From Hylemonella sp. (lineage in GTDB: Bacteria > Pseudomonadota > Gammaproteobacteria > Burkholderiales > Burkholderiaceae_C): a stretch of DNA of 64,000 nucleotides. The stretch lies in the NCBI GenBank assembly GCA_030695415.1, contig JAUYQZ010000049.1:248001-312000 (forward strand), written 5' to 3'. The position numbers and the translations under genes are program-made. The notes under the pieces were generated by a model. The model did not search any database. It was not told where the DNA came from and saw nothing but the letters and a program-made list of their open reading frames with translations. The first letter of the stretch is position 1; every line of letters starts with the position of its first letter. Positions 1 through 64,000 of the stretch are shown here, one piece after another.

Positions 1-1
1 G

Positions 2-67
2 CAGCTGGCCGCGCGCCATCCCATGCCGGCCAACAACCTGCTGCTGGTGTGGGAGCAGGCCCCCTAA
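2..67 (+). CDS. C-terminal end of an unidentified protein (cut by window edge)
   Basis: Only the last 21 codons and a TAA stop are present. The frame reads QLAARHPMPANN, continues LLLVWEQAP and then stops. Codon use is high-GC and matches the neighbours, so this is probably the tail of a real gene that begins left of the window. The peptide is too short to assign to a family. The following 159 bases before the next gene hold no ORF or clear hairpin; a short T-rich stretch lies near position 140. Confidence 0.5.
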   Translation, partial: QLAARHPMPANNLLLVWEQAP

Positions 68-226
68 GGCCTGGCGCCCGCCCCCACGGCACGAGGCGCG
101 GCCACCGGTGTCTTTCTGCAGCCTTCTGACAACGCTTCTTTTTTTATAGCAAAAAAACGGAACGACTTGCCAACTCCGTCACGCTGCCGCTTCAACCGCG
201 CCGTGCAGGCCGCCGATAATTGAACG

Positions 227-1429
227 ATGAACCTGGCTGAAAACACCGTCTGGTCCATCATGACAGGCGGCCTTTTGTCGCTGGTTCTGTTGGCCGCCGC
301 CGATACCGTGGTGACCCGCAGCCTGGGCGCGATGCGCAACATGCTGCTGATCTTCGCGATCAGCAGCGCCTGCATCGTTCTCTCCGGCCTGCCCGAGGCG
401 CTTTTCCCCGAAATGCCCGAGCGCCTGGTGATGGCGCTGAAGGCCGGTTTCGGCCTGCTGACCAGTGCACTGGGCCTGCGCTTCCTGGGCATCTGGACCG
501 GCGGCGACCAGGAGGACCGCGTGATCTACTGCCTCTCGGTCTGGGGCACCTACGGCTTGCTCATCGCCGCGCTGGTGATGGTCGTGCTGGCCATGATTGT
601 GCCGCCCCAGGACTTCACCGGCCTGCTGCTGCTGGCAGCCGGCCTCAACGCCATCACCGTGGTGCTGTGCACCTTGATCGCGGCGCGCGCCGCCTTGCTG
701 GGTGACCCGCTGGCCCGCTGGCTGGTGCTGGCCTGTGTGCTGCTGGTGGGCCTGATGACTGGCCTGTACCTGCATGCGCTGGATGCTGTGAGCATGGGCC
801 TGGTCTGGCAGGCCCTGACCGCGGCGGGCGCGGTGTTCTTCGTGCTGATCGTGATGCTGCTGATCGTGGTGCGCAACCGGCAGCAGCGGCAGCTGGCGCG
901 GCTGTCGCGCCTGGAGTTGGGCTGGGACCCGGCCACCGGCCTGCCCACCGGCGCCAAGCTGCTGGGCGAAGTGGAGCACGCTTTCTGGCGCACCGGCCGG
1001 CTGCATGGCCACTGCGTCGTGGTGGGCCTGTACCTGAGCAATCTTTACGAGCTGGGCGACTCCCTGGGCCGCACCACCGACAACCAGATCCTGGCGGCCA
1101 CGGCCGCCCGCATCCGTCGTGCCGCGGGCTTTCGCTGCGTGGTAGGCCTCTACCACCCGCGCTGCTTCATCGTGGTATTTTCCATCGACCGCAAACGCAC
1201 CTTCAATGAGTCCATCATCGCCCGCCTCATGGGCCAGGTGACGCAGCCGCTGCACGTGTTTGGCAGCAGGGACCAGCGCCAACCCTTCGTGCCTCAGGTG
1301 GGCATCGCCTTGCGCACGGTGCTGCCGGACCACACCGTGCCACAGGACGTGATTGACGAGGTGGAACACGAAGCCATGGAACAGGTGCGCCGCCCGCCGC
1401 CGGCCGACCGCGTCGAGACGACCTGGTAG
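227..1429 (+). CDS. Multi-spanning membrane protein with degenerate GGDEF domain (paralog 1)
   Basis: This 400-residue protein has about seven hydrophobic segments in residues 9-215, then a cytoplasmic domain. The domain starts like a diguanylate cyclase: DPATGLPTG near residue 241 matches the DxLTGLxNR opening of GGDEF domains. Where the GGDEF loop should be it has LYHPRCFIVVF, so the nucleotide- and metal-binding signature is gone and no RxxD inhibitory site is visible. Catalysis of c-di-GMP synthesis is therefore unlikely; a receptor or scaffold role is inferred. It is followed 103 bases later by a clear paralog of the same architecture. The start was chosen because MNLAENTVW aligns with MPVPEIAVW of the paralog. 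Confidence 0.85.
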   Translation: MNLAENTVWSIMTGGLLSLVLLAAADTVVTRSLGAMRNMLLIFAISSACIVLSGLPEALFPEMPERLVMALKAGFGLLTSALGLRFLGIWTGGDQEDRVIYCLSVWGTYGLLIAALVMVVLAMIVPPQDFTGLLLLAAGLNAITVVLCTLIAARAALLGDPLARWLVLACVLLVGLMTGLYLHALDAVSMGLVWQALTAAGAVFFVLIVMLLIVVRNRQQRQLARLSRLELGWDPATGLPTGAKLLGEVEHAFWRTGRLHGHCVVVGLYLSNLYELGDSLGRTTDNQILAATAARIRRAAGFRCVVGLYHPRCFIVVFSIDRKRTFNESIIARLMGQVTQPLHVFGSRDQRQPFVPQVGIALRTVLPDHTVPQDVIDEVEHEAMEQVRRPPPADRVETTW

Positions 1430-1532
1430 GCCGCCACGGAGGCAGCCGCTCCCGCCCCCCCGGGAGGATGCCCCCGTCACGGCGGGGGACAAAGCACTTC
1501 CGGCCCCAGGCCATCTCGTTACATAATGTGAC

Positions 1533-2807
1533 ATGCCTGTTCCCGAAATCGCTGTCTGGTCTGCCATGTTGGGGGGGCTGCTGACCCTGGCGCTCGTCGC
1601 ATTGGCCGACGCACTGTTCTATCGCAAGTCGGGTTCGCTGCGCAACCTCGTGTTCATCCTCGTCGCGGGCACGAGTTGCGTGGTGATGAGCGGCCTGCCC
1701 GGTGTGCTGTGGCCCGGGCTGCTGCCGGAATGGATGGTGCAGGGGATCAAGGGCAGCCTGGGGCCGCTGGCCGGCGCACTGGCCCTGTACTACCTGGGCA
1801 TCTGGCTGGGCGGCAACCGCGAGGACCGCATGGTCTTCCACATCACCGCCTGGGGCGCAATCGCCCTGTGCGTTGCTGGCGTTGGCCTGGGCCTGCTGTC
1901 GATGCTTGCCACGCCCACCGAGTTCCGCGAGCTGCTGCTGGCCACGGGCATTGTCAACTTTGCCGCTGCCGTGCTGGGGCTGATTGCAGCGCTGCGCGCT
2001 GCCGCCTTGGGCGATCCGCTGGCACGCTGGATGTCGCTGGCCTGCGTGGCCCTGGCCACCACGGTGGTGGGCCTGTACCTGCGCGGCCTGGATGTGCCGG
2101 GCTTCGGCCTGGGCACGTGGATGGCCACCGCCTTCATCGCCGTGCTTTACTTCCTGAGCTGTACGGCACTGATCATCTTGCGCAACCGCCAGCAGCGCAG
2201 TCTCACACGGCTGGCCGGCCTGAAGGCCGGGGCGGATCCGGCGACGGGCCTGCCCACCGGCTCGGTGCTGCTGACCGAGGTGGAGCACGCCTTCTGGCGG
2301 GCCGCACGCCTGCATGGGCACTCCACCCTGGTCTACCTCAACGTGCGCAATCTTTATGAACTGGGTCAGTCGGCCGGCCACGGGGTGGAGCACCAGATCC
2401 AGGCGGCATTGGCCGCGCGCATCCGTCGCACGGCCGGCTTTCGCTGCGTGGTGGGTTTGTACGAACCACGCAGCTTCGTGGTGGTGATCTTTTCCGACAA
2501 GCACCACGATCGGGTGAGCGAGACGGTGAACCGCCTGCGCCTCATGGTGGGGCGTCCCCTGGCGGTTTTCGCACGGGATCAGGCACGCCATGAGTTCCTG
2601 CCCCAGCTGAGCCTGGGCGTGGTCACCCTCATTCATCCGGGCCGGGCGGCCCCGCTGGACGTGATCCACGAGGCCGAGCGCCGCGCCGTGATCCGCGAAG
2701 AGCAAGTGAAAGAAAAAGAGAGGCAAGGCGGCCAGTCTCAGCCGCCCGCGTCGCCACCACCGCCGTCCGTGCAAGACAGCATCCCCACCGAGCCGGCTCC
2801 GTTCTGA
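1533..2807 (+). CDS. Multi-spanning membrane protein with degenerate GGDEF domain (paralog 2)
   Basis: This 424-residue protein is a tandem duplicate of the preceding gene. It has the same seven or so membrane segments, the same DPATGLPTG opening of a GGDEF-like domain, and the shared stretches VEHAFWR, LHGH and GFRCVVGLY. At the position of the GGDEF loop it reads LYEPRSFVVVIF, so it is also expected to be catalytically dead. The C-terminus has a charged stretch (about residues 385-405) and a proline-rich tail that the first copy lacks. Retention of two inactive copies suggests a joint or partner-specific role, for example a membrane heterodimer; this is inference. Confidence 0.85.
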   Translation: MPVPEIAVWSAMLGGLLTLALVALADALFYRKSGSLRNLVFILVAGTSCVVMSGLPGVLWPGLLPEWMVQGIKGSLGPLAGALALYYLGIWLGGNREDRMVFHITAWGAIALCVAGVGLGLLSMLATPTEFRELLLATGIVNFAAAVLGLIAALRAAALGDPLARWMSLACVALATTVVGLYLRGLDVPGFGLGTWMATAFIAVLYFLSCTALIILRNRQQRSLTRLAGLKAGADPATGLPTGSVLLTEVEHAFWRAARLHGHSTLVYLNVRNLYELGQSAGHGVEHQIQAALAARIRRTAGFRCVVGLYEPRSFVVVIFSDKHHDRVSETVNRLRLMVGRPLAVFARDQARHEFLPQLSLGVVTLIHPGRAAPLDVIHEAERRAVIREEQVKEKERQGGQSQPPASPPPPSVQDSIPTEPAPF

Positions 2808-2989
2808 ACGACTGAGCGCAACGTCCGTGGCCGATCCTGTCGTGCCATGGCTCTCACCCCCACCCTCTTCACCCGGGACTGCCCGCCCCGTCTGCCAGGC
2901 GAGCTGCTGCTCGGTCCGGGTCGGACAAGGGGACCTAGGGAAGGTCTGAACAAGTCCCGCCATGCGCGTTCGAGTCAAAAACGGGATGA

Positions 2990-3300
2990 TTTGTCCGCCA
3001 ACATCGCGCGCCGTGTGCCCGTAGGCACACGCAAGCGATTTGGTGGGCAAAGGGCCCGTCGGCACATCCGGTCGGATGTGCCCGCCGGTCCGGCCGTATT
3101 GGCCCGCAAACGCGACCGCGTTTGCTCTGGGCCGAACCCCTTCGGGGGCGTGGTTTTGCGGGCCAAGCACGGCCGGTCGGCCGTGCCTGCCCAATGGGTG
3201 CAATGCGAACGCATCCGCAAGACGGATGCGTGACGCAGCGTTGCAAAACCAGGCAAGCCGTCCAGGCTTGCCTTGGGTTTTGCGCCTTGCGGCTCATCCC
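2990..3300. repeat. Field of consecutive and nested palindromes
   Basis: This 536-bp gap between convergent genes has no credible gene. It contains a run of inverted repeats: cgtgtgcc/ggcacacg (3012-3031); a perfect 10-bp stem ggcacatccg/cggatgtgcc with a 2-nt loop (3061-3082); ttggcccgcaaa pairing with tttgcgggccaa (3099-3110 with 3155-3166), enclosing gcaaacgc/gcgtttgc; gcacggccg/cggccgtgc (3167-3186); acgcatccg/cggatgcgt (3209-3231); and a two-part stem, gcaaaacc plus ggcaagcc against ggcttgcc plus ggttttgc (3243-3283). The arms differ in sequence from hairpin to hairpin, so this is not one repeat copied in tandem. Confidence 0.8.
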
Positions 3301-3343
3301 GCAAAATCCACGCCGCGCACGGCGCGACTTGCTCAGACCATCC

Positions 3344-4213
3344 CTAGGGCTTGACGCTGGCCGGCAGCTCGGCCTTGGTCAGCAGGCCACGGATCTCCAG
3401 CAGCTTGGCCTTGAGACGGCGGTGGTTGACCGGGCCGGTGCGCAGCAGCATCTTCTGCCCGGCGGCCAGGGACTGCAGCTTCTCGTCGGCGAATTCATAG
3501 CGGGTCCAGGGACGTTCGGAGGCGATGGGGCCCTTCACCTCGACCAGGGCCACAGCCAGCGGACCTTCGATCACCGGGGTGCCCAGCAACTGGTCGATGA
3601 CAGCGACCAGGCGGTCGTTGAAATAGGCCTTGGGGTAGCCCAGCTCCACATAGGCCTGCTGGAACAGCGGGTAGAGCGCGGCATACAGCTGCACGGCCTT
3701 CCTGCTGTCCACCGACTCGATGAACTGCACCAGGGGCACGTAGCGCTGCCCGTTGTCGGGGTTGATGACTTCGCCCTCGCCCCGCTTGAGCGTGGCGAAG
3801 CGCCCGCCGGTCGGGTGCAGGGGCCACATGCTGGGCGCGGCGTGCTCGCGCCCCAGGTTGTCCACGGTGGCGACCACGCGACGCACGAAGCTCTCCAGCA
3901 GCACGAAGGTCTGCACGTTCTTGCGGCCCACGAGGGCGTTGAGTTCCTGCTGCAGGCGCGCGTCGGACTGGCCCAGTGCGGGCAGCGGCCTGGGCGCGGC
4001 CGGCTCGGTATCGATGGCCTGCACCGGATGGCGGATGGGGTCGTTCGACGGCACGGGCGTGGCCGTGACATCCGCCGGGCTGCTGACGGGCTGGGTCACG
4101 GGCACCGGTTTGGGTGCGGGCGGCGCCGGCTGCGGCCAGACCAGCCAGGCGACGACGCCAACGAGTGCGAGGGTGACGAGGAAAGCCAGGGCGATTCTGC
4201 TGCTTCTGTTCAT
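3344..4213 (-). CDS. DUF3014 domain protein, membrane anchored
   Basis: This 289-residue protein has an N-terminal transmembrane helix (residues 7-27, LAFLVTLALVGVVAWLVW). A proline-rich linker (28-50) follows, then a soluble DUF3014 domain (about 100-285). Family-typical stretches include FVLLESFVRRVVATVDNLG, GRFATLKRGEG, RYVPLVQFIESVD, and LGYPKAYFNDRLVAVIDQLL. DUF3014 has no assigned biochemical role. The topology predicts a periplasmic domain held in the inner membrane. The gene stands alone on the minus strand, between the palindrome field and a divergent small gene. The start follows from the Arg-Ser-Ser-Arg positive cluster just before the helix. Confidence 0.9.
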   Translation of the reverse strand: MNRSSRIALAFLVTLALVGVVAWLVWPQPAPPAPKPVPVTQPVSSPADVTATPVPSNDPIRHPVQAIDTEPAAPRPLPALGQSDARLQQELNALVGRKNVQTFVLLESFVRRVVATVDNLGREHAAPSMWPLHPTGGRFATLKRGEGEVINPDNGQRYVPLVQFIESVDSRKAVQLYAALYPLFQQAYVELGYPKAYFNDRLVAVIDQLLGTPVIEGPLAVALVEVKGPIASERPWTRYEFADEKLQSLAAGQKMLLRTGPVNHRRLKAKLLEIRGLLTKAELPASVKP

Positions 4214-4367
4214 GGACGCACGCCGATGCAGGGTTGGGGAGAGGCCATGCTAGCACCCCGACCCGGCCGCATCCAACCGCTGCGCGTGTCCAGTTGTAAG
4301 GAGCGCGGCTTTCTCGCTTACCATCCGAAGCTGGTGCCGTTCCGGGACCGCAACCCATGGAGGACTT

Positions 4368-4508
4368 ATGGCCAAAGGTGAACAACGCAGCAACAAGATG
4401 GCAAAGAAACCGAAGAAAGACACTTCGCCACCCAAGACATCGACCTCCGACCGCCCGATGCCGCCGGTGACCGCCGTCATTCCGCGCGGCAAGGAAAAGA
4501 CCAAGTAA
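4368..4508 (+). CDS. Small basic 46-residue protein
   Basis: A short reading frame starts at ATG with a strong ribosome-binding site (GGAGG five bases upstream). It encodes MAKGEQRSNKMAKKPKK, then a Ser/Thr/Pro-rich segment, then VTAVIPRGKEKTK. It is rich in Lys and Arg, has no hydrophobic segment, and is expected to be cytosolic and possibly unstructured or nucleic-acid binding. The excellent RBS, high-GC codon use and the strong hairpin just downstream support a real gene. Function is unknown; proteins of this type are usually annotated as hypothetical in Comamonadaceae. Confidence 0.7.
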   Translation: MAKGEQRSNKMAKKPKKDTSPPKTSTSDRPMPPVTAVIPRGKEKTK

Positions 4509-4531
4509 GCCCTTTCTGACGGCGCCCTTGC

Positions 4532-4567
4532 GCGCAGTGGGTATCACTTTCGTGATACCCACTGCGC
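4532..4567. terminator. Perfect 16-bp stem-loop after the small basic gene
   Basis: gcgcagtgggtatcac and gtgatacccactgcgc form a perfect 16-bp stem around a TTTC loop, 23 bases after the stop codon. There is no T-tract, so it is either a Rho-aided terminator or an RNA-stabilising hairpin. It lies upstream of the glycine-zipper gene. Confidence 0.55.
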
Positions 4568-4725
4568 CTTGCGCTTTCGGCCGGCACGTCTTGCCGGACA
4601 ACCGGGTGAAGGTGCCTGTTCGCAGCATCGGCGAACCACACTTTTCTTTACAAGACCCATCCCCCGCATACGTCGGCGCGGACACTCACAAGCGCGTTGA
4701 ACATGGACTCATCAGGAGCATGACC

Positions 4726-5391
4726 ATGAAGCGTTTCACTGTACTGGCCGGCGCCCTCCTATCTGCCAGCCTGTGCGCGGCCCAGGACGAAGGACTGGTG
4801 ATTTCCTCCACGCCTGTGGTGCGGCAGGTGGCCGTGCCGCGGCAGGTCTGCAGCAGTGAGCAGGTGGCCGTGCAGCCGTCCAGGCGTGGCGCGGGTGCGG
4901 TCATCGGCGCAGTGGCCGGGGGCATCGTCGGCAACGCAGTGGGCCACGGCTCGGGCGCGGCCACGGTGCTGGGCGCGATCGGCGGCGCCGTGATCGGCGA
5001 CCGCATCGAGGACGCCCCGCCCACCGAACTGCACGAGGTGCAGCGCTGCAGCACACAGACCTTCTATGAGAACCGCAACGTGGGCTACGAGGTGGAGTAC
5101 GAATACGCCGACAAGCGCTACAAGGTACAGCTGCCCTACGACCCGGGCCAGACCATCGCGCTGCGCGTGGCGCCGGAGCACCTGGGCGAGCCGGGTGCTC
5201 CGCCGCCCCAGCCCATCGTGAGGACCCCGGTCTACACGCCCCCCGTGGTGGTGATGCAGCCCCCGGTCTATGACCTGCGGCCCTACCCGTATTACTACTA
5301 CCCGCCGGTCGGCGTGCAGTGGCACTTTGGCCTGCGTGGCGGCCACTCCCGCCATGGGCACCACCGCAGCCACCGCCACTGGCGCCATTAA
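4726..5391 (+). CDS. Secreted glycine-zipper 2TM domain protein
   Basis: This 221-residue protein starts with a signal peptide (MKRFTVLAGALLSASLCAAQ). It has a glycine-zipper motif around residues 45-90, with repeated GxxxG steps (GAVIGAVAGGIVG and GAIGGAVIGDRI). This is the Rick_17kDa/glycine-zipper 2TM outer-membrane family. Downstream is a YxV-type domain (VEYEYADKRYKVQLPYDPG) and a Pro/Tyr/His-rich tail. An envelope location is expected. The start at the second ATG is preferred because AGGAG lies seven bases upstream of it; the first ATG is too close. The next gene starts 11 bases after its stop, so it probably heads an operon with the DUF1800 and DUF1501 genes. Confidence 0.85.
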   Translation: MKRFTVLAGALLSASLCAAQDEGLVISSTPVVRQVAVPRQVCSSEQVAVQPSRRGAGAVIGAVAGGIVGNAVGHGSGAATVLGAIGGAVIGDRIEDAPPTELHEVQRCSTQTFYENRNVGYEVEYEYADKRYKVQLPYDPGQTIALRVAPEHLGEPGAPPPQPIVRTPVYTPPVVVMQPPVYDLRPYPYYYYPPVGVQWHFGLRGGHSRHGHHRSHRHWRH

Positions 5392-5402
5392 CGGGTGGCG
5401 CA

Positions 5403-7031
5403 ATGATGCAGACCCTGCCCGAGCGAAAGCCAGCATGCACCCCCCTGTATCGCCACCTGTTGCGCGCCGCCGTGGCGCTGGGTGCAGTGCTCGCGGTCGC
5501 GTCCGCCCTGGCGGCCGATGGCTGGGTGGACACGCCGATGGACGAGACCCGGGCACGGGCCATGATGGGCCGCCTGGGTTATGGCGCCACGCCAGCCACG
5601 CTGCGCCAGGGGACCGGGCAGACACCCCGGCACTACCTGCTGCGCGCCATCCAGGAGGTGTCGGTGCTGCCAGCGGAAGTGAGCACGCGAATTGCGGGCA
5701 TGCCGGTGCGCCAGGACCTCGACACCCTGTGGCGACGCCTGGGGCCGGGGGGCAGTGAGCGCCAGGGCATGGAAGAGGCACCGCGCGAGGACGTGCAGCG
5801 CGAGATGAACCAGTACGCCGCGGCCACCGTCCAGGCCCGCTTGCTGACCATGGCCAACAGCGACAACACCGGACGCGAGGCGCTGCTGTCGTTCTGGCTC
5901 AACCATTTCTCGATCTACGTCCCCAAGGGGCCGGTCAAGCTGCTGGCCTGGGACTACATCGCCGCGCTGGACCGGGCGATGCGCGAGGACTCCTTCGAGG
6001 CGCTGCTGCGTGCCAGCTTCTACCACCCGGCCATGCAGCTTTACCTGGACAACGCGCAGTCCACGGCACCCGACTCCCGCGCAGCCACCTTCGCCGCGGG
6101 GCGAGGGCGGCAACTGGGTATCAACGAAAACCTGGCGCGTGAGCTGCTGGAGCTGCACACCCTGGGCGTCGACGCCGGCTACAGCCAGGCCGATGTGCGG
6201 GCCCTGGCGCGCATCATCACCGGAGCGGGTGTCTATGCGCCCGCCATGCAGGAGAACAACCTCGCCCGCGCCGGTGCGGTGCGCCAGGGCTTGTTCCTGT
6301 TCGACCCGCGCCGTCATGACTTCGGCGAGAAGACTTTCCTGGGTGAGTTTTTCCCCGCCGGCCAGGGGCAGGCCGAGATCGATCGGGCCCTGCAGCTGAT
6401 GGCACGGCACCCGGCCACCGCGCGACGCATCAGCAGCAAGCTGGCCCAGCGTTTCCTCGCCGACGATCCACCCGCGGCCGTGGTTGACGCGATGAGCGCG
6501 GCCTGGCTGCGCAGCGGCGGCCGCATCTCGGCCACGCTGCTGGCCCTGCTGGAGTCCCCGGCCTTCGCCGCCTCGCTTGCAAAGCCGGCCAAGTTCAAGG
6601 AACCGCTGGACTATCTGCTCTCACTGGCGCGTGCCGCGTGCGGCGACCGCCCGCTGAACAACCCGCTGCTGCTGGCCGCCAGCGCCATGGACATGGGCCA
6701 GGCGCCGCTGATGCACACCACACCCGACGGCTACGGCAGCCGCGAGTCGGACTGGCTCTCGCCCGCGGCCATGGCCAAGCGCACGCGCCTGGCCATCGGC
6801 ACGGCGGCCGCGCGGGTGCCCCTGGCCGCGGGCGCCCACGGCGAGACGTTTCTGGCGCGCCCCGCCAACCCGCAGGACCTGCTCAAGGGCACGGCCTGCC
6901 CGGCCGACGAACACCTATTGGGCCAGGTGCTCGGTCCGCCCGCCGACAGCACGCGCCAGCCGGGCGCTGCGTTGAGCGCGGCCGAGCGCGTGGCGCTGCG
7001 CCTGGCCTCCCCCGAATTCATGCGTCGTTGA
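5403..7031 (+). CDS. DUF1800 family secreted protein
   Basis: This protein of about 542 residues has an N-terminal signal-like segment (AAVALGAVLAVASALAADGW, residues 22-41). A DUF1800 domain fills the rest: RLGYGATP, ALLSFWLNHFSIYV, LRASFYHPAM, NENLARELLELHTLG and ARIITGAGVY are typical. DUF1800 and DUF1501 proteins are regularly encoded side by side, and their shared function is not established. An extracytoplasmic complex is inferred. The gene lies between the glycine-zipper gene and the DUF1501 gene on the same strand (gaps of 11 and 14 bases). Two adjacent ATG codons at the start make the exact first residue uncertain by one. Confidence 0.92.
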   Translation: MMQTLPERKPACTPLYRHLLRAAVALGAVLAVASALAADGWVDTPMDETRARAMMGRLGYGATPATLRQGTGQTPRHYLLRAIQEVSVLPAEVSTRIAGMPVRQDLDTLWRRLGPGGSERQGMEEAPREDVQREMNQYAAATVQARLLTMANSDNTGREALLSFWLNHFSIYVPKGPVKLLAWDYIAALDRAMREDSFEALLRASFYHPAMQLYLDNAQSTAPDSRAATFAAGRGRQLGINENLARELLELHTLGVDAGYSQADVRALARIITGAGVYAPAMQENNLARAGAVRQGLFLFDPRRHDFGEKTFLGEFFPAGQGQAEIDRALQLMARHPATARRISSKLAQRFLADDPPAAVVDAMSAAWLRSGGRISATLLALLESPAFAASLAKPAKFKEPLDYLLSLARAACGDRPLNNPLLLAASAMDMGQAPLMHTTPDGYGSRESDWLSPAAMAKRTRLAIGTAAARVPLAAGAHGETFLARPANPQDLLKGTACPADEHLLGQVLGPPADSTRQPGAALSAAERVALRLASPEFMRR

Positions 7032-7045
7032 ACAGGAGCTGGCTC

Positions 7046-8215
7046 ATGACCCTGCCTCGCCGTCAGCTGCTGCGCATCCTCCCGGCCGCACTGGCCCTGC
7101 CCCTGCGTGCGTGGGCTGTCGAAGGCGGCGCAGCGACGCCCGGGCGTTTCGTGCTGATCTTCCTGCGCGGAGGATTCGACGGCCTGTTTGCCTTTGCGCC
7201 GCAGGAGCCCCGCCTGGCGGAACTGCGCCCCACCCTGTCGCGCGCCCTGCTGGCCGAGGGCACGCTGCTGGGCAACACGGGATTTGCGGCCCACCCGGCG
7301 GCACGTGGCCTGGCGGACCTGTACAAAGCGGGCGAACTCTGCTTTGCCCCCTGTGCCGGCACGGTCGACACCAGCCGCAGCCATTTCCAGGCGCAGGACC
7401 TGTTTGAGATCGGCAGCGGCGCCATCCACGGCCGCACGGGGTTCATGGCGCGTGCGGCGGCACGGCTGGGTGCGGGTAGCGGCGCGATCAGCTTCACGCC
7501 CGAAATTCCGCTCGCCTTTCGCGGCGGCGAGATGCCGCCGGCCGTGGCGCCGCTCTCCGGCAGCGGCCTGAAGCTGCCGCCCGGTCGCCTGCTCGATGCC
7601 ATCCGCGCGGCACACCGCGGGCAGGCCACCGGCGACGCGCTGGAACAGGCGATGGCCACGCAGGCCGAGATCGACATGGCCACGGGCATGGAGCCCGCCG
7701 CCTCGCGCGGCGCGGCCGGCGGCAACGGGCTGGCGCGCACCATGACGTCCATGGGGCAGATCCTGCGCGGCAACCGCCGCATGAGCCTGGCCTTCATGGA
7801 CCTCGGCGGCGTGGACACGCACGCCAACGAGGAAGCCGTCCTGACACGTCTGCTGCCAGCGCTGGGCGAAGGCCTGCAGGCGCTCAAGACCAGCCTGGGC
7901 CACGAAGAATGGCGGCGCACGCGGGTGGCCGTGCTCACCGAGTTCGGCCGCACCGTGCGCGAAAACGGCACACGCGGCACCGACCACGGCCAGGGCAGCC
8001 TGTGCCTGCTGGCCGGAGGCGCGCTGGCCGGCGCCGGCATGCTCGGCGGCTTCGACGGTCTGGCCCAGAAGGCCCTCAACGAGAACCGTGACCTGCCCGT
8101 TCGCGCCGACTGGCGCGACCTGCTGGCCAGCGCCATGCGCGAACCCTGCGGGCTGGATGAAGCCGGGCTCGACGCCATCTTCCCCGGCCGGCCGCGACGC
8201 AGCTACCGCGTCTGA
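7046..8215 (+). CDS. DUF1501 family protein (sulfatase-like fold), Tat-type signal
   Basis: This 389-residue protein starts MTLPRRQLLRILPAALALPL, a twin-arginine-like signal. DUF1501 landmarks are FVLIFLRGGFDGLFAF at the start, SRSHFQAQDLFE, MDLGGVDTHANE, and VAVLTEFGRTVRENGTRGTDHG near the C-terminus. The family shares the alkaline-phosphatase/sulfatase metal-binding fold. Asp and His in the GGFDG, GGVDTHANE and GTDHGQG stretches are the likely ligands. A good RBS (AGGAG) lies seven to eight bases upstream. It is the last gene of the glycine-zipper/DUF1800/DUF1501 operon. Substrate unknown. Confidence 0.92.
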   Translation: MTLPRRQLLRILPAALALPLRAWAVEGGAATPGRFVLIFLRGGFDGLFAFAPQEPRLAELRPTLSRALLAEGTLLGNTGFAAHPAARGLADLYKAGELCFAPCAGTVDTSRSHFQAQDLFEIGSGAIHGRTGFMARAAARLGAGSGAISFTPEIPLAFRGGEMPPAVAPLSGSGLKLPPGRLLDAIRAAHRGQATGDALEQAMATQAEIDMATGMEPAASRGAAGGNGLARTMTSMGQILRGNRRMSLAFMDLGGVDTHANEEAVLTRLLPALGEGLQALKTSLGHEEWRRTRVAVLTEFGRTVRENGTRGTDHGQGSLCLLAGGALAGAGMLGGFDGLAQKALNENRDLPVRADWRDLLASAMREPCGLDEAGLDAIFPGRPRRSYRV

Positions 8216-8236
8216 GCGCCGCGATACGCCCGCGCC

Positions 8237-9799
8237 TCAGCCTGGCGCGCCAATGGCGTGGACCACCTTGGTGTAGGGGTGGGGCTCGCCTTCAGTCCAC
8301 CAGTTGGCCCAGTAGCGGTCTTCACCGCCGGGCGCGTCGGGCTGCAGGGTGAGGAAGTTGCGGCGGGCCATCACGCAGCGACCGGTGGTGGGGAAGTCCA
8401 GCATGCGGGAGGTGATACCCCGATCGACCTGTTCCTCGTGCCGGGCCACATGCTCCAGCACGAACACCTCCAGCGCCGAGGAGGTCGGGTGCACGATCGC
8501 GCTGCTGGTGAGCTGGTTGATGACGCGCGCGTTGCCGCCGCGGCCTTCGTCGCGCGTGGACTCGATGACGCCCAGCGCCGCCACATGGACGTCGCCCGAG
8601 AGGATGGTGACGCGCACGCCCCGTCCGGCGACTTGCAGCAGGCGGTGGATCAGGCGCAGGCGCTCGGGCTTGTGCGCCGGGCTGCTCCAGTGGTCACGCA
8701 GGTCGTCCTCCATGTCCTGCTGGCCCGGCAGCACCCCCAGCACTTTCTCGATCAGTTCGAGGCCCGGATGCACCACGGGCACGCTGCTCATGACAAACAG
8801 ATGCTTCAATCCGCCCGCTGCCTCCTGCGCGGCCAGCCACTGGTAAACGGCGGTCCAGCTCCTGGCGCTGAGCACCTGTTCGGCCTGCAGCACGTCGCCG
8901 TTCGCATCCGTCTGCAGTGAGCGCGGACGGCGTTCACTGCGCGTGTCCAGCACCAGCAGGCCCAGCGCGCCGACGCGACAGGCGCTGTTGTGGTGGTCCT
9001 GCCCCGGCAGCGTGGCGGGCGGCAAGGCGCCAAGGGCCTGCCGCTGGAACAGCGCGAAGGCCCGGCGCGCCACGTCGAAGATGCCCTGGTAGACGGGACA
9101 GGCGTGCTGCTCCTGCGGGTAGGAGCCCCAGCCGTCCATGATGTCGTGGTCGTCCCACATCATCACCGTGGGCAGGCGGGCCAGCATGGCCGCCACCTCG
9201 GGCTGGGACCAGCGCTCCAGGTAGAGGCTGCTGAAATAGGCCTCGACCTTGCGGCGCAGGGTGGCGGTGAAGGCCGCCTTCCAGCGCTTGTCACGTGGCA
9301 GCGCGCACCAGGCCTTGAGCTCGGGAATGACGGCCCACATGGCATCGCTGTAGACCTGGTCGCCACCGAGCAGCAGCAGGTGCAGGGGGCCGTAGCTCTG
9401 GCTGTCCACCCGGTCCTGGACTGCGTGCAACCGGCCCAGGCGCGCCCACAGCGCGTTGGGCTCCCTGACCTTCTTCATGAGGGTCGGATCGGAGAAGCCG
9501 TTGCACGAGGCGTAGGCCAGCGCCGGCAGGGCGTCGCGCGCGGGCACGCACAAGCCATGGCTCTCGCCGCCGATGCTGTAGGCCACGTCCTGCGCCACCG
9601 CCGTTTGCGCCACGGCGAACTCGAAACGCCAGGCTGTGCAGCGGCTGCCGGGCACCGGCGCCTGCATGGCCTGCACCGGCCGCCCGCCGGCGCTGAGCAC
9701 GGGCGCGGCGTCGGTGCCGTCCTGCACCCACAGGACGCTGACGCGCCACTGGCCCTGGTCGCAGCCGAGAAATTGCAGGACGGGACCGAGTCGTTTCAT
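8237..9799 (-). CDS. PhoD-like metallophosphatase family protein
   Basis: This 520-residue protein has the metal-binding blocks of PhoD-type phosphodiesterases/alkaline phosphatases: GGDQVYSD near residue 143, VMMWDDHDIMDGWGSYP near 217, and ILSGDVHVAALG near 413. No signal peptide is visible, so unlike classical PhoD it is probably cytoplasmic. The first 85 residues form a separate beta-rich domain, as in the YfhO/PhoD-like cytoplasmic subgroup. A strong RBS (GGAGG) lies seven bases upstream of the ATG. It is convergent with the DUF1501 gene (21-bp gap) and followed by a small membrane protein gene. Substrate unknown. Confidence 0.9.
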   Translation of the reverse strand: MKRLGPVLQFLGCDQGQWRVSVLWVQDGTDAAPVLSAGGRPVQAMQAPVPGSRCTAWRFEFAVAQTAVAQDVAYSIGGESHGLCVPARDALPALAYASCNGFSDPTLMKKVREPNALWARLGRLHAVQDRVDSQSYGPLHLLLLGGDQVYSDAMWAVIPELKAWCALPRDKRWKAAFTATLRRKVEAYFSSLYLERWSQPEVAAMLARLPTVMMWDDHDIMDGWGSYPQEQHACPVYQGIFDVARRAFALFQRQALGALPPATLPGQDHHNSACRVGALGLLVLDTRSERRPRSLQTDANGDVLQAEQVLSARSWTAVYQWLAAQEAAGGLKHLFVMSSVPVVHPGLELIEKVLGVLPGQQDMEDDLRDHWSSPAHKPERLRLIHRLLQVAGRGVRVTILSGDVHVAALGVIESTRDEGRGGNARVINQLTSSAIVHPTSSALEVFVLEHVARHEEQVDRGITSRMLDFPTTGRCVMARRNFLTLQPDAPGGEDRYWANWWTEGEPHPYTKVVHAIGAPG

Positions 9800-9836
9800 G
9801 GAACCTCCGTGAGGTGTCGTGTGGGAGTCAGAGCGG

Positions 9837-10382
9837 TTACTGCCGGGCGTGCCACATCACCACGCTCCAGGACAGGGGATTCAGGTCGCTGATGCGATCC
9901 TGATTGAAGACGAGCAGGCCATGCGGCATGCGCCAGGCCAGCAGCGGAGTCTCACCGGGCTGCTGCTGCAACTGGGGTTCGCCATGCAGCGCCAGCAGGC
10001 GCTGCTTCTGACGCAGGTGGCGCCACCACGGCACCTGGACCACGCTCTGGTTGAGCCGCCCCTTCCTGAAGAACAAGGCCACACCGAGGGCCGGTACGCC
10101 ATCGGCCATGTCGACGGCCGCATAGCAGACACGATCCCCCATGCCGGTGTTCTCGGCCACACAGTTCAGCGCCATGCCCTCGAAATGCCGGCGCACGGCC
10201 GCTTCATCCATGCTGGGCGACAGCAGCTCGTAGCGCATGGCGACTTCGGGCGATGCCTGACCGAAATAGGTCTGGTACATGTGCAGACGCGAAAAATTGA
10301 GCGCGACCAGAATCGCGACCAGCACCACGAGAAAGCCCAGGATGTATTTGAGCCACCACTCGACTTCGCTTTCCCTGGCCAT
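9837..10382 (-). CDS. Single-span membrane protein, unknown function
   Basis: This 181-residue protein has one transmembrane helix at residues 12-31 (YILGFLVVLVAILVALNFS). The extracytoplasmic part holds two Cys residues (ALNCVAE and RVCYAAV, about 20 residues apart) that could form a disulfide. A longer frame upstream exists but runs into non-coding sequence. The ATG followed by ARESEVEWW is preferred, with GGGAGA upstream. The C-terminal half (FFRKGRLNQSVVQVPWW, LLAWRMPHGLLVFNQD) matches no family I recognise. It sits 37 bases upstream of the PhoD-like gene in transcription order, so the two may be co-transcribed. Confidence 0.7.
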   Translation of the reverse strand: MARESEVEWWLKYILGFLVVLVAILVALNFSRLHMYQTYFGQASPEVAMRYELLSPSMDEAAVRRHFEGMALNCVAENTGMGDRVCYAAVDMADGVPALGVALFFRKGRLNQSVVQVPWWRHLRQKQRLLALHGEPQLQQQPGETPLLAWRMPHGLLVFNQDRISDLNPLSWSVVMWHARQ

Positions 10383-10503
10383 GAATGCTTCTCCCTGTTG
10401 CGGTTCGGCCCATCCGACTGGCAGGCCGCTGGGTCTGATCGCTCGGGATTCTAGAGGGATATGAGTTAGAGAACCATCGTGACACGCCTGCGGGACGTGC
10501 CCC

Positions 10504-11022
10504 TCAGTGTCCGATCTGCAAGGCCACCAGCAAGCGCGACACCATGTTGTAGGCCGCGACCGTGGCCACCACGTCGATCTGACCTTGGGCGTCGAAGTGC
10601 TGCCGCAGCTCGGCATACAGCGCATCGGGCACCTCGATGTCGCGCGTCATCGCATCGGTCAGGCGCAGCGCCACGCTTTCGGCCGGCGACCAGATCACAT
10701 CGGCGGCCAGCGGCACGCTGCGCAGCGCATCGATCTGCCCCTGCGACACGCCGGCAGCCAGCGCATGCGGCACGTGGGCGTCGAACTCGTAGGGTGCACG
10801 GTTGAGCACAGCAACGCGCAGGATGACGAGTTCGCGCACAGCGGCGGACAGGCTGTTGCGATTGCGCACGGCCGAGAGCATCTGCTCCCAGCCCTGGGCG
10901 ATGGGCGGGCTGTTGAGCAGCACCTGGTACAGCGGCGAGATGCGGCCGCGCTCAGCCTGGATCTGCGCTTCCTGCGCCGCGAGTTCGGGCCGCGTGCCGG
11001 GGGTGATGGGTTGGATCCGCAT
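10504..11022 (-). CDS. Carboxymuconolactone decarboxylase family protein
   Basis: This 172-residue protein has the CMD/AhpD-like helical domain. Typical stretches are RELVILRVAVLNRAPYEFDAH (about residues 64-84) and HALAAGVSQGQIDAL. The CxxC pair used by AhpD peroxidases is absent, so peroxidase activity is unlikely. The EFDAH segment resembles the gamma-carboxymuconolactone decarboxylase subgroup. No other aromatic ring-cleavage gene is adjacent, so the substrate is open. It lies between the single-span membrane protein gene and the EAL gene on the same strand, with gaps over 100 bases on both sides. Confidence 0.88.
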   Translation of the reverse strand: MRIQPITPGTRPELAAQEAQIQAERGRISPLYQVLLNSPPIAQGWEQMLSAVRNRNSLSAAVRELVILRVAVLNRAPYEFDAHVPHALAAGVSQGQIDALRSVPLAADVIWSPAESVALRLTDAMTRDIEVPDALYAELRQHFDAQGQIDVVATVAAYNMVSRLLVALQIGH

Positions 11023-11127
11023 GGTTGTGTGAAATCTCTGTCGGGTTGGATGTTCTTGCCGGCTCGCCGGGGGCCATCGACTATGCCATTGACGACGGCC
11101 CGCCGGCCCGCAGAGCCCGAGCCGCGC

Positions 11128-13293
11128 TCAACCCTGTGCCTGCCCCTTCAGCCAGGTTTGCAGGGCTTCGCCATGCAGCGGTCGGCTGCCCAGATAGCCC
11201 TGCATGACATCGCAGCCCAGGGCAATGAGCGCCTGTCTCTCGGCCTCGGTCTCGACCCCCTCGGCCGTCACACTCAGCCCCATGCCGTGGCCCAGCTCCA
11301 CCATGGTGCGAACCAGCCGCTGATTGACCAGCTGGTGATCCAGCCCGCTGATGAAGCTTCGGTCGATCTTCAATTCGGACACGGGCAGTCGGCGCAGATA
11401 CGCCAGGGATGAATAGCCGGTACCGAAGTCGTCGACCGAGAGCTGCACGCCCAGGGACCGCAGGGCGTGCAGCATGGCGACGCTGTGCTCCGGGTCCTGC
11501 ATGAGACCGGTCTCCACGATTTCCATGCGCAGACGCTCGGGTACCACGGCATGCCGCTCGAGCAGGTGGCGTGCCTGCCTGACCAGGCTGTCGTCCTGCA
11601 GGTCATGGGTGCTGATGTTGATGGCGATGCCGAGTTGCGGATGCGGGCGCGCCCAGTCGGCGAGGGTGCGCACCGCCTGCTCCAGCATCCAGTGCGTGAT
11701 CTGCTTGATGGCACCGGTCTGCTCTGCAAAGGGGACGAACTCGCCAGGCTGGATGAAACCGCGCGCCGGGTGTTGCCAGCGCACCAGGGCCTCGACGCCC
11801 ACAGCACGGCCATCGCTCAGGGCCAGCTTGGGCTGCAACCACATCTGAAGGTGATGGCTGGCGGTGGCCGAGCGCAGCTCCGACAGCAGGCTCAGGTGCG
11901 ACAGGCGCGCCGCTTCCTGCACTTCGCTGTACCAGGCGAAGGTATGCGCTGTTCGCTTGGCGCTCTGCAATGCGATCTCGGCGTTTCGCAGCAGCGTCAG
12001 GGGCGCGCCCGCTGCCAAGGGCTCGGACACTTCGGACAAGCCGAAGACCAGGCTCAGGTCCACGCTCTGCCCACTGCAGTCGACCGGGGCTCGCATGGCT
12101 TCCTCCAGCTGGTGACATACGTCTTCGGCTGCGCTGCGGGACACGGGCGCCATGGCCAGCGCGAAGCGCCCCGCGGAGAGATGGGTCAGCACCGCCTTGG
12201 TCAGGCCGCCGGGCGTCTGCGGATACACCTGGTCGACGACAGACTTCGCACGTCGTGCCACCTCGCGGATGAGCATGTCCCCCGTCGCATAGCCCAGGGT
12301 TTCATTGATGGTCTTGAGTCGCGCCAGATCGAAAAGCACATGGCAATTGAGCGGCGCCAGGCGCGCGCTGGCGGGTGGCTGCAGCAGGTAGGTCCGGTTG
12401 GGCAGCCCGGTCAGCACGTCCAGGTAGGCCAGCCGTTCGATGTCGTGCTCGCGCGCGGCGATCGCCGCCGTCATGGTGTTGAGCGCCTGCTGAACACGCA
12501 CGACCTCTTCGCTGCCCAATGCCTCGGTCGTGCTGCTGTAGTCGCCCTGCGCAATACGCAACGCCGAAGCCTCCAGCGCAGTCAGCGGCGTCACCACACT
12601 GCGCGTGGTTCGCCACGCCAGCAATACGGCAAACAGCATGGCGATCACGCCCAGGCCGACCAGACCGAGGAAGATCCGGTTGGACTGCTCCCTGGCCTGC
12701 TCCAGCCGCGATTCGATACGTTCCCGTTCACGCCGCATGAGCGCATTGGAATGCGACAGCAGGTCCTGCAGCGCGGGACGGACCTGTTCGGCATAGACGC
12801 GGCGTGCGAGCCGCAGATCGTCGGCCTCGACTTCGTCGGCCATGGCGATGAAGGCGTCCGCGTAACGGGCCCGCGCCGCGACGAGGCGGCCGAGCGTCTC
12901 CTCCTGGGCAGGATCATCGAAGCGGGATCGCAAGGACTGCACCAATCCGTCAATCCGGCGGTTGCGCTCGTCCACCTCGGCATACTCGGCCACGCGCTGG
13001 TCACGCGGGGCGTTCATCAGGCGCAGCAGGGCATTGCCGGCCCCTTCGGTATAGACGGTCAGGGTCTGCACCTGCATGAGCCGCGGCAAGTCCTGGGTGC
13101 CAAAGCCCTGCGTCAGATCGCTCATGGCGCGGATCTGCGTCATGGCCAGTCCCAGCGAGACCAGCATGAGCAGCAGCAAGGCCCCGAAGCCCAGCGCCAG
13201 ACGCCAGCTGACACGGGTCAAACCGCGCAGCACGTGCTGGGACCGGGAGCGCGCCGGATCCGGCTGGGGCGCGTCTGCTGTGTCAGCTTGCAT
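11128..13293 (-). CDS. Membrane sensor with HAMP, degenerate GGDEF and intact EAL domain
   Basis: This 721-residue protein has a first transmembrane helix at about 33-53 and a four-helix periplasmic sensor (60-195). A second helix is at about 200-222, followed by HAMP. A GGDEF domain follows whose signature is lost: it opens with LTGLPNRTYLL but has LSAGRFALAMAP in place of the GGDEF loop. The C-terminal EAL domain keeps the catalytic landmarks VEALVRWQHP, EIVETGL, VDDFGTGYSSLAYL and KIDRSF. It should therefore act as a c-di-GMP phosphodiesterase controlled by a periplasmic signal. The start at MQADTADAP is preferred because upstream residues in frame look non-coding. It is divergent from the ferredoxin gene. 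Confidence 0.92.
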   Translation of the reverse strand: MQADTADAPQPDPARSRSQHVLRGLTRVSWRLALGFGALLLLMLVSLGLAMTQIRAMSDLTQGFGTQDLPRLMQVQTLTVYTEGAGNALLRLMNAPRDQRVAEYAEVDERNRRIDGLVQSLRSRFDDPAQEETLGRLVAARARYADAFIAMADEVEADDLRLARRVYAEQVRPALQDLLSHSNALMRRERERIESRLEQAREQSNRIFLGLVGLGVIAMLFAVLLAWRTTRSVVTPLTALEASALRIAQGDYSSTTEALGSEEVVRVQQALNTMTAAIAAREHDIERLAYLDVLTGLPNRTYLLQPPASARLAPLNCHVLFDLARLKTINETLGYATGDMLIREVARRAKSVVDQVYPQTPGGLTKAVLTHLSAGRFALAMAPVSRSAAEDVCHQLEEAMRAPVDCSGQSVDLSLVFGLSEVSEPLAAGAPLTLLRNAEIALQSAKRTAHTFAWYSEVQEAARLSHLSLLSELRSATASHHLQMWLQPKLALSDGRAVGVEALVRWQHPARGFIQPGEFVPFAEQTGAIKQITHWMLEQAVRTLADWARPHPQLGIAINISTHDLQDDSLVRQARHLLERHAVVPERLRMEIVETGLMQDPEHSVAMLHALRSLGVQLSVDDFGTGYSSLAYLRRLPVSELKIDRSFISGLDHQLVNQRLVRTMVELGHGMGLSVTAEGVETEAERQALIALGCDVMQGYLGSRPLHGEALQTWLKGQAQG

Positions 13294-13431
13294 TCGCCAA
13301 AGTGTGCCGCAGTCGGGACGATTCGACAAGCGACCGCCGGAAAGGCCCGGGCCGGAATGTCCATGGTGAGGACCCGGCATGCGCTGTGACGCAGCAGGCC
13401 AATCCGGCACTGCCTAGAATCAGGGGCACCT

Positions 13432-13725
13432 ATGAACGCCGACACCCCCCCGCTCTTCCATACCGGCCGCACCGAGGCCTTCGATCAGACCTTCGACGCC
13501 TGGACCGACCGGCCGCTGCTGCGTTCGATGGAAGAAGGTGGTGTGGACTGGCCCGGTTCCTGCCGCAACGGCAACTGCCGCACCTGCATCGGCCAGATCG
13601 TCAGTGGCACGGTACGCTACGAGATCGACTGGCCGGGCCTCTCGGCCGAGGAAAAGGAAGAGGGTTATGTGCTGCCCTGCGTGGCATACCCCTGCTCGGA
13701 CGTGGTGCTCAAGGAAGGTTACTGA
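13432..13725 (+). CDS. Small [2Fe-2S] plant-type ferredoxin
   Basis: This 97-residue protein has a CX4CX2C motif (SCRNGNCRTC, Cys44, Cys49, Cys52) and a fourth Cys at 83 (YVLPCVAYP), the pattern of plant-type [2Fe-2S] ferredoxins. It would serve as a soluble one-electron carrier. It is monocistronic: divergent from the EAL-domain gene and convergent with the chemoreceptor gene, so no partner reductase or oxygenase is indicated by context. Length fits a single-domain ferredoxin. Confidence 0.9.
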   Translation: MNADTPPLFHTGRTEAFDQTFDAWTDRPLLRSMEEGGVDWPGSCRNGNCRTCIGQIVSGTVRYEIDWPGLSAEEKEEGYVLPCVAYPCSDVVLKEGY

Positions 13726-13787
13726 GCCCCCCAACCCGTTTCAGGGTGCCCACTGCGTCCAAGACACCGTCACGCTAACTGCGGCGA

Positions 13788-15401
13788 TCACGCCACCTTG
13801 AAGCGCGCGATCTCCTGGATCAGCATTTCGGCCTGGCTGCGCATCGCTTCGGCCGCTGCGTTGGTTTGCTCCACCAGGGCCGAGTTCTGCTGGGTGTCCT
13901 GGTCCAGCGACTGTATCGCTCGTGCGACCTGCTCCACGCCCGCAGCCTGCTCGCGTGATGCCGTCGCAATCTCGGTCAGGTAGATGTTGATCTGTTTGGC
14001 ATTCGCCACGACCTCGCGCATGGTTGAGCCCGCCTTCGCAACGACCTCTGCGCCCGTGCCGACCTGCTCAACGCTGGTGGTGATCAGGGTCTTGATCTCA
14101 CGCGCCGCCTCTGCACTGCGCTGGGCGAGGTTGCGCACCTCACTGGCCACCACCGCAAACCCGCGGCCGGCCTCCCCGGCGCGTGCCGCTTCCACCGCGG
14201 CGTTCAGTGCCAGGATATTGGTCTGGAAGGCGATGCCGTCGATCACGCCAATGATGTCGCTGATCTTGGAGGAGGACTGGTGGATGTCGCGCATGGTGTG
14301 CACCACCTGGCCGATCACAGCGCCGCCCTGCTCGGCCACCTGCGCGTTCTTGGCGGAGAACTGCGAGGCCATCACCGAGCGCTCCGCCGTGGCCGTGACG
14401 GTGGAGCCGATTTCTTCCATCGATGCGGCCTGCTCTTCCAGGGAAGCGGCGGCGGCCTCGGTACGAGCGGAGAGGTCGGTGCTGGCCGAGGCGATCTCCT
14501 TGGCGGTGATGTTGAGCTCGCGCGCAGAATGGCGCACCCGGCGAATCAGCTCGTACATGGAGTCGTAGAGCTTGTGCAGGTCCAGAATCAGCATGGCGGG
14601 CTCGTCCCGGCCCCAGGGCTGGTTCGGCTTGTTGCGCAGGTCGCCTTCACTGAGTTCGTTCAGATGACGGCTGACCACCTCCAGCCCACCCTTGTTGACC
14701 TTATAAAAGGTGACGAAGACATAGGCCGCGACGAGCAGGCCCAGGGCCAGCACACCGAGCACCAGGTAACGGCGACGCAACTGGGCATCGCGCAGGTCGT
14801 CAATGTAGATGCCGGAGCCGACGACCCAGCCCCAGGGCTTGAAGCCCTTGACGTAGGACAGCTTGTCAACCGGCTGGTCCTTGCCCGGCTTGGGCCAGAG
14901 GTAGGGAACAAAGCCCTGCTCATCTTTCGCCACCTTGTCGACGAAAGCCTTGAACAGGAACAGCCCCTTGGGGTCTTTCAGATCACCCACGTTCTTGCCG
15001 TCCAGATCTGGCCGGATGGGATGCATCACGACGACGGGCTGCATATCGTTGATCCAGAAGTATTCGCTGCCGCTGTAACGCAGCTTGCTGATGGCCTGGG
15101 CCGCGAGTTTCTGCGCCTCGGCACGCGGCAGTTCCCCGGATGTCTCTTTCTCGTAGGCCCACACCAGGATACCGTGTGCAATCTCCACATGCTCGCGGGT
15201 CGAGTTCATGCGCTCCTGCAGCGCCTGCTCCGTCTGGCTGCCCAGCAGCCAGAACAGCAGGCCACACATGGGAAGCAGGAAGGCCAGGGAGATGACCAGG
15301 GCCTTGGTCTTGAAATTCACACTGCGCATCAGGACGATGCCGGGTGCCCAGATACCGTAGGCCTGGATGGGGCTGGAGTTCGTGCTTGCTGGAGAGTTCA
15401 T
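13788..15401 (-). CDS. Methyl-accepting chemotaxis protein with single Cache domain
   Basis: This 537-residue receptor has a transmembrane helix (about residues 33-53). A periplasmic sCache_2 domain follows (about 58-210, with [15 protein letters not shown] and [12 protein letters not shown]). A second helix is at about 217-238, then a short HAMP-like linker and the MCP signalling domain. The hairpin tip is intact ([38 protein letters not shown]). sCache_2 domains usually bind small carboxylates. No CheR-docking pentapeptide is seen at the C-terminus. No other che genes lie nearby, so it feeds a chemotaxis system encoded elsewhere. Start choice is uncertain: MRSVNFKTK, 24 residues in, is an alternative. 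Confidence 0.93.
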
Positions 15402-15589
15402 GTCAGCGATCTGTCTGGCTTGTATGAACCATTCTCGGACAGATCAGCATGCTGAATGCACCAAAGTGCAGCGGCTTATACGTACGCTTTGACAGAATGG
15501 ACGATGAGACGCCACATATCGAGGATCTTCAGAGGGCTTGTGGAAAGCTCCGCCTGCGCACAGGCCACGCAGACGATGCGCGCTGCGCT

Positions 15590-15793
15590 TCAGACCAACA
15601 CGTTGAGCCGCGTGCCCAGGCTGCCCGAAGTGGCCAGGGGCTGCGGGCCCGTGGCGGGCTGCAGCAGGATCTGCAGGCTGCTCTGCTGCATGTCCATGGC
15701 CTGGCGCAAGACGTAGACCTGCACGTTCTGCGCCAGCCGCGCCGACTGCAGCTGGCCCGCGATGGCGATGATCTGGTTGCTGATGCCGTCCAT
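15590..15793 (-). CDS. YjfB-like putative motility protein
   Basis: This 67-residue protein starts MDGISNQIIAIAGQLQSARL. It then has NVQVYVLRQAMDMQQSSLQ, the pattern of the YjfB putative-motility family (MDI..., then VLKKAMDLQ). The internal ATG is chosen because the longer frame would need TTG. Its place beside a chemoreceptor gene fits a motility link, but no molecular function is known for the family. About 190 bases upstream of it toward the chemoreceptor hold no gene. Confidence 0.7.
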   Translation of the reverse strand: MDGISNQIIAIAGQLQSARLAQNVQVYVLRQAMDMQQSSLQILLQPATGPQPLATSGSLGTRLNVLV

Positions 15794-15873
15794 GTTCGAT
15801 ATCGGGTGATTCAACCCTTTATCGGCAAGGCAGCTGGCAACTTGAGCCCCGGACGTGAGCCCGGAACCGGCGA

Positions 15874-16785
15874 TCAGGCGTTGAGCGTGCCGCGCAGCAG
15901 CTCAGGCAGGCGCTCGGCCCCCATGCGGAAACCACAGGCCTGGGCATGGCCGCCGCCGCCCATGCTCTCGGCCAGGGGGATGCAGTCGAAGCTGCGCTGC
16001 GAGCGCAGGCCGGCCTTGATGACGCCACCCTTGCTGGCACTCCACAACAGGGCAAAGGTGCCGCTCTTCTGGCTCAGCATTTCGCCCACCAGACTGTGGA
16101 ACATGCCGGGCGCATTCACCATGAGGCCGGCCTGGCCGTTGAAGACAACGGGTTCGGCGCCCGCGGCGATGTCCTCGCAGAGCTTGCGGAACTTCTCGTC
16201 CATGGCCTGGCCGCGCAGCATGAAGTTGGCCAGCTCGTCTTCGTCATAGGACGCAATCTGCGCCCAGCGTTCGAAGTCCATGATCTCCATGTCGAGGGCG
16301 GCGAGGAAACCCGCGCTTTCGGGGTACTGCCAGGCCCAGATATCGCGGTCCTCGATGTAGCGCACCAGGGCCGGCAGTGCGCGGTCGGACTGGAAGAACT
16401 CCCAGGCCAGGCGTGCACCGGACTTGCTCATGTCGAAATGCACCACCCCGCAGCGGCAGGCAAAACCCGTGAGCTTCTCGGCCGCGCTCTTGTGGTGATC
16501 CAGCATCACGAGCTTGGCGGCGCGCTGCTCGATGGCCGACATGATCTCGGGCGCAAAGGAAAAATCAAGGATGTAGACCGCACGACCTTCGAGCGCGGGC
16601 AGGTCGCCCACGGTCTTCACGTCGCCGTGATCACAGGGACGGAACTCGGCACGGCCCTCGTAGAAGAGCCAGGCCGCCAGCGCGGCACCGAAGCCGTCGG
16701 CACAACGCGCGTGGTAGAGGATGAGCGGCGAGGGATCGTGGCGGTCGGGGTGGACCAGCAGTTGCTGGGGCAGCAGGGTTTTCAT
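15874..16785 (-). CDS. DHH-family phosphoesterase
   Basis: This 303-residue protein has an N-terminal HARCADGFGAALAAW block that provides Asp ligands. The diagnostic VMLDHHKSA (DHH motif) is near residue 95. A C-terminal DHHA1-type glycine block, SMGGGGHAQACGFRM, is near residue 280. This is the phosphodiesterase fold of RecJ/NrnA-like enzymes. It is short, so an oligonucleotide or cyclic-dinucleotide substrate is possible but not shown. Its ATG overlaps the TGA of the YlqF-type GTPase gene by four bases, so the pair is translationally coupled. MKTLLPQQLLVHPD is the start used. Confidence 0.92.
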   Translation of the reverse strand: MKTLLPQQLLVHPDRHDPSPLILYHARCADGFGAALAAWLFYEGRAEFRPCDHGDVKTVGDLPALEGRAVYILDFSFAPEIMSAIEQRAAKLVMLDHHKSAAEKLTGFACRCGVVHFDMSKSGARLAWEFFQSDRALPALVRYIEDRDIWAWQYPESAGFLAALDMEIMDFERWAQIASYDEDELANFMLRGQAMDEKFRKLCEDIAAGAEPVVFNGQAGLMVNAPGMFHSLVGEMLSQKSGTFALLWSASKGGVIKAGLRSQRSFDCIPLAESMGGGGHAQACGFRMGAERLPELLRGTLNA

Positions 16786-17771
16786 CGGGCGGGTTTCCTG
16801 GAAAGGGGGGCGGCCTTGGGGGGGACGGATTTTTTGGCAGCAGGCTTGGTGCGGATGTGGCCGGCGCTCTGAAGCGCCTCCTTGCGAAGCTGACGCTCGG
16901 CATCGAGCTGTTTGCCTTCTGCCAGCCAACGCGCGTATTGCTGCGGCGTCTCCAGCGAGATGCGGCCCAGCGCGCCGGAGCGGAAGTCGTGGATCAGCAG
17001 TTCGGCGCTCTTCTGCAGATTGATCTTGTTGCCAGCCATCAGCGCGCCGCGGCTGCGACCGATGGCTTCGAGCAGCTCCTCGCTCTGCATCGCCTCGATG
17101 TCCTTGAGCTGGTAACGCGCGGCCAGTTCCCCAGGGTAATGCGGCTTGAGGTAATCCAGCAGCTCCAGCGCCACTTCCTGATCGTCGAAGGCGTTGCGAC
17201 CCACGGCGCCGCTGGCCGCCAGGTTGTAGCCGCTTTGCGCCACGATGATGCGCGGCCACAGCATGCCGGGGGTGTCGAACAGGTAGAAGCCGTCTTCGAG
17301 CACGATGCGCTGCTCGTTGCGCGTGACGCCAGCCTCGTCGGCCGCCTTGGCCGCGCTCTTGCCCACCAGCCGGTTGATCAGCGTGGACTTGCCCACATTG
17401 GGGATGCCGCAGATCATGACGCGCAGCGGACGCGCCATGCTCTCGCCACGGGTGGGCGCCAGTTCGCGACAAGGCGCGATCAGGCGCCGGGCGGCGTTGC
17501 CATCGGTGGTGTCCAGGGCAATGGCACGCGTGCCCTCGCGCCCGTTGTAATGCGCCAGCCAGAGCGCGGTGCAGTTCGGGTCGGCCAGGTCCTGCTTGTT
17601 CAAGACCTTGAGGCTGGGGCGCCTGGCGGTCAGCGAGGCCAGCATGGGGTTGGCGCTGGAGCCCGGCAGGCGTGCGTCCACCAGTTCGATGACCACATCA
17701 ATGTGCTTGATGCGCTCCTCGATGGTCTTCTTGGTCAGGTGCATGTGCCCTGGGAACCACTGGACGGCCAT
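16782..17771 (-). CDS. ylqF: Ribosome biogenesis GTPase YlqF/RbgA
   Basis: This 329-residue circularly permuted GTPase opens with MAVQWFPGHMHLTKK, which is highly typical of YlqF/RbgA. Motif order is G4 (LNKQDLAD), then G1 (GIPNVGKSTLINRL), then G3 (DTPGMLWP). The family acts in late assembly of the large ribosomal subunit. A Lys/Pro-rich basic tail (residues 305-329) could contact rRNA. The stop overlaps the start of the DHH phosphoesterase gene. Upstream lies a long intergenic mosaic repeat. Confidence 0.96.
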   Translation of the reverse strand: MAVQWFPGHMHLTKKTIEERIKHIDVVIELVDARLPGSSANPMLASLTARRPSLKVLNKQDLADPNCTALWLAHYNGREGTRAIALDTTDGNAARRLIAPCRELAPTRGESMARPLRVMICGIPNVGKSTLINRLVGKSAAKAADEAGVTRNEQRIVLEDGFYLFDTPGMLWPRIIVAQSGYNLAASGAVGRNAFDDQEVALELLDYLKPHYPGELAARYQLKDIEAMQSEELLEAIGRSRGALMAGNKINLQKSAELLIHDFRSGALGRISLETPQQYARWLAEGKQLDAERQLRKEALQSAGHIRTKPAAKKSVPPKAAPLSRKPAR

Positions 17772-17861
17772 GGATTTCGAGCTCTGTGTTTGGGACAGGG
17801 GGGATTGTCGCCGAGACGGCCTGCAATCTTCTATTTGGATAGGGGACTGCTCTCGTGGCAG

Positions 17862-18402
17862 GCCGGGTCTCGCCCCGGCGGGCGAGGTACTTTTCTTTGC
17901 TTCGCCAAAGCAAAGTACCCAAAAGAAAGGCGAGCCGAAGTCAGGGCCCCTTCGGGGTTCCTTGCGCTGCTCGCACCGGGCGGGGTCGGGCTAAACTCGC
18001 TGCGCTCAAACAACGCCCGCCCTGATCCGCCCGCTGCTGCGCTGCTCAGCCCTGCCACACGGCATGGGGAACCAGATGGCCAGGAACCAACAGCCGAATA
18101 CAGAACAGCCGTACAAGGACGCGCCATGGCACGTCCTTGTTGTCTTTGGTTTTGGTTTTGGTCTTCGGGCCCCACCGCCGTTATGAGGAGGCGAGTAGCG
18201 CAGGGAACGGCGGAACAAGAAGCGCAGATGTTTGAGGCGCTAGCCGAGTTTCTGCGCTTCCCGCCGGTCCCGAGCAACGCAGCGTGCCCGTAGCGCAAGC
18301 GGAGGGTCGACGAATCCGGCTCGCCTTTTCTTTGGTGACTTTCTTTTGGCGAAGCAAAAGAAAGTCACTGCCCTGTCGGGGGCACATCCCGACAAAGCTA
18401 CG
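17862..18402. repeat. Intergenic mosaic repeat, copy 1 (core in orientation A)
   Basis: The 704-bp gap holds no credible gene. Its main content is a repeat whose first 76 bases are identical to those of a second copy at 28861. The left end is a nested hairpin (gtacttt pairing with aaagtac around ctttg/caaag). The right end is a 13-bp hairpin, gtgactttctttt/aaaagaaagtcac. The core (17938-18316) is bounded by ggcgagccg and cggctcgcc. It carries a near-perfect palindrome with acaaggacg/cgtccttgt arms at its centre (18112-18139). Relative to the ends, the core is inverted compared with copy 2. Confidence 0.85.
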
Positions 18403-18419
18403 CAAGCAAAGACATAACG

Positions 18420-18450
18420 CAAAAAAAGAAAAGCCCGCAGCAAGCGGGCT
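18420..18450 (-). terminator. Rho-independent terminator of the GGEQF protein gene
   Basis: On the minus strand AGCCCGC, a five-base loop and GCGGGCT form a GC-rich stem. The tract TTTTCTTTTTTT follows at once. It lies 26 bases after the stop codon of the GGDEF-family gene, in the right orientation to end that transcript and possibly the hem operon transcript. Confidence 0.85.
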
Positions 18451-18475
18451 CAGCGCAAAGAACCGGAAAGACGGT

Positions 18476-19543
18476 TCAGAACACGTCCACCGACCCGGTC
18501 CTCGCCACCTCGCCAAACAGTCCGCGCCGCACCAGATCCAGATGACTGCACACCTTGTTGCGCCCGTTCTTCTGCGCAAAGTCAATGGCCTGCTCGGTGC
18601 GCTCCAGCGCGGTGCTGGGCGAATCGTCGGCCAGCACGCGGGTGAAGCCCGCGCTCACCGTCACAAGACCGACCTGCGGGAAGCTGAACTTCTCGACGTT
18701 GGCCCGCATGCGCTCGAAAGCGCCCAGGGCCAGGGCCTCCTCGGGGCAGTGGAACAGCACGGCGAACTGCTCGCCACCAAAGCGGTAGAGCCGATCGTGG
18801 GTGCGGAAGGTGCTGTTCATGATGCGGGCCACCAGCAGCGTGACCTCTTCCATGATCAGGTGACCATGCTTGTCATTGAGCAGGTGGAAGTTGTCGATGG
18901 TGATGGTGCCCAGCCAGTAGTTGGGCGGCACGCGGTGGCGCCGCTCCTTGCCGGGAGCCGGCTCATCCTTGGCATCTTCCAGGATGCCGTCGAGCTCCTC
19001 GAGCACGGCGCTGTAGAAGGTGTCGTCCAGCGACTTGCGGTTGAGCAGGCCGGTGAGTGCATCGCGGTCGCTGTAGGCCAGCAGCGCGTACATGTTCCGG
19101 TAGATGTGGTGCAACTGCTCGATGGTCTGCCGGTCTTCAGGCGCCAGCACGCCGGCCGAGTGGACCTCGATCACACCCTGCTCGTCGTCGGCGCGCGAGT
19201 CCACGAACAGGGGTATGTAATAGATGCGCGGGCCATCATCGCCGGCCCAGGCCACTTCGATCTCCTGGCGCCCTCGCAGGCTGCGCAGGCGGTCGTAGGC
19301 GTCTTCCAGACGAGGCAGGCTCTGGAAATCGATGCGCAGCGGGTCCACCACCTTGCCGCCGCCGCGAGCGTCCAGCGAAACGATGTCCAGCCAGCGCTTT
19401 TCATTGTCTTCGGTGCTGACGCGCGCGATCACGACGCGCTGGATCGGCACCAGGTCGATCAGCGCTTTGGCCAGCGTCAACTCCAGCAGATCGCGCTCTC
19501 GGTGATCGGTCAGCTTGATCAGGTGTTCGGTCAGGGTCGCCAT
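18476..19543 (-). CDS. GGDEF-family protein with GGEQF signature
   Basis: This protein of about 355 residues has an N-terminal GAF-like region (residues 15-150) and a GGDEF domain. The domain contains DALTGLLNRKSLDD, GTITIDNFHLLNDKHGH, and RTHDRLYRFGGEQF near residue 270. The signature reads GGEQF: the fourth position, normally Glu, is Gln, which may weaken or abolish cyclase activity. The RxxD product-inhibition site (RTHD, five residues before) is kept. It is soluble, with no membrane segment. It follows hemY by 74 bases and ends at a strong terminator. Start is uncertain; an ATG four codons upstream is also possible. Confidence 0.88.
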   Translation of the reverse strand: MATLTEHLIKLTDHRERDLLELTLAKALIDLVPIQRVVIARVSTEDNEKRWLDIVSLDARGGGKVVDPLRIDFQSLPRLEDAYDRLRSLRGRQEIEVAWAGDDGPRIYYIPLFVDSRADDEQGVIEVHSAGVLAPEDRQTIEQLHHIYRNMYALLAYSDRDALTGLLNRKSLDDTFYSAVLEELDGILEDAKDEPAPGKERRHRVPPNYWLGTITIDNFHLLNDKHGHLIMEEVTLLVARIMNSTFRTHDRLYRFGGEQFAVLFHCPEEALALGAFERMRANVEKFSFPQVGLVTVSAGFTRVLADDSPSTALERTEQAIDFAQKNGRNKVCSHLDLVRRGLFGEVARTGSVDVF

Positions 19544-19617
19544 AGTGCTGACCATATTAGCCGGGAAAGTCCCACACGTCACCCCCTGCTTCTCCCGGGG
19601 TGCTCAGACCGCCCGGA

Positions 19618-20901
19618 TCAGCCCTGCGCAGCCTGGCGCCAGGCTTCCAGGGCGGCCGCCCCATCGTCGCGCTGCTCGGCCATGCGGGCCAGGGCAGCCC
19701 AGGCACGACGGCGCAGGGACTCGTCGCCCAGCTGGGTCAGGGACTGGCGCAACAGCTGCTGTGCCTTGCCCCACAGGCTCAGGTGCATGCAGGCCATGCC
19801 GGCCAGGTACTGCAAAAGGGCTTCGCGCGGGTTGCCCATCTGGGCTGCCTCGATGCGCGCCAGCCAGGCCGCATCGGGCTGGCCCGGCGTCTGGCGAAAG
19901 CCGCGCTCGAGCAGGAGCACCAGGCGCAGGCGAAGTTCCTGCGGCAAGGCAGAGGCCGGGCGTACCAGCTGTTCCCAGACCGGCAGCAGCCACTGCTGCA
20001 CCAGCGCGAAGTCGCCGCCCAGGGCCAGCATGCGTTCGCCCGCCTGCAGGGCCACCTCGGGCATGCGGCGTTCGGTCTCGTCGAGCTGGGCCCAGGCCTT
20101 TTGCAGCTGGGACGGGTCGTGGCTGGTGCGCAGCCACTCGGTGGCCAGACCGCGCACGATGCTGCGGCTGGCCGCCTCGGAAAACGCGCGGTGCTTGCCC
20201 AGCAGGCGCGCCGTCTCCAGCGCGGCCCGGGACTGGCCGGCCAGGCGCGTGACCCGCAGGCGCAGGCGCAGGGCCAGGGTGCGGCGCGCCACGCCCTGGG
20301 GCAGTTCGTCCAGGCGCTGCAGCGCAGCCTGCACATCGCGATCGTCGAAGGCCCAGCGCGCCACCCGCAACTGCACACCTTCGCGGATTTCCAGTTCGTC
20401 GCGGCGTCGGGACTGGGTCCTGCCCAGCGCCTGGCGCGCATGGTCATCGCGCGCGCTGCGGTCCTGCAGCGCATGGGCGCACTCGGCCGCGATCAGGTGG
20501 GCCATGGCCGCCAGTCGGTTGCCATGGGGCAGGCCCTGTTCGCCACGCGCCAGCGCCTCGGACTGGGCCAGCACATGCTCGGCGGCCTTGCGCGCGCGAA
20601 TGTAACGCCCGGCCGTCAGATGCGACAGCGCATCGAGCAGGCCCTGCTGCAGCACGCGCTCCTGGTGACGCATGCGCCAGCGTAGCGCCTCGTCCGGCAG
20701 CGCCAGCAGCACAGAGACGCTGCGCAAGGCCGCGTAGAGCAGCAGAAAGGCGGCCAGCAGCAGCAGCAGCACCAGGTTGAGGGAGAGGTCGATGCGGTAG
20801 GGCGGCCAGAACAGCGTGACTGTGCCCTGGTTGTTGCCGGCAAACAGCGCCACCGCCGCTGCCATGGCGAAGAGGGCCAGGAACCAGAGCACGTTGCGCA
20901 T
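19618..20901 (-). CDS. hemY: HemY-like membrane protein of the heme operon
   Basis: This 427-residue protein has two N-terminal membrane helices (residues 4-20 and 40-62). A GNNQGTVTLFWPPYRIDLSLN turn between them (split here by its Pro-Pro) is typical of proteobacterial HemY. A TPR-rich soluble part follows, with helices built around LAAMAHLIAAECAHALQDR and RARKAAEHVLAQ. This HemY is not protoporphyrinogen oxidase; its role in tetrapyrrole metabolism is unsettled. It is the fourth gene of hemC-hemD-hemX-hemY, starting 21 bases after hemX. Confidence 0.93.
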   Translation of the reverse strand: MRNVLWFLALFAMAAAVALFAGNNQGTVTLFWPPYRIDLSLNLVLLLLLAAFLLLYAALRSVSVLLALPDEALRWRMRHQERVLQQGLLDALSHLTAGRYIRARKAAEHVLAQSEALARGEQGLPHGNRLAAMAHLIAAECAHALQDRSARDDHARQALGRTQSRRRDELEIREGVQLRVARWAFDDRDVQAALQRLDELPQGVARRTLALRLRLRVTRLAGQSRAALETARLLGKHRAFSEAASRSIVRGLATEWLRTSHDPSQLQKAWAQLDETERRMPEVALQAGERMLALGGDFALVQQWLLPVWEQLVRPASALPQELRLRLVLLLERGFRQTPGQPDAAWLARIEAAQMGNPREALLQYLAGMACMHLSLWGKAQQLLRQSLTQLGDESLRRRAWAALARMAEQRDDGAAALEAWRQAAQG

Positions 20902-20922
20902 GGGGTCAGCCGTCCCTTGACC

Positions 20923-22020
20923 TCAGCGACCGGCAGCGGCCGTGACCAGCGCCGCCAGCGTGTCGTCCACGCGCGGCAACTCCAGGGTCTTCATCTGTTC
21001 GCGGGTCTGCAGCAGCAGTCCTGCGGCCGAGCGCGTGGAACGCGAAGAGGCATCGAAGTACTTCTCCAGCGCCGCGGCCGCCTTGAGCAGATCGGCCCGC
21101 GCCGCTTCAGGCTGGCGCGCCAGCAGGCCCAGGCGGGCGTTGAGCAGCAGCAGCTTGAGGTTCTCGCGCACGAAGAAGGACTGCTCGGGCGTGAGCAGCA
21201 CGGCCTCCGGGTGGTCGATTCGGCTCACCCGCACCAGAGCGCGGACTTCGTCGAGGACTCGCTGCAGACTGTGCTGCCACCAGGCCCCCGGCGCGGCTTC
21301 GCTGCTGGGCTTGCGTGCCGCTGCGGCGACCGGCGCTGGCCCCACGGCATTGGCCAGCGGCAACTCGTCGCTCAGGCGCACCAGTTCGTCCAGGCGGGCC
21401 AGCAAGGTCGGCGTGTCGACGTGAGGGGTGGTCTTGATGCGCGCCATGTCGCGTGCCAGCGCGCGCTGCAAGGGCGCCAGCCGGGCCTGGGGCACACGCT
21501 GCACGCGCTGCTCGGCACTGCGCAGCGCGGCGAGCAGCGGCTCCACGCTGCCGGTCAGCTGGGCCTGCTGCTGTGCCAGGCGGATGGCGGACTCGATGTC
21601 CACCACCAGGTTCTCGTCGCGAGAGCGCGAAAGACTCTGCATCAGCTCGTCGAGCTGGCTGCGCTGAAGCGCCACCTCACCCAGACGCGCCTCCATCACG
21701 GCCTGACGCGCGGCCAGCTCGCGTTCCTGCTCCTGGGTCTGGCGCGCGAGCATGCGGGCCTCGGCCGCATTGGCCCCGGCATCGGCGGTCTGGCGAGCCA
21801 GCTGGTCCTGCAGCGTGGACAGCCGGTCCCACAGCAGCACATTGAGCAGCAGGGCCAGCAGGGCGACCAGCCCCAGACCCAGCACCAAGGGGCGCGACGC
21901 TGAAGTCGCGGGTGATAACGGCGCCGCCGAGCTTTCGACCGCCACAACGGTCGACGCCGGAGCAGCCGCAGGCTCAGCGCTGCCAGCGTGACGGGGCTCC
22001 AGGGGTTCAGGCGTGCTCAT
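20923..22020 (-). CDS. hemX: HemX-like protein
   Basis: This 365-residue protein has an Ala/Pro-rich cytosolic N-terminus. One transmembrane helix follows (about residues 44-64, LVLGLGLVALLALLLNVLLW), then a coiled coil (65-130, with many Gln, Glu and Arg) and a helical C-terminal domain. This is the HemX architecture found beside hemD in proteobacteria. It is often annotated as uroporphyrinogen-III C-methyltransferase, but the methyltransferase fold is not present. Its ATG overlaps the hemD stop by four bases. Confidence 0.93.
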   Translation of the reverse strand: MSTPEPLEPRHAGSAEPAAAPASTVVAVESSAAPLSPATSASRPLVLGLGLVALLALLLNVLLWDRLSTLQDQLARQTADAGANAAEARMLARQTQEQERELAARQAVMEARLGEVALQRSQLDELMQSLSRSRDENLVVDIESAIRLAQQQAQLTGSVEPLLAALRSAEQRVQRVPQARLAPLQRALARDMARIKTTPHVDTPTLLARLDELVRLSDELPLANAVGPAPVAAAARKPSSEAAPGAWWQHSLQRVLDEVRALVRVSRIDHPEAVLLTPEQSFFVRENLKLLLLNARLGLLARQPEAARADLLKAAAALEKYFDASSRSTRSAAGLLLQTREQMKTLELPRVDDTLAALVTAAAGR

Positions 22021-22787
22021 TGCAGCGATTCTATCGAGGCCCGGACATCGACCAGGGCCGGCCGCGACTCGTGCACCACGGCAAAGCCGGCTGCGCGCGC
22101 CGCCTGTGCAATGCGAGCGTGCGTGGCCACCGCCCGCGCGGCGTGCCAGTCCTGCTGGGGCAGGATGGATTGAAGGTTCTGCACAGCCTCGCTGCTGCTG
22201 AACAGCCAGACCGATCCGTCGCTGGCTGCGTCCCGCGCCAATTGAAGCTGGGACGGGTCGAGTTGCGGTCGCTGGCGCTGGTAGCTGACCACGAAATCCA
22301 CCCGGCCGCCAGCCGCGCCGACCTGGTGCGCAAACCAGTCGCGCCCCGCCCCCTGCGTGCTGACCTCAGCCGCATCGGCGCCGCGCACGATCAGCACCCG
22401 TCCCCCGGGAACGATGCGCCGGGCTACCAGCCGCCACAAGGCTTCGGAATCGAACTGCGGCGCATCGGCTGGCGGCGCGGTGATGTGTGAGGCCGGCACG
22501 CCGGCACGCCGTAGTGCGCTGACCGTGCCGGGCCCGGTCGCCCAGGCCTGGACCGGCAGTGGCGCGTTCGGGGGGCGGGCCGCGAAGAACCCGTCGACCG
22601 CATTGGCGCTGACGAACATCAAACCCAGGCAGCCGTCGAGCTGGTGCCAGGCTTGCTGGACCAGCGACGCATCGGGCGCTGCGGCGATGCTGATCAGCGG
22701 CAGGGCCTGGGCGTCGTAGCCCGCCTGCCGCAAGGCCTGCACCCAGTCCTGCGCCTCACGCCGGGGGCGGGTGACGATGACGCGCAT
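22017..22787 (-). CDS. hemD: Uroporphyrinogen-III synthase
   Basis: This 256-residue protein starts MRVIVTRPRREAQDW, the standard HemD opening. It has LPLISIAAAPD, LMFVSANAVDGFF, VLIVRGADAAE and VWLFSSSEAV at the expected spacing for the two alpha/beta lobes. It closes the linear hydroxymethylbilane made by HemC into uroporphyrinogen III with D-ring inversion. The upstream frame extends 16 residues further, but this ATG sits four bases after the hemC stop and gives the family N-terminus. The stop overlaps hemX. Confidence 0.95.
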   Translation of the reverse strand: MRVIVTRPRREAQDWVQALRQAGYDAQALPLISIAAAPDASLVQQAWHQLDGCLGLMFVSANAVDGFFAARPPNAPLPVQAWATGPGTVSALRRAGVPASHITAPPADAPQFDSEALWRLVARRIVPGGRVLIVRGADAAEVSTQGAGRDWFAHQVGAAGGRVDFVVSYQRQRPQLDPSQLQLARDAASDGSVWLFSSSEAVQNLQSILPQQDWHAARAVATHARIAQAARAAGFAVVHESRPALVDVRASIESLQ

Positions 22788-22791
22788 GGGT

Positions 22792-23721
22792 CTAGGCGTG
22801 ATCCGGGCTGAGCGATCCACCCACCCGCAGCACACCCGCCTTCAGCCGGGCCGCAACCTGCGTGCCCAGCGCCTCGGCCGCGTCCAGATCGGCCGCATCG
22901 GCCGCCGCATCGGCGCGCACCAGGGCCACGCGGCCGTCCGGGTCGCCCCAGGCAGCCTGGATGTTGAGCAAACCGCCATCCAGCGTGGCATAGGCTGCCA
23001 GCGGCATGGAACAGCTACCACCCATGGCGCGGCTCACGGCGCGCTCAGCCGCCACACGCAGCCAGGTCCCCTGGTGCACGAGAGGTGCCAGCGCCCGCTG
23101 CACGTCCTGGCGGTCGCTGCGGATTTCGATGCCCAGCGCGCCCTGACCGGCAGCAGGGAGCATCTCGCCAGGCGCGAACACCGCGCGGATGCGGCTTTCC
23201 AGGCCCAGGCGCTTGAGGCCGGCCGCCGCCAGCACGATGGCGTCGTACTGGCCCTCGTCGAGCTTGCGCAGGCGGGTGTCGAGGTTGCCACGCAGCGGCT
23301 CGATCTTCAGGTCCGGGCGGGCGGCGCGCAGCAGCGCCACGCGGCGCAGGCTGGAGGTGCCGACCACGGCGCCTTGCGGCAGCGCGGCCAGGTTGGCGTA
23401 CCTTGGCGAGACCAAGGCGTCGCGCGGATCTTCGCGCTCCATCACGCAGGCCAGGGCGAAACCCTCAGGCAGCTCCATGGGCACGTCCTTGAGCGAATGC
23501 ACGGCCAGATCGGCCCGGCCCTCGTCCAGCGCCACTTCGAGTTCCTTGACGAAGAGGCCCTTGCCGCCCACCTTGCTCAGGGAGCGGTCCAGGATCTGGT
23601 CGCCCTGGGTCGTCATGCCCAGCAGCGTGACGCTGTGGCCATGCTGCTCGAGCAGGGCTTTCACGTGCTCGGCCTGCCAGAGCGCCAGGCGGCTCTCACG
23701 GGTTGCAATGGTCAGTTTCAT
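22792..23721 (-). CDS. hemC: Hydroxymethylbilane synthase (porphobilinogen deaminase)
   Basis: This 309-residue protein has all family marks: [18 protein letters not shown] at the N-terminus, [50 protein letters not shown], and [10 protein letters not shown]. The Cys in the last motif holds the dipyrromethane cofactor. It polymerises four porphobilinogens into hydroxymethylbilane. First gene of the hemCDXY operon, divergent from ppc. The 124-bp gap between them must hold both promoters; I cannot assign a specific operator there. Confidence 0.98.
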
Positions 23722-23845
23722 CGGGGTATGGGAGAGTAGGGAGGGGTCGCCAATTCATCAGTTACAGAGCGCAGACACATCAGCGGGCCGGCGATGCTAG
23801 CATGCATCGCGCCGCGTCCGTTTTACCATTTCACAGCACAGCCCC

Positions 23846-26647
<2,802 letters not shown>

Positions 26648-26650
26648 TAG

Positions 26651-27007
26651 ATGCTCATAGATGTAGGCGAATTGATAGGCATGCTGCTCCTGGCAAGCTT
26701 GGCCATCTTCATCATCTGGGAATCGTTCAAGCGAGAAAAGCCCACACTGGCGCCTCGAATATCCGCCCCAGGGCAGACCGCGATTGAACAAGGCCTGTTG
26801 ATTGGTGCCGGTGTCTTTGCCGTGACCGGTGTGCTTGTATTGCTCGAAACCGACTACAAAATAGCAACCGGTCGTCAAGCCTTTATCTGGAATTCGCTTT
26901 TCGACACGTTGGGTAAACCGGGCGTCGCCGCCTTTTTTTGGATTACCGCACTAGCCATGCTTTTTGTTCGGCACATGCGCCGGAAAGCCCGTCGCAACAC
27001 GGGCTAA
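26651..27007 (+). CDS. Small membrane protein, lower-GC, unknown
   Basis: This 118-residue protein has about three hydrophobic segments (residues 8-22, 48-65, 89-105) and a basic C-terminus (RHMRRKARRNTG). It starts three bases after the ppc stop. Codon use is visibly less GC-biased than ppc (more A and T at third positions), which suggests later acquisition or weak selection. The stop overlaps the convergent dioxygenase-like gene by four bases. No family recognised. Confidence 0.65.
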   Translation: MLIDVGELIGMLLLASLAIFIIWESFKREKPTLAPRISAPGQTAIEQGLLIGAGVFAVTGVLVLLETDYKIATGRQAFIWNSLFDTLGKPGVAAFFWITALAMLFVRHMRRKARRNTG

Positions 27008-27717
27008 TCAGCCGGGGCCCACCGCCCCGTAGCCGGGCACACACGCGCCCGTGCACCGTCTACCCAGACCTGCTCGTCCTCCAGCCGCAAGGCGGTTTCA
27101 GGGTCGATGTCGAAGGTGACCCCCAATGCGCGCGCGACATGGACGTCCTCGATGGGAAGCTCCCAGCTCAGGAAGACTTGATCGCACTCCCGCTCGGGCG
27201 AGAAGTCGGCCACAGCAAAACCGCTGCCGCCGCGCTGGATGACGGCGTGCGGCTGGCCCGTATCGAAGATCACGACCGTCCCCCGCGCCAGAGGGAGGCG
27301 ATCACCGGTCGCCGGGAAATGCAGGTCCAGGCCCCGGTCCTCACTGAGGAAGAGATTGCAGAAAGCTGCCCCGCCATATCGCTCCCCGTCATGGTGGTAC
27401 TTCGCGCCGCGGCAGGCCATCAGTGCAACCTCGGAGGAGACCAGCACCTCCTGCAGGCCGAGCGAACGCGTCCAGTCGGCCACCGCCTGCACACAGTGGC
27501 CGTAATCCGGCCAGCGCATCCGCGCCCGCGCCAAAGGCAAGGTCTCCACGTCACCGGGCTCCAGTTCCAGGCGTTGTGATATTTCCCTTTGCCAATCCGC
27601 CACCAACCTGGCAGGGGGCGCAGGCACATCGAGGGTTCCCGTCAGCACGACATCACTCACGCTTCGGCTGCGGATGGTCTCACCACTCCAGTAATAGGAG
27701 GCAGAGGTATGTCGCAT
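27004..27717 (-). CDS. 2OG-Fe(II) oxygenase-like protein
   Basis: This protein of about 237 residues carries a cupin/double-stranded beta-helix metal site: YHHDGERYGG supplies His and Asp, and FDTGQPHAVIQRG supplies the distal His. The SP..ECDQVFLSWELP stretch follows. This suggests an Fe(II)/2-oxoglutarate-dependent oxygenase of unknown substrate. ATG at MRHTSASYYW is used. A TTG start 21 codons upstream would overlap the queD stop and is possible. It lies downstream of queE and queD on the same strand. Confidence 0.7.
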   Translation of the reverse strand: MRHTSASYYWSGETIRSRSVSDVVLTGTLDVPAPPARLVADWQREISQRLELEPGDVETLPLARARMRWPDYGHCVQAVADWTRSLGLQEVLVSSEVALMACRGAKYHHDGERYGGAAFCNLFLSEDRGLDLHFPATGDRLPLARGTVVIFDTGQPHAVIQRGGSGFAVADFSPERECDQVFLSWELPIEDVHVARALGVTFDIDPETALRLEDEQVWVDGARARVCPATGRWAPAD

Positions 27718-27776
27718 GGGATGCACTTGGTGGGTGACAAAAAGCGCGGCAAGCCGGTTTGTCGCCCTGCCGGTCC

Positions 27777-28139
27777 TCAATCAGGCCGGTAGACGCACTT
27801 GTCACCTATGGCATGCCGCTCCACGGTCACCGCCGACAGGCCGGGCACCTTGGGGCTCAGTTCCTTCCAGATGAAGGCACAGAGGTTTTCGAGCGTGGGG
27901 ATGCCCAGGCCCGGGACTTCGTCGAGAAAGTGGTGGTCCAGCTTCTCGCGCAGCACCTCGACCTCGCGGCGGACGTAACCCAGATCCAGCACCATGCCGG
28001 ACGTCCCCTTGGGCTCGCCGCGCACAAAGACCTCGGCGTAATAGGTGTGGCCGTGCACGCGCTTGCTGCCCTCGGCTTCGATCTCGCGGCGCAGGGTGTG
28101 GGCGGCGTCGAAAAAGAAACGCTGACTGATTTCGTACAT
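27777..28139 (-). CDS. queD: 6-carboxy-5,6,7,8-tetrahydropterin synthase-like QueD
   Basis: This 120-residue protein has the QueD/PTPS zinc site: FFFDAAHTL gives the first His and RVHGHTYYAEV gives two more. LDHHFLDEVPGLG carries the catalytic Asp-His, and VPGLSAVTVERHAI is near the C-terminus. QueD makes 6-carboxytetrahydropterin, the second intermediate of queuosine synthesis. By ungapped alignment to my recollection of the E. coli protein, the catalytic Cys (in HKCGRLHGH) is replaced by Ser (EGSKRVHGH), so the chemistry may differ. It follows queE by 16 bases. Confidence 0.9.
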   Translation of the reverse strand: MYEISQRFFFDAAHTLRREIEAEGSKRVHGHTYYAEVFVRGEPKGTSGMVLDLGYVRREVEVLREKLDHHFLDEVPGLGIPTLENLCAFIWKELSPKVPGLSAVTVERHAIGDKCVYRPD

Positions 28140-28155
28140 TAGTAAATTCCGATCA

Positions 28156-28791
28156 TTAGCGAATCCCGATCATCTTGTGCGACTGAATGCCCAGGCGCCA
28201 CTGCGGGTGCTGCTGGCAATAGGCAATCGTGCGCTCGGTATTGCGCGCCCGCTCGGGCCCGTCCATGGGCTGCAGGAAAAAGTGCTCGAAGGCCAGGCTG
28301 GCGAAACGCGCCGGGTCCACATTCACCTGCGGGTAGACCAGCTTGAGTTCGTTGCCCTGCTTCAGCACCACCTCGGCATCCGCCTTGGGGCTCACGCAGA
28401 TCCAGTCCAGTCCGGCCGGTGCCGGCACCGTGCCATTGGTCTCCACGGCGATCGTGAACCCCCGCGCGTGCAGGGCCGCGGTCAGCGCCTCGTCCACCTG
28501 CAACAGCGGCTCGCCGCCGGTCAGCACCACGTAGCGGCCGGCCCGGCCTTGCGGTTCCCAGCTTCTCTCAATGGCCTCGGCCAGCGCATCGGCCGTGGCG
28601 AACTTGCCACCGCCTGTGCCGTCGGTGCCCACGAAGTCGGTGTCGCAGAACTTGCAGACCGCCGTGGCCCGGTCTTCCTCGCGTCCCGTCCAGAGGTTGC
28701 AGCCTGCAAAACGACAGAACACGGCCGCCCGCCCGGACTGGGCGCCTTCGCCTTGCAGGGTGTAGAAGATCTCTTTGACGGAGTAAGTCAT
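28156..28791 (-). CDS. queE: 7-carboxy-7-deazaguanine synthase QueE
   Basis: This 211-residue radical-SAM enzyme starts MTYSVKEIFYTLQGEGAQSG, as QueE proteins do. Its [4Fe-4S] cluster loop is Cys31, Cys46 and Cys49, spaced CX14CX2C. This is the long loop known from the Burkholderia multivorans enzyme rather than the usual CX3CX2C. VVLTGGEPLLQ binds SAM. It contracts 6-carboxytetrahydropterin to 7-carboxy-7-deazaguanine. Adjacent to queD. The much longer upstream frame runs through repeat DNA and is not coding. Confidence 0.95.
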   Translation of the reverse strand: MTYSVKEIFYTLQGEGAQSGRAAVFCRFAGCNLWTGREEDRATAVCKFCDTDFVGTDGTGGGKFATADALAEAIERSWEPQGRAGRYVVLTGGEPLLQVDEALTAALHARGFTIAVETNGTVPAPAGLDWICVSPKADAEVVLKQGNELKLVYPQVNVDPARFASLAFEHFFLQPMDGPERARNTERTIAYCQQHPQWRLGIQSHKMIGIR

Positions 28792-28860
28792 GGTTTGCTT
28801 GGACTGCGAAGGGGGGATTTTCGCAGGTCTCAGCCTCCTGCGCCTTGTTGATCGGTGCAA

Positions 28861-29378
28861 GCCGGGTCTCGCCCCGGCGGGCGAGGTACTTTTCTTTGCT
28901 TCGCCAAAGCAAAGTACCCAAAAGAAAGGCGAGCCGGATTCGTCGACCCTCCGCTTGCGCTCCGGGCACACTGCGTTGCTCGGGACCGGCGGGAAGCGCA
29001 GAAACTCGCTGCGCTCAAACATCTGCGCTTCTTTTTCCGCCGCTCCCTGCGCTACTCGCCTCCTCATTACGGCGGGGGGAACCGGGTACCGGATACCGAA
29101 GAAACAAGGACGCGCCATGGCGCGTCCTTGTTTTGCTGTCGGTTCCCGGTTTTTTGGACCCCCATGCCGTGTGGCAGGGCTGAGCAGCGCAGCAGCGGGC
29201 GGATCAGGGCGGGCGTTGTTTGAGCGCAGCGAGTTTAGCCCGACCCCAACCGATGCGAGCAGCGCAAGAAACCCCGCAGGGGCCCTGACTTCGGCTCGCC
29301 TTCTCTTTGGTGACTTTCTCTTGGCGAAGCAAGAGAAAGTTACTGCCCTGCCGGGGGCACATCCCGGCAAAGCCACGC
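28861..29378. repeat. Intergenic mosaic repeat, copy 2 (core in orientation B)
   Basis: The 635-bp gap between queE and rarA holds no credible gene. The left 76 bases are identical to copy 1 at 17862, and the right hairpin (gtgactttctctt with aagagaaagttac) matches copy 1's right end in the same direction. The core between ggcgagccg and cggctcgcc (28937-29291) is the reverse complement of the copy 1 core, with small indels. At its middle is a perfect 32-bp palindrome (29102-29133, half-site aaacaaggacgcgcca). Core arms also carry aaactcgctgcgctcaaaca and its inverse. Confidence 0.85.
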
Positions 29379-29426
29379 ACACCCAAGGGTAAGCCAACAG
29401 AAAAGCTCAGCCCCTAGAATCCCCGC

Positions 29427-30749
29427 ATGCCCCCCAGCGCCACCCCGCACCAACCCTTAGCCGAACGCCTCCGCCCCAAAACCCTGGGCGAAGTCATCGG
29501 CCAGCAGCAGTTGCTCGGCGAAGGCATGCCGCTGCGCATCGCCTTTGAATCAGGCCAACCGCACAGTTGCATCCTCTGGGGCCCGCCGGGCACGGGCAAG
29601 ACCACGATTGCGCGGCTCATGGCCGATGCCTTTGGGGCGCAGTTCATCAGCATCAGCGCGGTGCTGGGTGGCGTCAAGGACATCCGCGAGGCGGTGGAGA
29701 TGGCGCAAGTGGCGCTGGGCCAGGACAAACGCACCATCGTCTTCGTGGACGAAGTTCACCGCTTCAACAAGAGCCAGCAGGACGCCTTTTTGCCGCACGT
29801 GGAGTCTGGCCTCTTCACCTTCATCGGTGCCACCACCGAGAACCCGTCTTTCGAGGTCAACTCCGCCCTGCTCTCGCGCGCGGCGGTCTACGTGCTGCAA
29901 TCGTTGAGCGAAGAAGACCTCAAGCAGATCGTGCAGCGCGCGCTCGACATCCAGGCCGTGCCGCCCATGGACGACGGCGCGCGCGACCGGCTGATTGCCT
30001 ATGCCGACGGCGACGCGCGTCGCCTGCTCAACACGCTCGAAACCCTCGCCACGGCTTTCCAAGCCGTCTCCAAGGACACGGCCACACAGCAGAAGCAGGA
30101 GCACATCACAGACGACTGGCTGCTCAAGGTGCTGGGCGAGCGCATGCGCCGTTACGACAAGGGCGGCGAGCAGTTCTACGACACCATCAGCGCGCTGCAC
30201 AAGTCGGTGCGCGGCTCCGACCCTGACGCCTCGCTCTACTGGTTCATGCGCATGCTCGACGGTGGGGCCGACCCGCGTTACATGGCGCGCCGCCTGGTGC
30301 GCATGGCGAGTGAAGACGTGGGCCTGGCCGATCCGCGCGCATTGCGATTGGCGCTGGACGCGGCCGAGGTCTACGAGCGCCTGGGTTCGCCCGAGGGCGA
30401 GCTGGCGCTGGCGGAGTGCGTGGTCTACCTCGCCATCGCGCCCAAGAGCAACGCCGTCTACAAGGCCTACAACGAGGCCAAGGCCTTCATCAAGAAGGAT
30501 GGCACCCGCCCGGTGCCCATGCACCTGCGCAATGCACCGACCAAGCTCATGAAGGAGCTGGAATACGGCAAGGGCTACCGCTACGCGCACGACGAGGCCG
30601 GCGGTTTTGCGGCCGGTGAGAGTTATCTGCCCGAGGGCATGGCCGAGCCGGGTTTCTACCGACCCGTGGAACGCGGCCTGGAGATCAAAATCGCCGAGAA
30701 GATGCGTGCGCTGCGCGCGCTTAACGAAAAGAGTCGGAACCAGCCATAA
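29427..30749 (+). CDS. rarA: Replication-associated recombination protein A (RarA/MgsA ATPase)
   Basis: This 440-residue AAA+ ATPase has [18 protein letters not shown], Walker [14 protein letters not shown] (near residue 48), Walker [19 protein letters not shown] (near 102), and sensor 1 [14 protein letters not shown]. The C-terminal MgsA domain has [14 protein letters not shown] and [11 protein letters not shown]. It acts at stalled replication forks. It stands immediately upstream of the liv genes (48-bp gap) without functional connection, so transcriptional read-through is possible. Confidence 0.97.
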
Positions 30750-30797
30750 AGACAAGGGACCGGATGCAAGTGGCATGAAGCTTGCAAATGGGAATCT

Positions 30798-31718
30798 ATG
30801 GATATCTTCCTGCAGCAAATCATCAACGGGCTGGTACTGGGCAGCATGTACGCACTGGTGGCGCTGGGCTACACCATGGTGTACGGCATCATCGGCCTGA
30901 TCAACTTCGCGCACGGCGAAGTGCTTATGGTCGGGGCCCTGGTGAGCTGGAGCGTGATCGGCGTGCTGCAGCCCCTGCTGCCGCCCTGGCTGGTGCTGGT
31001 CATCGCCCTCATCGTGGCTTGCGTGCTGGCCGCTGCCCTGAACTACAGCATCGAGAAGGTGGCCTACCGGCCATTGCGCAACAGCCCGCGCCTGGCGCCC
31101 CTGATCACAGCCATCGGCATGTCCATCCTGCTGCAGACGATCGCCATGATCATCTGGAAGCCCAACTTCAAGTCCTACCCCACCCTGCTGCCCAGCACGC
31201 CCATCCAGATCGGCGGCGCCAGCATCACGCCCACGCAGATCATGATCCTGGTGGTCACGGCCATCACACTGGCGGCCCTCATGTGGTTGGTCCACGGCAC
31301 CCGGCTGGGCCGCGCCATGCGCGCCACGGCCGAGAACCCGCGTGTCGCCGCCCTCATGGGCGTGCAGCCGGACCGCGTGATCTCGGCCACCTTCATCATC
31401 GGCGCCGTGCTGGCCGCCATTGCCGGTGTGATGTGGGCCAGCAACTACGGCACCGTGCAGCACAGCATGGGTTTCCTGCCGGGGCTCAAGGCTTTCACCG
31501 CGGCCGTCTTCGGCGGCATCGGCAACCTGGCTGGCGCCGTCGTGGGCGGCGTGCTGCTGGGTCTGATCGAGGCCATCGGCGCGGGTTACATCGGTGACCT
31601 CACCGGCGGCGTGCTGGGCAGCCACTACGCCGACATCTTTGCCTTCATCGTGCTGATCGTGGTGCTCACGCTGCGGCCCTCGGGCCTGCTGGGCGAACGT
31701 GTGGCAGACAGAGCTTGA
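30798..31718 (+). CDS. livH: Branched-chain amino-acid ABC transporter permease LivH
   Basis: This 306-residue permease has about eight membrane helices. Family motifs are INGLVLGSMYALVALGYTMV, GIIGLINFAHGEVLMVGA, VAYRPLRNSPRLAPLITAIG and the EAA-like loop GRAMRATAENPRVAALMGV. It pairs with LivM in the inner membrane to import branched-chain or other hydrophobic amino acids. First gene of livHMGF. No binding-protein gene (livJ/livK type) precedes it; rarA does. Confidence 0.96.
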   Translation: MDIFLQQIINGLVLGSMYALVALGYTMVYGIIGLINFAHGEVLMVGALVSWSVIGVLQPLLPPWLVLVIALIVACVLAAALNYSIEKVAYRPLRNSPRLAPLITAIGMSILLQTIAMIIWKPNFKSYPTLLPSTPIQIGGASITPTQIMILVVTAITLAALMWLVHGTRLGRAMRATAENPRVAALMGVQPDRVISATFIIGAVLAAIAGVMWASNYGTVQHSMGFLPGLKAFTAAVFGGIGNLAGAVVGGVLLGLIEAIGAGYIGDLTGGVLGSHYADIFAFIVLIVVLTLRPSGLLGERVADRA

Positions 31719-31720
31719 CC

Positions 31721-32814
<1,094 letters not shown>

Positions 32815-32818
<4 letters not shown>

Positions 32819-33612
32819 GCGACGTGTTGTTGCACGTGAGCGGCGTGTCCAAGCGCTTCGGCGGCCTGCAGGCGCTCAATGATGTGCACCTGCGCATCCA
32901 GCGCGGCATGGTCTACGGCCTGATCGGCCCCAACGGCGCGGGCAAAACCACCTTCTTCAACGTCATCACCGGCCTGTACACGCCCGACAGCGGCAGCTTC
33001 GAGCTGGGCGGCCTGCGCTACCAGCCCACGGCCGTGCACGAAGTGGCGCGCGCCGGCATCGCGCGCACCTTCCAGAACATCCGGCTCTTTGCCGACATGA
33101 CGGCGCTGGAGAACGTGATGGTAGGGCGGCATATCCGCTCGCGCTCGGGCCTGTTGGGCGCCATCTTCCGCACCCCCGGCTTCAAATTCGAAGAAGCGGC
33201 GATAGCGCGGCGGGCGCAGGAGCTGCTGGACTACGTGGGCATCGGCCAGCTGGCCGACTACAAGGCCCGCACCCTGAGCTATGGCGACCAGCGCCGCCTG
33301 GAAATCGCGCGTGCCCTGGCCACCGAGCCGCAGCTGCTGGCGCTGGACGAACCCGCCGCCGGCATGAACGCCACCGAGAAGGTGGAGTTGCGCGCCCTGA
33401 TCGATCGCATCCGCCACGACGGCGTCAGCGTGCTGCTGATCGAGCACGACGTCAAGCTCGTCATGGGCCTGTGCGACCGCGTCACCGTGCTGGACTACGG
33501 CCGCCAGATCGCCGAGGGCACGCCGGCCGAGGTGCAGAAGAACGAGAAGGTCATCGAGGCCTATCTGGGCCGCGGCGGGGCCAAGACTGCGGCGGAGGCC
33601 ACTGCATCATGA
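32815..33612 (+). CDS. livG: Branched-chain amino-acid ABC transporter ATPase LivG
   Basis: This 265-residue ATPase has Walker A GPNGAGKTTFFNVITGLY and Q-loop ARTFQNIRLF. The signature is LSYGDQRRLEIARAL, the LivG-type variant of LSGGQ. Walker B is LLALDEPAAGMN and the switch His is in LLIEHDVKLVMGL. It forms the nucleotide-binding heterodimer with LivF. The ATG overlaps the livM stop and its own stop overlaps livF, so the block is translationally coupled. Confidence 0.96.
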
Positions 33613-34331
33613 GCGAAGACAAGGACGTGCTGCTGCGGGTCCATGGCCTGAAGGTGGCCTACGGCGGCATCCAGGCCGTCAAGGGCGTGGATTTCGAGGT
33701 GCGGCGCGGCGAACTGGTCTGCCTGATCGGCTCGAATGGTGCCGGCAAGACCAGCACCATGAAGGCCGTGACCGGTACCCTGCCCTGCCAGGGCCAGCTG
33801 CATTACCTGGGCAAGCCCTTGCGCGGCCAGGGACCCTGGGACCTGGTGCGCCAGGGCCTGGCCATGGTGCCCGAGGGGCGCGGCGTGTTCACGCGCATGA
33901 GCATTGCCGAGAACCTGCTCATGGGCGCCTACACGCGCGACGACAAGGGGGGCATCGCAGCCGACCTGGAGCGCATGTACGGCCTGTTTCCGCGCCTCAA
34001 GGAGCGGCACACGCAGTTGGCCGGTACCTTGAGCGGCGGCGAGCAGCAGATGCTGGCCATGGGCCGCGCGCTGATGAGCCGGCCCCAGCTGCTGCTGCTG
34101 GACGAACCCTCCATGGGACTGAGCCCGCTCATGGTGGACAAGATCTTCGAGGTGGTGCGCGAGGTCTCTGACCAGGGCATGACGGTGCTGCTGGTGGAGC
34201 AGAACGCCAGTCGCGCGCTGGGCTTGGCCGACCGCGGCTATGTCATGGAGTCGGGCCTGATCACGCTCGCCGGCCCGGCGCAGGAGCTGCTGCACAACCC
34301 GGCGGTGCGCGCCGCCTATCTGGGCGAATAA
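33609..34331 (+). CDS. livF: Branched-chain amino-acid ABC transporter ATPase LivF
   Basis: This 240-residue ATPase has Walker A IGSNGAGKTSTMKAVTGTL and VPEGRGVFTRMSIAENLLMG, a LivF hallmark. The signature is TLSGGEQQMLAMGRALM, Walker B is LLLLDEPSMGLSP, and the switch segment is LLVEQNASRALGLAD. Partner of LivG. Last gene of livHMGF; the next gene begins 85 bases later and encodes an unrelated secreted protein, so the operon probably ends here. Confidence 0.96.
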   Translation: MSEDKDVLLRVHGLKVAYGGIQAVKGVDFEVRRGELVCLIGSNGAGKTSTMKAVTGTLPCQGQLHYLGKPLRGQGPWDLVRQGLAMVPEGRGVFTRMSIAENLLMGAYTRDDKGGIAADLERMYGLFPRLKERHTQLAGTLSGGEQQMLAMGRALMSRPQLLLLDEPSMGLSPLMVDKIFEVVREVSDQGMTVLLVEQNASRALGLADRGYVMESGLITLAGPAQELLHNPAVRAAYLGE

Positions 34332-34416
34332 AGCAGCGTCTTGCTCGGGATTCGGCCCAGGGTACCCAGCGAGGTATAGGATATTAAGTTCAATCCATCA
34401 CGCCAAGGAGTCACTC

Positions 34417-35305
<889 letters not shown>

Positions 35306-35308
35306 CAG

Positions 35309-35338
35309 TCACAGGATTTCTGGGACATCTCCTGTGAC
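35309..35338. terminator. 9-bp stem-loop directly after the VOC gene
   Basis: gtcacagga and tcctgtgac pair perfectly around a 12-base loop, starting four bases after the stop codon. There is no T-tract. It may be a weak terminator or an operator palindrome for the next gene; sequence alone does not decide. Confidence 0.4.
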
Positions 35339-35447
35339 ATCCCTTTACACAGACTTTGCAGAGACCTGTCGGCTGCAGCGCTCACGCCCTACGTTGCAGA
35401 TCCATGGAAGCAGTTTCTTCCATGCTTCAACCCAGAAGGAGAATCTC

Positions 35448-35864
35448 ATGACGACCAAGATCTTGCTCGGTGTCCTGGCACTGGCCACCAGTGCCGCCTA
35501 TGCCCAATCCGGCACCATGGGCGCCCCCGCCAACCCCAGCGCCACGCCGCGCGTGGACCAGCGCGAAGCCAACCAGGAACGCCGTATCCAGCAGGGCGTG
35601 AATTCGGGCCAGCTGACCCCACGCGAGGCCAACCGCCTGGAGAACCGCCAGGAACGCGTCGAGCGCGTGGAAGAGCGTGCCAAGGCCGACGGCAAGGTGA
35701 CGCCCAAGGAGCGGGCCCACATGGACAATATGCAGGACCGCAACAGCCGGGACATCGCCCGCGAAAAGCACGACCGCCAGCGCGACATGAACCATGACGG
35801 CCGCAAGGATCGCCCACATGCCGAGCGCGGCAACGGCGAACGCCACCAGGGCAAGCGCAACTGA
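35448..35864 (+). CDS. Small secreted, highly charged protein, unknown
   Basis: This 138-residue protein has a signal peptide (MTTKILLGVLALATSAAYAQ) and a soluble part very rich in Arg, Glu, Asp and His. It contains QGVNSGQLTPREANRLE, KADGKVTPKERAHMD and DMNHDGRKDRP. The DxxxG and DMNHDG segments resemble degenerate EF-hand loops, which hints at calcium or divalent metal binding in the periplasm; this is inference. A strong RBS (AAGGAG) precedes the start and a canonical terminator follows, so it is a stand-alone transcript. Confidence 0.8.
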   Translation: MTTKILLGVLALATSAAYAQSGTMGAPANPSATPRVDQREANQERRIQQGVNSGQLTPREANRLENRQERVERVEERAKADGKVTPKERAHMDNMQDRNSRDIAREKHDRQRDMNHDGRKDRPHAERGNGERHQGKRN

Positions 35865-35877
35865 CACCGTTCAAGCA

Positions 35878-35912
35878 AAAGGCCCGCCGTTATTCCGCGG
35901 CGGGCCTTTTTC
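35878..35912 (+). terminator. Rho-independent terminator
   Basis: ggcccgccg and cggcgggcc form a 9-bp GC stem with an eight-base loop, preceded by AAAA and followed by TTTTT. It is a textbook intrinsic terminator 16 bases after the charged secreted protein gene. The flanking A-run and T-run could also serve transcripts from the other strand. Confidence 0.92.
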
Positions 35913-35992
35913 CTTGGCATCTTGTGGCTGCGGCCGGTGCTGAAGCACCTTAACTTCGCTGCGCGAAGTTAGCCTGCACTGCAAACACGCTG

Positions 35993-37057
35993 CTATGCAG
36001 CGTGTTTGTCCGCCTCGCTGGTGAAGGCGTCGGCGTAGAACTCTTCCTCGGGCAGGCCAGCCTGGGCCACGTAGTCGCGCCGGGCCGAATCCACCACGAT
36101 GGGCGCGCCGCAGGCGTAGACCTGGTGGCCCGAGAGATCGGCAAAGTCCTGCAGCACGGCCTGGTGCACGAAACCCGTGCGACCGGCCCAGTGGTCTTCG
36201 GGCAGGGCATCCGACACCACCGGTACGTAGCGCAGGTTCGGCATCTCCTGCGTTTTCTGCAACACCCAGTCGTGCATGTAGAGATCGGCCGGGCGGCGGC
36301 CGCCCCAGTAGAGCGTGGCCGGCCGGGTGATGCCCTTGTGCTGCATCTGCTCGATCAGCGCCTTGATGGGTGCGAATCCCGTGCCCGAGGCCAGCAGCAC
36401 CAGGGGCTTGTCGCTGTCCTCGCGCAGGTAGAAGCTGCCGTAAGGGCCTTCGATCCGCAGGATTTCCTTTTCCTTCATGGCGCCGAACACGTGATCAGTG
36501 AACTTGCCGCCAGGCATGTGACGGATGTGCAGTTCCATGGTGGCGCCCACCGGCGGGGTGGCCGTGGGCTGACCGGCGCGGCTGTGCGGCGCATTGGCCA
36601 TGGAGTAGCTGCGCCGCGCGCCGTCGCGCAGCAGGAACTCGACGTACTGGCCGGCGTGGAACTGGAAGCTGTCATTGGCCGGCAGCTGCAGCACCAGACG
36701 CATCACGTCGGGCGAAACCTTCTGCATCTCGTTCACGCGCACCGGCATCTTGCGGATCGGGAAGGCCCCGGCCTCGGTCACCTGGCGCGACTCCAGCACC
36801 ACGTCACCCTGCGGCACGCCGCAGCAGGTCAGCACGTAGCCGGCCGCTTCTTCGGCCTCGCTCAGAGCCTTGCTCTGGTGCGCTCCGTGCACCACGGCGC
36901 CGGAAATCTTTCTGCATTTGCAGGAGCCGCAGGCCCCGTCCTTGCAGCCGTAGGGCAGACCAATACCGGCGCGGATGGCGGCGGCCAGCATGGCCTCGCC
37001 GGGCAAAACCTCGAAACTGCGGCCGCTGGGCTGCACGGTGACCTGGTGGGCCGACAT
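35993..37057 (-). CDS. [2Fe-2S]/FAD/NAD(P)H oxidoreductase (CDP-6-deoxy-glucoseen-reductase-like)
   Basis: This 354-residue three-domain reductase has an N-terminal plant-type ferredoxin domain (YGCKDGACGSCKC, and the fourth Cys in YVLTCCG). An FAD-binding domain follows (RRSYSMANAP, with GPYGSFYLRED). The NAD(P)H domain has LLASGTGFAPIKALIEQM. In Burkholderiales it is routinely annotated as CDP-6-deoxy-delta-3,4-glucoseen reductase. The fold only supports electron transfer from NAD(P)H to a ferredoxin or oxygenase partner, and no sugar genes are near. It is divergent from the SDR gene. Confidence 0.92.
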   Translation of the reverse strand: MSAHQVTVQPSGRSFEVLPGEAMLAAAIRAGIGLPYGCKDGACGSCKCRKISGAVVHGAHQSKALSEAEEAAGYVLTCCGVPQGDVVLESRQVTEAGAFPIRKMPVRVNEMQKVSPDVMRLVLQLPANDSFQFHAGQYVEFLLRDGARRSYSMANAPHSRAGQPTATPPVGATMELHIRHMPGGKFTDHVFGAMKEKEILRIEGPYGSFYLREDSDKPLVLLASGTGFAPIKALIEQMQHKGITRPATLYWGGRRPADLYMHDWVLQKTQEMPNLRYVPVVSDALPEDHWAGRTGFVHQAVLQDFADLSGHQVYACGAPIVVDSARRDYVAQAGLPEEEFYADAFTSEADKHAA

Positions 37058-37138
37058 CTTTTCGTTATCCTTGAACAGTTTTTCGACGCAAAGACGGGAA
37101 TTCTGCCAGTGTTAACAAGCCCTTCAGGCGCGCTGCCC

Positions 37139-38020
37139 ATGCGCTTTCGCCGCCAGCGTGTGCTCATCATCGGCTGCGGCGACGTCGGCCTGCGCGCCGC
37201 GGCCGCCCTGCCCGCCCACGTGCGGGTGCTGGCGCTCACCTCCACACCCGCCCGCCAGGGCGAGCTGCGCGCCCGCGGGATCACCCCCTTGCCCGGCAAC
37301 CTGGACCAGCCCGCCACCCTGCGGCGCCTGGCCGGCCTGGCCGACCGCGTGCTGCACCTGGCCCCACCCCCCGGCGAGGGCCCGGGCGACCCCCGCACCC
37401 GCGCACTGCTGCGTGCCCTGCGTCTGCGCACACCACCGGCCGCCCTGGTCTACGGTTCCACCAGCGGGGTCTACGGCGACTGTGGCGGTGCCAGAGTCAG
37501 CGAGACACGCCCCCTGCGAGCCGACACCGCCCGCGCCCGCCGCCGCGTCGCGGCCGAGCGGCAGGTCCGCTTCTACGGCCGCGGGGCGGGGGTGCCGTCC
37601 AGCATCCTGCGCATTCCCGGCATCTACGCGCCTGACCGCGAAGGCGGCACCCCGCGCGAACGGCTGCTGCGTGGCACCCCGGTGTTGCGCGCCGAGGACG
37701 ACGTCTACACCAACCACATCCATGCCGATGACCTGGCCCGCGCCTGCGTAGCAGCGCTGTGGCGCGGCGGTCCGCAACGCGTGTACCACGTGAACGACGA
37801 TGGCCAACTGAAGATGGGCGATTACTTCGACCTGGCCGCGCGGCTCTATGGACTGCCCCAGCCGAAGCGCATCTCGCGCGCCGAGGCAAGGCAGGAACTC
37901 TCGCCCATGCTGCTGAGCTTCATGAGCGAATCGCGGCGCATGGATAACACGAGAATGAAACAGGAGCTGCGCGTGAGACTGGGCTACCCGACCGTGCTGG
38001 AAGGGCTGCGCGAGAGCTGA
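37139..38020 (+). CDS. NAD-dependent epimerase/SDR (YeeZ-like) protein
   Basis: This 293-residue protein has an N-terminal nucleotide-binding motif LIIGCGDVGLRAA, VYGSTSGVYGDCGG, LRIPGIYAPDREGG and HIHADDLARACVAAL. This is the pattern of atypical extended SDR proteins such as E. coli YeeZ. The expected Tyr-x3-Lys pair is incomplete: no Lys follows the Tyr in GVYGD. It is unusually rich in Arg, Ala and Pro. The function of the group is not established. The start at MRFRRQRVLII was chosen for the family N-terminus. Confidence 0.88.
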   Translation: MRFRRQRVLIIGCGDVGLRAAAALPAHVRVLALTSTPARQGELRARGITPLPGNLDQPATLRRLAGLADRVLHLAPPPGEGPGDPRTRALLRALRLRTPPAALVYGSTSGVYGDCGGARVSETRPLRADTARARRRVAAERQVRFYGRGAGVPSSILRIPGIYAPDREGGTPRERLLRGTPVLRAEDDVYTNHIHADDLARACVAALWRGGPQRVYHVNDDGQLKMGDYFDLAARLYGLPQPKRISRAEARQELSPMLLSFMSESRRMDNTRMKQELRVRLGYPTVLEGLRES

Positions 38021-38130
38021 GGCCAGCGCCAGCGAAGCCGGAATCGAACCCGCGCACGGAGTGCGCATCAACATGACCGCCTTGGGCGTGCCGGTTCGCG
38101 AGTGCCAACCAAGCCGATATTCCAAAGAGG

Positions 38131-38215
38131 TGGTGCCCGGGGCCGGAATCGAACCGGCACGCCTTGCGGCGGGGGATTTTGAGTCCCCTGCGTCTACCAA
38201 TTTCACCACCCGGGC
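38131..38215 (-). tRNA. tRNA-Leu (CAA)
   Basis: Read on the minus strand this 85-nt sequence begins GCCCGGGTGGTGAAATTGG and ends in CCCGGGC plus ACCA. The acceptor arms GCCCGGG/CCCGGGC pair fully. The D-loop has GGTAGAC, the anticodon loop ACTCAAAAT gives CAA, a long variable arm (CGCCGCAAGGCG) marks a class II tRNA, and the T-arm has GGTTCGAATCC. The 3' CCA is encoded. Confidence 0.97.
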
Positions 38216-38254
38216 AGGGAGAGGGAAGCCGGAAATTATGGCACAGTGGCGGTC

Positions 38255-39157
38255 ATGAAGTACCCCACCATCGAAGACGCCATCGGCAAGACGCCGCTGG
38301 TGGCCCTGCAGCGCATCGGCGCCACGGATAACGCCGCGCGCGGCACCGTCGTCCTCGGCAAGCTCGAGGGCAACAACCCGGCCGGCTCGGTCAAGGACCG
38401 ACCGGCGCTGTCCATGATCAAACGCGCCGAGGAACGTGGCGAGATCAAGCCCGGCGATACGCTGATCGAAGCCACCTCGGGCAACACGGGCATTGCCCTG
38501 GCCATGGCCGCGGCCATCAAGGGCTACCGCATGGTGCTCATCATGCCGGAGGACCTGTCCATCGAACGCGCCCAGACCATGAAGGCTTTCGGCGCCGAAC
38601 TGATCCTCACGCCCAAATCCGGCGGCATGGAGTACGCCCGTGACCTCGCCACGCAGATGGAACAGGGCGGCAAGGGCCGGGTGCTGGACCAGTTCGCCAA
38701 TGCCGACAACCCGCGTATCCATTACGAGACCACCGGCCCCGAGCTGTGGGAGCAGACCGACGGGCGCATCACGCATTTCGTCAGCGCCATGGGCACCACA
38801 GGCACCATCACCGGCGTGTCGCGCTTCCTCAAGGAAAAGAACCCGGGGGTTCGCATCATCGGCGCGCAGCCGCAAGAGGGCTCGCGCATCCCGGGCATCC
38901 GCAAGTGGCCGCAGGAATACCTGCCCAAGATCTACGACCCGAGCACGGTGGACGAACTGGTTTACGTGAGCCAGAGCGATGCTGAAGAGATGTGCCGCCG
39001 TCTGGCGCGCGAGGAAGGCATCTTCGCTGGCGTCTCGGCCGCCGGCGCCTGCTGGGTTGCGCAGCAGATTGCCGCGCGCGAGACCAACGCGACCATTGCC
39101 TTCATCGTCTGCGACCGCGGTGACCGCTACCTGTCAACGGGCGTCTTCCCCGCCTGA
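38255..39157 (+). CDS. cysM: Cysteine synthase B
   Basis: This 300-residue protein opens MKYPTIEDAIGKTPLVALQR. Its PLP lysine is near residue 47 in NPAGSVKDRPA, and the phosphate loop is ATSGNTGIALAMAAA. It has GTTGTITGVSRFLKE and a C-terminal CDRGDRYLSTGVF. These match CysM rather than CysK (RPA after the PLP lysine instead of RIA). It makes cysteine from O-acetylserine and sulfide or thiosulfate. It is preceded by tRNA-Leu on the opposite strand. Its stop is directly abutted by a stem-loop repeat. Confidence 0.96.
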   Translation: MKYPTIEDAIGKTPLVALQRIGATDNAARGTVVLGKLEGNNPAGSVKDRPALSMIKRAEERGEIKPGDTLIEATSGNTGIALAMAAAIKGYRMVLIMPEDLSIERAQTMKAFGAELILTPKSGGMEYARDLATQMEQGGKGRVLDQFANADNPRIHYETTGPELWEQTDGRITHFVSAMGTTGTITGVSRFLKEKNPGVRIIGAQPQEGSRIPGIRKWPQEYLPKIYDPSTVDELVYVSQSDAEEMCRRLAREEGIFAGVSAAGACWVAQQIAARETNATIAFIVCDRGDRYLSTGVFPA

Positions 39158-39300
39158 GAACTTGTGAATAAATCTACTGCGCGACCCGATCGCCGCGTTG
39201 GGCGGTGCTCGCCATCCTCACGTACATCAAGTACGTTCCGGTGGCTGTGCTCCGTCCGCCTTGCGATCGGGCCGCTCGCTACGATTTCTTCACAAGCTCC
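39158..39300 (+). repeat. Stop-abutting stem-loop element, copy 1 (after cysM)
   Basis: The element begins with the base after the cysM stop. Outer arms cttgtgaataaatc and gatttcttcacaag pair 13 of 14. The next arms are gcgacccgatcgc with gcgatcgggccgc, then gccatc with ggtggc. The apex is cgtac(atcaa)gtacg. Nearly the whole 143 nt can fold into one long hairpin. It ends 12 bases before the NUDIX gene start. It shares sequence and fold with the copies at 40140 and 47445. Confidence 0.85.
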
Positions 39301-39312
39301 AAACCTCTCTTA

Positions 39313-39864
39313 ATGAGCACTGATTTCCACTACTGTCCGGCCTGCGCCACGCCGCTGGCCCTGATCAGCGTGCAGGAAGACGGTGGCCCCAAGGACCGCC
39401 TGCGCTGCCCGGCCTGCGGCTGGACCCACTGGAACAATCCCGTGCCCGTGCTGGCCGCTGTGGTCGAGGTTCAAGGCCAGATCCTGCTGGCGCGCAATGC
39501 GGCCTGGGAAGGCAAGATGTACGCGCTGATCACCGGCTTCATGGAGGCCGGCGAAACGCCGCAGGAGGGCATCGCGCGCGAGATCAAGGAAGAGACGAAC
39601 CTGCAGGCGCTGGAGTTGAACCTGATCGGGGTCTACGACTTCGAGCGCATGAACCAGCTCATCGTGGCCTACCACGCGCGCTGCGAGGGGGAGATACGAC
39701 TCTCGCCGGAGCTGGTGGATTACCGGCTGTTCGCTCCGGACAAGGTCAAATGCTGGCCCGCCGGCACCGGCTACGCCCTGGCCGACTGGTTGCGCTCACG
39801 GGGCCATGAGCCCCAGTTCATCGAGTGGTCGCGCCCGCCACAAGACCACGCACCGCCCGCCTGA
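39313..39864 (+). CDS. NUDIX hydrolase with N-terminal zinc ribbon
   Basis: This 183-residue protein has a zinc ribbon (YCPACATPL and LRCPACGWTHWNN) and the NUDIX box GFMEAGETPQEGIAREIKEE (near residues 75-95), which keeps the Glu cluster needed for metal-dependent pyrophosphate hydrolysis. This layout is found in NADH pyrophosphatase-like NUDIX proteins, but the SQPWPFP-type NudC tail is absent, so the substrate is open. The start is set by the zinc ribbon and the end of the upstream stem-loop element. Confidence 0.93.
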   Translation: MSTDFHYCPACATPLALISVQEDGGPKDRLRCPACGWTHWNNPVPVLAAVVEVQGQILLARNAAWEGKMYALITGFMEAGETPQEGIAREIKEETNLQALELNLIGVYDFERMNQLIVAYHARCEGEIRLSPELVDYRLFAPDKVKCWPAGTGYALADWLRSRGHEPQFIEWSRPPQDHAPPA

Positions 39865-39911
39865 TCCCCGGATTGCTTAAAATCGGCTCTAACCTGAAAT
39901 CTGGACTTGTG

Positions 39912-40139
39912 ATGAACGCTGACCGAGAACTCGACACCCGCGGGCTGAATTGCCCCCTGCCCATCCTCAAGACCAAGAAGGCCCTGTCGGAGATGACGAG
40001 CGGCCAGACCATCAAGGTCATCGCCACCGACGCCGGTACCGTTCGTGATTTCGTAGCCTTTGCCAAGCAGACCGGCAACGAATTGCTGGAACAGACCACT
40101 GAGGGCAAGGACTACATCCACGTCCTCAAGCGCCGCTAA
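39912..40139 (+). CDS. TusA/SirA-like sulfur-carrier protein
   Basis: This 75-residue protein has the family core ELDTRGLNCPLPILKTKKAL, where the Cys of the CPxP motif carries persulfide in TusA-type proteins. The rest (GQTIKVIATDAGTVRDFVAFAKQTGNEL, shown in part by its motif TDAGTVRDF) is typical. It probably shuttles sulfur for tRNA thiolation or other sulfur transfer, which fits the nearby cysM. Its stop is abutted by the second stem-loop element. Confidence 0.92.
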   Translation: MNADRELDTRGLNCPLPILKTKKALSEMTSGQTIKVIATDAGTVRDFVAFAKQTGNELLEQTTEGKDYIHVLKRR

Positions 40140-40281
40140 GAACCTGCGAATAAATCTACTGCGCGGCCTGATCGCCGCGTTGGGCGGTGCTCGGAATCCT
40201 CACGTACATCAAGTACGCTCCGGTTCCTGCGCTCCGTCCGCCTTGCGCTGAGGCCGCTCGCTACGATTTCTTCGCAAGTTC
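40140..40281 (+). repeat. Stop-abutting stem-loop element, copy 2 (after tusA-like gene)
   Basis: It begins with the base after the stop codon. Arms: tgcgaataaatc/gatttcttcgca, gcggcct/aggccgc, ggaatc/ggttcc, apex cgtac(atcaa)gtacg. Compared with copy 1 the stems differ on both sides in a compensating way: tgtgaa/ttcaca becomes tgcgaa/ttcgca, and gccatc/ggtggc becomes ggaatc/ggttcc. It lies between convergent genes and ends 12 bases before the galU stop. Confidence 0.85.
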
Positions 40282-40293
40282 TAAGCGCTTGGT

Positions 40294-41175
40294 TCACACC
40301 TTGAGCGATTTCAGATACGCGCGGAAATTCGCCCCTACCTCGGGGTGCGCCAGGGCCAGCTCCACCGTGGCCTCCAAAAACCCTTCCTTGCTGCCGCAGT
40401 CATAGCGCTTGCCGGCGTAGGTGTAGGCGTAGGCCGCCTCGTGCTTCAAGAGGCCGGCAATGCCGTCGGTCAGCTGGATCTCGCCACCCGCGCCCCGCGG
40501 CTGCTGGCGGATCTGCTCGAACACGGCCGGGGTGAGGATGTAACGGCCCGCCACGGCCAGGCGTGAGGGCGCGACTTCGGGTGCAGGTTTTTCGACCATG
40601 CGCTCGATCCGCATCAGACGCTCGCCCGCTGGCGTACCCGCCACGATGCCGTAGCGGCGCACCTGGTCCTGCGGCACTTCCTGCACGGCAATCACCGAGT
40701 TGTTCAAGCGATAAAACTGCTCGGCCATCTGGGCCAGCACCGGGGTGCCACCGGGCGGCCCCATCATCAGGTCGTCGGCCAGCAGCACGGCAAAGGGCGA
40801 GTTTCCAGTGAGGTGCTCGGCGCACAGCACGGCGTGTCCCAGGCCCAGGGCACGCGGCTGGCGCACATAGGAGCAAAGCATGTCGTCCGGTTGTACCGAA
40901 CGCACCAGGTCAAGCAGCGCCTGCTTGCCGCTCTGCGCCAGCTCGTTTTCCAGCTCGTACGCGGTGTCGAAATGGTCTTCGATGGCGCGCTTGTTGCGGC
41001 CCGTCACGAACACCATGTGACGGATGCCGGCCGCGTAGGCCTCTTCCACGGCGTACTGGATCAGCGGCTTGTCCACCACAGGCAGCATTTCCTTCGGCGC
41101 TGCTTTGGTGGCGGGCAGGAAACGCGTGCCGAGGCCGGCGACGGGGAAAACGGCGGTTCTGATTTTTTGCGTCAT
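40294..41175 (-). CDS. galU: UTP-glucose-1-phosphate uridylyltransferase
   Basis: This 293-residue protein starts [20 protein letters not shown], with [20 protein letters not shown] completing the nucleotide-binding signature. Further marks are [37 protein letters not shown] and [10 protein letters not shown]. It makes UDP-glucose for envelope polysaccharides. It starts 25 bases after valS on the same strand, so the two are likely co-transcribed. Confidence 0.97.
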
Positions 41176-41200
41176 GGCCCGATTCTCCCCGCGAAATAGG

Positions 41201-44104
41201 TCACTTCAAGCGGACCAACTGGTCCTGGATCTTGGCCAAGGTCGCCGTGAAATCGGCCATGCGCTTGTTCTCCTGCTCGATCACGGTGGGAGGTGCCTTG
41301 GCCACGAAGGCTTCGTTGGAGAGCTTGTTCTTGGCCTTGGCGATCTCGCCCTCCAGGCGCGCCGCCTCCTTGCCCAGGCGCAGCTTCTCCGCGACCATGT
41401 CGACTTCCATATGCAGGCACAGGCGGGCTTCGCCCACCACGGCCACCGGTGCGGCCTGGGCGGCCGCGGCCCACTCGGCCTCGGCCTGGAACACCTTGAC
41501 CTCGCTGAGCTTGGCCAGGGCCTGCAGCACCGGCGCCCACTGCTCCAGGAATGCCGTCTCGCCGGCACTGGCAGCCACCGCATACAAGGGCAGGCGCGTG
41601 GACGGCGACACATTCATCTCGCCGCGCAGGTTGCGGCAGGCGTCGACGAACTGGCGCAGGCGGGCCACCTCGGCCATGGCCGCAGCGTCAATGCGCTCCG
41701 GCTGGCTCACCGGGTAAGCGGCCACGCTCACCGATTCACCAGCCCGGCCGGCCACAGGCGCCACCTTTTGCCAGAGCTCTTCGGTGATGAAGGGGATCAG
41801 CGGGTGCGCCAGGCGCTGGATCGTTTCCAGCGTACGGATCAGGGTGCGGCGCGTGGCGCGCTGCTGCGCAGCGTCTCCGGTGTTGATCTGCACCTTGGCG
41901 ATTTCCAGGTACCAGTCGCAGAACTCGTTCCAGACGAAGTCATAGATGGTGTTGGCCACGTTGTCCAGGCGATAGTCGGCGAAGCCCTGGGCCACTTCGG
42001 CCTCGACCTGCTGCAGCAGCGAGACGATCCAGCGGTCGGCGGCGCTGAAGCTCAGGTAGCCATGGAAGGGGCCACCAGGCACACACTGCTCCTTGGTGTG
42101 CTCTTCCAGGCCGCAGTCCTGACCTTCACAGTTCATCAGCACGAAGCGTGTGGCGTTCCAGAGCTTGTTGCAGAAGTTGCGGTAACCCTCGCAGCGCTTG
42201 GAATCAAAATTGATGTTGCGCCCCAGCGAGGCCAGTGAGGCGAAAGTGAAGCGCAGAGCATCGGCACCGAAAGCCGGGATGCCTGCGGGGAATTCCTTTT
42301 CGGTGTTCTTTCGCACCTGGGGCGCGGTCTCGGGCTTGCGCAGACCGACGACGCGCTTGTCCAGCAGGGGGCCGAGGGCAATGCCGTCGATCAGGTCCAC
42401 CGGGTCCAGCACATTGCCTTCACTCTTGCTCATCTTCTGGCCCTGCGCGTCGCGCACCAGGCCGTGGATGTAGACGTGTTTGAAAGGCACCCGGCCGGTG
42501 AAGTGGGTCGTCATCATGATCATGCGGGCGACCCAGAAGAAGATGATGTCGTAGCCCGTGACCAGCACGCTGGAGGGCAGGTAGAGGTCGAAGTCTTCGG
42601 TCCCGCTACCGGAGGGGCGTTCCACAGCTTCTGGCCAGCCCATGGTGCTGAAGGGCACCAGGGCCGAGGAGTACCAGGTGTCGAGCACGTCCTCGTCACG
42701 CACGAGTTTCTGGCCTGGTGCCTTGGCCTGGGCCTCGGCTTCATTGCGCGCCACGATCACATTGCCGGCTTCGTCGTACCAGGCCGGGATCTGGTGGCCC
42801 CACCAGAGCTGGCGCGAGATGCACCAATCCTGGATGTTGTTCATCCACTGGTTGTAGGTGTTGACCCAGTTCTCGGGAACGAACTTCACCGCGCCGCTGT
42901 CGACGGCATCGATGGCCTTTTGCGCGATGCTCTTGCCTGTGGGGTCCTGCTCGCTGACCTTCGTCATCGCCACGAACCACTGGTCCGTCAGCATGGGCTC
43001 GACGATCTGGCCCGTGCGGGTGCAGATGGGCACCATGAGCTTGTGCTTCTTGGTCTCCACCAGGGCGCCGATGGCTTCCAGGTCCTTCACGATGGCCTTG
43101 CGCGCCACGAAACGGTCCAGGCCGCGGTATTTTTCGGGCGCGTTGTCGTTGACGGTGGCCTGCAGCGTCAGCACGCAGATCAGCTCCAGCTTGTGCCGCT
43201 GGCCCACCTGGTAGTCGTTGGGGTCATGGGCCGGCGTGACCTTGACCACACCCGTGCCGAATTCCTTGTCCACGTAAGCGTCGGCGATCACCGGGATCTG
43301 GCGGCCCACCAGCGGCAGCGTGACCATCTTGCCGATCAGGTGTTTATAGCGCTCGTCTTCCGGGTGCACCATCACGGCCACGTCGCCCAGCATGGTCTCG
43401 GGGCGGGTGGTGGCCACGGTCAGGCTGCCTGTTCCATCGGCCATCGGATAGGCGATGTGCCAGAGCGAACCGTCTTTCTCTTCGCTTTCCACTTCCAGGT
43501 CGGACACGGCGGACTGCAGCACCGGGTCCCAGTTCACGAGGCGCTTGCCGCGGTAGATGAGCCCTTGCTCGTACAGGCGCACGAAGGTCTCGGTGACGAC
43601 CTTGCTGAGCTTGTCGTCCATGGTGAAGTATTCGCGGCTCCAGTCCACGCTGTCGCCCATGCGGCGCATCTGGGTGGTGATGGTGTTGCCGCTCTGCTCC
43701 TTCCACTCCCACACGCGCGAAACGAAGTTCTTGCGGCCCAGGTCGTGGCGGCTGAGCTTCTGTTCCTGCAACTGGCGCTCCACCACGATCTGGGTGGCGA
43801 TGCCCGCGTGGTCGGTGCCCGGCACCCAGACCGTGTTCGCGCCCGCCATGCGGTGGTAGCGCGTGAGCGAGTCCATGATGGTCTGGTTGAAGGCATGGCC
43901 CATGTGCAGCGTGCCCGTCACATTGGGCGGCGGCAGCTGGATGGCGAAGGACGGCGCACCCGCCTTGGCCTTGCCTGTGCCGCGGAAACCCGCGTTGCCG
44001 TAGCCGCGCTTGTCCCATTCGGGGCCCCAATGCGCCTCCAGGGCGGCGGGTTCGAAGGACTTGGACAGGCTGTTGAGGCCCGGTTGCTGGACGGTGTCGG
44101 TCAT
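41201..44104 (-). CDS. valS: Valyl-tRNA synthetase
   Basis: This 967-residue class I synthetase has the HIGH-type motif [17 protein letters not shown] near residue 60 and KMSKS in [14 protein letters not shown] near residue 555. An editing domain ([19 protein letters not shown]) and a C-terminal coiled-coil arm (last 65 residues, [19 protein letters not shown]) are present, the arm being the usual ValRS tRNA-binding element. It lies downstream of an intrinsic terminator and upstream of galU. Confidence 0.98.
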
Positions 44105-44113
44105 GGTGCTGAC

Positions 44114-44148
44114 AAAAAATGAAGAACGGCACCCGAGGGTGCCGTTCC
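44114..44148 (-). terminator. Rho-independent terminator of the monooxygenase operon
   Basis: On the minus strand GAACGGCACCC and GGGTGCCGTTC form an 11-bp stem with a very short loop, followed by TTCATTTTTT. It lies about 29 bases after the DUF2783 gene and just before the valS start, so it insulates valS from the upstream operon. Confidence 0.88.
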
Positions 44149-44176
44149 ATGGGGTGTCTGGGAACTGCCCCTGATT

Positions 44177-44365
44177 TTACCGGGGCAGATCCTTGGCCGC
44201 CTGAATGCATTCGGCCAGCACATCCTTCGCTCCGATCTGGTTGGCCAGCAGCAGGATCAGCCGGGCATTGAGCAGTTCGGACTGTTCACGACTCAGACCG
44301 GTATGGGCATCGAGCAACTGCTCGTAGAAGGTGTCGGCGTCCTGGAAATGGGGGGTGGTTTTCAT
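44177..44365 (-). CDS. DUF2783 small protein
   Basis: This 62-residue protein reads DADTFYEQLLDAHTGLS, then SELLNARLILLLANQIG, and ends AAKDLPR, the pattern of DUF2783. Genes of this family are commonly found next to flavoprotein aromatic monooxygenases, as here (three-base gap). A role as a small accessory or dimerising subunit is inferred. It is all-helical by composition, with no signal peptide. Last gene of a three-gene operon ending at an intrinsic terminator. Confidence 0.85.
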   Translation of the reverse strand: MKTTPHFQDADTFYEQLLDAHTGLSREQSELLNARLILLLANQIGAKDVLAECIQAAKDLPR

Positions 44366-44368
44366 GGA

Positions 44369-46135
44369 CTACTCCTTGATGCCGATGCCGCGCTCGATGG
44401 CCTGGATCAGGCCGGCGTCCACGCTTTCTCCCGTAGCGGCGATATAGGCGTCGGGCCGCACCAGGGCCCAGGCATGGCCGAAGACATGGCAGGCTCCCTG
44501 CAGATGACCCTGCGGGTCGATCACGAACTCTCGCGCCTGGGGCCGGGTGTCCGGCCCCACGACCTGCACGCAACGCACGGGCGCAACGCTGCCCAGATGG
44601 CGCAGGCGTTGCGCCGCGGCCGCCGACATGTCGCCGAAGACCAGCACCAGCAACTGGCCGCCCGCCCACTCGATCAGGTCGTTGACGCAGCCAGCGCTTT
44701 GATCGGCCCAGCGGAAACTCACGTTCTGCACGGAGAGGCCGCCGCTGCGGTCGCAGATGCCGGACTGCGTGTAGCTGTTGGCCACGGCCATGCGGCCGGT
44801 GTTGATCAGCTGGCGGGCAAACGGGTACTGGCGCGCCAGGCTGATGGCCGCACTGCGGAAGGTGCGCTCCATGCCGTCGGCCGGGCGCAGAAAGCGCGCG
44901 GTGCGGTTGGTGACCTGCACGTTCTGCGCGGCGGCCTCGTGGCGCTCCTGGTCATAGCTGTCCAGCAGGCTCGCCGGCGCCTGGCCGCGCAGCACGGCCG
45001 CCAGTTTCCAGGCCAGGTTGTCGGCATCGGCCACGCCGGTGTTGCCACCACGCGCACCGAAGGGACTGACGATTTTGGCCGTGTCGCCCATGAAATAGAC
45101 GCTACCGATGCGCAGGGTGTCCAGGCACTGGCTGCGGTAGGCGTAGGGACCGACCCAGACGATCTCGCAGTCCACGTCGGGGCCGAACTGCTGCCTGAGT
45201 CGCTCGCGAACCACGTCCTCCCGGCTCACGAGCTCGGGGTCGGCGTTGGGCTCCATCTGGTAGTCGATACGCCAGACCTCGTCGCCCATCAGGTGCTGCC
45301 AGACCGCTCGGTTGCCATTGAAGGGCGCCTCGATCCAGGTGTGGCGCTCCTGCGGCGGACGGTGCCTGAAGCGAACATCGGCAATGCACCAGCGGTCGTC
45401 GCCGCGGCGCGAGGTCATGGTGGCGTCAGTCCAGCCGTGGAAGGGCGTGTGCGAGCCGCTGGCGTCGATCACGTGCTCGGCCTCCAGCTGGTAAGGGCCG
45501 GCCGGCGTGTCCACCGTCAGCGTGGCGTAGCCCTCCTGCTGCCTGAAGCCTGTCACGCGCGACTTCCAGCGCAGGTCCACCTGGCCCAGCCCGTAAATGC
45601 GCTCGACCAGATAGCCCTCGATATAGAACTGCTGGATGTTGATGAAAGGCGGCTGGGCCGAGAGACCAAAGCTGCTCTGCTGGCGCAAGTCGAAGGAATA
45701 GACCTCGTCCTGGCCGGCAAAGGTGCGGCCCACGCTCCACTGGATGCCCTTGGCGGCGATACGCTCGTAGATACCCAGTCGCTGGAAGATCTCCAGCGAC
45801 TTCTGCGTGTAGCAGATGCCGCGCGAGGACGCGCCCTTGACGCCCACCGTGCTGTCCTCGTCCAGCAGGACGGCCTGCACCCCCAGCTTCGCGAGGCAAC
45901 AAGCCAGGGTCAGGCCGGTGATGCCGGCGCCGACAATGACGACCTGGTGGCGTTTCGTGCCACCCTTGAGCTCCGGCGGCTCGACAAAGGGGTACTGGGG
46001 CAGTTCATAGCCCTTGCCCTGGGTGAACTCGTAGCCGTTCGTATAGGCCACGTCACGGTACGTCGTCTGCAATGGGTCGGCTCCGGCCTGCCGGATCGCG
46101 GTTCGAGCCCCTTCGGGCGACTGTGCGGGGCTCAT
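44369..46135 (-). CDS. FAD-dependent aromatic monooxygenase (MhpA/UbiH-type)
   Basis: This 588-residue group A flavoprotein hydroxylase has the FAD-binding fold VVIVGAGITGLTLACCLAKLG (near residue 65, the last Gly closing the motif). The second FAD motif is FMGDTAKIVSPFGARGGNTG (near 350) and DADNLAWKLAAVLRG follows. A thioredoxin-like C-terminal domain is likely (410-588), as in phenol and 3-(3-hydroxyphenyl)propionate hydroxylases. It would hydroxylate a phenolic ring using NAD(P)H and O2. The ATG overlaps the upstream VOC gene stop by four bases, which suggests that the VOC protein acts on the same pathway. Confidence 0.92.
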   Translation of the reverse strand: MSPAQSPEGARTAIRQAGADPLQTTYRDVAYTNGYEFTQGKGYELPQYPFVEPPELKGGTKRHQVVIVGAGITGLTLACCLAKLGVQAVLLDEDSTVGVKGASSRGICYTQKSLEIFQRLGIYERIAAKGIQWSVGRTFAGQDEVYSFDLRQQSSFGLSAQPPFINIQQFYIEGYLVERIYGLGQVDLRWKSRVTGFRQQEGYATLTVDTPAGPYQLEAEHVIDASGSHTPFHGWTDATMTSRRGDDRWCIADVRFRHRPPQERHTWIEAPFNGNRAVWQHLMGDEVWRIDYQMEPNADPELVSREDVVRERLRQQFGPDVDCEIVWVGPYAYRSQCLDTLRIGSVYFMGDTAKIVSPFGARGGNTGVADADNLAWKLAAVLRGQAPASLLDSYDQERHEAAAQNVQVTNRTARFLRPADGMERTFRSAAISLARQYPFARQLINTGRMAVANSYTQSGICDRSGGLSVQNVSFRWADQSAGCVNDLIEWAGGQLLVLVFGDMSAAAAQRLRHLGSVAPVRCVQVVGPDTRPQAREFVIDPQGHLQGACHVFGHAWALVRPDAYIAATGESVDAGLIQAIERGIGIKE

Positions 46136-46767
46136 GCCTTGCCCTTCTGCGCGGCGCGCGCAGCCACTTCGGGCCGGTCATTCTGTTGCGGCTTCAGCGG
46201 TGCGGCCACCTTGCCGGCGGCGCGCTCCTGGCGCCAGACCGCCTTGCGCGCGCTCCATTCGTTGAGGCGCGCGTGAGCGGTGGTGCTTTCCTGGAGCATC
46301 TGGAACTCGTCAGCGACCTGAGCCGAAAGCTCGAGCCGGATGCCGTTGGGGTCAAAAAAGTAAATGCTCTTGAAGATGTGATGGTCGGTCACACCGATCA
46401 CCTCGATGCCGTGGGCCTGCAGCCTCGCCTTCATGTCTTCGAGCTGCGCAACGGAATCGAGCCTGAAGGCGACGTGGTTCACCCAGCGCGGCGTGTTGGC
46501 GCTGGGCTCGGCGGCCACATCGTCGCCCAGGTCGAAGAAGGCGATGAAGGAGCCGTCCTGCAGGCGAAAGAAGAAGTGCGTGTAGGGACAGTATTCCCCC
46601 GTGCTGGGCACGTGGTCGCTCTGGATGATGTGGTACAGCGGCAGGCCCAGGATGTCTTCATAGAAGTGTCGCGTCTCCTCGGCGTCGCGCGCCCGGTAGG
46701 CGTAATGGTGCAACTGCTGGATCGGCGGCGGCGGCGGCAAGGCGGCCGCGCGGGGACTGTTGCTCAT
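46132..46767 (-). CDS. VOC-fold protein, possible ring-cleavage dioxygenase
   Basis: This 211-residue protein has a VOC/glyoxalase-dioxygenase domain (residues 18-150). Likely metal ligands are His in QLHHYAYRARDAEE, His in WVNHVAFRLD and Glu in GIRLELSAQ, a 2-His-1-carboxylate set. It has DILGLPLYHIIQSDHVPSTG as a cap segment. A basic Ala/Lys-rich tail (155-211) is unusual for the family. It heads an operon with the flavoprotein hydroxylase and DUF2783, so a hydroxylation-then-cleavage pathway is inferred; the substrate is unknown. Confidence 0.85.
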   Translation of the reverse strand: MSNSPRAAALPPPPPIQQLHHYAYRARDAEETRHFYEDILGLPLYHIIQSDHVPSTGEYCPYTHFFFRLQDGSFIAFFDLGDDVAAEPSANTPRWVNHVAFRLDSVAQLEDMKARLQAHGIEVIGVTDHHIFKSIYFFDPNGIRLELSAQVADEFQMLQESTTAHARLNEWSARKAVWRQERAAGKVAAPLKPQQNDRPEVAARAAQKGKA

Positions 46768-47021
46768 GGGTACTCCTCGGCAGTCAATTCACTGATCCGT
46801 AATTCATTCACTTTACCGTAACTCCCCAGGGCGCCGAGCTGGCCCGCCAGCCTGAACCAGGGCAGTTATTGCGAATCAATATCGATTCTTAATAGCGAGC
46901 AGCAATTTGTCATATTGAAAGTGCCAATTAGACGCCCCAAGAACTCCAGGAATACCCTCTCGTCAGTCTTTGACCTGTTCAAAGCATTCCCGTGTTTTCT
47001 CAACGCATCAAGGAGATAGCC
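46768..47021. promoter_or_regulatory. Divergent promoter region between VOC operon and rubrerythrin
   Basis: This 254-bp gap is notably AT-richer than its surroundings in the middle (46865-46935) and must drive both divergent operons. Seen directly: an imperfect palindrome gaatcaatatcgattc at 46873-46888 (one mismatch), and near the VOC gene ttacgg repeated about 17 bases apart on the minus strand. Either could be an operator. I cannot name the regulator; the palindrome is only loosely Fur-like. Confidence 0.45.
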
Positions 47022-47444
47022 ATGCCCGCACTGAAAGGTTCCAAAACGGAACAGTGCCTGAAGGACGCCTTCGCCGGCGAATCACAGGCCAACCGCCGCT
47101 ACCTGTATTTCGCAAACAAGGCCGACGTGGAAGGCCAGAACGACGTGGCGGCGCTGTTCCGCTCCACCGCTGAAGGCGAGACCGGCCACGCCCACGGCCA
47201 CCTGGAATTCCTGGAGCAGTCCGGCGACCCCGCCACCGGCATGCCCATCGGCTCCACCCGCGACAACCTGAAGTCAGCTGTCGCCGGCGAAACCCATGAG
47301 TACACCGACATGTACCCCGGCATGGCCAAGACCGCCCGTGCTGAAGGCTTCGACGAAGTCGCCGACTGGTTCGAGACGCTGGCCAAGGCCGAGCGCTCGC
47401 ACGCGAATCGCTACCAGAAGGCCCTGAACGAACTCGTGGATTAA
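47022..47444 (+). CDS. Rubrerythrin family protein without rubredoxin domain
   Basis: This 140-residue protein has the ferritin-like diiron motifs: [19 protein letters not shown] (first Glu), [14 protein letters not shown] (ExxH), [16 protein letters not shown] and [15 protein letters not shown] (ExxH-like). The C-terminal CX2C rubredoxin domain of classical rubrerythrin is missing, so electrons must come from a separate carrier. It probably reduces peroxide. A strong RBS (AAGGAG) lies nine bases upstream. It is followed, across a stem-loop element, by a GlpC-like Fe-S protein and a DUF3501 protein that may be its partners. Confidence 0.93.
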
Positions 47445-47562
47445 GGGCTACTGCGCGAGCCGATAGCGGCGTTGCGGGCCCCGTTCAGGCCATCCTCATG
47501 CACCCCAAGTGCATTCCGGTGGCCCGACACCCGCGCCTTGCTCTCGGCCGGCTCGCTACGCC
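47445..47562 (+). repeat. Stop-abutting stem-loop element, copy 3 (after rubrerythrin)
   Basis: It begins with the base after the rubrerythrin stop. The tactgcgcgag opening matches the other copies' tactgcgcg. Stems: gcgagcc/ggctcgc, ggccatcc/ggtggcc, apex atgcac(cccaa)gtgcat. The apex stem differs in sequence from copies 1 and 2 on both sides, yet still pairs. The outer cttgtgaa arm is missing. A further small hairpin, ctacgcc/ggcgtag, follows. The Fe-S protein gene starts about 80 bases later. Confidence 0.75.
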
Positions 47563-47641
47563 GTGAGGCGTAGTGGGTTTGCGAAAGACTTCTGGGAGCA
47601 CAGAGGTCTTCTTCAAACCACCACAACAAAGAGGACACACC

Positions 47642-48991
47642 ATGGCGCGCGAAGGCAACCTGGAAGCCCCGACCCGACACCCGCTGGACTGGAAGAACCC
47701 CGACTTCTACAACGAGGAATCCACCTTCAAGGAGCTCGAGCGCATCTTCGACATCTGCCACGGCTGCCGCCGCTGCGTCAGCCTGTGCGGCTCCTTCCCC
47801 ACCCTGTTCGACCTGGTCGACGAGAGCTCGACCGGCGAGGTCGACGGCGTCGCCAAGCCAGACTACTGGAAAGTGGTCGACCAGTGCTATATGTGCGACC
47901 TGTGCTACATGACCAAGTGTCCGTACACCCCACCGCACGAATGGAACCTGGACTTCCCGCACACCATGCTGCGCGCCAAGGCCATCAAGTTCAAGAAGGG
48001 CGAAGTCACCACCAGCGAGAAGCTGCTGGCTTCCACCGACTTGCATGGCTCGTTTGCCGGCATCCCCATCGTCGTGCAGGTGGCCAATGCCGTGACCCAC
48101 ACCAAGGCGGCGCGCAGCGTGATGGAAAGCGTGGCCGGTGTCGACAAGGACGCCTGGTTGCCCTCCCTGGCTACGCAGAAGTTCCGCTCGGGCGCTGCCG
48201 ACAGCGCACCCTACGCCGTGAAGAACGGCGACAAGACGCCTGGCAAGGTAGCCATCTACTCCACCTGCTACGTCAACTACAACGAGCCGGGCATCGGCCA
48301 CGACCTGCTCAAGATCCTCGACCATAACGAGATCCCCTACGTGCTCGTCGAGAAGGAGAAATGCTGCGGCATGCCCAAGCTGGAGCTCGGTGACCTGGAC
48401 TCGGTCAACAGCAGCAAGGAAGCGAACATCCCGGTGCTGCACCAGTACGCGCAGGAGGGCTACGCCATCCTCTCGGCCGTGCCCAGCTGCACCCTGATGT
48501 TCAAGCAGGAGATCCCGCTGATGTACCCGGACGACACCGCGGTGCAGGAGGTGAAGGAAGCCATGTGGGACCCCTTCGAGTACCTGATGGCGCGCAAGCG
48601 TGACGGTCTGCTCAAGACCGAGTTCCCGCAGAAGCTGGGCAACGTGAGCTACCAGATCCCCTGCCACGGCCGCGTGCAGAACATCGGCAAGAAGACCGAA
48701 GAGATGCTCAAGATGATCCCGGACACCACGATCAACACCATCGAGCGCTGCTCGGGCCACGCCGGCACCTTCGGCGTGAAGAAGGCCTACCACCAGCAGG
48801 CCATGAAGATCGGCAAGCCCGTGTTCAAGGCCATGGCCACCATGAAGGACGGAACGAAGCCCGACTACATCAGCTCCGACTGCCCGCTGGGCGGCCACCA
48901 CATCGCGCAGGGTTTCGAGGTCAACGGCCTGGGCGCCCCCGAGCTGCAGCACCCGCTGAGCCTGGTGCGCATGGCGTACGGATTGAAGTAA
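47642..48991 (+). CDS. GlpC/HdrD-like iron-sulfur oxidoreductase subunit
   Basis: This 449-residue protein has two N-terminal [4Fe-4S] clusters (DICHGCRRCVSLCGSFP and CYMCDLCYMTKCPYTPP). C-terminal cysteine-rich CCG-type domains follow, as in heterodisulfide reductase and GlpC: STCYVNYNEPGIG with KEKCCGMPKLELGD, then IPCHGRVQNIGKK with ERCSGHAGTFG. It is soluble, with no membrane segment and no catalytic flavin domain. It would pass electrons to or from thiol/disulfide or another protein. It is followed after 11 bases by the DUF3501 gene and preceded by rubrerythrin. Confidence 0.92.
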   Translation: MAREGNLEAPTRHPLDWKNPDFYNEESTFKELERIFDICHGCRRCVSLCGSFPTLFDLVDESSTGEVDGVAKPDYWKVVDQCYMCDLCYMTKCPYTPPHEWNLDFPHTMLRAKAIKFKKGEVTTSEKLLASTDLHGSFAGIPIVVQVANAVTHTKAARSVMESVAGVDKDAWLPSLATQKFRSGAADSAPYAVKNGDKTPGKVAIYSTCYVNYNEPGIGHDLLKILDHNEIPYVLVEKEKCCGMPKLELGDLDSVNSSKEANIPVLHQYAQEGYAILSAVPSCTLMFKQEIPLMYPDDTAVQEVKEAMWDPFEYLMARKRDGLLKTEFPQKLGNVSYQIPCHGRVQNIGKKTEEMLKMIPDTTINTIERCSGHAGTFGVKKAYHQQAMKIGKPVFKAMATMKDGTKPDYISSDCPLGGHHIAQGFEVNGLGAPELQHPLSLVRMAYGLK

Positions 48992-49002
48992 GGACACTGG
49001 AG

Positions 49003-49599
49003 ATGGATATGCAACTCACCGGCAAAATCACCCCCGACACCCTCATGTCGCTGGAGGCCTACAGCAAGTGGCGCAAGGCACACAAGGGCGATGTCATTGC
49101 CCACCGCAAACTGCGCAGCGTGCTGCTGGGCGAGCACATCAACCTGCAGTTCGAGTCGGAGCTGACCATCCGCTACCAGATCCAGGAGATGCTGCGCATC
49201 GAGAAGATTTTCGAGGAGGAAGGCATCCTGGACGAGATCCACGCCTACGCCCCGCTGGTGCCGGAGGGCAGGAACTGGAAGGCGACGATGCTGATCGAGT
49301 ACCCCGACATCAACGAGCGCAAGCGTGAGCTGGCCCGCCTGATCGGGGTGGAAGACCGCATGTTCGTCGAGGTGGAAGGCTACCCCCGCGTCTACGCCAT
49401 CGCCGACGAGGACCTGGACCGCGAGAACGAGGAGAAGACCTCGGCCGTGCACTTTGTGCGCTTCGAACTCACGCCTGCCATGTGCGCGGCCGTCAAGGCT
49501 GGCGCAGGCGTGAAGGTCGGCTGCGACCACACCAACTACCCAGCGCACGTCACGGTCGGCGCCGAGACCCTGGCCTCGCTGGCGGGCGACCTGAAGTAA
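49003..49599 (+). CDS. DUF3501 family protein
   Basis: This 198-residue protein has the DUF3501 pattern: ITPDTLMSLEAYSKWR, HRKLRSVLLGEHINLQFES, RYQIQEMLRIEKIFEEEG, and VEVEGYPRVYAIADEDLDR. The family has no known activity but is frequently encoded with a rubrerythrin and a GlpC-like Fe-S protein in proteobacteria. A shared role in peroxide or iron-sulfur stress is inferred. It lacks signal peptide and membrane segments. An alternative start one codon downstream in MDMQLTG is possible. An intrinsic hairpin follows. Confidence 0.93.
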   Translation: MDMQLTGKITPDTLMSLEAYSKWRKAHKGDVIAHRKLRSVLLGEHINLQFESELTIRYQIQEMLRIEKIFEEEGILDEIHAYAPLVPEGRNWKATMLIEYPDINERKRELARLIGVEDRMFVEVEGYPRVYAIADEDLDRENEEKTSAVHFVRFELTPAMCAAVKAGAGVKVGCDHTNYPAHVTVGAETLASLAGDLK

Positions 49600-49619
49600 G
49601 CAAGGCCCTCGCGCCACCC

Positions 49620-49645
49620 AAGGCCGGTGCCGCCGCACCGGCCTT
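49620..49645 (+). terminator. Stem-loop terminator after DUF3501 gene
   Basis: aaggccggtgc and gcaccggcctt pair over 11 bp around a CGCC loop, 20 bases after the stop. The following bases (gctatttctg) contain only a short T stretch, so termination may be partly Rho-aided. Confidence 0.75.
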
Positions 49646-49694
49646 GCTATTTCTGCGGCTCATTCCCGCGGCTCATCCCGCCCACGCTCGCCAC

Positions 49695-50042
49695 TCATGC
49701 GCGAACAGCTTGCCATTGACGGGAGGCTGACGCCACCGCCCGGCTTGTGCCGTCATCGATGGCGCGCCCATAAGCCGGCGGATGCCAGCTACTTTCGGGG
49801 GATGCCGAGGAAGAGCGCATCCTCTTGCCCGCTTCGGCGACATGGGCGGCGACCTTGGCCACCGCGTAATGAGCCAGCAGGACCTGAAGATCAGCGGCAC
49901 GCGACTCGCCCGCTGCATGCAGCCTGGCCGCTTCACGGTGCAGCCTGGACGCATGGTCCAGGAACTCGGCAGCCTTCAGATGCAACTCCGACACGGAGAG
50001 GGATTGCGGAGTATCTGGACCGCTGGCTTGAAGAAAGGGCAT
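49695..50042 (-). CDS. Small helical protein, unknown
   Basis: This protein of about 115 residues has a clear amphipathic helical core (SELHLKAAEFLDHASRLHRE, then ARLHAAGESRAADLQVLLAHYAVAKVAAHVAE). The tail is low-complexity with many Ser and Ala. MPFLQASGPD is used as the start, with AGGA about nine bases upstream; an ATG ten codons further upstream is also possible. Composition resembles phasin-like or four-helix proteins, but no family is recognised. The 286 bases from here to the barrel gene contain only promoter-like sequence. Confidence 0.55.
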   Translation of the reverse strand: MPFLQASGPDTPQSLSVSELHLKAAEFLDHASRLHREAARLHAAGESRAADLQVLLAHYAVAKVAAHVAEAGKRMRSSSASPESSWHPPAYGRAIDDGTSRAVASASRQWQAVRA

Positions 50043-50328
50043 GACGGAATCCTGGGAGTGAAGGGTGAACATGGGCAAGGTCGATAAATTGCACGCCGAG
50101 TGTCGGCATTCGCAGCGCTGCGGTCTGTGTGCTGGCTCACATGGCGCACGCGCGGCCGGCATTGCACAGAAAACGTTGTACCCAGGCAACCCTTGCGGGA
50201 TATGTGCGACAGCGAACGGTCAGGCCTGACCCGATTGCATAAGGTCGAGGCTCATGACATCCGAAGCATTTCAGGTTCATGAAAGGGTTCTCCAAAGGAC
50301 CATTCCCTCACCATCCAAAGGATTTCAT

Positions 50329-50937
50329 ATGAAAAAACTGCACCACACTCTCGTGTCCACCCTGTGCGTGGCAGCCGCAGCATTGGCCGGCGCCAGCGTC
50401 CAGGCACAAGGTAGCGGGTCCGACAGCGTCTACAGCCTCTACGGCCGTGGCACCACCCACATCGGCTTCAATGCCGGTCTGACGGATTACAAGTTGAATG
50501 ACGGCACGGGTCTGTTCGGTTCCGACAAGAACAGCACGGCTTACAACATCTATGCCGGCAGCTACTTCACCGACAGCAACCTGGGCATGGAGGTGGGCTA
50601 CACAGATTTCGGCAAGGTCAGCCGAGCCGGTGGCAGCACCAAGGCCGACGGCATCAACGTGAGCCTGATCGGCCGCCTGCCGCTGGGCAGCAGCTTCAGC
50701 CTGCTCGGCAAGGTGGGTACCACGTATTCGCGCACCGACGTCTCGGCAGCAGCCGGGTCGGGCGTAACCAGCGGCAGCCAGAGCGGCTTTGGCTGGTCCT
50801 ACGGGGTGGGCGCTGAATACGCCTTCAGCCGACAGTGGTCCGGTGTCCTGCAGTACGACGAGCACAACGTGGCCTATGCCGGCAGCGTGAACGACCGCAT
50901 CAACATCACGTCCCTGGGCGTGCGTTACCGCTACTGA
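50329..50937 (+). CDS. Outer-membrane beta-barrel protein
   Basis: This 202-residue protein has a signal peptide (MKKLHHTLVSTLCVAAAAL, cleavage near VQAQ). The rest has alternating patterns typical of a small eight-stranded barrel: YNIYAGSYFTDSNLGMEVGY, RLPLGSSFSLLGKVGTTYS, FGWSYGVGAEYAFS. It ends in ITSLGVRYRY, with aromatic terminal residues for barrel assembly. It belongs to the OmpA-barrel/OmpW-like group; its role is unknown. A good RBS (AAAGGA) precedes it and a strong terminator follows. Confidence 0.88.
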   Translation: MKKLHHTLVSTLCVAAAALAGASVQAQGSGSDSVYSLYGRGTTHIGFNAGLTDYKLNDGTGLFGSDKNSTAYNIYAGSYFTDSNLGMEVGYTDFGKVSRAGGSTKADGINVSLIGRLPLGSSFSLLGKVGTTYSRTDVSAAAGSGVTSGSQSGFGWSYGVGAEYAFSRQWSGVLQYDEHNVAYAGSVNDRINITSLGVRYRY

Positions 50938-51003
50938 TCCCCTGCGGGCTCCCGGTCTTTCGGCCTTGCCGGCCGGAGACCATGGCCTTCAGACTCAGCC
51001 TCC

Positions 51004-51037
51004 CTCTTGCGGATCACTTGCGATCCGCAAGAGTTTT
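51004..51037 (+). terminator. Rho-independent terminator of the barrel gene
   Basis: ctcttgcggatc and gatccgcaagag form a perfect 12-bp stem with a six-base loop, followed by TTTT. It lies 66 bases after the outer-membrane protein gene and upstream of the yqjD-like gene. Confidence 0.88.
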
Positions 51038-51071
51038 ACCGCGTGACAAAAGAACCAGAGAACGGAAGACC

Positions 51072-51383
51072 ATGTTTGAAACCACCGCACCCCAAAGGGA
51101 AAAATTGATGGCCGATCTGCGCCAGGTGATCGCCGATACGGAAGAACTGCTGCGCATGTCGGCCAGTGAAGTCGGCGACAGCGCCGCCGAAGTGCGAGGC
51201 CGCATCCAGAGCCGTCTGCAAGCGGCGCGCGTCGAGCTCGGCGAGCTGCAGGAGCTGGCACTCACCCACGCCAAGGCGGCGGGCCAGGCCACCGATGCCT
51301 ATGTGCACGAAAACCCCTGGAAGTCGATCGGCATCGCCGCCGCCGTCGGGGTGATCGTGGGCCTGCTGATCACCCGTCGTTGA
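51072..51383 (+). CDS. yqjD: DUF883 (ElaB/YqjD/YgaM) membrane-anchored protein
   Basis: This 103-residue protein has a long helix (residues 8-75; KLMADLRQVIADTEELLR, GRIQSRLQAARVELGE). The C-terminal hydrophobic anchor is IGIAAAVGVIVGLLITRR, preceded by HENPWKSIG, which is the DUF883 hallmark. E. coli YqjD is an inner-membrane, ribosome-associated stationary-phase protein. It heads the yqjD-yqjE-yqjK cluster (gap 13 bases). Confidence 0.92.
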   Translation: MFETTAPQREKLMADLRQVIADTEELLRMSASEVGDSAAEVRGRIQSRLQAARVELGELQELALTHAKAAGQATDAYVHENPWKSIGIAAAVGVIVGLLITRR

Positions 51384-51396
51384 AGACCCGAACGAC

Positions 51397-51792
51397 ATGA
51401 GCGCCCCCCCACAAGGCGCCGGCCTGCTGGTCTCGCTCAGGCAGTTGCTGGGCACGGCCGTGGCGACCGTGCAGGTCCGTCTGGCCTTGCTCGGCAACGA
51501 ACTCGAAGAAGAGAAGCTGCGCCTGTTCGACAGCCTGCTCTGGGCCGCCCTGGCCCTGGTGCTGCTGGCACTGGGCTCCTTGTTGCTGGCCGCCTTCATC
51601 GTCGTCCTTTTCTGGGACAGCCACCGCCTGCAGGCGCTCGGGGGGCTCGCCGTGCTGCTGCTGGGCGCCGGCGCCGGGCTTCTGGTGCGCGCGCGCGCGC
51701 GCCTGCGCCAGCCGGGCGGCCTGTTCCGCGCCAGCGTCAACGAGCTTGACCGCGACCGCGTCGGTCTCGGTGCCAGCGACCCGGGGCCCTGA
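51397..51792 (+). CDS. yqjE: YqjE-like membrane protein (phage-holin superfamily fold)
   Basis: This 131-residue protein has an N-terminal amphipathic segment (residues 8-45, LLVSLRQLLGTAVATVQVRL and NELEEEKLRLFDSL). Two transmembrane helices follow (about 48-72 and 80-98), the YqjE layout. The superfamily name mentions phage holins, but the context is the cellular yqjDEK cluster and no phage gene is near. Four bases separate it from the next gene. Confidence 0.88.
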   Translation: MSAPPQGAGLLVSLRQLLGTAVATVQVRLALLGNELEEEKLRLFDSLLWAALALVLLALGSLLLAAFIVVLFWDSHRLQALGGLAVLLLGAGAGLLVRARARLRQPGGLFRASVNELDRDRVGLGASDPGP

Positions 51793-51795
51793 GCC

Positions 51796-52104
51796 ATGCA
51801 CAGGCAGCAACGTGATGAACTGGCCCGGCGTCAACAACGCCTGCTGTTGCGCAGTGCCGAGTTGCGCGACACGCTGGCGCAGCAAACCCGCGACCTGCGG
51901 TCGGTGCTGGCCCTGGCCGACCAGCTGCGCGTTGGCGTGCACTGGTTGCGGCAGCATCCCGTCTTGCCGCTGGCCACTCTGGCCTGGCTGGCGCTGCGCC
52001 CGCCACGCCGACTCCTGCGCTGGATTCCTTCGGCACTCGCCGCCTGGCATCTGTTGCGGCGCGCAGGCCAGTGGCTGGGCCGCAGTGCGGGCAGGCCCCG
52101 CTAG
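51796..52104 (+). CDS. YqjK-like protein
   Basis: This 102-residue Arg/Leu-rich protein opens MHRQQRDELARRQQRLLLRS and has a helical N-terminal half. A hydrophobic stretch (HPVLPLATLAWLALRPPRR) follows, as in YqjK-like proteins that follow YqjE. It probably works in the inner membrane with the two upstream products. Function is not known in any organism to my knowledge. Confidence 0.75.
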   Translation: MHRQQRDELARRQQRLLLRSAELRDTLAQQTRDLRSVLALADQLRVGVHWLRQHPVLPLATLAWLALRPPRRLLRWIPSALAAWHLLRRAGQWLGRSAGRPR

Positions 52105-52160
52105 TCTAGGCCGATCCCTGCCAAGCCTGAACCGGCGGTCGCGCCAAGGAGGCGGAACAT

Positions 52161-52871
52161 TCAGCCGAATTTCAGGAACATGCGGCTGTAAGGCCCTTTG
52201 AGCCGGCCCAGCGCTTCACGCGCAGCGTCTGCGTTCTGGTTCATGGCAGCCCGGTGCAGCGTCATGACCGAGGTCTCCAGCGCCTGAAGCGCAGCGCTGA
52301 ACTCGGCGTCGCCCTGCAGGGCCTTCGGGGCCTCGCTGCGCAGCCGCTTGGCCAGGTATTCCAGCACGCCCACCCGTTTCACCAGATTCAGCATGGCCTG
52401 AGGACTGCTCGTCAGGGCGGCACCCTGCTCCAGCAGGTGCTCCATCTCGGAGTGATAGGCGTTCATGTGATCACTGAAGACGATGACGCCATTGCGCCGT
52501 CGCAACTCGGCCATGATGTCGCGTGCCTGCTCCAGCGTTTCATGCGCCTGGGGCAGCTTGCCCTGGCCGATTTCGCCGGCCGCCTGCTCATATACCCTGG
52601 CAACCGCGTTCAACGATGCACTGAATTCGGGATCGCTGTCGTAGGGAGCGGATGGCTTGGCGGCGAACCGCTCCCGAACCGATTGCCAGGCCTGCCGGGC
52701 CTGGGCCACGGCCTGCTCCGACTCGACCTGCGCCTTGCTGTTGGTGCGGAACAAAGCGGCACGGTAGGGCGCGTAGGCCTGGTTGATGGCCTCCGTGACC
52801 GGATCGGCCGCGTGGGCGCCCAGGCAGCTCAGCAGACCGAGCATCACGAAAAGATTGACAACGAGTTTCAC
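52161..52871 (-). CDS. Secreted helical protein, unknown
   Basis: This 236-residue protein has a signal peptide (MKLVVNLFVMLGLLSCLGAHA). A mature part of four or more long helices follows (AYAPYRAALFRTNSKAQVES, AHETLEQARDIMAELRRR, MLNLVKRVGVLEYLAKRLR), with the conserved-looking end LKGPYSRMFLKFG. The bundle and this ending recall cytochrome c'/c556-like proteins, but no CxxCH heme motif exists. A periplasmic four-helix protein of unknown ligand is the best reading. The only Cys residues are in the signal peptide; LSC could be a lipobox-like site. Confidence 0.75.
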   Translation of the reverse strand: MKLVVNLFVMLGLLSCLGAHAADPVTEAINQAYAPYRAALFRTNSKAQVESEQAVAQARQAWQSVRERFAAKPSAPYDSDPEFSASLNAVARVYEQAAGEIGQGKLPQAHETLEQARDIMAELRRRNGVIVFSDHMNAYHSEMEHLLEQGAALTSSPQAMLNLVKRVGVLEYLAKRLRSEAPKALQGDAEFSAALQALETSVMTLHRAAMNQNADAAREALGRLKGPYSRMFLKFG

Positions 52872-52931
52872 GGCATCTCCAGATCAGGACCAGCACAAGT
52901 CCAGCAACGTCACAGCGAGGGCCACGCCAGT

Positions 52932-53663
52932 CTAGTCAGCGCCCGACCGCCCGCCTTGATCTACCTCAAAGCTGCGCCGCCAGAGTTCAAAGTCGGGCCC
53001 GGGCGGGGCTTCGAGTGGCAGCGCCGTGCCGTGCACCGGATGCGCCAACTCCAGGCGCAGCGCATGCAGCCAGAGGCGTTGCACGCCCAGCAGCGTTGCC
53101 AGCGCGCGGTTCAGCGGACCCTTGCCGTGCGTGGCGTCGCCGATGATGGGGTGCGCGATGTGCTTGAGATGACGGCGTAGCTGGTGCCGCCGGCCGCTCA
53201 GTGGCTGCAGCTCCATCAGGGCGCAGCGCGTCGTGGGGAAAGGGCCCTGCGGCAGCGGCAATTCATAGCGCTCCAGCGTGCGATAGCGCGTCCGGGCGTC
53301 CTGCACTTGCGTGCGGCCAGCTCGCGCGTCATCCTCCATGCGCTGGAGCGGGTGATCGATCAGGCCCGATTCGGGCGGCCAGCCACGCACCGCGGCCCGA
53401 TAAGTCTTGCGCACCTGGTCCGGCGCCTCGAAGGCCGCGCCCAGCACACGGGCCGTGCCGGCATCCAGCGCAAACAGCAGCACCCCACTGGTGCCCTTGT
53501 CCAGCCGGTGCGCGGGCCAGACCGGGCGGCCGAGCTGGTCCCGCAGCAGCTGCAGGGCAAACTGCGTTTCTCCGGCATCAAGCCCGGTGCGGTGCACCAG
53601 CAGGCCCGGCGGCTTGTCCAGGGCTACGAGATAATTGTCTTGATACAGGATACGCAACAACAT
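52932..53663 (-). CDS. truC: RluA-family pseudouridine synthase (TruC-type)
   Basis: This 243-residue protein starts [20 protein letters not shown] and has the catalytic motif [16 protein letters not shown] (Asp near residue 55). Later blocks are [25 protein letters not shown] (in part) and [13 protein letters not shown]. Length and N-terminus match E. coli TruC, which modifies U65 of tRNA. The start codon overlaps the start codon of the divergent yaaA by two bases, so its promoter must lie inside yaaA. Confidence 0.92.
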
Positions 53664-54438
53664 GCTGTTTTTATTATCTCCCGCCAAGTCCCTGGACTAC
53701 GACAGCCCCGCGGGCGAAGTGCCGCATACGCAGCCACTGTTCACCAGGCAATCGGCCGAGCTGATCGCTCTCCTGCGCGAGAAGTCGCCGCAGGACATTG
53801 CCGAGCTGATGGATCTGAGCGACACGCTGTCGGGCCTGAACGTGGCGCGTTACCAGGCCTGGAGCCCGAAGTTCACCGCCAGGAATTCCAGGCAGGCCGT
53901 GCTGGCATTCAACGGCGACGTCTACGAAGGGCTGGACGCAAGGACGCTCAAGGCCGAGGACCTTGCCTGGGCGCAGGAGCACGTGTGCATCCTCAGCGGC
54001 CTGTACGGCGTGCTGCGCCCGCTGGACTGGATGCAGCCCTACCGGCTGGAGATGGGCACGGCGCTGGAGAACCCGCAGGGCAAGAACCTCTACAAGTTCT
54101 GGGGCAGCCAGATCGCTGAACATTTGAACGAGCGCCTGCAGGCCGAGAAGACCCCCGTGGTGGTGAACCTGGCCTCGCAGGAATACTTCAAGGCCGTGGA
54201 CCTCAAAACCTTGAAGGCACGCGTGATCGAATGCGTGTTCGAGGACTGGAAGGGCGGCAAGTACAAGATCATCAGCTTCCTGGCCAAGCGTGCGCGCGGC
54301 CTGATGGCGCGCTATGCCGCCACCCACCGTGTCACCACACCGAAGCAGCTGGAGAAGTTCAAGCTTGAGGGCTATGCTTTCGATGCTGCCGCGTCAGATG
54401 CCGACCGCCTGGTCTTCCGTCGCAAGGTGCAGGAATGA
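53662..54438 (+). CDS. yaaA: Peroxide-stress protein YaaA (DUF328)
   Basis: This 258-residue protein starts [16 protein letters not shown], the standard YaaA opening. It has [50 protein letters not shown] and [15 protein letters not shown]. coli YaaA lowers free iron damage under hydrogen peroxide. Start codons of this gene and truC overlap divergently. The stop overlaps queF by four bases, so yaaA and queF are coupled. Confidence 0.96.
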
Positions 54439-55292
54439 CCGCCCCCGAAGACTCGCAACTCGGCAAGGCGACGCCCTATGTGGACCAGTACGACGCCTCG
54501 CTGCTCTACCCCATCCCGCGTTCCCCGAAGCGCCAGGAAATCGGCCTGAGCATCAAAGAGGGCGCCACCCTGCCCTTCATGGGCGCGGACCTGTGGACGG
54601 CTTACGAGCTGGGCTGGCTGAATGCACGCGGCAAGCCGCAAGTGGCGATCGCCCACGTGACCGTGCCCTGCGAGACGCCCAACATCATCGAGAGCAAGTC
54701 CTTCAAGCTCTACCTCAACAGCTACAACAACACGAAGTTCAGCGATGAGGCAGAGGTCCTGGCACGGCTGCGCGCCGACCTGGGTGCCGCGGTGTGGCGG
54801 GACTCGGGCAGGACGGGCACGGTGGGTGTGAAGCTCATCGCGCCCGAACGGTTCGACCAGGAGCCCATCCATGAGCTCGACGGCCTGAGCCTGGACCGGC
54901 TGGAGGTGGAGTGCACGCACTACACGCCAGCGCCCGAACTGCTCAATGCGGCCTTCGATGAGCAGCCCGTGAGCGAGGTGCTGACCAGCAATCTGCTCAA
55001 GAGCAACTGCCTGGTGACCGGCCAGCCCGACTGGGCCAGCGTGCAGATCGCCTACAGCGGTCCGCAGATCGACCAGGCCGGCCTGCTGCAGTACCTGGTG
55101 AGCTTTCGCAACCACAACGAGTTCCACGAACAGTGCGTGGAGCGCATCTACATGGACCTCTGGACGCGCTGCAAGCCCGCCAAGCTGACGGTCTATGCGC
55201 GCTACACGCGCCGCGGCGGCCTGGACATCAACCCCTGGCGCACCAGCCACCCGCAGGCCCTGCCGGCCAACGTGCGCACGGCGCGGCAATAG
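54435..55292 (+). CDS. queF: NADPH-dependent 7-cyano-7-deazaguanine reductase QueF
   Basis: This 285-residue protein is the long, bimodular QueF. Marks: [17 protein letters not shown] (QueF motif), catalytic Cys in [17 protein letters not shown], and [17 protein letters not shown] with substrate-binding Glu and His. It reduces preQ0 to preQ1 in queuosine synthesis. QueD and QueE lie about 26 kb away in the same window; queC is not here. Its ATG overlaps the yaaA stop. Confidence 0.97.
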
Positions 55293-55316
55293 GCGCCGCG
55301 CCGCTGGGCCACCCGC

Positions 55317-56876
55317 TCAATGCAGGCGGAACACCTGCATGGACTGGGTCAGGGATGCAGCGCTGAGCTTGAGCCCGTCGGAGGCGGCCGCTGATTCCTC
55401 GGCCAGCGCGGCGTTCTGCTGCGTCAGCTGGTCGAGGTGGTTGATGGCATCGTTGACCTGGGCCACCCCGGCCGTCTGCTCGCGCGTGGCGGTGCTGATC
55501 TGGTTGATCAGCACGCCCACCTCGCGCACCGCCTCCACCACTTCCTCGATGGTCTTGTTGGCGTGCTGCATGCGCTCGGCGCCGTTGGAGATCTGGTCGG
55601 CCGAGTGCGCGATGAGCTCGCGGATCTCCTTGGCCGCCGTAGCGCTGCGCTGGGCCAGCGCGCGCACCTCGCTCGCCACCACGGCAAAACCGCGCCCCTG
55701 CTCGCCGGCGCGAGCGGCTTCCACCGCCGCGTTGAGCGCCAGGATATTGGTCTGGAAGGCAATGCCCTCGATGACCGCAATGATCTCGCGCATCTTGCCG
55801 GATGACTGGTCGATGCGCGTCATCAGCTCGCTGAGTTCATGCACCGACTCGCCGCCCTGCGTGGCCACGGTGGTGCTCTGCTCGCTGTGGCGCAGCACCT
55901 CGTCGGCGATCTGCGAAGTGTGTTTGACGGTGCTGGAGATTTCCTCCATCGAGGCGGCCGTCTGCTCCAGGCTGCTGGCCTGCGACTCGGCACGGGCCGA
56001 CAGGTCCAGGCTGCCTTCGGAGATTTCGACGGCGGTGCGGTTGAAATTGCTGATCTCGCTGTTGACATCGCCGATGACGGCGCGCAGGTTGATCTGCACC
56101 TGACGCAGGTTGCTCAGCGTGGCCGCCATGGGATGGTTGGGTGAGAAATCCAGCGAAGTCTTGAGGTTGCAGGCCGCCAGATCCCGCGCAAACAGCTCCA
56201 CCTGGTCGATGGCCCGCACATACCGCCCCTGGAACACCATCAGGGCGATGCCCGCGCCGGCCAGCAGGCCGCCGAACTGCAGCCAGCTGGCCAGGGCGCC
56301 CTGGAAGCCCAACCAGAGGGGCATCAGGCCCAGCACGATCATCAGGCCCAGCATCAGGCCCATGCGCGCCGTCGGGCCCAAGTCATGCCAGCGCTGCAGT
56401 TGCCCCTTGAGGCCGTGGAATCGCAAATGCCCGCCCTGCAGATGGAAGCTGGGCCGGCCGGCCCGGGTTTCCTCGTTCAGCTGCGCGTAAAGGCCAGCCA
56501 CCGCCTGCACTTCCTCCCGCCCGGGTTTGGTGCGCACCGAGAGGTAGGCCGCCGGCTTGCCGTTTTCCATGATGGGCGTGACGTTGGCACGCACCCAGTA
56601 ATAGCTGCCGTCCTTGCGCCGGTTCTTGACGAGACCGGTCCAAGGCTTGCCATTGCCGATGGTGCGCCACATGTCGCGGAAACCCTCGGCAGGCATGTCC
56701 GGGTGCCGGACGATGTTGTGGTTCCCGCCAATCAGCTCCTCGGGGCTGAAACCGCTGGTGGCGAAAAAGGCCGCATTGCCGTGGGTGATGTGGCCTCGGG
56801 TGTCGGTCATGGACACCAGCATGGCGCTGGCCGGGAAATCGTACTCCTGGTCGATCACGGGCAGATTGGTCCGCAT
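55317..56876 (-). CDS. PAS-domain chemoreceptor (Aer-like)
   Basis: This 519-residue protein has an N-terminal PAS domain (residues 8-120): [30 protein letters not shown] and [18 protein letters not shown], which closely resembles Aer. Two membrane segments follow (about 165-185 and 190-212), then a HAMP-like region. The MCP signalling domain has an intact tip ([37 protein letters not shown]). Redox or oxygen taxis is inferred from the PAS type; FAD binding is not shown by sequence. The start is chosen by a GGAG RBS and the PAS N-terminus. Confidence 0.93.
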
Positions 56877-57002
56877 GCAGGTCTCCTGGTTTTCAAGCCC
56901 TGATTCAAGCACGGAATTTGCCCCTGACGCGTCGAAAGTGGCGGTCGAATGTGGCGCAATTCGCACTTCAACGGGTTTGTCGGCCGTGCGGGATCCTCAA
57001 TC

Positions 57003-57350
57003 TCAGGGCTGACCCTGGGGCCACTGCATGTCCAACAGCTTCCAGCCCCCCGCCGCCATCTTCTGCACCGTGCAGCGGTAGTCCGAACGGACCGTGGGCG
57101 CCCCAAAACGCGCCTGGGCATGGAGTGCTCCCAGGGCCAGCCAGACGTCGGGCAGGCTCGCCCAGCGCACGTCGTTCGCTGGCGTCGCGGGGCGCGAGGG
57201 GTCGGCCTTGGGCTTGCCCAGGGTCTTCAGCGAAGCCATCGCATATTGCTGGCACGCGTAAGCGGCGTACATCGCGTCGTCCCGGTCGGCCGCTTGCGCG
57301 GCGCCGCCCCCCAAGGAAACGGACAGGGCCAGGGCCAGGAAAGATTTCAA
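57003..57350 (-). CDS. Small secreted protein, unknown
   Basis: This 115-residue protein has a signal peptide (MKSFLALALSVSLGGGAAQA) and a mature domain with two Cys (YACQQYAM and YRCTVQKM), possibly a disulfide. It ends KLLDMQWPQGQP. No family recognised. It is independent: 54 bases from the crotonase gene on the same strand, with an upstream position after the crotonase stop. Confidence 0.7.
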   Translation of the reverse strand: MKSFLALALSVSLGGGAAQAADRDDAMYAAYACQQYAMASLKTLGKPKADPSRPATPANDVRWASLPDVWLALGALHAQARFGAPTVRSDYRCTVQKMAAGGWKLLDMQWPQGQP

Positions 57351-57404
57351 GATCGTTGCTTTCGATAAAAGGGCACTGTACGCCGGCTACGGCAAGGCAC
57401 CGCC

Positions 57405-58250
57405 TCAGCGGCCGATGTCTCGGAAGGACTGCATTGGCGACAGGGGCGGAAACTGACCCGCCCGCTTTTCCTTCATGGCCGTGACGGACTCCAGCACGTG
57501 CCGGTTGCTCCATATCGCCCCCTGCAACCAGCCCATCTGCTTGAGCGCATCGTCCACGCCATGGTCGCGCGCATAGTGCAGGGCCTGCTTGGTGCCCCAG
57601 AGGGCCACGGGCGGCTTGCTGGCGATTTCCCTGGCCGTCTGCAGGGCACCGGCCAGCAGCGCCTCGGGCGTGTCGAACACCTGGTTCACCAGCCCGTAGC
57701 CCAGGGCCTGCGTCGCCGGCATCCGGCGCCCGGTGTAGGCCAGCTCCTTGACCACGCCCAGGGGCATGAGCTTCGGTAAACGCTGCAGCGTACCCACATC
57801 GGCCACCATGCCGATGTTGATTTCCTGGATGCAGAAGAAAGCGTCCGTCGTGGCGTAGCGCAGGCAGCAGGCGCTGACCATGTCGACCGCGCCGCCGATG
57901 CAGCCGCCCTGGATGGCCGCGATCACCGGGATGCGCAAGGTCTCCAGTTTGGTGAAGGTGGCCTGCATGTCGGTGAGCAGGTCGAAGATGGCGGCACGGC
58001 CTTCGGCGCTGCTGTCGTCCAGGGTGATGGCACCGCCGAAGGTCTCCAGCGCCATGCCCGCGCTGAAGTGCTTGCCGGTGCTGCTGATGAGCAACACGCG
58101 CGCCTCGGCCCCGGCGTGCAGTTGCGTGAGCACCGCGTCCAGCTCGCGCCAGAACTGCGGGTGCATGGTGTTCATGGCCTCGGGGCGATTGAGAACCAGA
58201 TGTGCAATGTGTTGCTCAATCGTCAGGGAAAAGCAGGGCGGTGTGTTCAT
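57405..58250 (-). CDS. Crotonase-family protein, delta3,5-delta2,4-dienoyl-CoA isomerase-like
   Basis: This 281-residue protein has the crotonase oxyanion blocks GKHFSAGMALETFGG and AIQGGCIGGAVDMVSACCLR. Then comes FCIQEINIGMVADVGTLQRL. This last stretch matches eukaryotic ECH1-type dienoyl-CoA isomerase closely, including the acidic residues (Asp in AVDMV, Glu in QEIN, Asp in VADVG) thought to be catalytic. It would move double bonds in unsaturated fatty-acid degradation. The start lies inside dinB: the two same-strand genes overlap by 35 bases. Confidence 0.9.
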   Translation of the reverse strand: MNTPPCFSLTIEQHIAHLVLNRPEAMNTMHPQFWRELDAVLTQLHAGAEARVLLISSTGKHFSAGMALETFGGAITLDDSSAEGRAAIFDLLTDMQATFTKLETLRIPVIAAIQGGCIGGAVDMVSACCLRYATTDAFFCIQEINIGMVADVGTLQRLPKLMPLGVVKELAYTGRRMPATQALGYGLVNQVFDTPEALLAGALQTAREIASKPPVALWGTKQALHYARDHGVDDALKQMGWLQGAIWSNRHVLESVTAMKEKRAGQFPPLSPMQSFRDIGR

Positions 58251-59463
58251 GGGGATCGGTCTCCTGTTTCGATGGGTCGGGCGGGACGTCACCCGCCTTC
58301 ACGAGCGAGCCGACGCGCACGCCCAGCAGGCGCAGCCGGCGCTGCAGGTCCACGCGCTTGAGGCACTGACCCGCCGCCTGGCGGATGGTCGCGGCATCGG
58401 CCGTGGGGTGCGGGAGGGTCTGGTCACGGGTGACGCTTTTGAAGTCATCGTAGCGCAGCTTGATGCCGATGGTGCGGCCCGCATAACCCTTGCGCTGCAG
58501 GTCGGCCGCCACGCGCTCGCACAGGGCGGTGAAGATGGCGCCCAGTTCGGCCCGGTCGCGCACGGCATGCAGGTCGCGCTCGAAGGTGGTTTCGCGGCTG
58601 ATCGACACCGGTTCGCTCTCGGTCACCACCGGGCGCTCGTCGCGCCCCCAGGCGGCCTCATGCAGCCAGGCGCCATAGCTCCTGCCGAAGTGCTCGATCA
58701 GCCAGTCTCGCTCGCGCGCGGCAAGCTCGCCGATCGTATGAATGCCTTGCGCCTGCAGCTTTTCCTCGCTCTTGGGGCCCACGCCGTTGATCTTGCGGCA
58801 GGGCAAGGGCCAGATCAGCGTCTGCAGGTCGCCCGGCATGACGATGGAGATGCCCTTCGGTTTGTTGAACTCACTGGCCATCTTGGCGATGAGCTTGTTG
58901 GGCGCCACGCCGATCGAGCAGGTCAGTCCGGTGGCGTCGAAGATGCTTTTCTGGATCAGACGGGCCAGGCTGCGCCCGCCGTCACGCTGCCCGCCCGGCA
59001 CCTCGGTGAAGTCGATGTAGACCTCGTCCACGCCGCGGTCCTCCATCACCGGTGCGATCTCGGTGATGATCTCCTTGAACTGCCGTGAGTACTTGCGGTA
59101 CTCGTCGAAGTCCACCGGCAGCAGGATGGCCTGCGGGCACAACTTGGCAGCCTTCATCAGCCCCATGGCCGAGCCCACACCGAACTGGCGCGCGGCATAG
59201 GTGGCGGTGGTGATGACGCCGCGGCCGGTGTAGTCCTTGAGCAGGGGAAAATCGGCCACCGGGATCTCGGCCAGGGGCAGATCGGCATGCCGCTGCAGCA
59301 GCGCATCATCGGGCCGGCGCCGCGCGCCGCCGATCACCACGGGCAGGCCCTGCAGCTGCGGGTAGCGCAGCAGTTCCACCGAGGCGTAAAACGCATCCAT
59401 GTCCAGATGCGCGATGCGACGCAAGGCGGGCGTGCCGGTGGTGGCAGGAGGCGGGGGAGTCAC
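58216..59463 (-). CDS. dinB: DNA polymerase IV
   Basis: This 415-residue Y-family polymerase has RIAHLDMDAFYASVELLRYP (metal Asp residues near 20), YSRQFKEIITEIAPVMED, RGVDEVYIDFTEVPGG (catalytic Asp-Glu type site), LTCSIGVAPNKLIAKMASEF and KINGVGPKSEEKLQ. The little-finger domain (290-385) is present. The C-terminus ends HTALLFPDD; no canonical QLxLF clamp motif is seen, though LLF may serve. The 3' end overlaps the crotonase gene. No LexA box could be identified with confidence. Confidence 0.95.
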   Translation of the reverse strand: MTPPPPATTGTPALRRIAHLDMDAFYASVELLRYPQLQGLPVVIGGARRRPDDALLQRHADLPLAEIPVADFPLLKDYTGRGVITTATYAARQFGVGSAMGLMKAAKLCPQAILLPVDFDEYRKYSRQFKEIITEIAPVMEDRGVDEVYIDFTEVPGGQRDGGRSLARLIQKSIFDATGLTCSIGVAPNKLIAKMASEFNKPKGISIVMPGDLQTLIWPLPCRKINGVGPKSEEKLQAQGIHTIGELAARERDWLIEHFGRSYGAWLHEAAWGRDERPVVTESEPVSISRETTFERDLHAVRDRAELGAIFTALCERVAADLQRKGYAGRTIGIKLRYDDFKSVTRDQTLPHPTADAATIRQAAGQCLKRVDLQRRLRLLGVRVGSLVKAGDVPPDPSKQETDPHEHTALLFPDD

Positions 59464-59531
59464 CCGGCAAGCATAGCGCGCCTGCGGGGGCAGAATAGGC
59501 GCGGGAACGCCCCTGCCCTTGAGGAGACAGC

Positions 59532-60128
59532 ATGCAAAAACGTCAATTTCTGGCCGCCATCGGCACCAGCACCCTCGCCAGCGCCGCGCCGGCCTTCGCC
59601 GCTTCCGCCGACCAGCGCGGCCCCACCCTGCTGACGGTCAGCGGCGCCATCGGCCGCGGCAACCGCGGCCCGCTGGACAAAGCCCTTGACCAGATGATGG
59701 TCAAGCAGCAACTGGCTTTCGATCGGGCGCACACCTTTGATTTCGAGGCCTTGCGCGCGCTGCCGGCCGTCACCATCCGACCGACGCTGGAGTACGACGC
59801 CAAGGTGCACACCTTGCGCGGCCCGCTGCTGAGCCAGGTGGTGGAGGCCACCGGCGCCCGCGTGGACAACACACTCAAACTGGTGCTGCGCGCCATCGAC
59901 GGCTACAACGTCACGCTGACGCTGGCGCAGACACGCCGTTACCGATTCATTGTGGCCACCCACCTGGACGGGCAACCCCTGGCGCTGGGCGGCCTGGGCC
60001 CCTTGTGGGCCGTGTTCGACGCCGACCGGCATGCCGACATTGCCGCCCGGCCGCTGGCCGAGCGCTACGCCCAGTGCCCCTGGGGCCTGTACCACCTGGA
60101 CGTGCAGCCCACTCAGGCGGTCGGGTAG
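59532..60128 (+). CDS. Secreted sulfite-oxidase-fold (molybdopterin-binding-like) protein
   Basis: This 198-residue protein has a signal peptide (MQKRQFLAAIGTSTLASAAPAF, first part Tat-like KRQFL). The domain has LTVSGAIG, FDFEALRALPAVTI, LRGPLLSQVVEATGA, RAIDGYNVTLTLAQ and RYRFIVATHLDG. This pattern occurs in proteins annotated as oxidoreductase molybdopterin-binding. The Cys that binds molybdenum in sulfite oxidases is absent; the only Cys is near the C-terminus (YAQCPWG). A non-catalytic role is likely. Its last 16 bases overlap the convergent alpha-hydroxyacid oxidase gene. Confidence 0.78.
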   Translation: MQKRQFLAAIGTSTLASAAPAFAASADQRGPTLLTVSGAIGRGNRGPLDKALDQMMVKQQLAFDRAHTFDFEALRALPAVTIRPTLEYDAKVHTLRGPLLSQVVEATGARVDNTLKLVLRAIDGYNVTLTLAQTRRYRFIVATHLDGQPLALGGLGPLWAVFDADRHADIAARPLAERYAQCPWGLYHLDVQPTQAVG

Positions 60129-61270
60129 GTCCCCGGCAGCAGGATGCTGCGGTCCACCGTATTGATGTCGGTGTGGCCGCAGAAGGCCATGGTTATGTCG
60201 AGCTCGTTGCGGATGAGCTGCAGCGCCTTGCTCACGCCCGCCTCGCCCATCGCCCCCAGCCCATAGGCCATGGCACGGCCGATGTAGACCGCCTGCGCGC
60301 CCAGGGCCCGCGCCTTGAGCACGTCCTGGCCGGAGCGGATGCCGCCGTCCATGTGCACTTCGATCTGCTTGCCCACGGCCTGCACGATGGCCGGCAGCGC
60401 GTTGATGCTGGAGCTTGCGCCGTCGAGCTGGCGGCCGCCGTGGTTGGAGACGATCAGCGCATCCGCGCCGGAGTTGACGGCGAGTCTGGCGTCTTCCACG
60501 TCCTGGATGCCCTTGAGGATGATCTTGCCGCCCCAGCGCTTCTTGATCCACTCCACATCGCCCCAGTTCAGCGCCGGGTCGAACTGCTGCGCCGTCCAGG
60601 CCGACAGCGAACTCATGTTCTCCACCCCCTTCACATGCCCCACGATGTTGCCGAACTCGCGGCGCGAGGTGCCCAGCATGCCCAGCGCCCAACGCGGCTT
60701 GGTGGCGATGTTGAGCATATTGGCGATGGTGAGCTTCGGCGGCGCCGACAGGCCGTTTTTCAGGTCCTTGTGGCGCTGGCCCAGGATCTGCAGGTCCAGC
60801 GTGATCACCAGAGCCGAGCAGTTGACGGCCCGGGCGCGCTCGATCAGGCGCTCGATGAAGTCGCGGTCCTTCATCATGTAGAGCTGGAACCAGAAAGGGT
60901 GGTTATCCGTCTCCTTGGCCACATCCTCGATCGAGCAGATGCTCATGGTCGAGAGCGTGAAGGGAACACCGAACTTCTTGGCCGCGCGCGCGGCCAGGAT
61001 CTCGCCGTCGGCATGCTGCATGCCCGTCAGCCCCACCGGCGCGATGGCCACGGGCATGGCCACCGGCTGGCCGATCATGGTGCTGCGCGTGGTGCGGCCC
61101 TCCATGTTGACGGCCACGCGCTGGCGCAGCTTGATCTTCTGGAAATCGCTCTCGTTGGCGCGGTAGGTGCTCTCGGTCCAGGAGCCGCTGTCGGCATAGT
61201 CGTAGAACATGCGCGGCACGCGCTTCTGGGCCAGGACCCGCAGGTCTTCGATGCTGGTGATGACGCTCAT
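60113..61270 (-). CDS. lldD: FMN-dependent alpha-hydroxyacid oxidase (L-lactate dehydrogenase type)
   Basis: This 385-residue protein has VPRMFYDYADSGSWTE (N-terminal block), PVAIAPVGLTGMQHADGE, FWFQLYMMKDRDF, LVITLDLQILGQRHKD, and the catalytic His block IVSNHGGRQLDG, followed by EVHMDGGIRSGQDVLKA. These mark the glycolate/lactate/mandelate FMN oxidase family. L-lactate or another 2-hydroxyacid is the substrate; LldD is the conventional name, but the substrate is not proven. It is upstream of a short inverted repeat and convergent with the molybdopterin-fold gene. Confidence 0.92.
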   Translation of the reverse strand: MSVITSIEDLRVLAQKRVPRMFYDYADSGSWTESTYRANESDFQKIKLRQRVAVNMEGRTTRSTMIGQPVAMPVAIAPVGLTGMQHADGEILAARAAKKFGVPFTLSTMSICSIEDVAKETDNHPFWFQLYMMKDRDFIERLIERARAVNCSALVITLDLQILGQRHKDLKNGLSAPPKLTIANMLNIATKPRWALGMLGTSRREFGNIVGHVKGVENMSSLSAWTAQQFDPALNWGDVEWIKKRWGGKIILKGIQDVEDARLAVNSGADALIVSNHGGRQLDGASSSINALPAIVQAVGKQIEVHMDGGIRSGQDVLKARALGAQAVYIGRAMAYGLGAMGEAGVSKALQLIRNELDITMAFCGHTDINTVDRSILLPGTYPTA

Positions 61271-61327
61271 GTTGATCTCTCCGGAAAATTTGTGGGTATG
61301 GTACTTGTCAATGCCTTGAGTCTATGA

Positions 61328-61387
61328 CCGTTCGCCCTGAGCTTGTCTAAGGGCTCTCCCGGGCTTCGACACGCTCAGCCCGAACGG
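61328..61387. repeat. Interspersed inverted repeat (ccgttcgccctgagc type)
   Basis: Left arm ccgttcgccctgagc (61328-61342) pairs with gctcagcccgaacgg (61373-61387) with two mismatches; cttgtctaag and cttcgacac lie between. This is a widespread proteobacterial intergenic repeat type. It lies between two same-strand genes and, in RNA, could form a stem-loop after pfkA or lldD. Confidence 0.8.
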
Positions 61388-61405
61388 GAGAAACCTTGGA
61401 AACTA

Positions 61406-62515
61406 TCAGTCTCCAAGGCAGATGCCCAGGTCGCGCGCAGCCTGCACGGTGTCGCCATCCAGCGGCACGGCCTTCATGCGGCCCGCCACCTCGGCCAGCG
61501 GCACGTAGATGACGTTGGGGTGGGACAGCGCCACCATCACACCCGAATGGCCCTCGTCCAGCGCACGCACGGCCGCCGTGCCGAAACGCTTGGCCGCGAG
61601 ACGGTCAAAGCTGGTGGGGCTGCCGCCGCGCAGCAGGTGCCCCAGCACCACCCCACGCGCGTCCTTGCCGGTGCGCTCGGCCAGTTCCTGCGCCAGCCGT
61701 TCGCCGATGCCACCCAGCCGCTCCTCGTGGCCGCCAGCGGCCGGCACCACCACGGCGCGCTGGCCGCCACGCGGCTGCGCCCCTTCGGCCACCACCACCA
61801 GCGAGTACAGGCGGCCATGGGCGGCGCGCTCGCGGATCATGGCCGCCACCTTGTCCAGTTCGTAGGGAATCTCGGGAATCAGGATGGCGTGCGCGCCGCC
61901 GGCGATGCCCGAATGCAGGGCGATCCAGCCGGCGTAGCGCCCCATCACCTCCACCACCATCACGCGCTGGTGGCTCTCGGCCGTGCTGTGCAGGCGGTCC
62001 AGGCACTCGGTGGCGAAGGACACCGCGGTGTCGAAGCCGAAGGTGGTGTGGGTCCTGTCCAGGTCGTTGTCGATGGTCTTGGGCACACCCACCACGCGCA
62101 GGCCGCGCCGGTGCAGCTCGTTGCCGATGGTCAGCGTGCCGTCCCCGCCCGCAATGACCAGCGCGTCAATGCCCTCGCGTTTGAAATAATCCAGGATCTC
62201 GCCGGAGCGATCCACCTCGACCACGCTGCCGTCGGCCTGGCGCACGGGGAAGTGGAAAGGGTGGCCCTTGTTGGTGGTGCCCAGGATGGTACCGCCCAGA
62301 TGGGCGATGCCGCGCACGCGCTCGCGCGTGAGCAGCTCCACGCCGCCCTGGGGGTAGTGCTGCGGCGCCAGGATGCCGTTGAAGCCGTCGCGAATGCCCA
62401 CGCATTCCCAGCCGCGGTTGGCGGCGGCCCAGACCACCGAACTGATGACGGCGTTCAGGCCCGGGGCGTCACCGCCGCCGGTGCTGATGGCGATGCGTCG
62501 GATGGGCTGTCTCAT
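61406..62515 (-). CDS. pfkA: 6-phosphofructokinase
   Basis: This 369-residue protein has RRIAISTGGGDAPGLNAVIS at the N-terminus, ALVIAGGDGTLTIGNEL (near residue 100), VGVPKTIDNDLDRTHTTFGF (near 120) and VVEVMGRYAGWIAL. It combines Gly in GGDGT (the ATP-type state at that site) with Lys in PKTIDND (common in PPi-type and in actinobacterial ATP-type enzymes), so the donor is probably ATP but not certain. The start is chosen by the family N-terminus; a longer frame upstream is not conserved-looking. Confidence 0.94.
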   Translation of the reverse strand: MRQPIRRIAISTGGGDAPGLNAVISSVVWAAANRGWECVGIRDGFNGILAPQHYPQGGVELLTRERVRGIAHLGGTILGTTNKGHPFHFPVRQADGSVVEVDRSGEILDYFKREGIDALVIAGGDGTLTIGNELHRRGLRVVGVPKTIDNDLDRTHTTFGFDTAVSFATECLDRLHSTAESHQRVMVVEVMGRYAGWIALHSGIAGGAHAILIPEIPYELDKVAAMIRERAAHGRLYSLVVVAEGAQPRGGQRAVVVPAAGGHEERLGGIGERLAQELAERTGKDARGVVLGHLLRGGSPTSFDRLAAKRFGTAAVRALDEGHSGVMVALSHPNVIYVPLAEVAGRMKAVPLDGDTVQAARDLGICLGD

Positions 62516-62555
62516 ACGTGCATGGTGTCCGTAGGATGCATTGCCCGTGATGACA

Positions 62556-63047
62556 TCAGGCGCAGGGCTCGCCCGGCGCATGCCCGCAGGACGGCACCGC
62601 CGCCTCGGGCGCGACGGTAGCACCTTCCCTGAAGGTCTCGGTCGCGGTATCAAAACCCTTTTCCTGCAGGTAGCTCACCAGGCTGGCGTCCATGCTGTTG
62701 GCATGCGAGGGGAACCACTCGACCAGGGCCTCGATCATGCTGGCGATGTATTCCGGCTCGCCGTTCAGGGCGCGGCGATCGACTTCCTGCATCACCTGCA
62801 GCACGCTGGCATGCTGGCCGAAGTGGCAGAAGTCGGGCTGGATGCCGCAGGCGAGCATCCAGCGCTCCTCTTGTGCGAAGTGCTCGACAGTGTGCGCCAG
62901 CAGTTGCTGGTAGACGGCGAGCTTGGCCTCAGCCGGGGCGGCGGTGGTGGCGTTCACCAGGTCGATGAACTCCTGGTGGGTGTGGTCGGTGCGCGCGTCG
63001 CCGAGCACCAGTTCTTCGGTCCAGCTCAGGGTATGGGTGGCAGACAT
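62556..63047 (-). CDS. Bacteriohemerythrin domain protein
   Basis: This 163-residue protein has the diiron-site pattern of hemerythrins: DHTHQEFIDLVN (HxxxE), LAHTVEHFAQEERWM, CHFGQHASVL (HxxxH) and SHANSMDASL (HxxxxD). It probably binds O2 or senses it, or delivers it to enzymes. A Cys/Pro-rich tail (CGHAPGEPCA) is an unusual extra. It starts 17 bases after the argH stop on the same strand and may be co-transcribed with argH. Confidence 0.93.
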   Translation of the reverse strand: MSATHTLSWTEELVLGDARTDHTHQEFIDLVNATTAAPAEAKLAVYQQLLAHTVEHFAQEERWMLACGIQPDFCHFGQHASVLQVMQEVDRRALNGEPEYIASMIEALVEWFPSHANSMDASLVSYLQEKGFDTATETFREGATVAPEAAVPSCGHAPGEPCA

Positions 63048-63064
63048 GGTGGGGCTTTCAGGGT

Positions 63065-64000
63065 TCAAAGGGCCGCCAGGCGGGCCTGGTGGCGCTCGAT
63101 CTGCAGCTTGACCTGGGCCGGCGCGGTGCCGCCCAGGGTGTGGCGCGCATTGAGCGAGCCGCGCAGGGAGAGCACGTCGTACACGTCCTTCTCGATTTTG
63201 GGGTTGAACTGCTGCAGCACGGTCAGCGGCAATTCGGACAGGTCGCAGGCGTGGCTGACGGCGGCTTTGACCGCGTGCGCCACGGTCTCGTGCGCGTCGC
63301 GGAAGGGCAGGCCCTTTTTCACCAGGTAGTCGGCCAGGTCGGTGGCAGTGGCATAGCCCTTGAGCGCAGCCTGCTCCATGGCAGGGGCGTTGACGGTGAT
63401 GCCACCCTCCAGCTGGCCGGTCTCGGGGTTCAGCTGGCCGCCCACCATCTCGGTGAAGATGCGCAGGGTGTCCTTCAGGGTGTCCACCGTGTCGAACAAG
63501 GGCTCCTTGTCTTCCTGGTTGTCCTTGTTGTAGGCCAGGGGCTGGCCCTTCATGAGGGTGATCAGGCCCATGAGGTGACCGACCACGCGGCCGGTCTTGC
63601 CGCGCGCGAGTTCGGGCACGTCCGGGTTCTTCTTCTGCGGCATGATGGAGCTGCCGGTGGTGAAGCGGTCGGCAATCTTGATGAAGCCGAAGTTCTGGCT
63701 CATCCACAAAATCAGTTCCTCGCTCAGGCGGCTGATGTGCACCATGACCAGCGAGGCGGCGGCCGTGAACTCGATGGCAAAGTCGCGGTCGCTCACGGCG
63801 TCCAGGCTGTTCTGGCAGACGCAGGCATGGCCCTGTTCATCCACCATGCCCAGGGCGCGGGCCACGCGCTCGCGGTCCAGCGGGTAGCTCGTTCCCGCCA
63901 GGGCGGCGCTGCCCAGCGGCAGACGGTTCACGCGGCGGCGCACGTCGGCCATGCGCTCGGCATCGCGCGCAAACATTTCCACGTAGGCCAGCATGTGGTG
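63065..64000 (-). CDS. argH: Argininosuccinate lyase (3' part, cut by window edge)
   Basis: The C-terminal 312 or so residues are present; the 5' end lies beyond the window. The catalytic serine loop [19 protein letters not shown] is intact. [35 protein letters not shown] and [19 protein letters not shown] are typical. The frame continues upstream of the Met-Leu-Ala-Tyr segment as His-His, as in other ArgH. It splits argininosuccinate to arginine and fumarate. Confidence 0.96.

Follow-up and report, generated by a model that had tools for sequence, protein, structure and literature searches.

The hairpin present in three copies in the window (the whole stretch of 64,000 nucleotides that was analysed) belongs to a repeat family with an element of about 140 bases, whose named relatives include Proteobacteria and Chlorobiota. 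In this genus the copies stand directly behind stop codons, nearly always in sense orientation, and we regard them as probably a MITE-like mobile palindrome with a target that holds stop trinucleotides, the sense copies being retained as 3'-UTR hairpins.

The three copies all lie on the plus strand. Copy 1 (39158..39299, 142 nt) adjoins the TGA stop (39155..39157) of a cysM-like gene (ORF 38246-39157, Pfam PALP enzyme) and forms a full hairpin with the arms GAACTTGTGAA/TTCACAAGCTC. Copy 2 (40140..40281, 142 nt), also a full hairpin, adjoins the TAA stop (40137..40139) of a tusA gene (Pfam TusA), with a second TAA (40282-40284, plus strand) directly 3' of its 3' arm. The core of copy 3 (47445..47578), CTACTGCGCG..CGCTACG, lies by the TAA stop (47442..47444) of a rubrerythrin gene (Pfam rubrerythrin). 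The starts at the base after the stop, the host genes, the shared orientation and three compensatory stem changes between copies had all been read from the letters in an earlier note and are borne out here. The covariance model R1, trained with copies 1 and 2 included and copy 3 left out, matched them with E=2.6e-35, 1.7e-33 and 2.7e-14 (match 47432-47578), respectively. The long hairpin, closed by a five-base loop at its apex, that the note had ascribed to all three holds for copies 1 (39158-39300, -71.6 kcal/mol) and 2 (40140-40283, -66.7 kcal/mol), whereas the minimum-energy fold of copy 3 (47445-47600) retains only the apical hairpin and loop, with its base paired differently. The 3' half of copy 2 (40202..40276, plus strand) is also recognised as the Rfam small RNA sX9 (RF02228; 49.8 bits, with 44 needed to pass the gathering score), and the sX9 matches in the 3' half of copy 1 (39220..39294, 29.5 bits) and in copy 3 (47498-47569, 25.8 bits) fall below that threshold.

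The core of the element (CTACTGCGCG...CGCTCGCTACG), some 110 nt long, is conserved, its apical part strongly so, and the outer stem beyond the core is lineage-specific. Copies 1 and 2 belong to class A, represented by at least 94 dispersed near-identical copies behind at least 54 gene families. Copy 3 lacks the class A outer arm and belongs to a second class, B, in which the outer arms are gene-specific and the same genes carry a copy in different genera (GroES, GroEL, COX3, FliE, AhcY, thiolase, Fe-S assembly and enoyl-CoA hydratase). Class B copies look domesticated. One class B host gene taken for pilT was reassigned, as Pfam identifies it as enoyl-CoA hydratase.

A bias in orientation and distance to stop codons, named beforehand as the deciding test, is present. 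In the own genome, 14 of 16 covariance-model matches lie within one base of a stop. Across at least 158 copies, nearly all from the same genus and five from other families of the order, a coding ORF ends no more than 17 nt from the element start in 149/158 and at offset 0 or +1 in 112/158 among the matches listed, the nine copies without a clear coding ORF being scored as misses; on the opposite side of the element an ORF end was found in 2/156 among the matches listed. This set omits loci that were duplicates, palindromes read a second time on the opposite strand, a match of 29 bits (L089:2714-2835) and two further matches (G005:C138 and G020:C239). Of 29841 random positions tried, 17 had a coding stop at offset 0/1. 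Stop usage in class A (83 TGA, 9 TAA and 2 TAG among at least 94 copies) is similar to that of ordinary genes (62, 9 and 6). The bias is weaker in other genomes of the order, with a stop within -3..+17 in 45/87 copies and at 0/1 in 22/87, a tally in which L366 and the 3' side of L368 are truncated by contig ends.

The stop codon is native at the empty sites compared. Joined-flank queries from 12 filled loci matched element-free sites in congeners, which gives presence/absence polymorphism at orthologous sites, as in MITEs. The element-free orthologue ended at the same final codon in 24 of 26 pairs and was two residues shorter in the other two, with one empty site (L185) decided by protein comparison. 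Orthologous tusA copies carry different stops (TAA, TGA and TAA). Because of these identical ends, some with another stop triplet, and the varying tusA stops, we reject the idea that the element supplies the stop. Four genomes of the genus gave no covariance-model match at E<=0.001 among the matches listed.

Target duplications are present in some other lineages. YTAR four-mers are identical in 8/12 copies (reached in 0/500 re-pairings) and TNA three-mers in 6/10 copies (14/500), and three-mers are duplicated in 4/21 mixed copies (0/500); 3/15 and 5/15 copies were skipped in the duplication tallies, an arm being unrecognised. Chlorobi four-mers are duplicated in 4/9 copies (0/300; best of 48 offsets tried per group). 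Weaker groups gave 1/7 (G452; 132/500), 2/7 (29/500) and, in Herbaspirillum/Formivibrio, 1/6 (best of 48 offsets). In the own genus, an intact target duplication was sought and not found: the 3' trinucleotide is identical to the stop in 8/47 copies, and this identity is no commoner among those near the consensus (4/23). The 23 copies nearest the consensus have C at -4 in 21 and G at +4 in 21, and a C stands before 41/77 ordinary stops in the same loci. The target seems to be C-TNA-G / YTAR-like and to contain stop trinucleotides, its consensus in this genus being a putative one. A mobile element targeting stop codons, one of the earlier suggestions, is thus supported as to mobility, given the present and absent orthologous sites and the duplications elsewhere, and in part as to targeting, since the target is a broader motif that contains stop trinucleotides and the placement at 0/1 is looser in the other genomes.

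In the competing-site test on short intergenic remainders, log10 P was -3.3 for YTRA, -2.1 for CTGA and -8.8 for TRA; competing YTRA sites are so scarce there that P under uniform choice is still only about 10^-3. Target choice accounts for much of the position and not for the fixed orientation.

Base pairing is strongly conserved in the larger alignment that the note had called for: 40 of 49 pairs covary, with 662 double-change cells where shuffles give 148 (98 distinct sequences), in an alignment fitted to the covariance model and so biased in favour of covariation. This supports the suggestion that selection or homogenisation acts on the structure. The outer arms pair and covary too (94.3% of helix 1 cells), as terminal inverted repeats of a MITE do. 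Outside four near-fixed U-G columns, A-C exceeds G-U (63 vs 28 in the genus and 59 vs 11 elsewhere), a bias that speaks for a folded antisense strand and would not be expected of a purely sense-RNA role.

According to the MITE-like reading, the core would fold as one long imperfect hairpin, with the lineage-specific outer stem serving as terminal inverted repeats, and would insert in this genus into a C-TNA-G-like target. Where such a target forms a gene end (C-TGA-G or C-TAA-G), insertion would leave the stop intact and the element would start exactly behind it. Intragenic insertions would presumably be purged and sense insertions behind stops retained, and in the transcript the retained ones would open the 3'-UTR. 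Judged from the sequences, the effect on the mRNA would most likely be that of a 3'-end structure (a 3' exonuclease barrier or RNase III-type processing) and less that of a terminator; 3'-end protection or processing is possible. Mobilisation would involve a transposase. Exact or one-mismatch searches for the end patterns in eight genomes (G012, G015, G018, G435, G529, G461, G531 and G412) found no autonomous partner with the same ends, and a 1450-bp copy in G531 was rejected as such a partner because it holds an IS110-type gene. Also counted against this reading are the fixed orientation, where a classical MITE would insert both ways; the competing-site values, which still disfavour pure target choice; the A-C excess; and target duplications that are not intact in the own genus and weak or absent in some other groups.

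Two other readings, which we hold to be possible though unlikely, start from the RNA. The element may be a functional 3'-UTR stabiliser or processing site, kept by descent and spread by recombination, with incidental mobility and with position and orientation set by selection. The fixed orientation, the covariation extending to gene-specific outer arms, the recurrence of class B at the same genes across genera and one copy sitting between groES and groEL agree with this. Class A copies can, however, be present or absent between congeners, target duplications occur in lineages where the stop bias is weaker, four genomes of the genus gave no match at the threshold above, and the wobble pairs favour the antisense strand. 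With a similarly small chance, the family is a portable 3'-UTR module, one core common to Proteobacteria and Chlorobiota that receives new transposon ends in each lineage and takes the stop into its basal stem at some genes. Selection for a coupling of termination and 3'-end fate would then account for the fixed sense orientation, and a terminating ribosome would open and close the hairpin base, linking translation termination to the fate of the mRNA 3' end.

We consider it quite improbable that the hairpin is a transcription terminator, whether Rho-independent or aiding Rho-dependent termination, also bidirectionally between convergent genes. Convergent neighbours are indeed in excess (among the matches listed, 59 of the 82 class A copies for which a neighbour was identified, vs 6/71 ordinary genes), yet T-rich 8-mers just 3' of the element are enriched and rare (13/157 among the matches listed, 8%, vs 74/3160 in the background, 2%), and a codirectional gene follows at least 23 class A and at least 33 other copies, in some cases after 3-15 nt. 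On the strength of the rare U-tracts and the groES-groEL copy, intrinsic termination was rejected as the general role, and the termination that the note had listed among possible functions is not supported in that sense.

Equally doubtful is a REP-like element moved on the antisense strand by a Y1 (RAYT-type) transposase. PF01797 is found in 17 of 18 genomes of the genus (single copy in 16 of them), the antisense wobble bias and the fixed orientation agree with strand-specific transposition, and GTAG stands at both core ends of the antisense strand; GTAG tags of REPs are described in PMC2817692 and PMC3733652. Set against this, no element copy lies within the 1.5-kb flanks of four Y1 transposase genes, on which ground we rejected RAYT as the mover, and genomes with many copies and genomes with none alike carry the Y1 gene (one in G001). 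The Y1 mechanism is not expected to give target duplications, and those in other lineages are at odds with it. The element, at 142 nt, is no single 20-40 nt GTAG palindrome and is about 3.5 to 7 times as long as the 20-40 bp given for REPs.

A trans-acting small RNA is the least probable reading, and very remote. In its favour, RF02228 exceeds its threshold for copy 2 and in 8/20 loci scanned, one from Xanthomonas phaseoli. Against it, the Rfam model reaches no further than the 3' half of the hairpin, which it pairs differently, and the copies are many per genome and stop-bound in this genus.

If the MITE-like reading is true, the family offers a testable case of a transposon-like element colonising stop codons harmlessly, with dozens of matched filled and empty congener sites at which one could measure directly how a hairpin next to the stop alters mRNA ends. 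A literature search with most subscription papers outside its scope gave no title or abstract opening on this stop-codon hairpin. The family resembles MITEs with TNA or YTAR duplications, presumably IS5-family-like, in its inverted terminal arms and 3-4 bp duplications in several lineages, and differs in the fixed orientation and stop placement in this genus and in that no autonomous partner was found. YPAL/RU-2 (Yersinia palindromic sequences) insert just downstream of stop codons. By description, they have duplications of 3 to 26 bp and internal inverted repeats, whereas the placement of the present element is exact to the base. Bordetella BRE repeats were likewise considered by description (PMC3110155). 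REP/RAYT systems share palindromes near gene ends and a Y1 transposase gene, as present in these genomes, but REPs are 20-40 bp long and usually number more than 100 per genome, and their termini often provide a TAG stop (PMC3733652), whereas the present element follows a native one. The Xanthomonas small RNA sX9 (RF02228) belongs to the same sequence family, its 76-nt model aligning with the element's 3' half. Rfam describes it as a small RNA with a few small helices, while in the present genomes the matching stretch forms one half of a dispersed palindrome of about 142 nt with lineage-specific arms, stop-bound in this genus, and on the MITE-like reading this multi-copy 'small RNA' entry would become half of a widespread mobile palindrome.

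The three stem-loops that the earlier note placed at stop codons were borne out in the window sequence, all on the plus strand and each beginning with the first base after the stop: copy 1 (39158-39299) behind the TGA of a cysM-like gene, copy 2 (40140-40281) behind the TAA of a tusA gene and copy 3 (core from 47445) behind the TAA of a rubrerythrin gene. The long hairpin described for all three was recovered in the minimum-energy folds of copies 1 and 2; copy 3 keeps the apical hairpin, with its base paired otherwise. The 3' half of copy 2 matches the Xanthomonas small RNA sX9 in Rfam (49.8 bits, threshold 44), and copies 1 and 3 have sX9 matches below the Rfam threshold of 44 bits. The sX9 model (RF02228) covers the 3' half only, and its helices compete with the long stem.

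Using a covariance model built from 11 own-genome copies, we detected the element at 16 places in the 3.70-Mb genome (27 rows, of which 11 are opposite-strand readings of these places), and the sX9 model added one (C8:66273). By record the assembly (G000) is 7.81% contaminated, and individual contigs could be foreign. Of 41 genomes searched, comprising the own genome and relatives in the genus and order, 26 had matches at E<=0.001. Order-wide at E<=1e-8, matches occurred in 64 of 250 genomes and 41 of 121 genera; the sX9 model reached E<=1e-5 in 8 of 370 genomes of the class, own genome counted.

Two classes of copy were distinguished. Class A comprises dispersed copies with the outer arm GAACTTGTGAATAAAT, some of which (L022, L063, L083 and others) carry an insert of ~62 nt for a total of ~205 bp, and orthologous sites can hold either the 142- or the 205-nt form. 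A few copies (L025, L026 and G015:C1:2813337-2813392) are internal-deletion derivatives, 56 bp long, with both ends retained. In class B the core lies near the stop and the arms are gene-specific, the stem taking in the stop codon itself at L041, L062 and L081. Class B hosts are GroES (L167, and L289 by eye from the C-terminus), GroEL (L245 in Rhodoferax and L274 in Sideroxydans), COX3, FliE, AhcY, thiolase, Fe-S assembly, enoyl-CoA hydratase and periplasmic binding proteins. Since the same genes host class B in different genera, retention is suggested, with repeated insertion as the alternative.

The bias towards stop codons held among the 158 tabulated copies, which are nearly all the strong matches listed from the searched genomes. 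With coding ORF ends called by codon-usage score, 149 copies had such an end within -17 to +17 nt of their start, at offset 0 in 87 and +1 in 25; larger offsets are mostly class B, where the core is near the stop though the model reaches further into the gene. The genes upstream of these 149 copies represent 75 families, and 14 of the 16 own-genome copies are at offset 0 or +1. As controls, 17 of 29841 random positions scored as stop-adjacent, and for 2 of 156 copies a convergent gene had its stop 0 or 1 nt from the far end of the element. Stop usage at class A copies (TGA 83, TAA 9, TAG 2; n=94) is close to that of ordinary genes at the same loci (62, 9 and 6, respectively; n=77). Among 87 copies from 28 other genomes of the order, the preference is less marked than in the own genus: 45 sense and 11 antisense copies abut a coding stop (-3 to +17), of which 22 and 7, respectively, are at 0 or 1.

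To compare gene ends, the element was deleted in silico from 12 filled loci, and searches in 12 genomes gave 26 junction-crossing matches. At the protein level, the element-free orthologue ends at the same final codon as the filled gene in 24 of 26 cases; in L191 and L192 it is shorter by two residues. The empty sites have TGA in 21 cases, TAA in three and TAG in two, and in several filled/empty pairs the stop triplet differs. In the comparisons made, the stop is native to the gene.

The earlier note had offered a mobile element targeting stop codons as one possibility, and part of this stood. Target duplications are plain in some other lineages: YTAR four-mers are identical in 8/12 copies of one (re-paired mean 2.4; 0/500), TNA three-mers in 6/10 of another (3.0; 14/500), three-mers in 4/21 of a further group (0.9; 0/500) and four-mers in 4/9 Chlorobi copies at the best offset. 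Duplications are weak in further groups (1/7 and 2/7; at best offsets 1/6, 2/9 and 5/12, and 3/5 where 25/300 re-pairings reach the same). Among the class A copies closest to the consensus, C stands immediately before the stop in 21/23 and G at the fourth position past the 3' arm in 21/23 (21/24 and 15/24 in the others; C precedes the stop in 41/77 ordinary genes). A 3-bp duplication within C-TNA-G would produce this spacing, but the stop and the 3' trinucleotide are identical in only 8/47 class A copies. At 46 own-genus loci the intergenic remainder averages 32 nt and offers only 15 competing YTRA sites, so few that uniform site choice has a log10 P of -3.3 for YTRA; the values are -2.1 for CTGA and -8.8 for any TRA. 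Target preference combined with purging from genes thus accounts for a large share of the placement at stops, though not for the whole of it, and does not explain the fixed orientation.

Covariation extended to a larger alignment of 98 distinct sequences (roughly one for each gene family, together with distant taxa), with double changes at 40 of 49 pairs; the alignment was fitted to the covariance model, which favours this result. Double-change cells number 662 against 147.7 in shuffles (0/500 reach it), and 94.4% of cells pair (30-41% in slid structures). Four U-G pairs are almost fixed. Outside these, A-C is commoner than G-U both in the genus (63 to 28; p 0.06 by sign test over columns) and elsewhere (59 to 11; p 0.0001). 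Only 31/99 sequences of alignment A2 are more stable as the sense strand. Together, these results point to constraint on the antisense strand.

Convergent neighbours are found at 59/82 class A copies, 20/53 other copies and 6/71 ordinary genes, the last a small baseline from the same loci. Our best guess is that the element may protect or process the upstream mRNA end. Termination, also proposed earlier, is unlikely as a strict and general role, because T-rich tracts follow 13/157 copies (background 74/3160; above chance, yet rare), a hairpin lies between groES and groEL in G007, and copies 1 and 3 of the window precede codirectional genes.

A scan of eight genomes revealed no transposase with matching ends. 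A Y1 transposase gene (PF01797) is present in 17/18 genus genomes, as a single copy in 16 of these, and the flanks of four such genes (L199-L202) contained no element copy. At L473 (G531, 361-1810) an element copy is interrupted close to its apex by a segment containing an IS110-type transposase gene (PF01548, PF02371); IS110-type elements may therefore use the hairpin as a target. Two copies in G529 (L474, L475) are ~600 and ~530 bp long and have at the apex further nested palindromes, which in turn have AGAACCTATCTCAT-like ends.

The records listed with the core pattern include Acidovorax, Curvibacter, Rhodoferax, Polaromonas, Herbaspirillum, Gallionella, Xanthomonas, Pseudomonas, Regiella, Fukatsuia and Chlorobium; the core is conserved and the arms vary by lineage. 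The occurrence of related hairpins in records of Fukatsuia, Regiella and Chlorobiaceae (L230, L267, L288, L226, L290) suggests horizontal transfer. In the literature searched, mostly outside subscription journals, we came across no description of the hairpin in full, of its lineage-specific ends or of its placement at stops. The kind of element is known, as short mobile palindromes near gene ends, namely ERIC, YPAL, REP and MITEs (PMC2229807, PMC3733652, PMC2817692, PMC10969869). Earlier papers count sX9 as one of the most prevalent small RNAs of bacteria (PMC9029176) and predict it in Herbaspirillum (PMC6337395).
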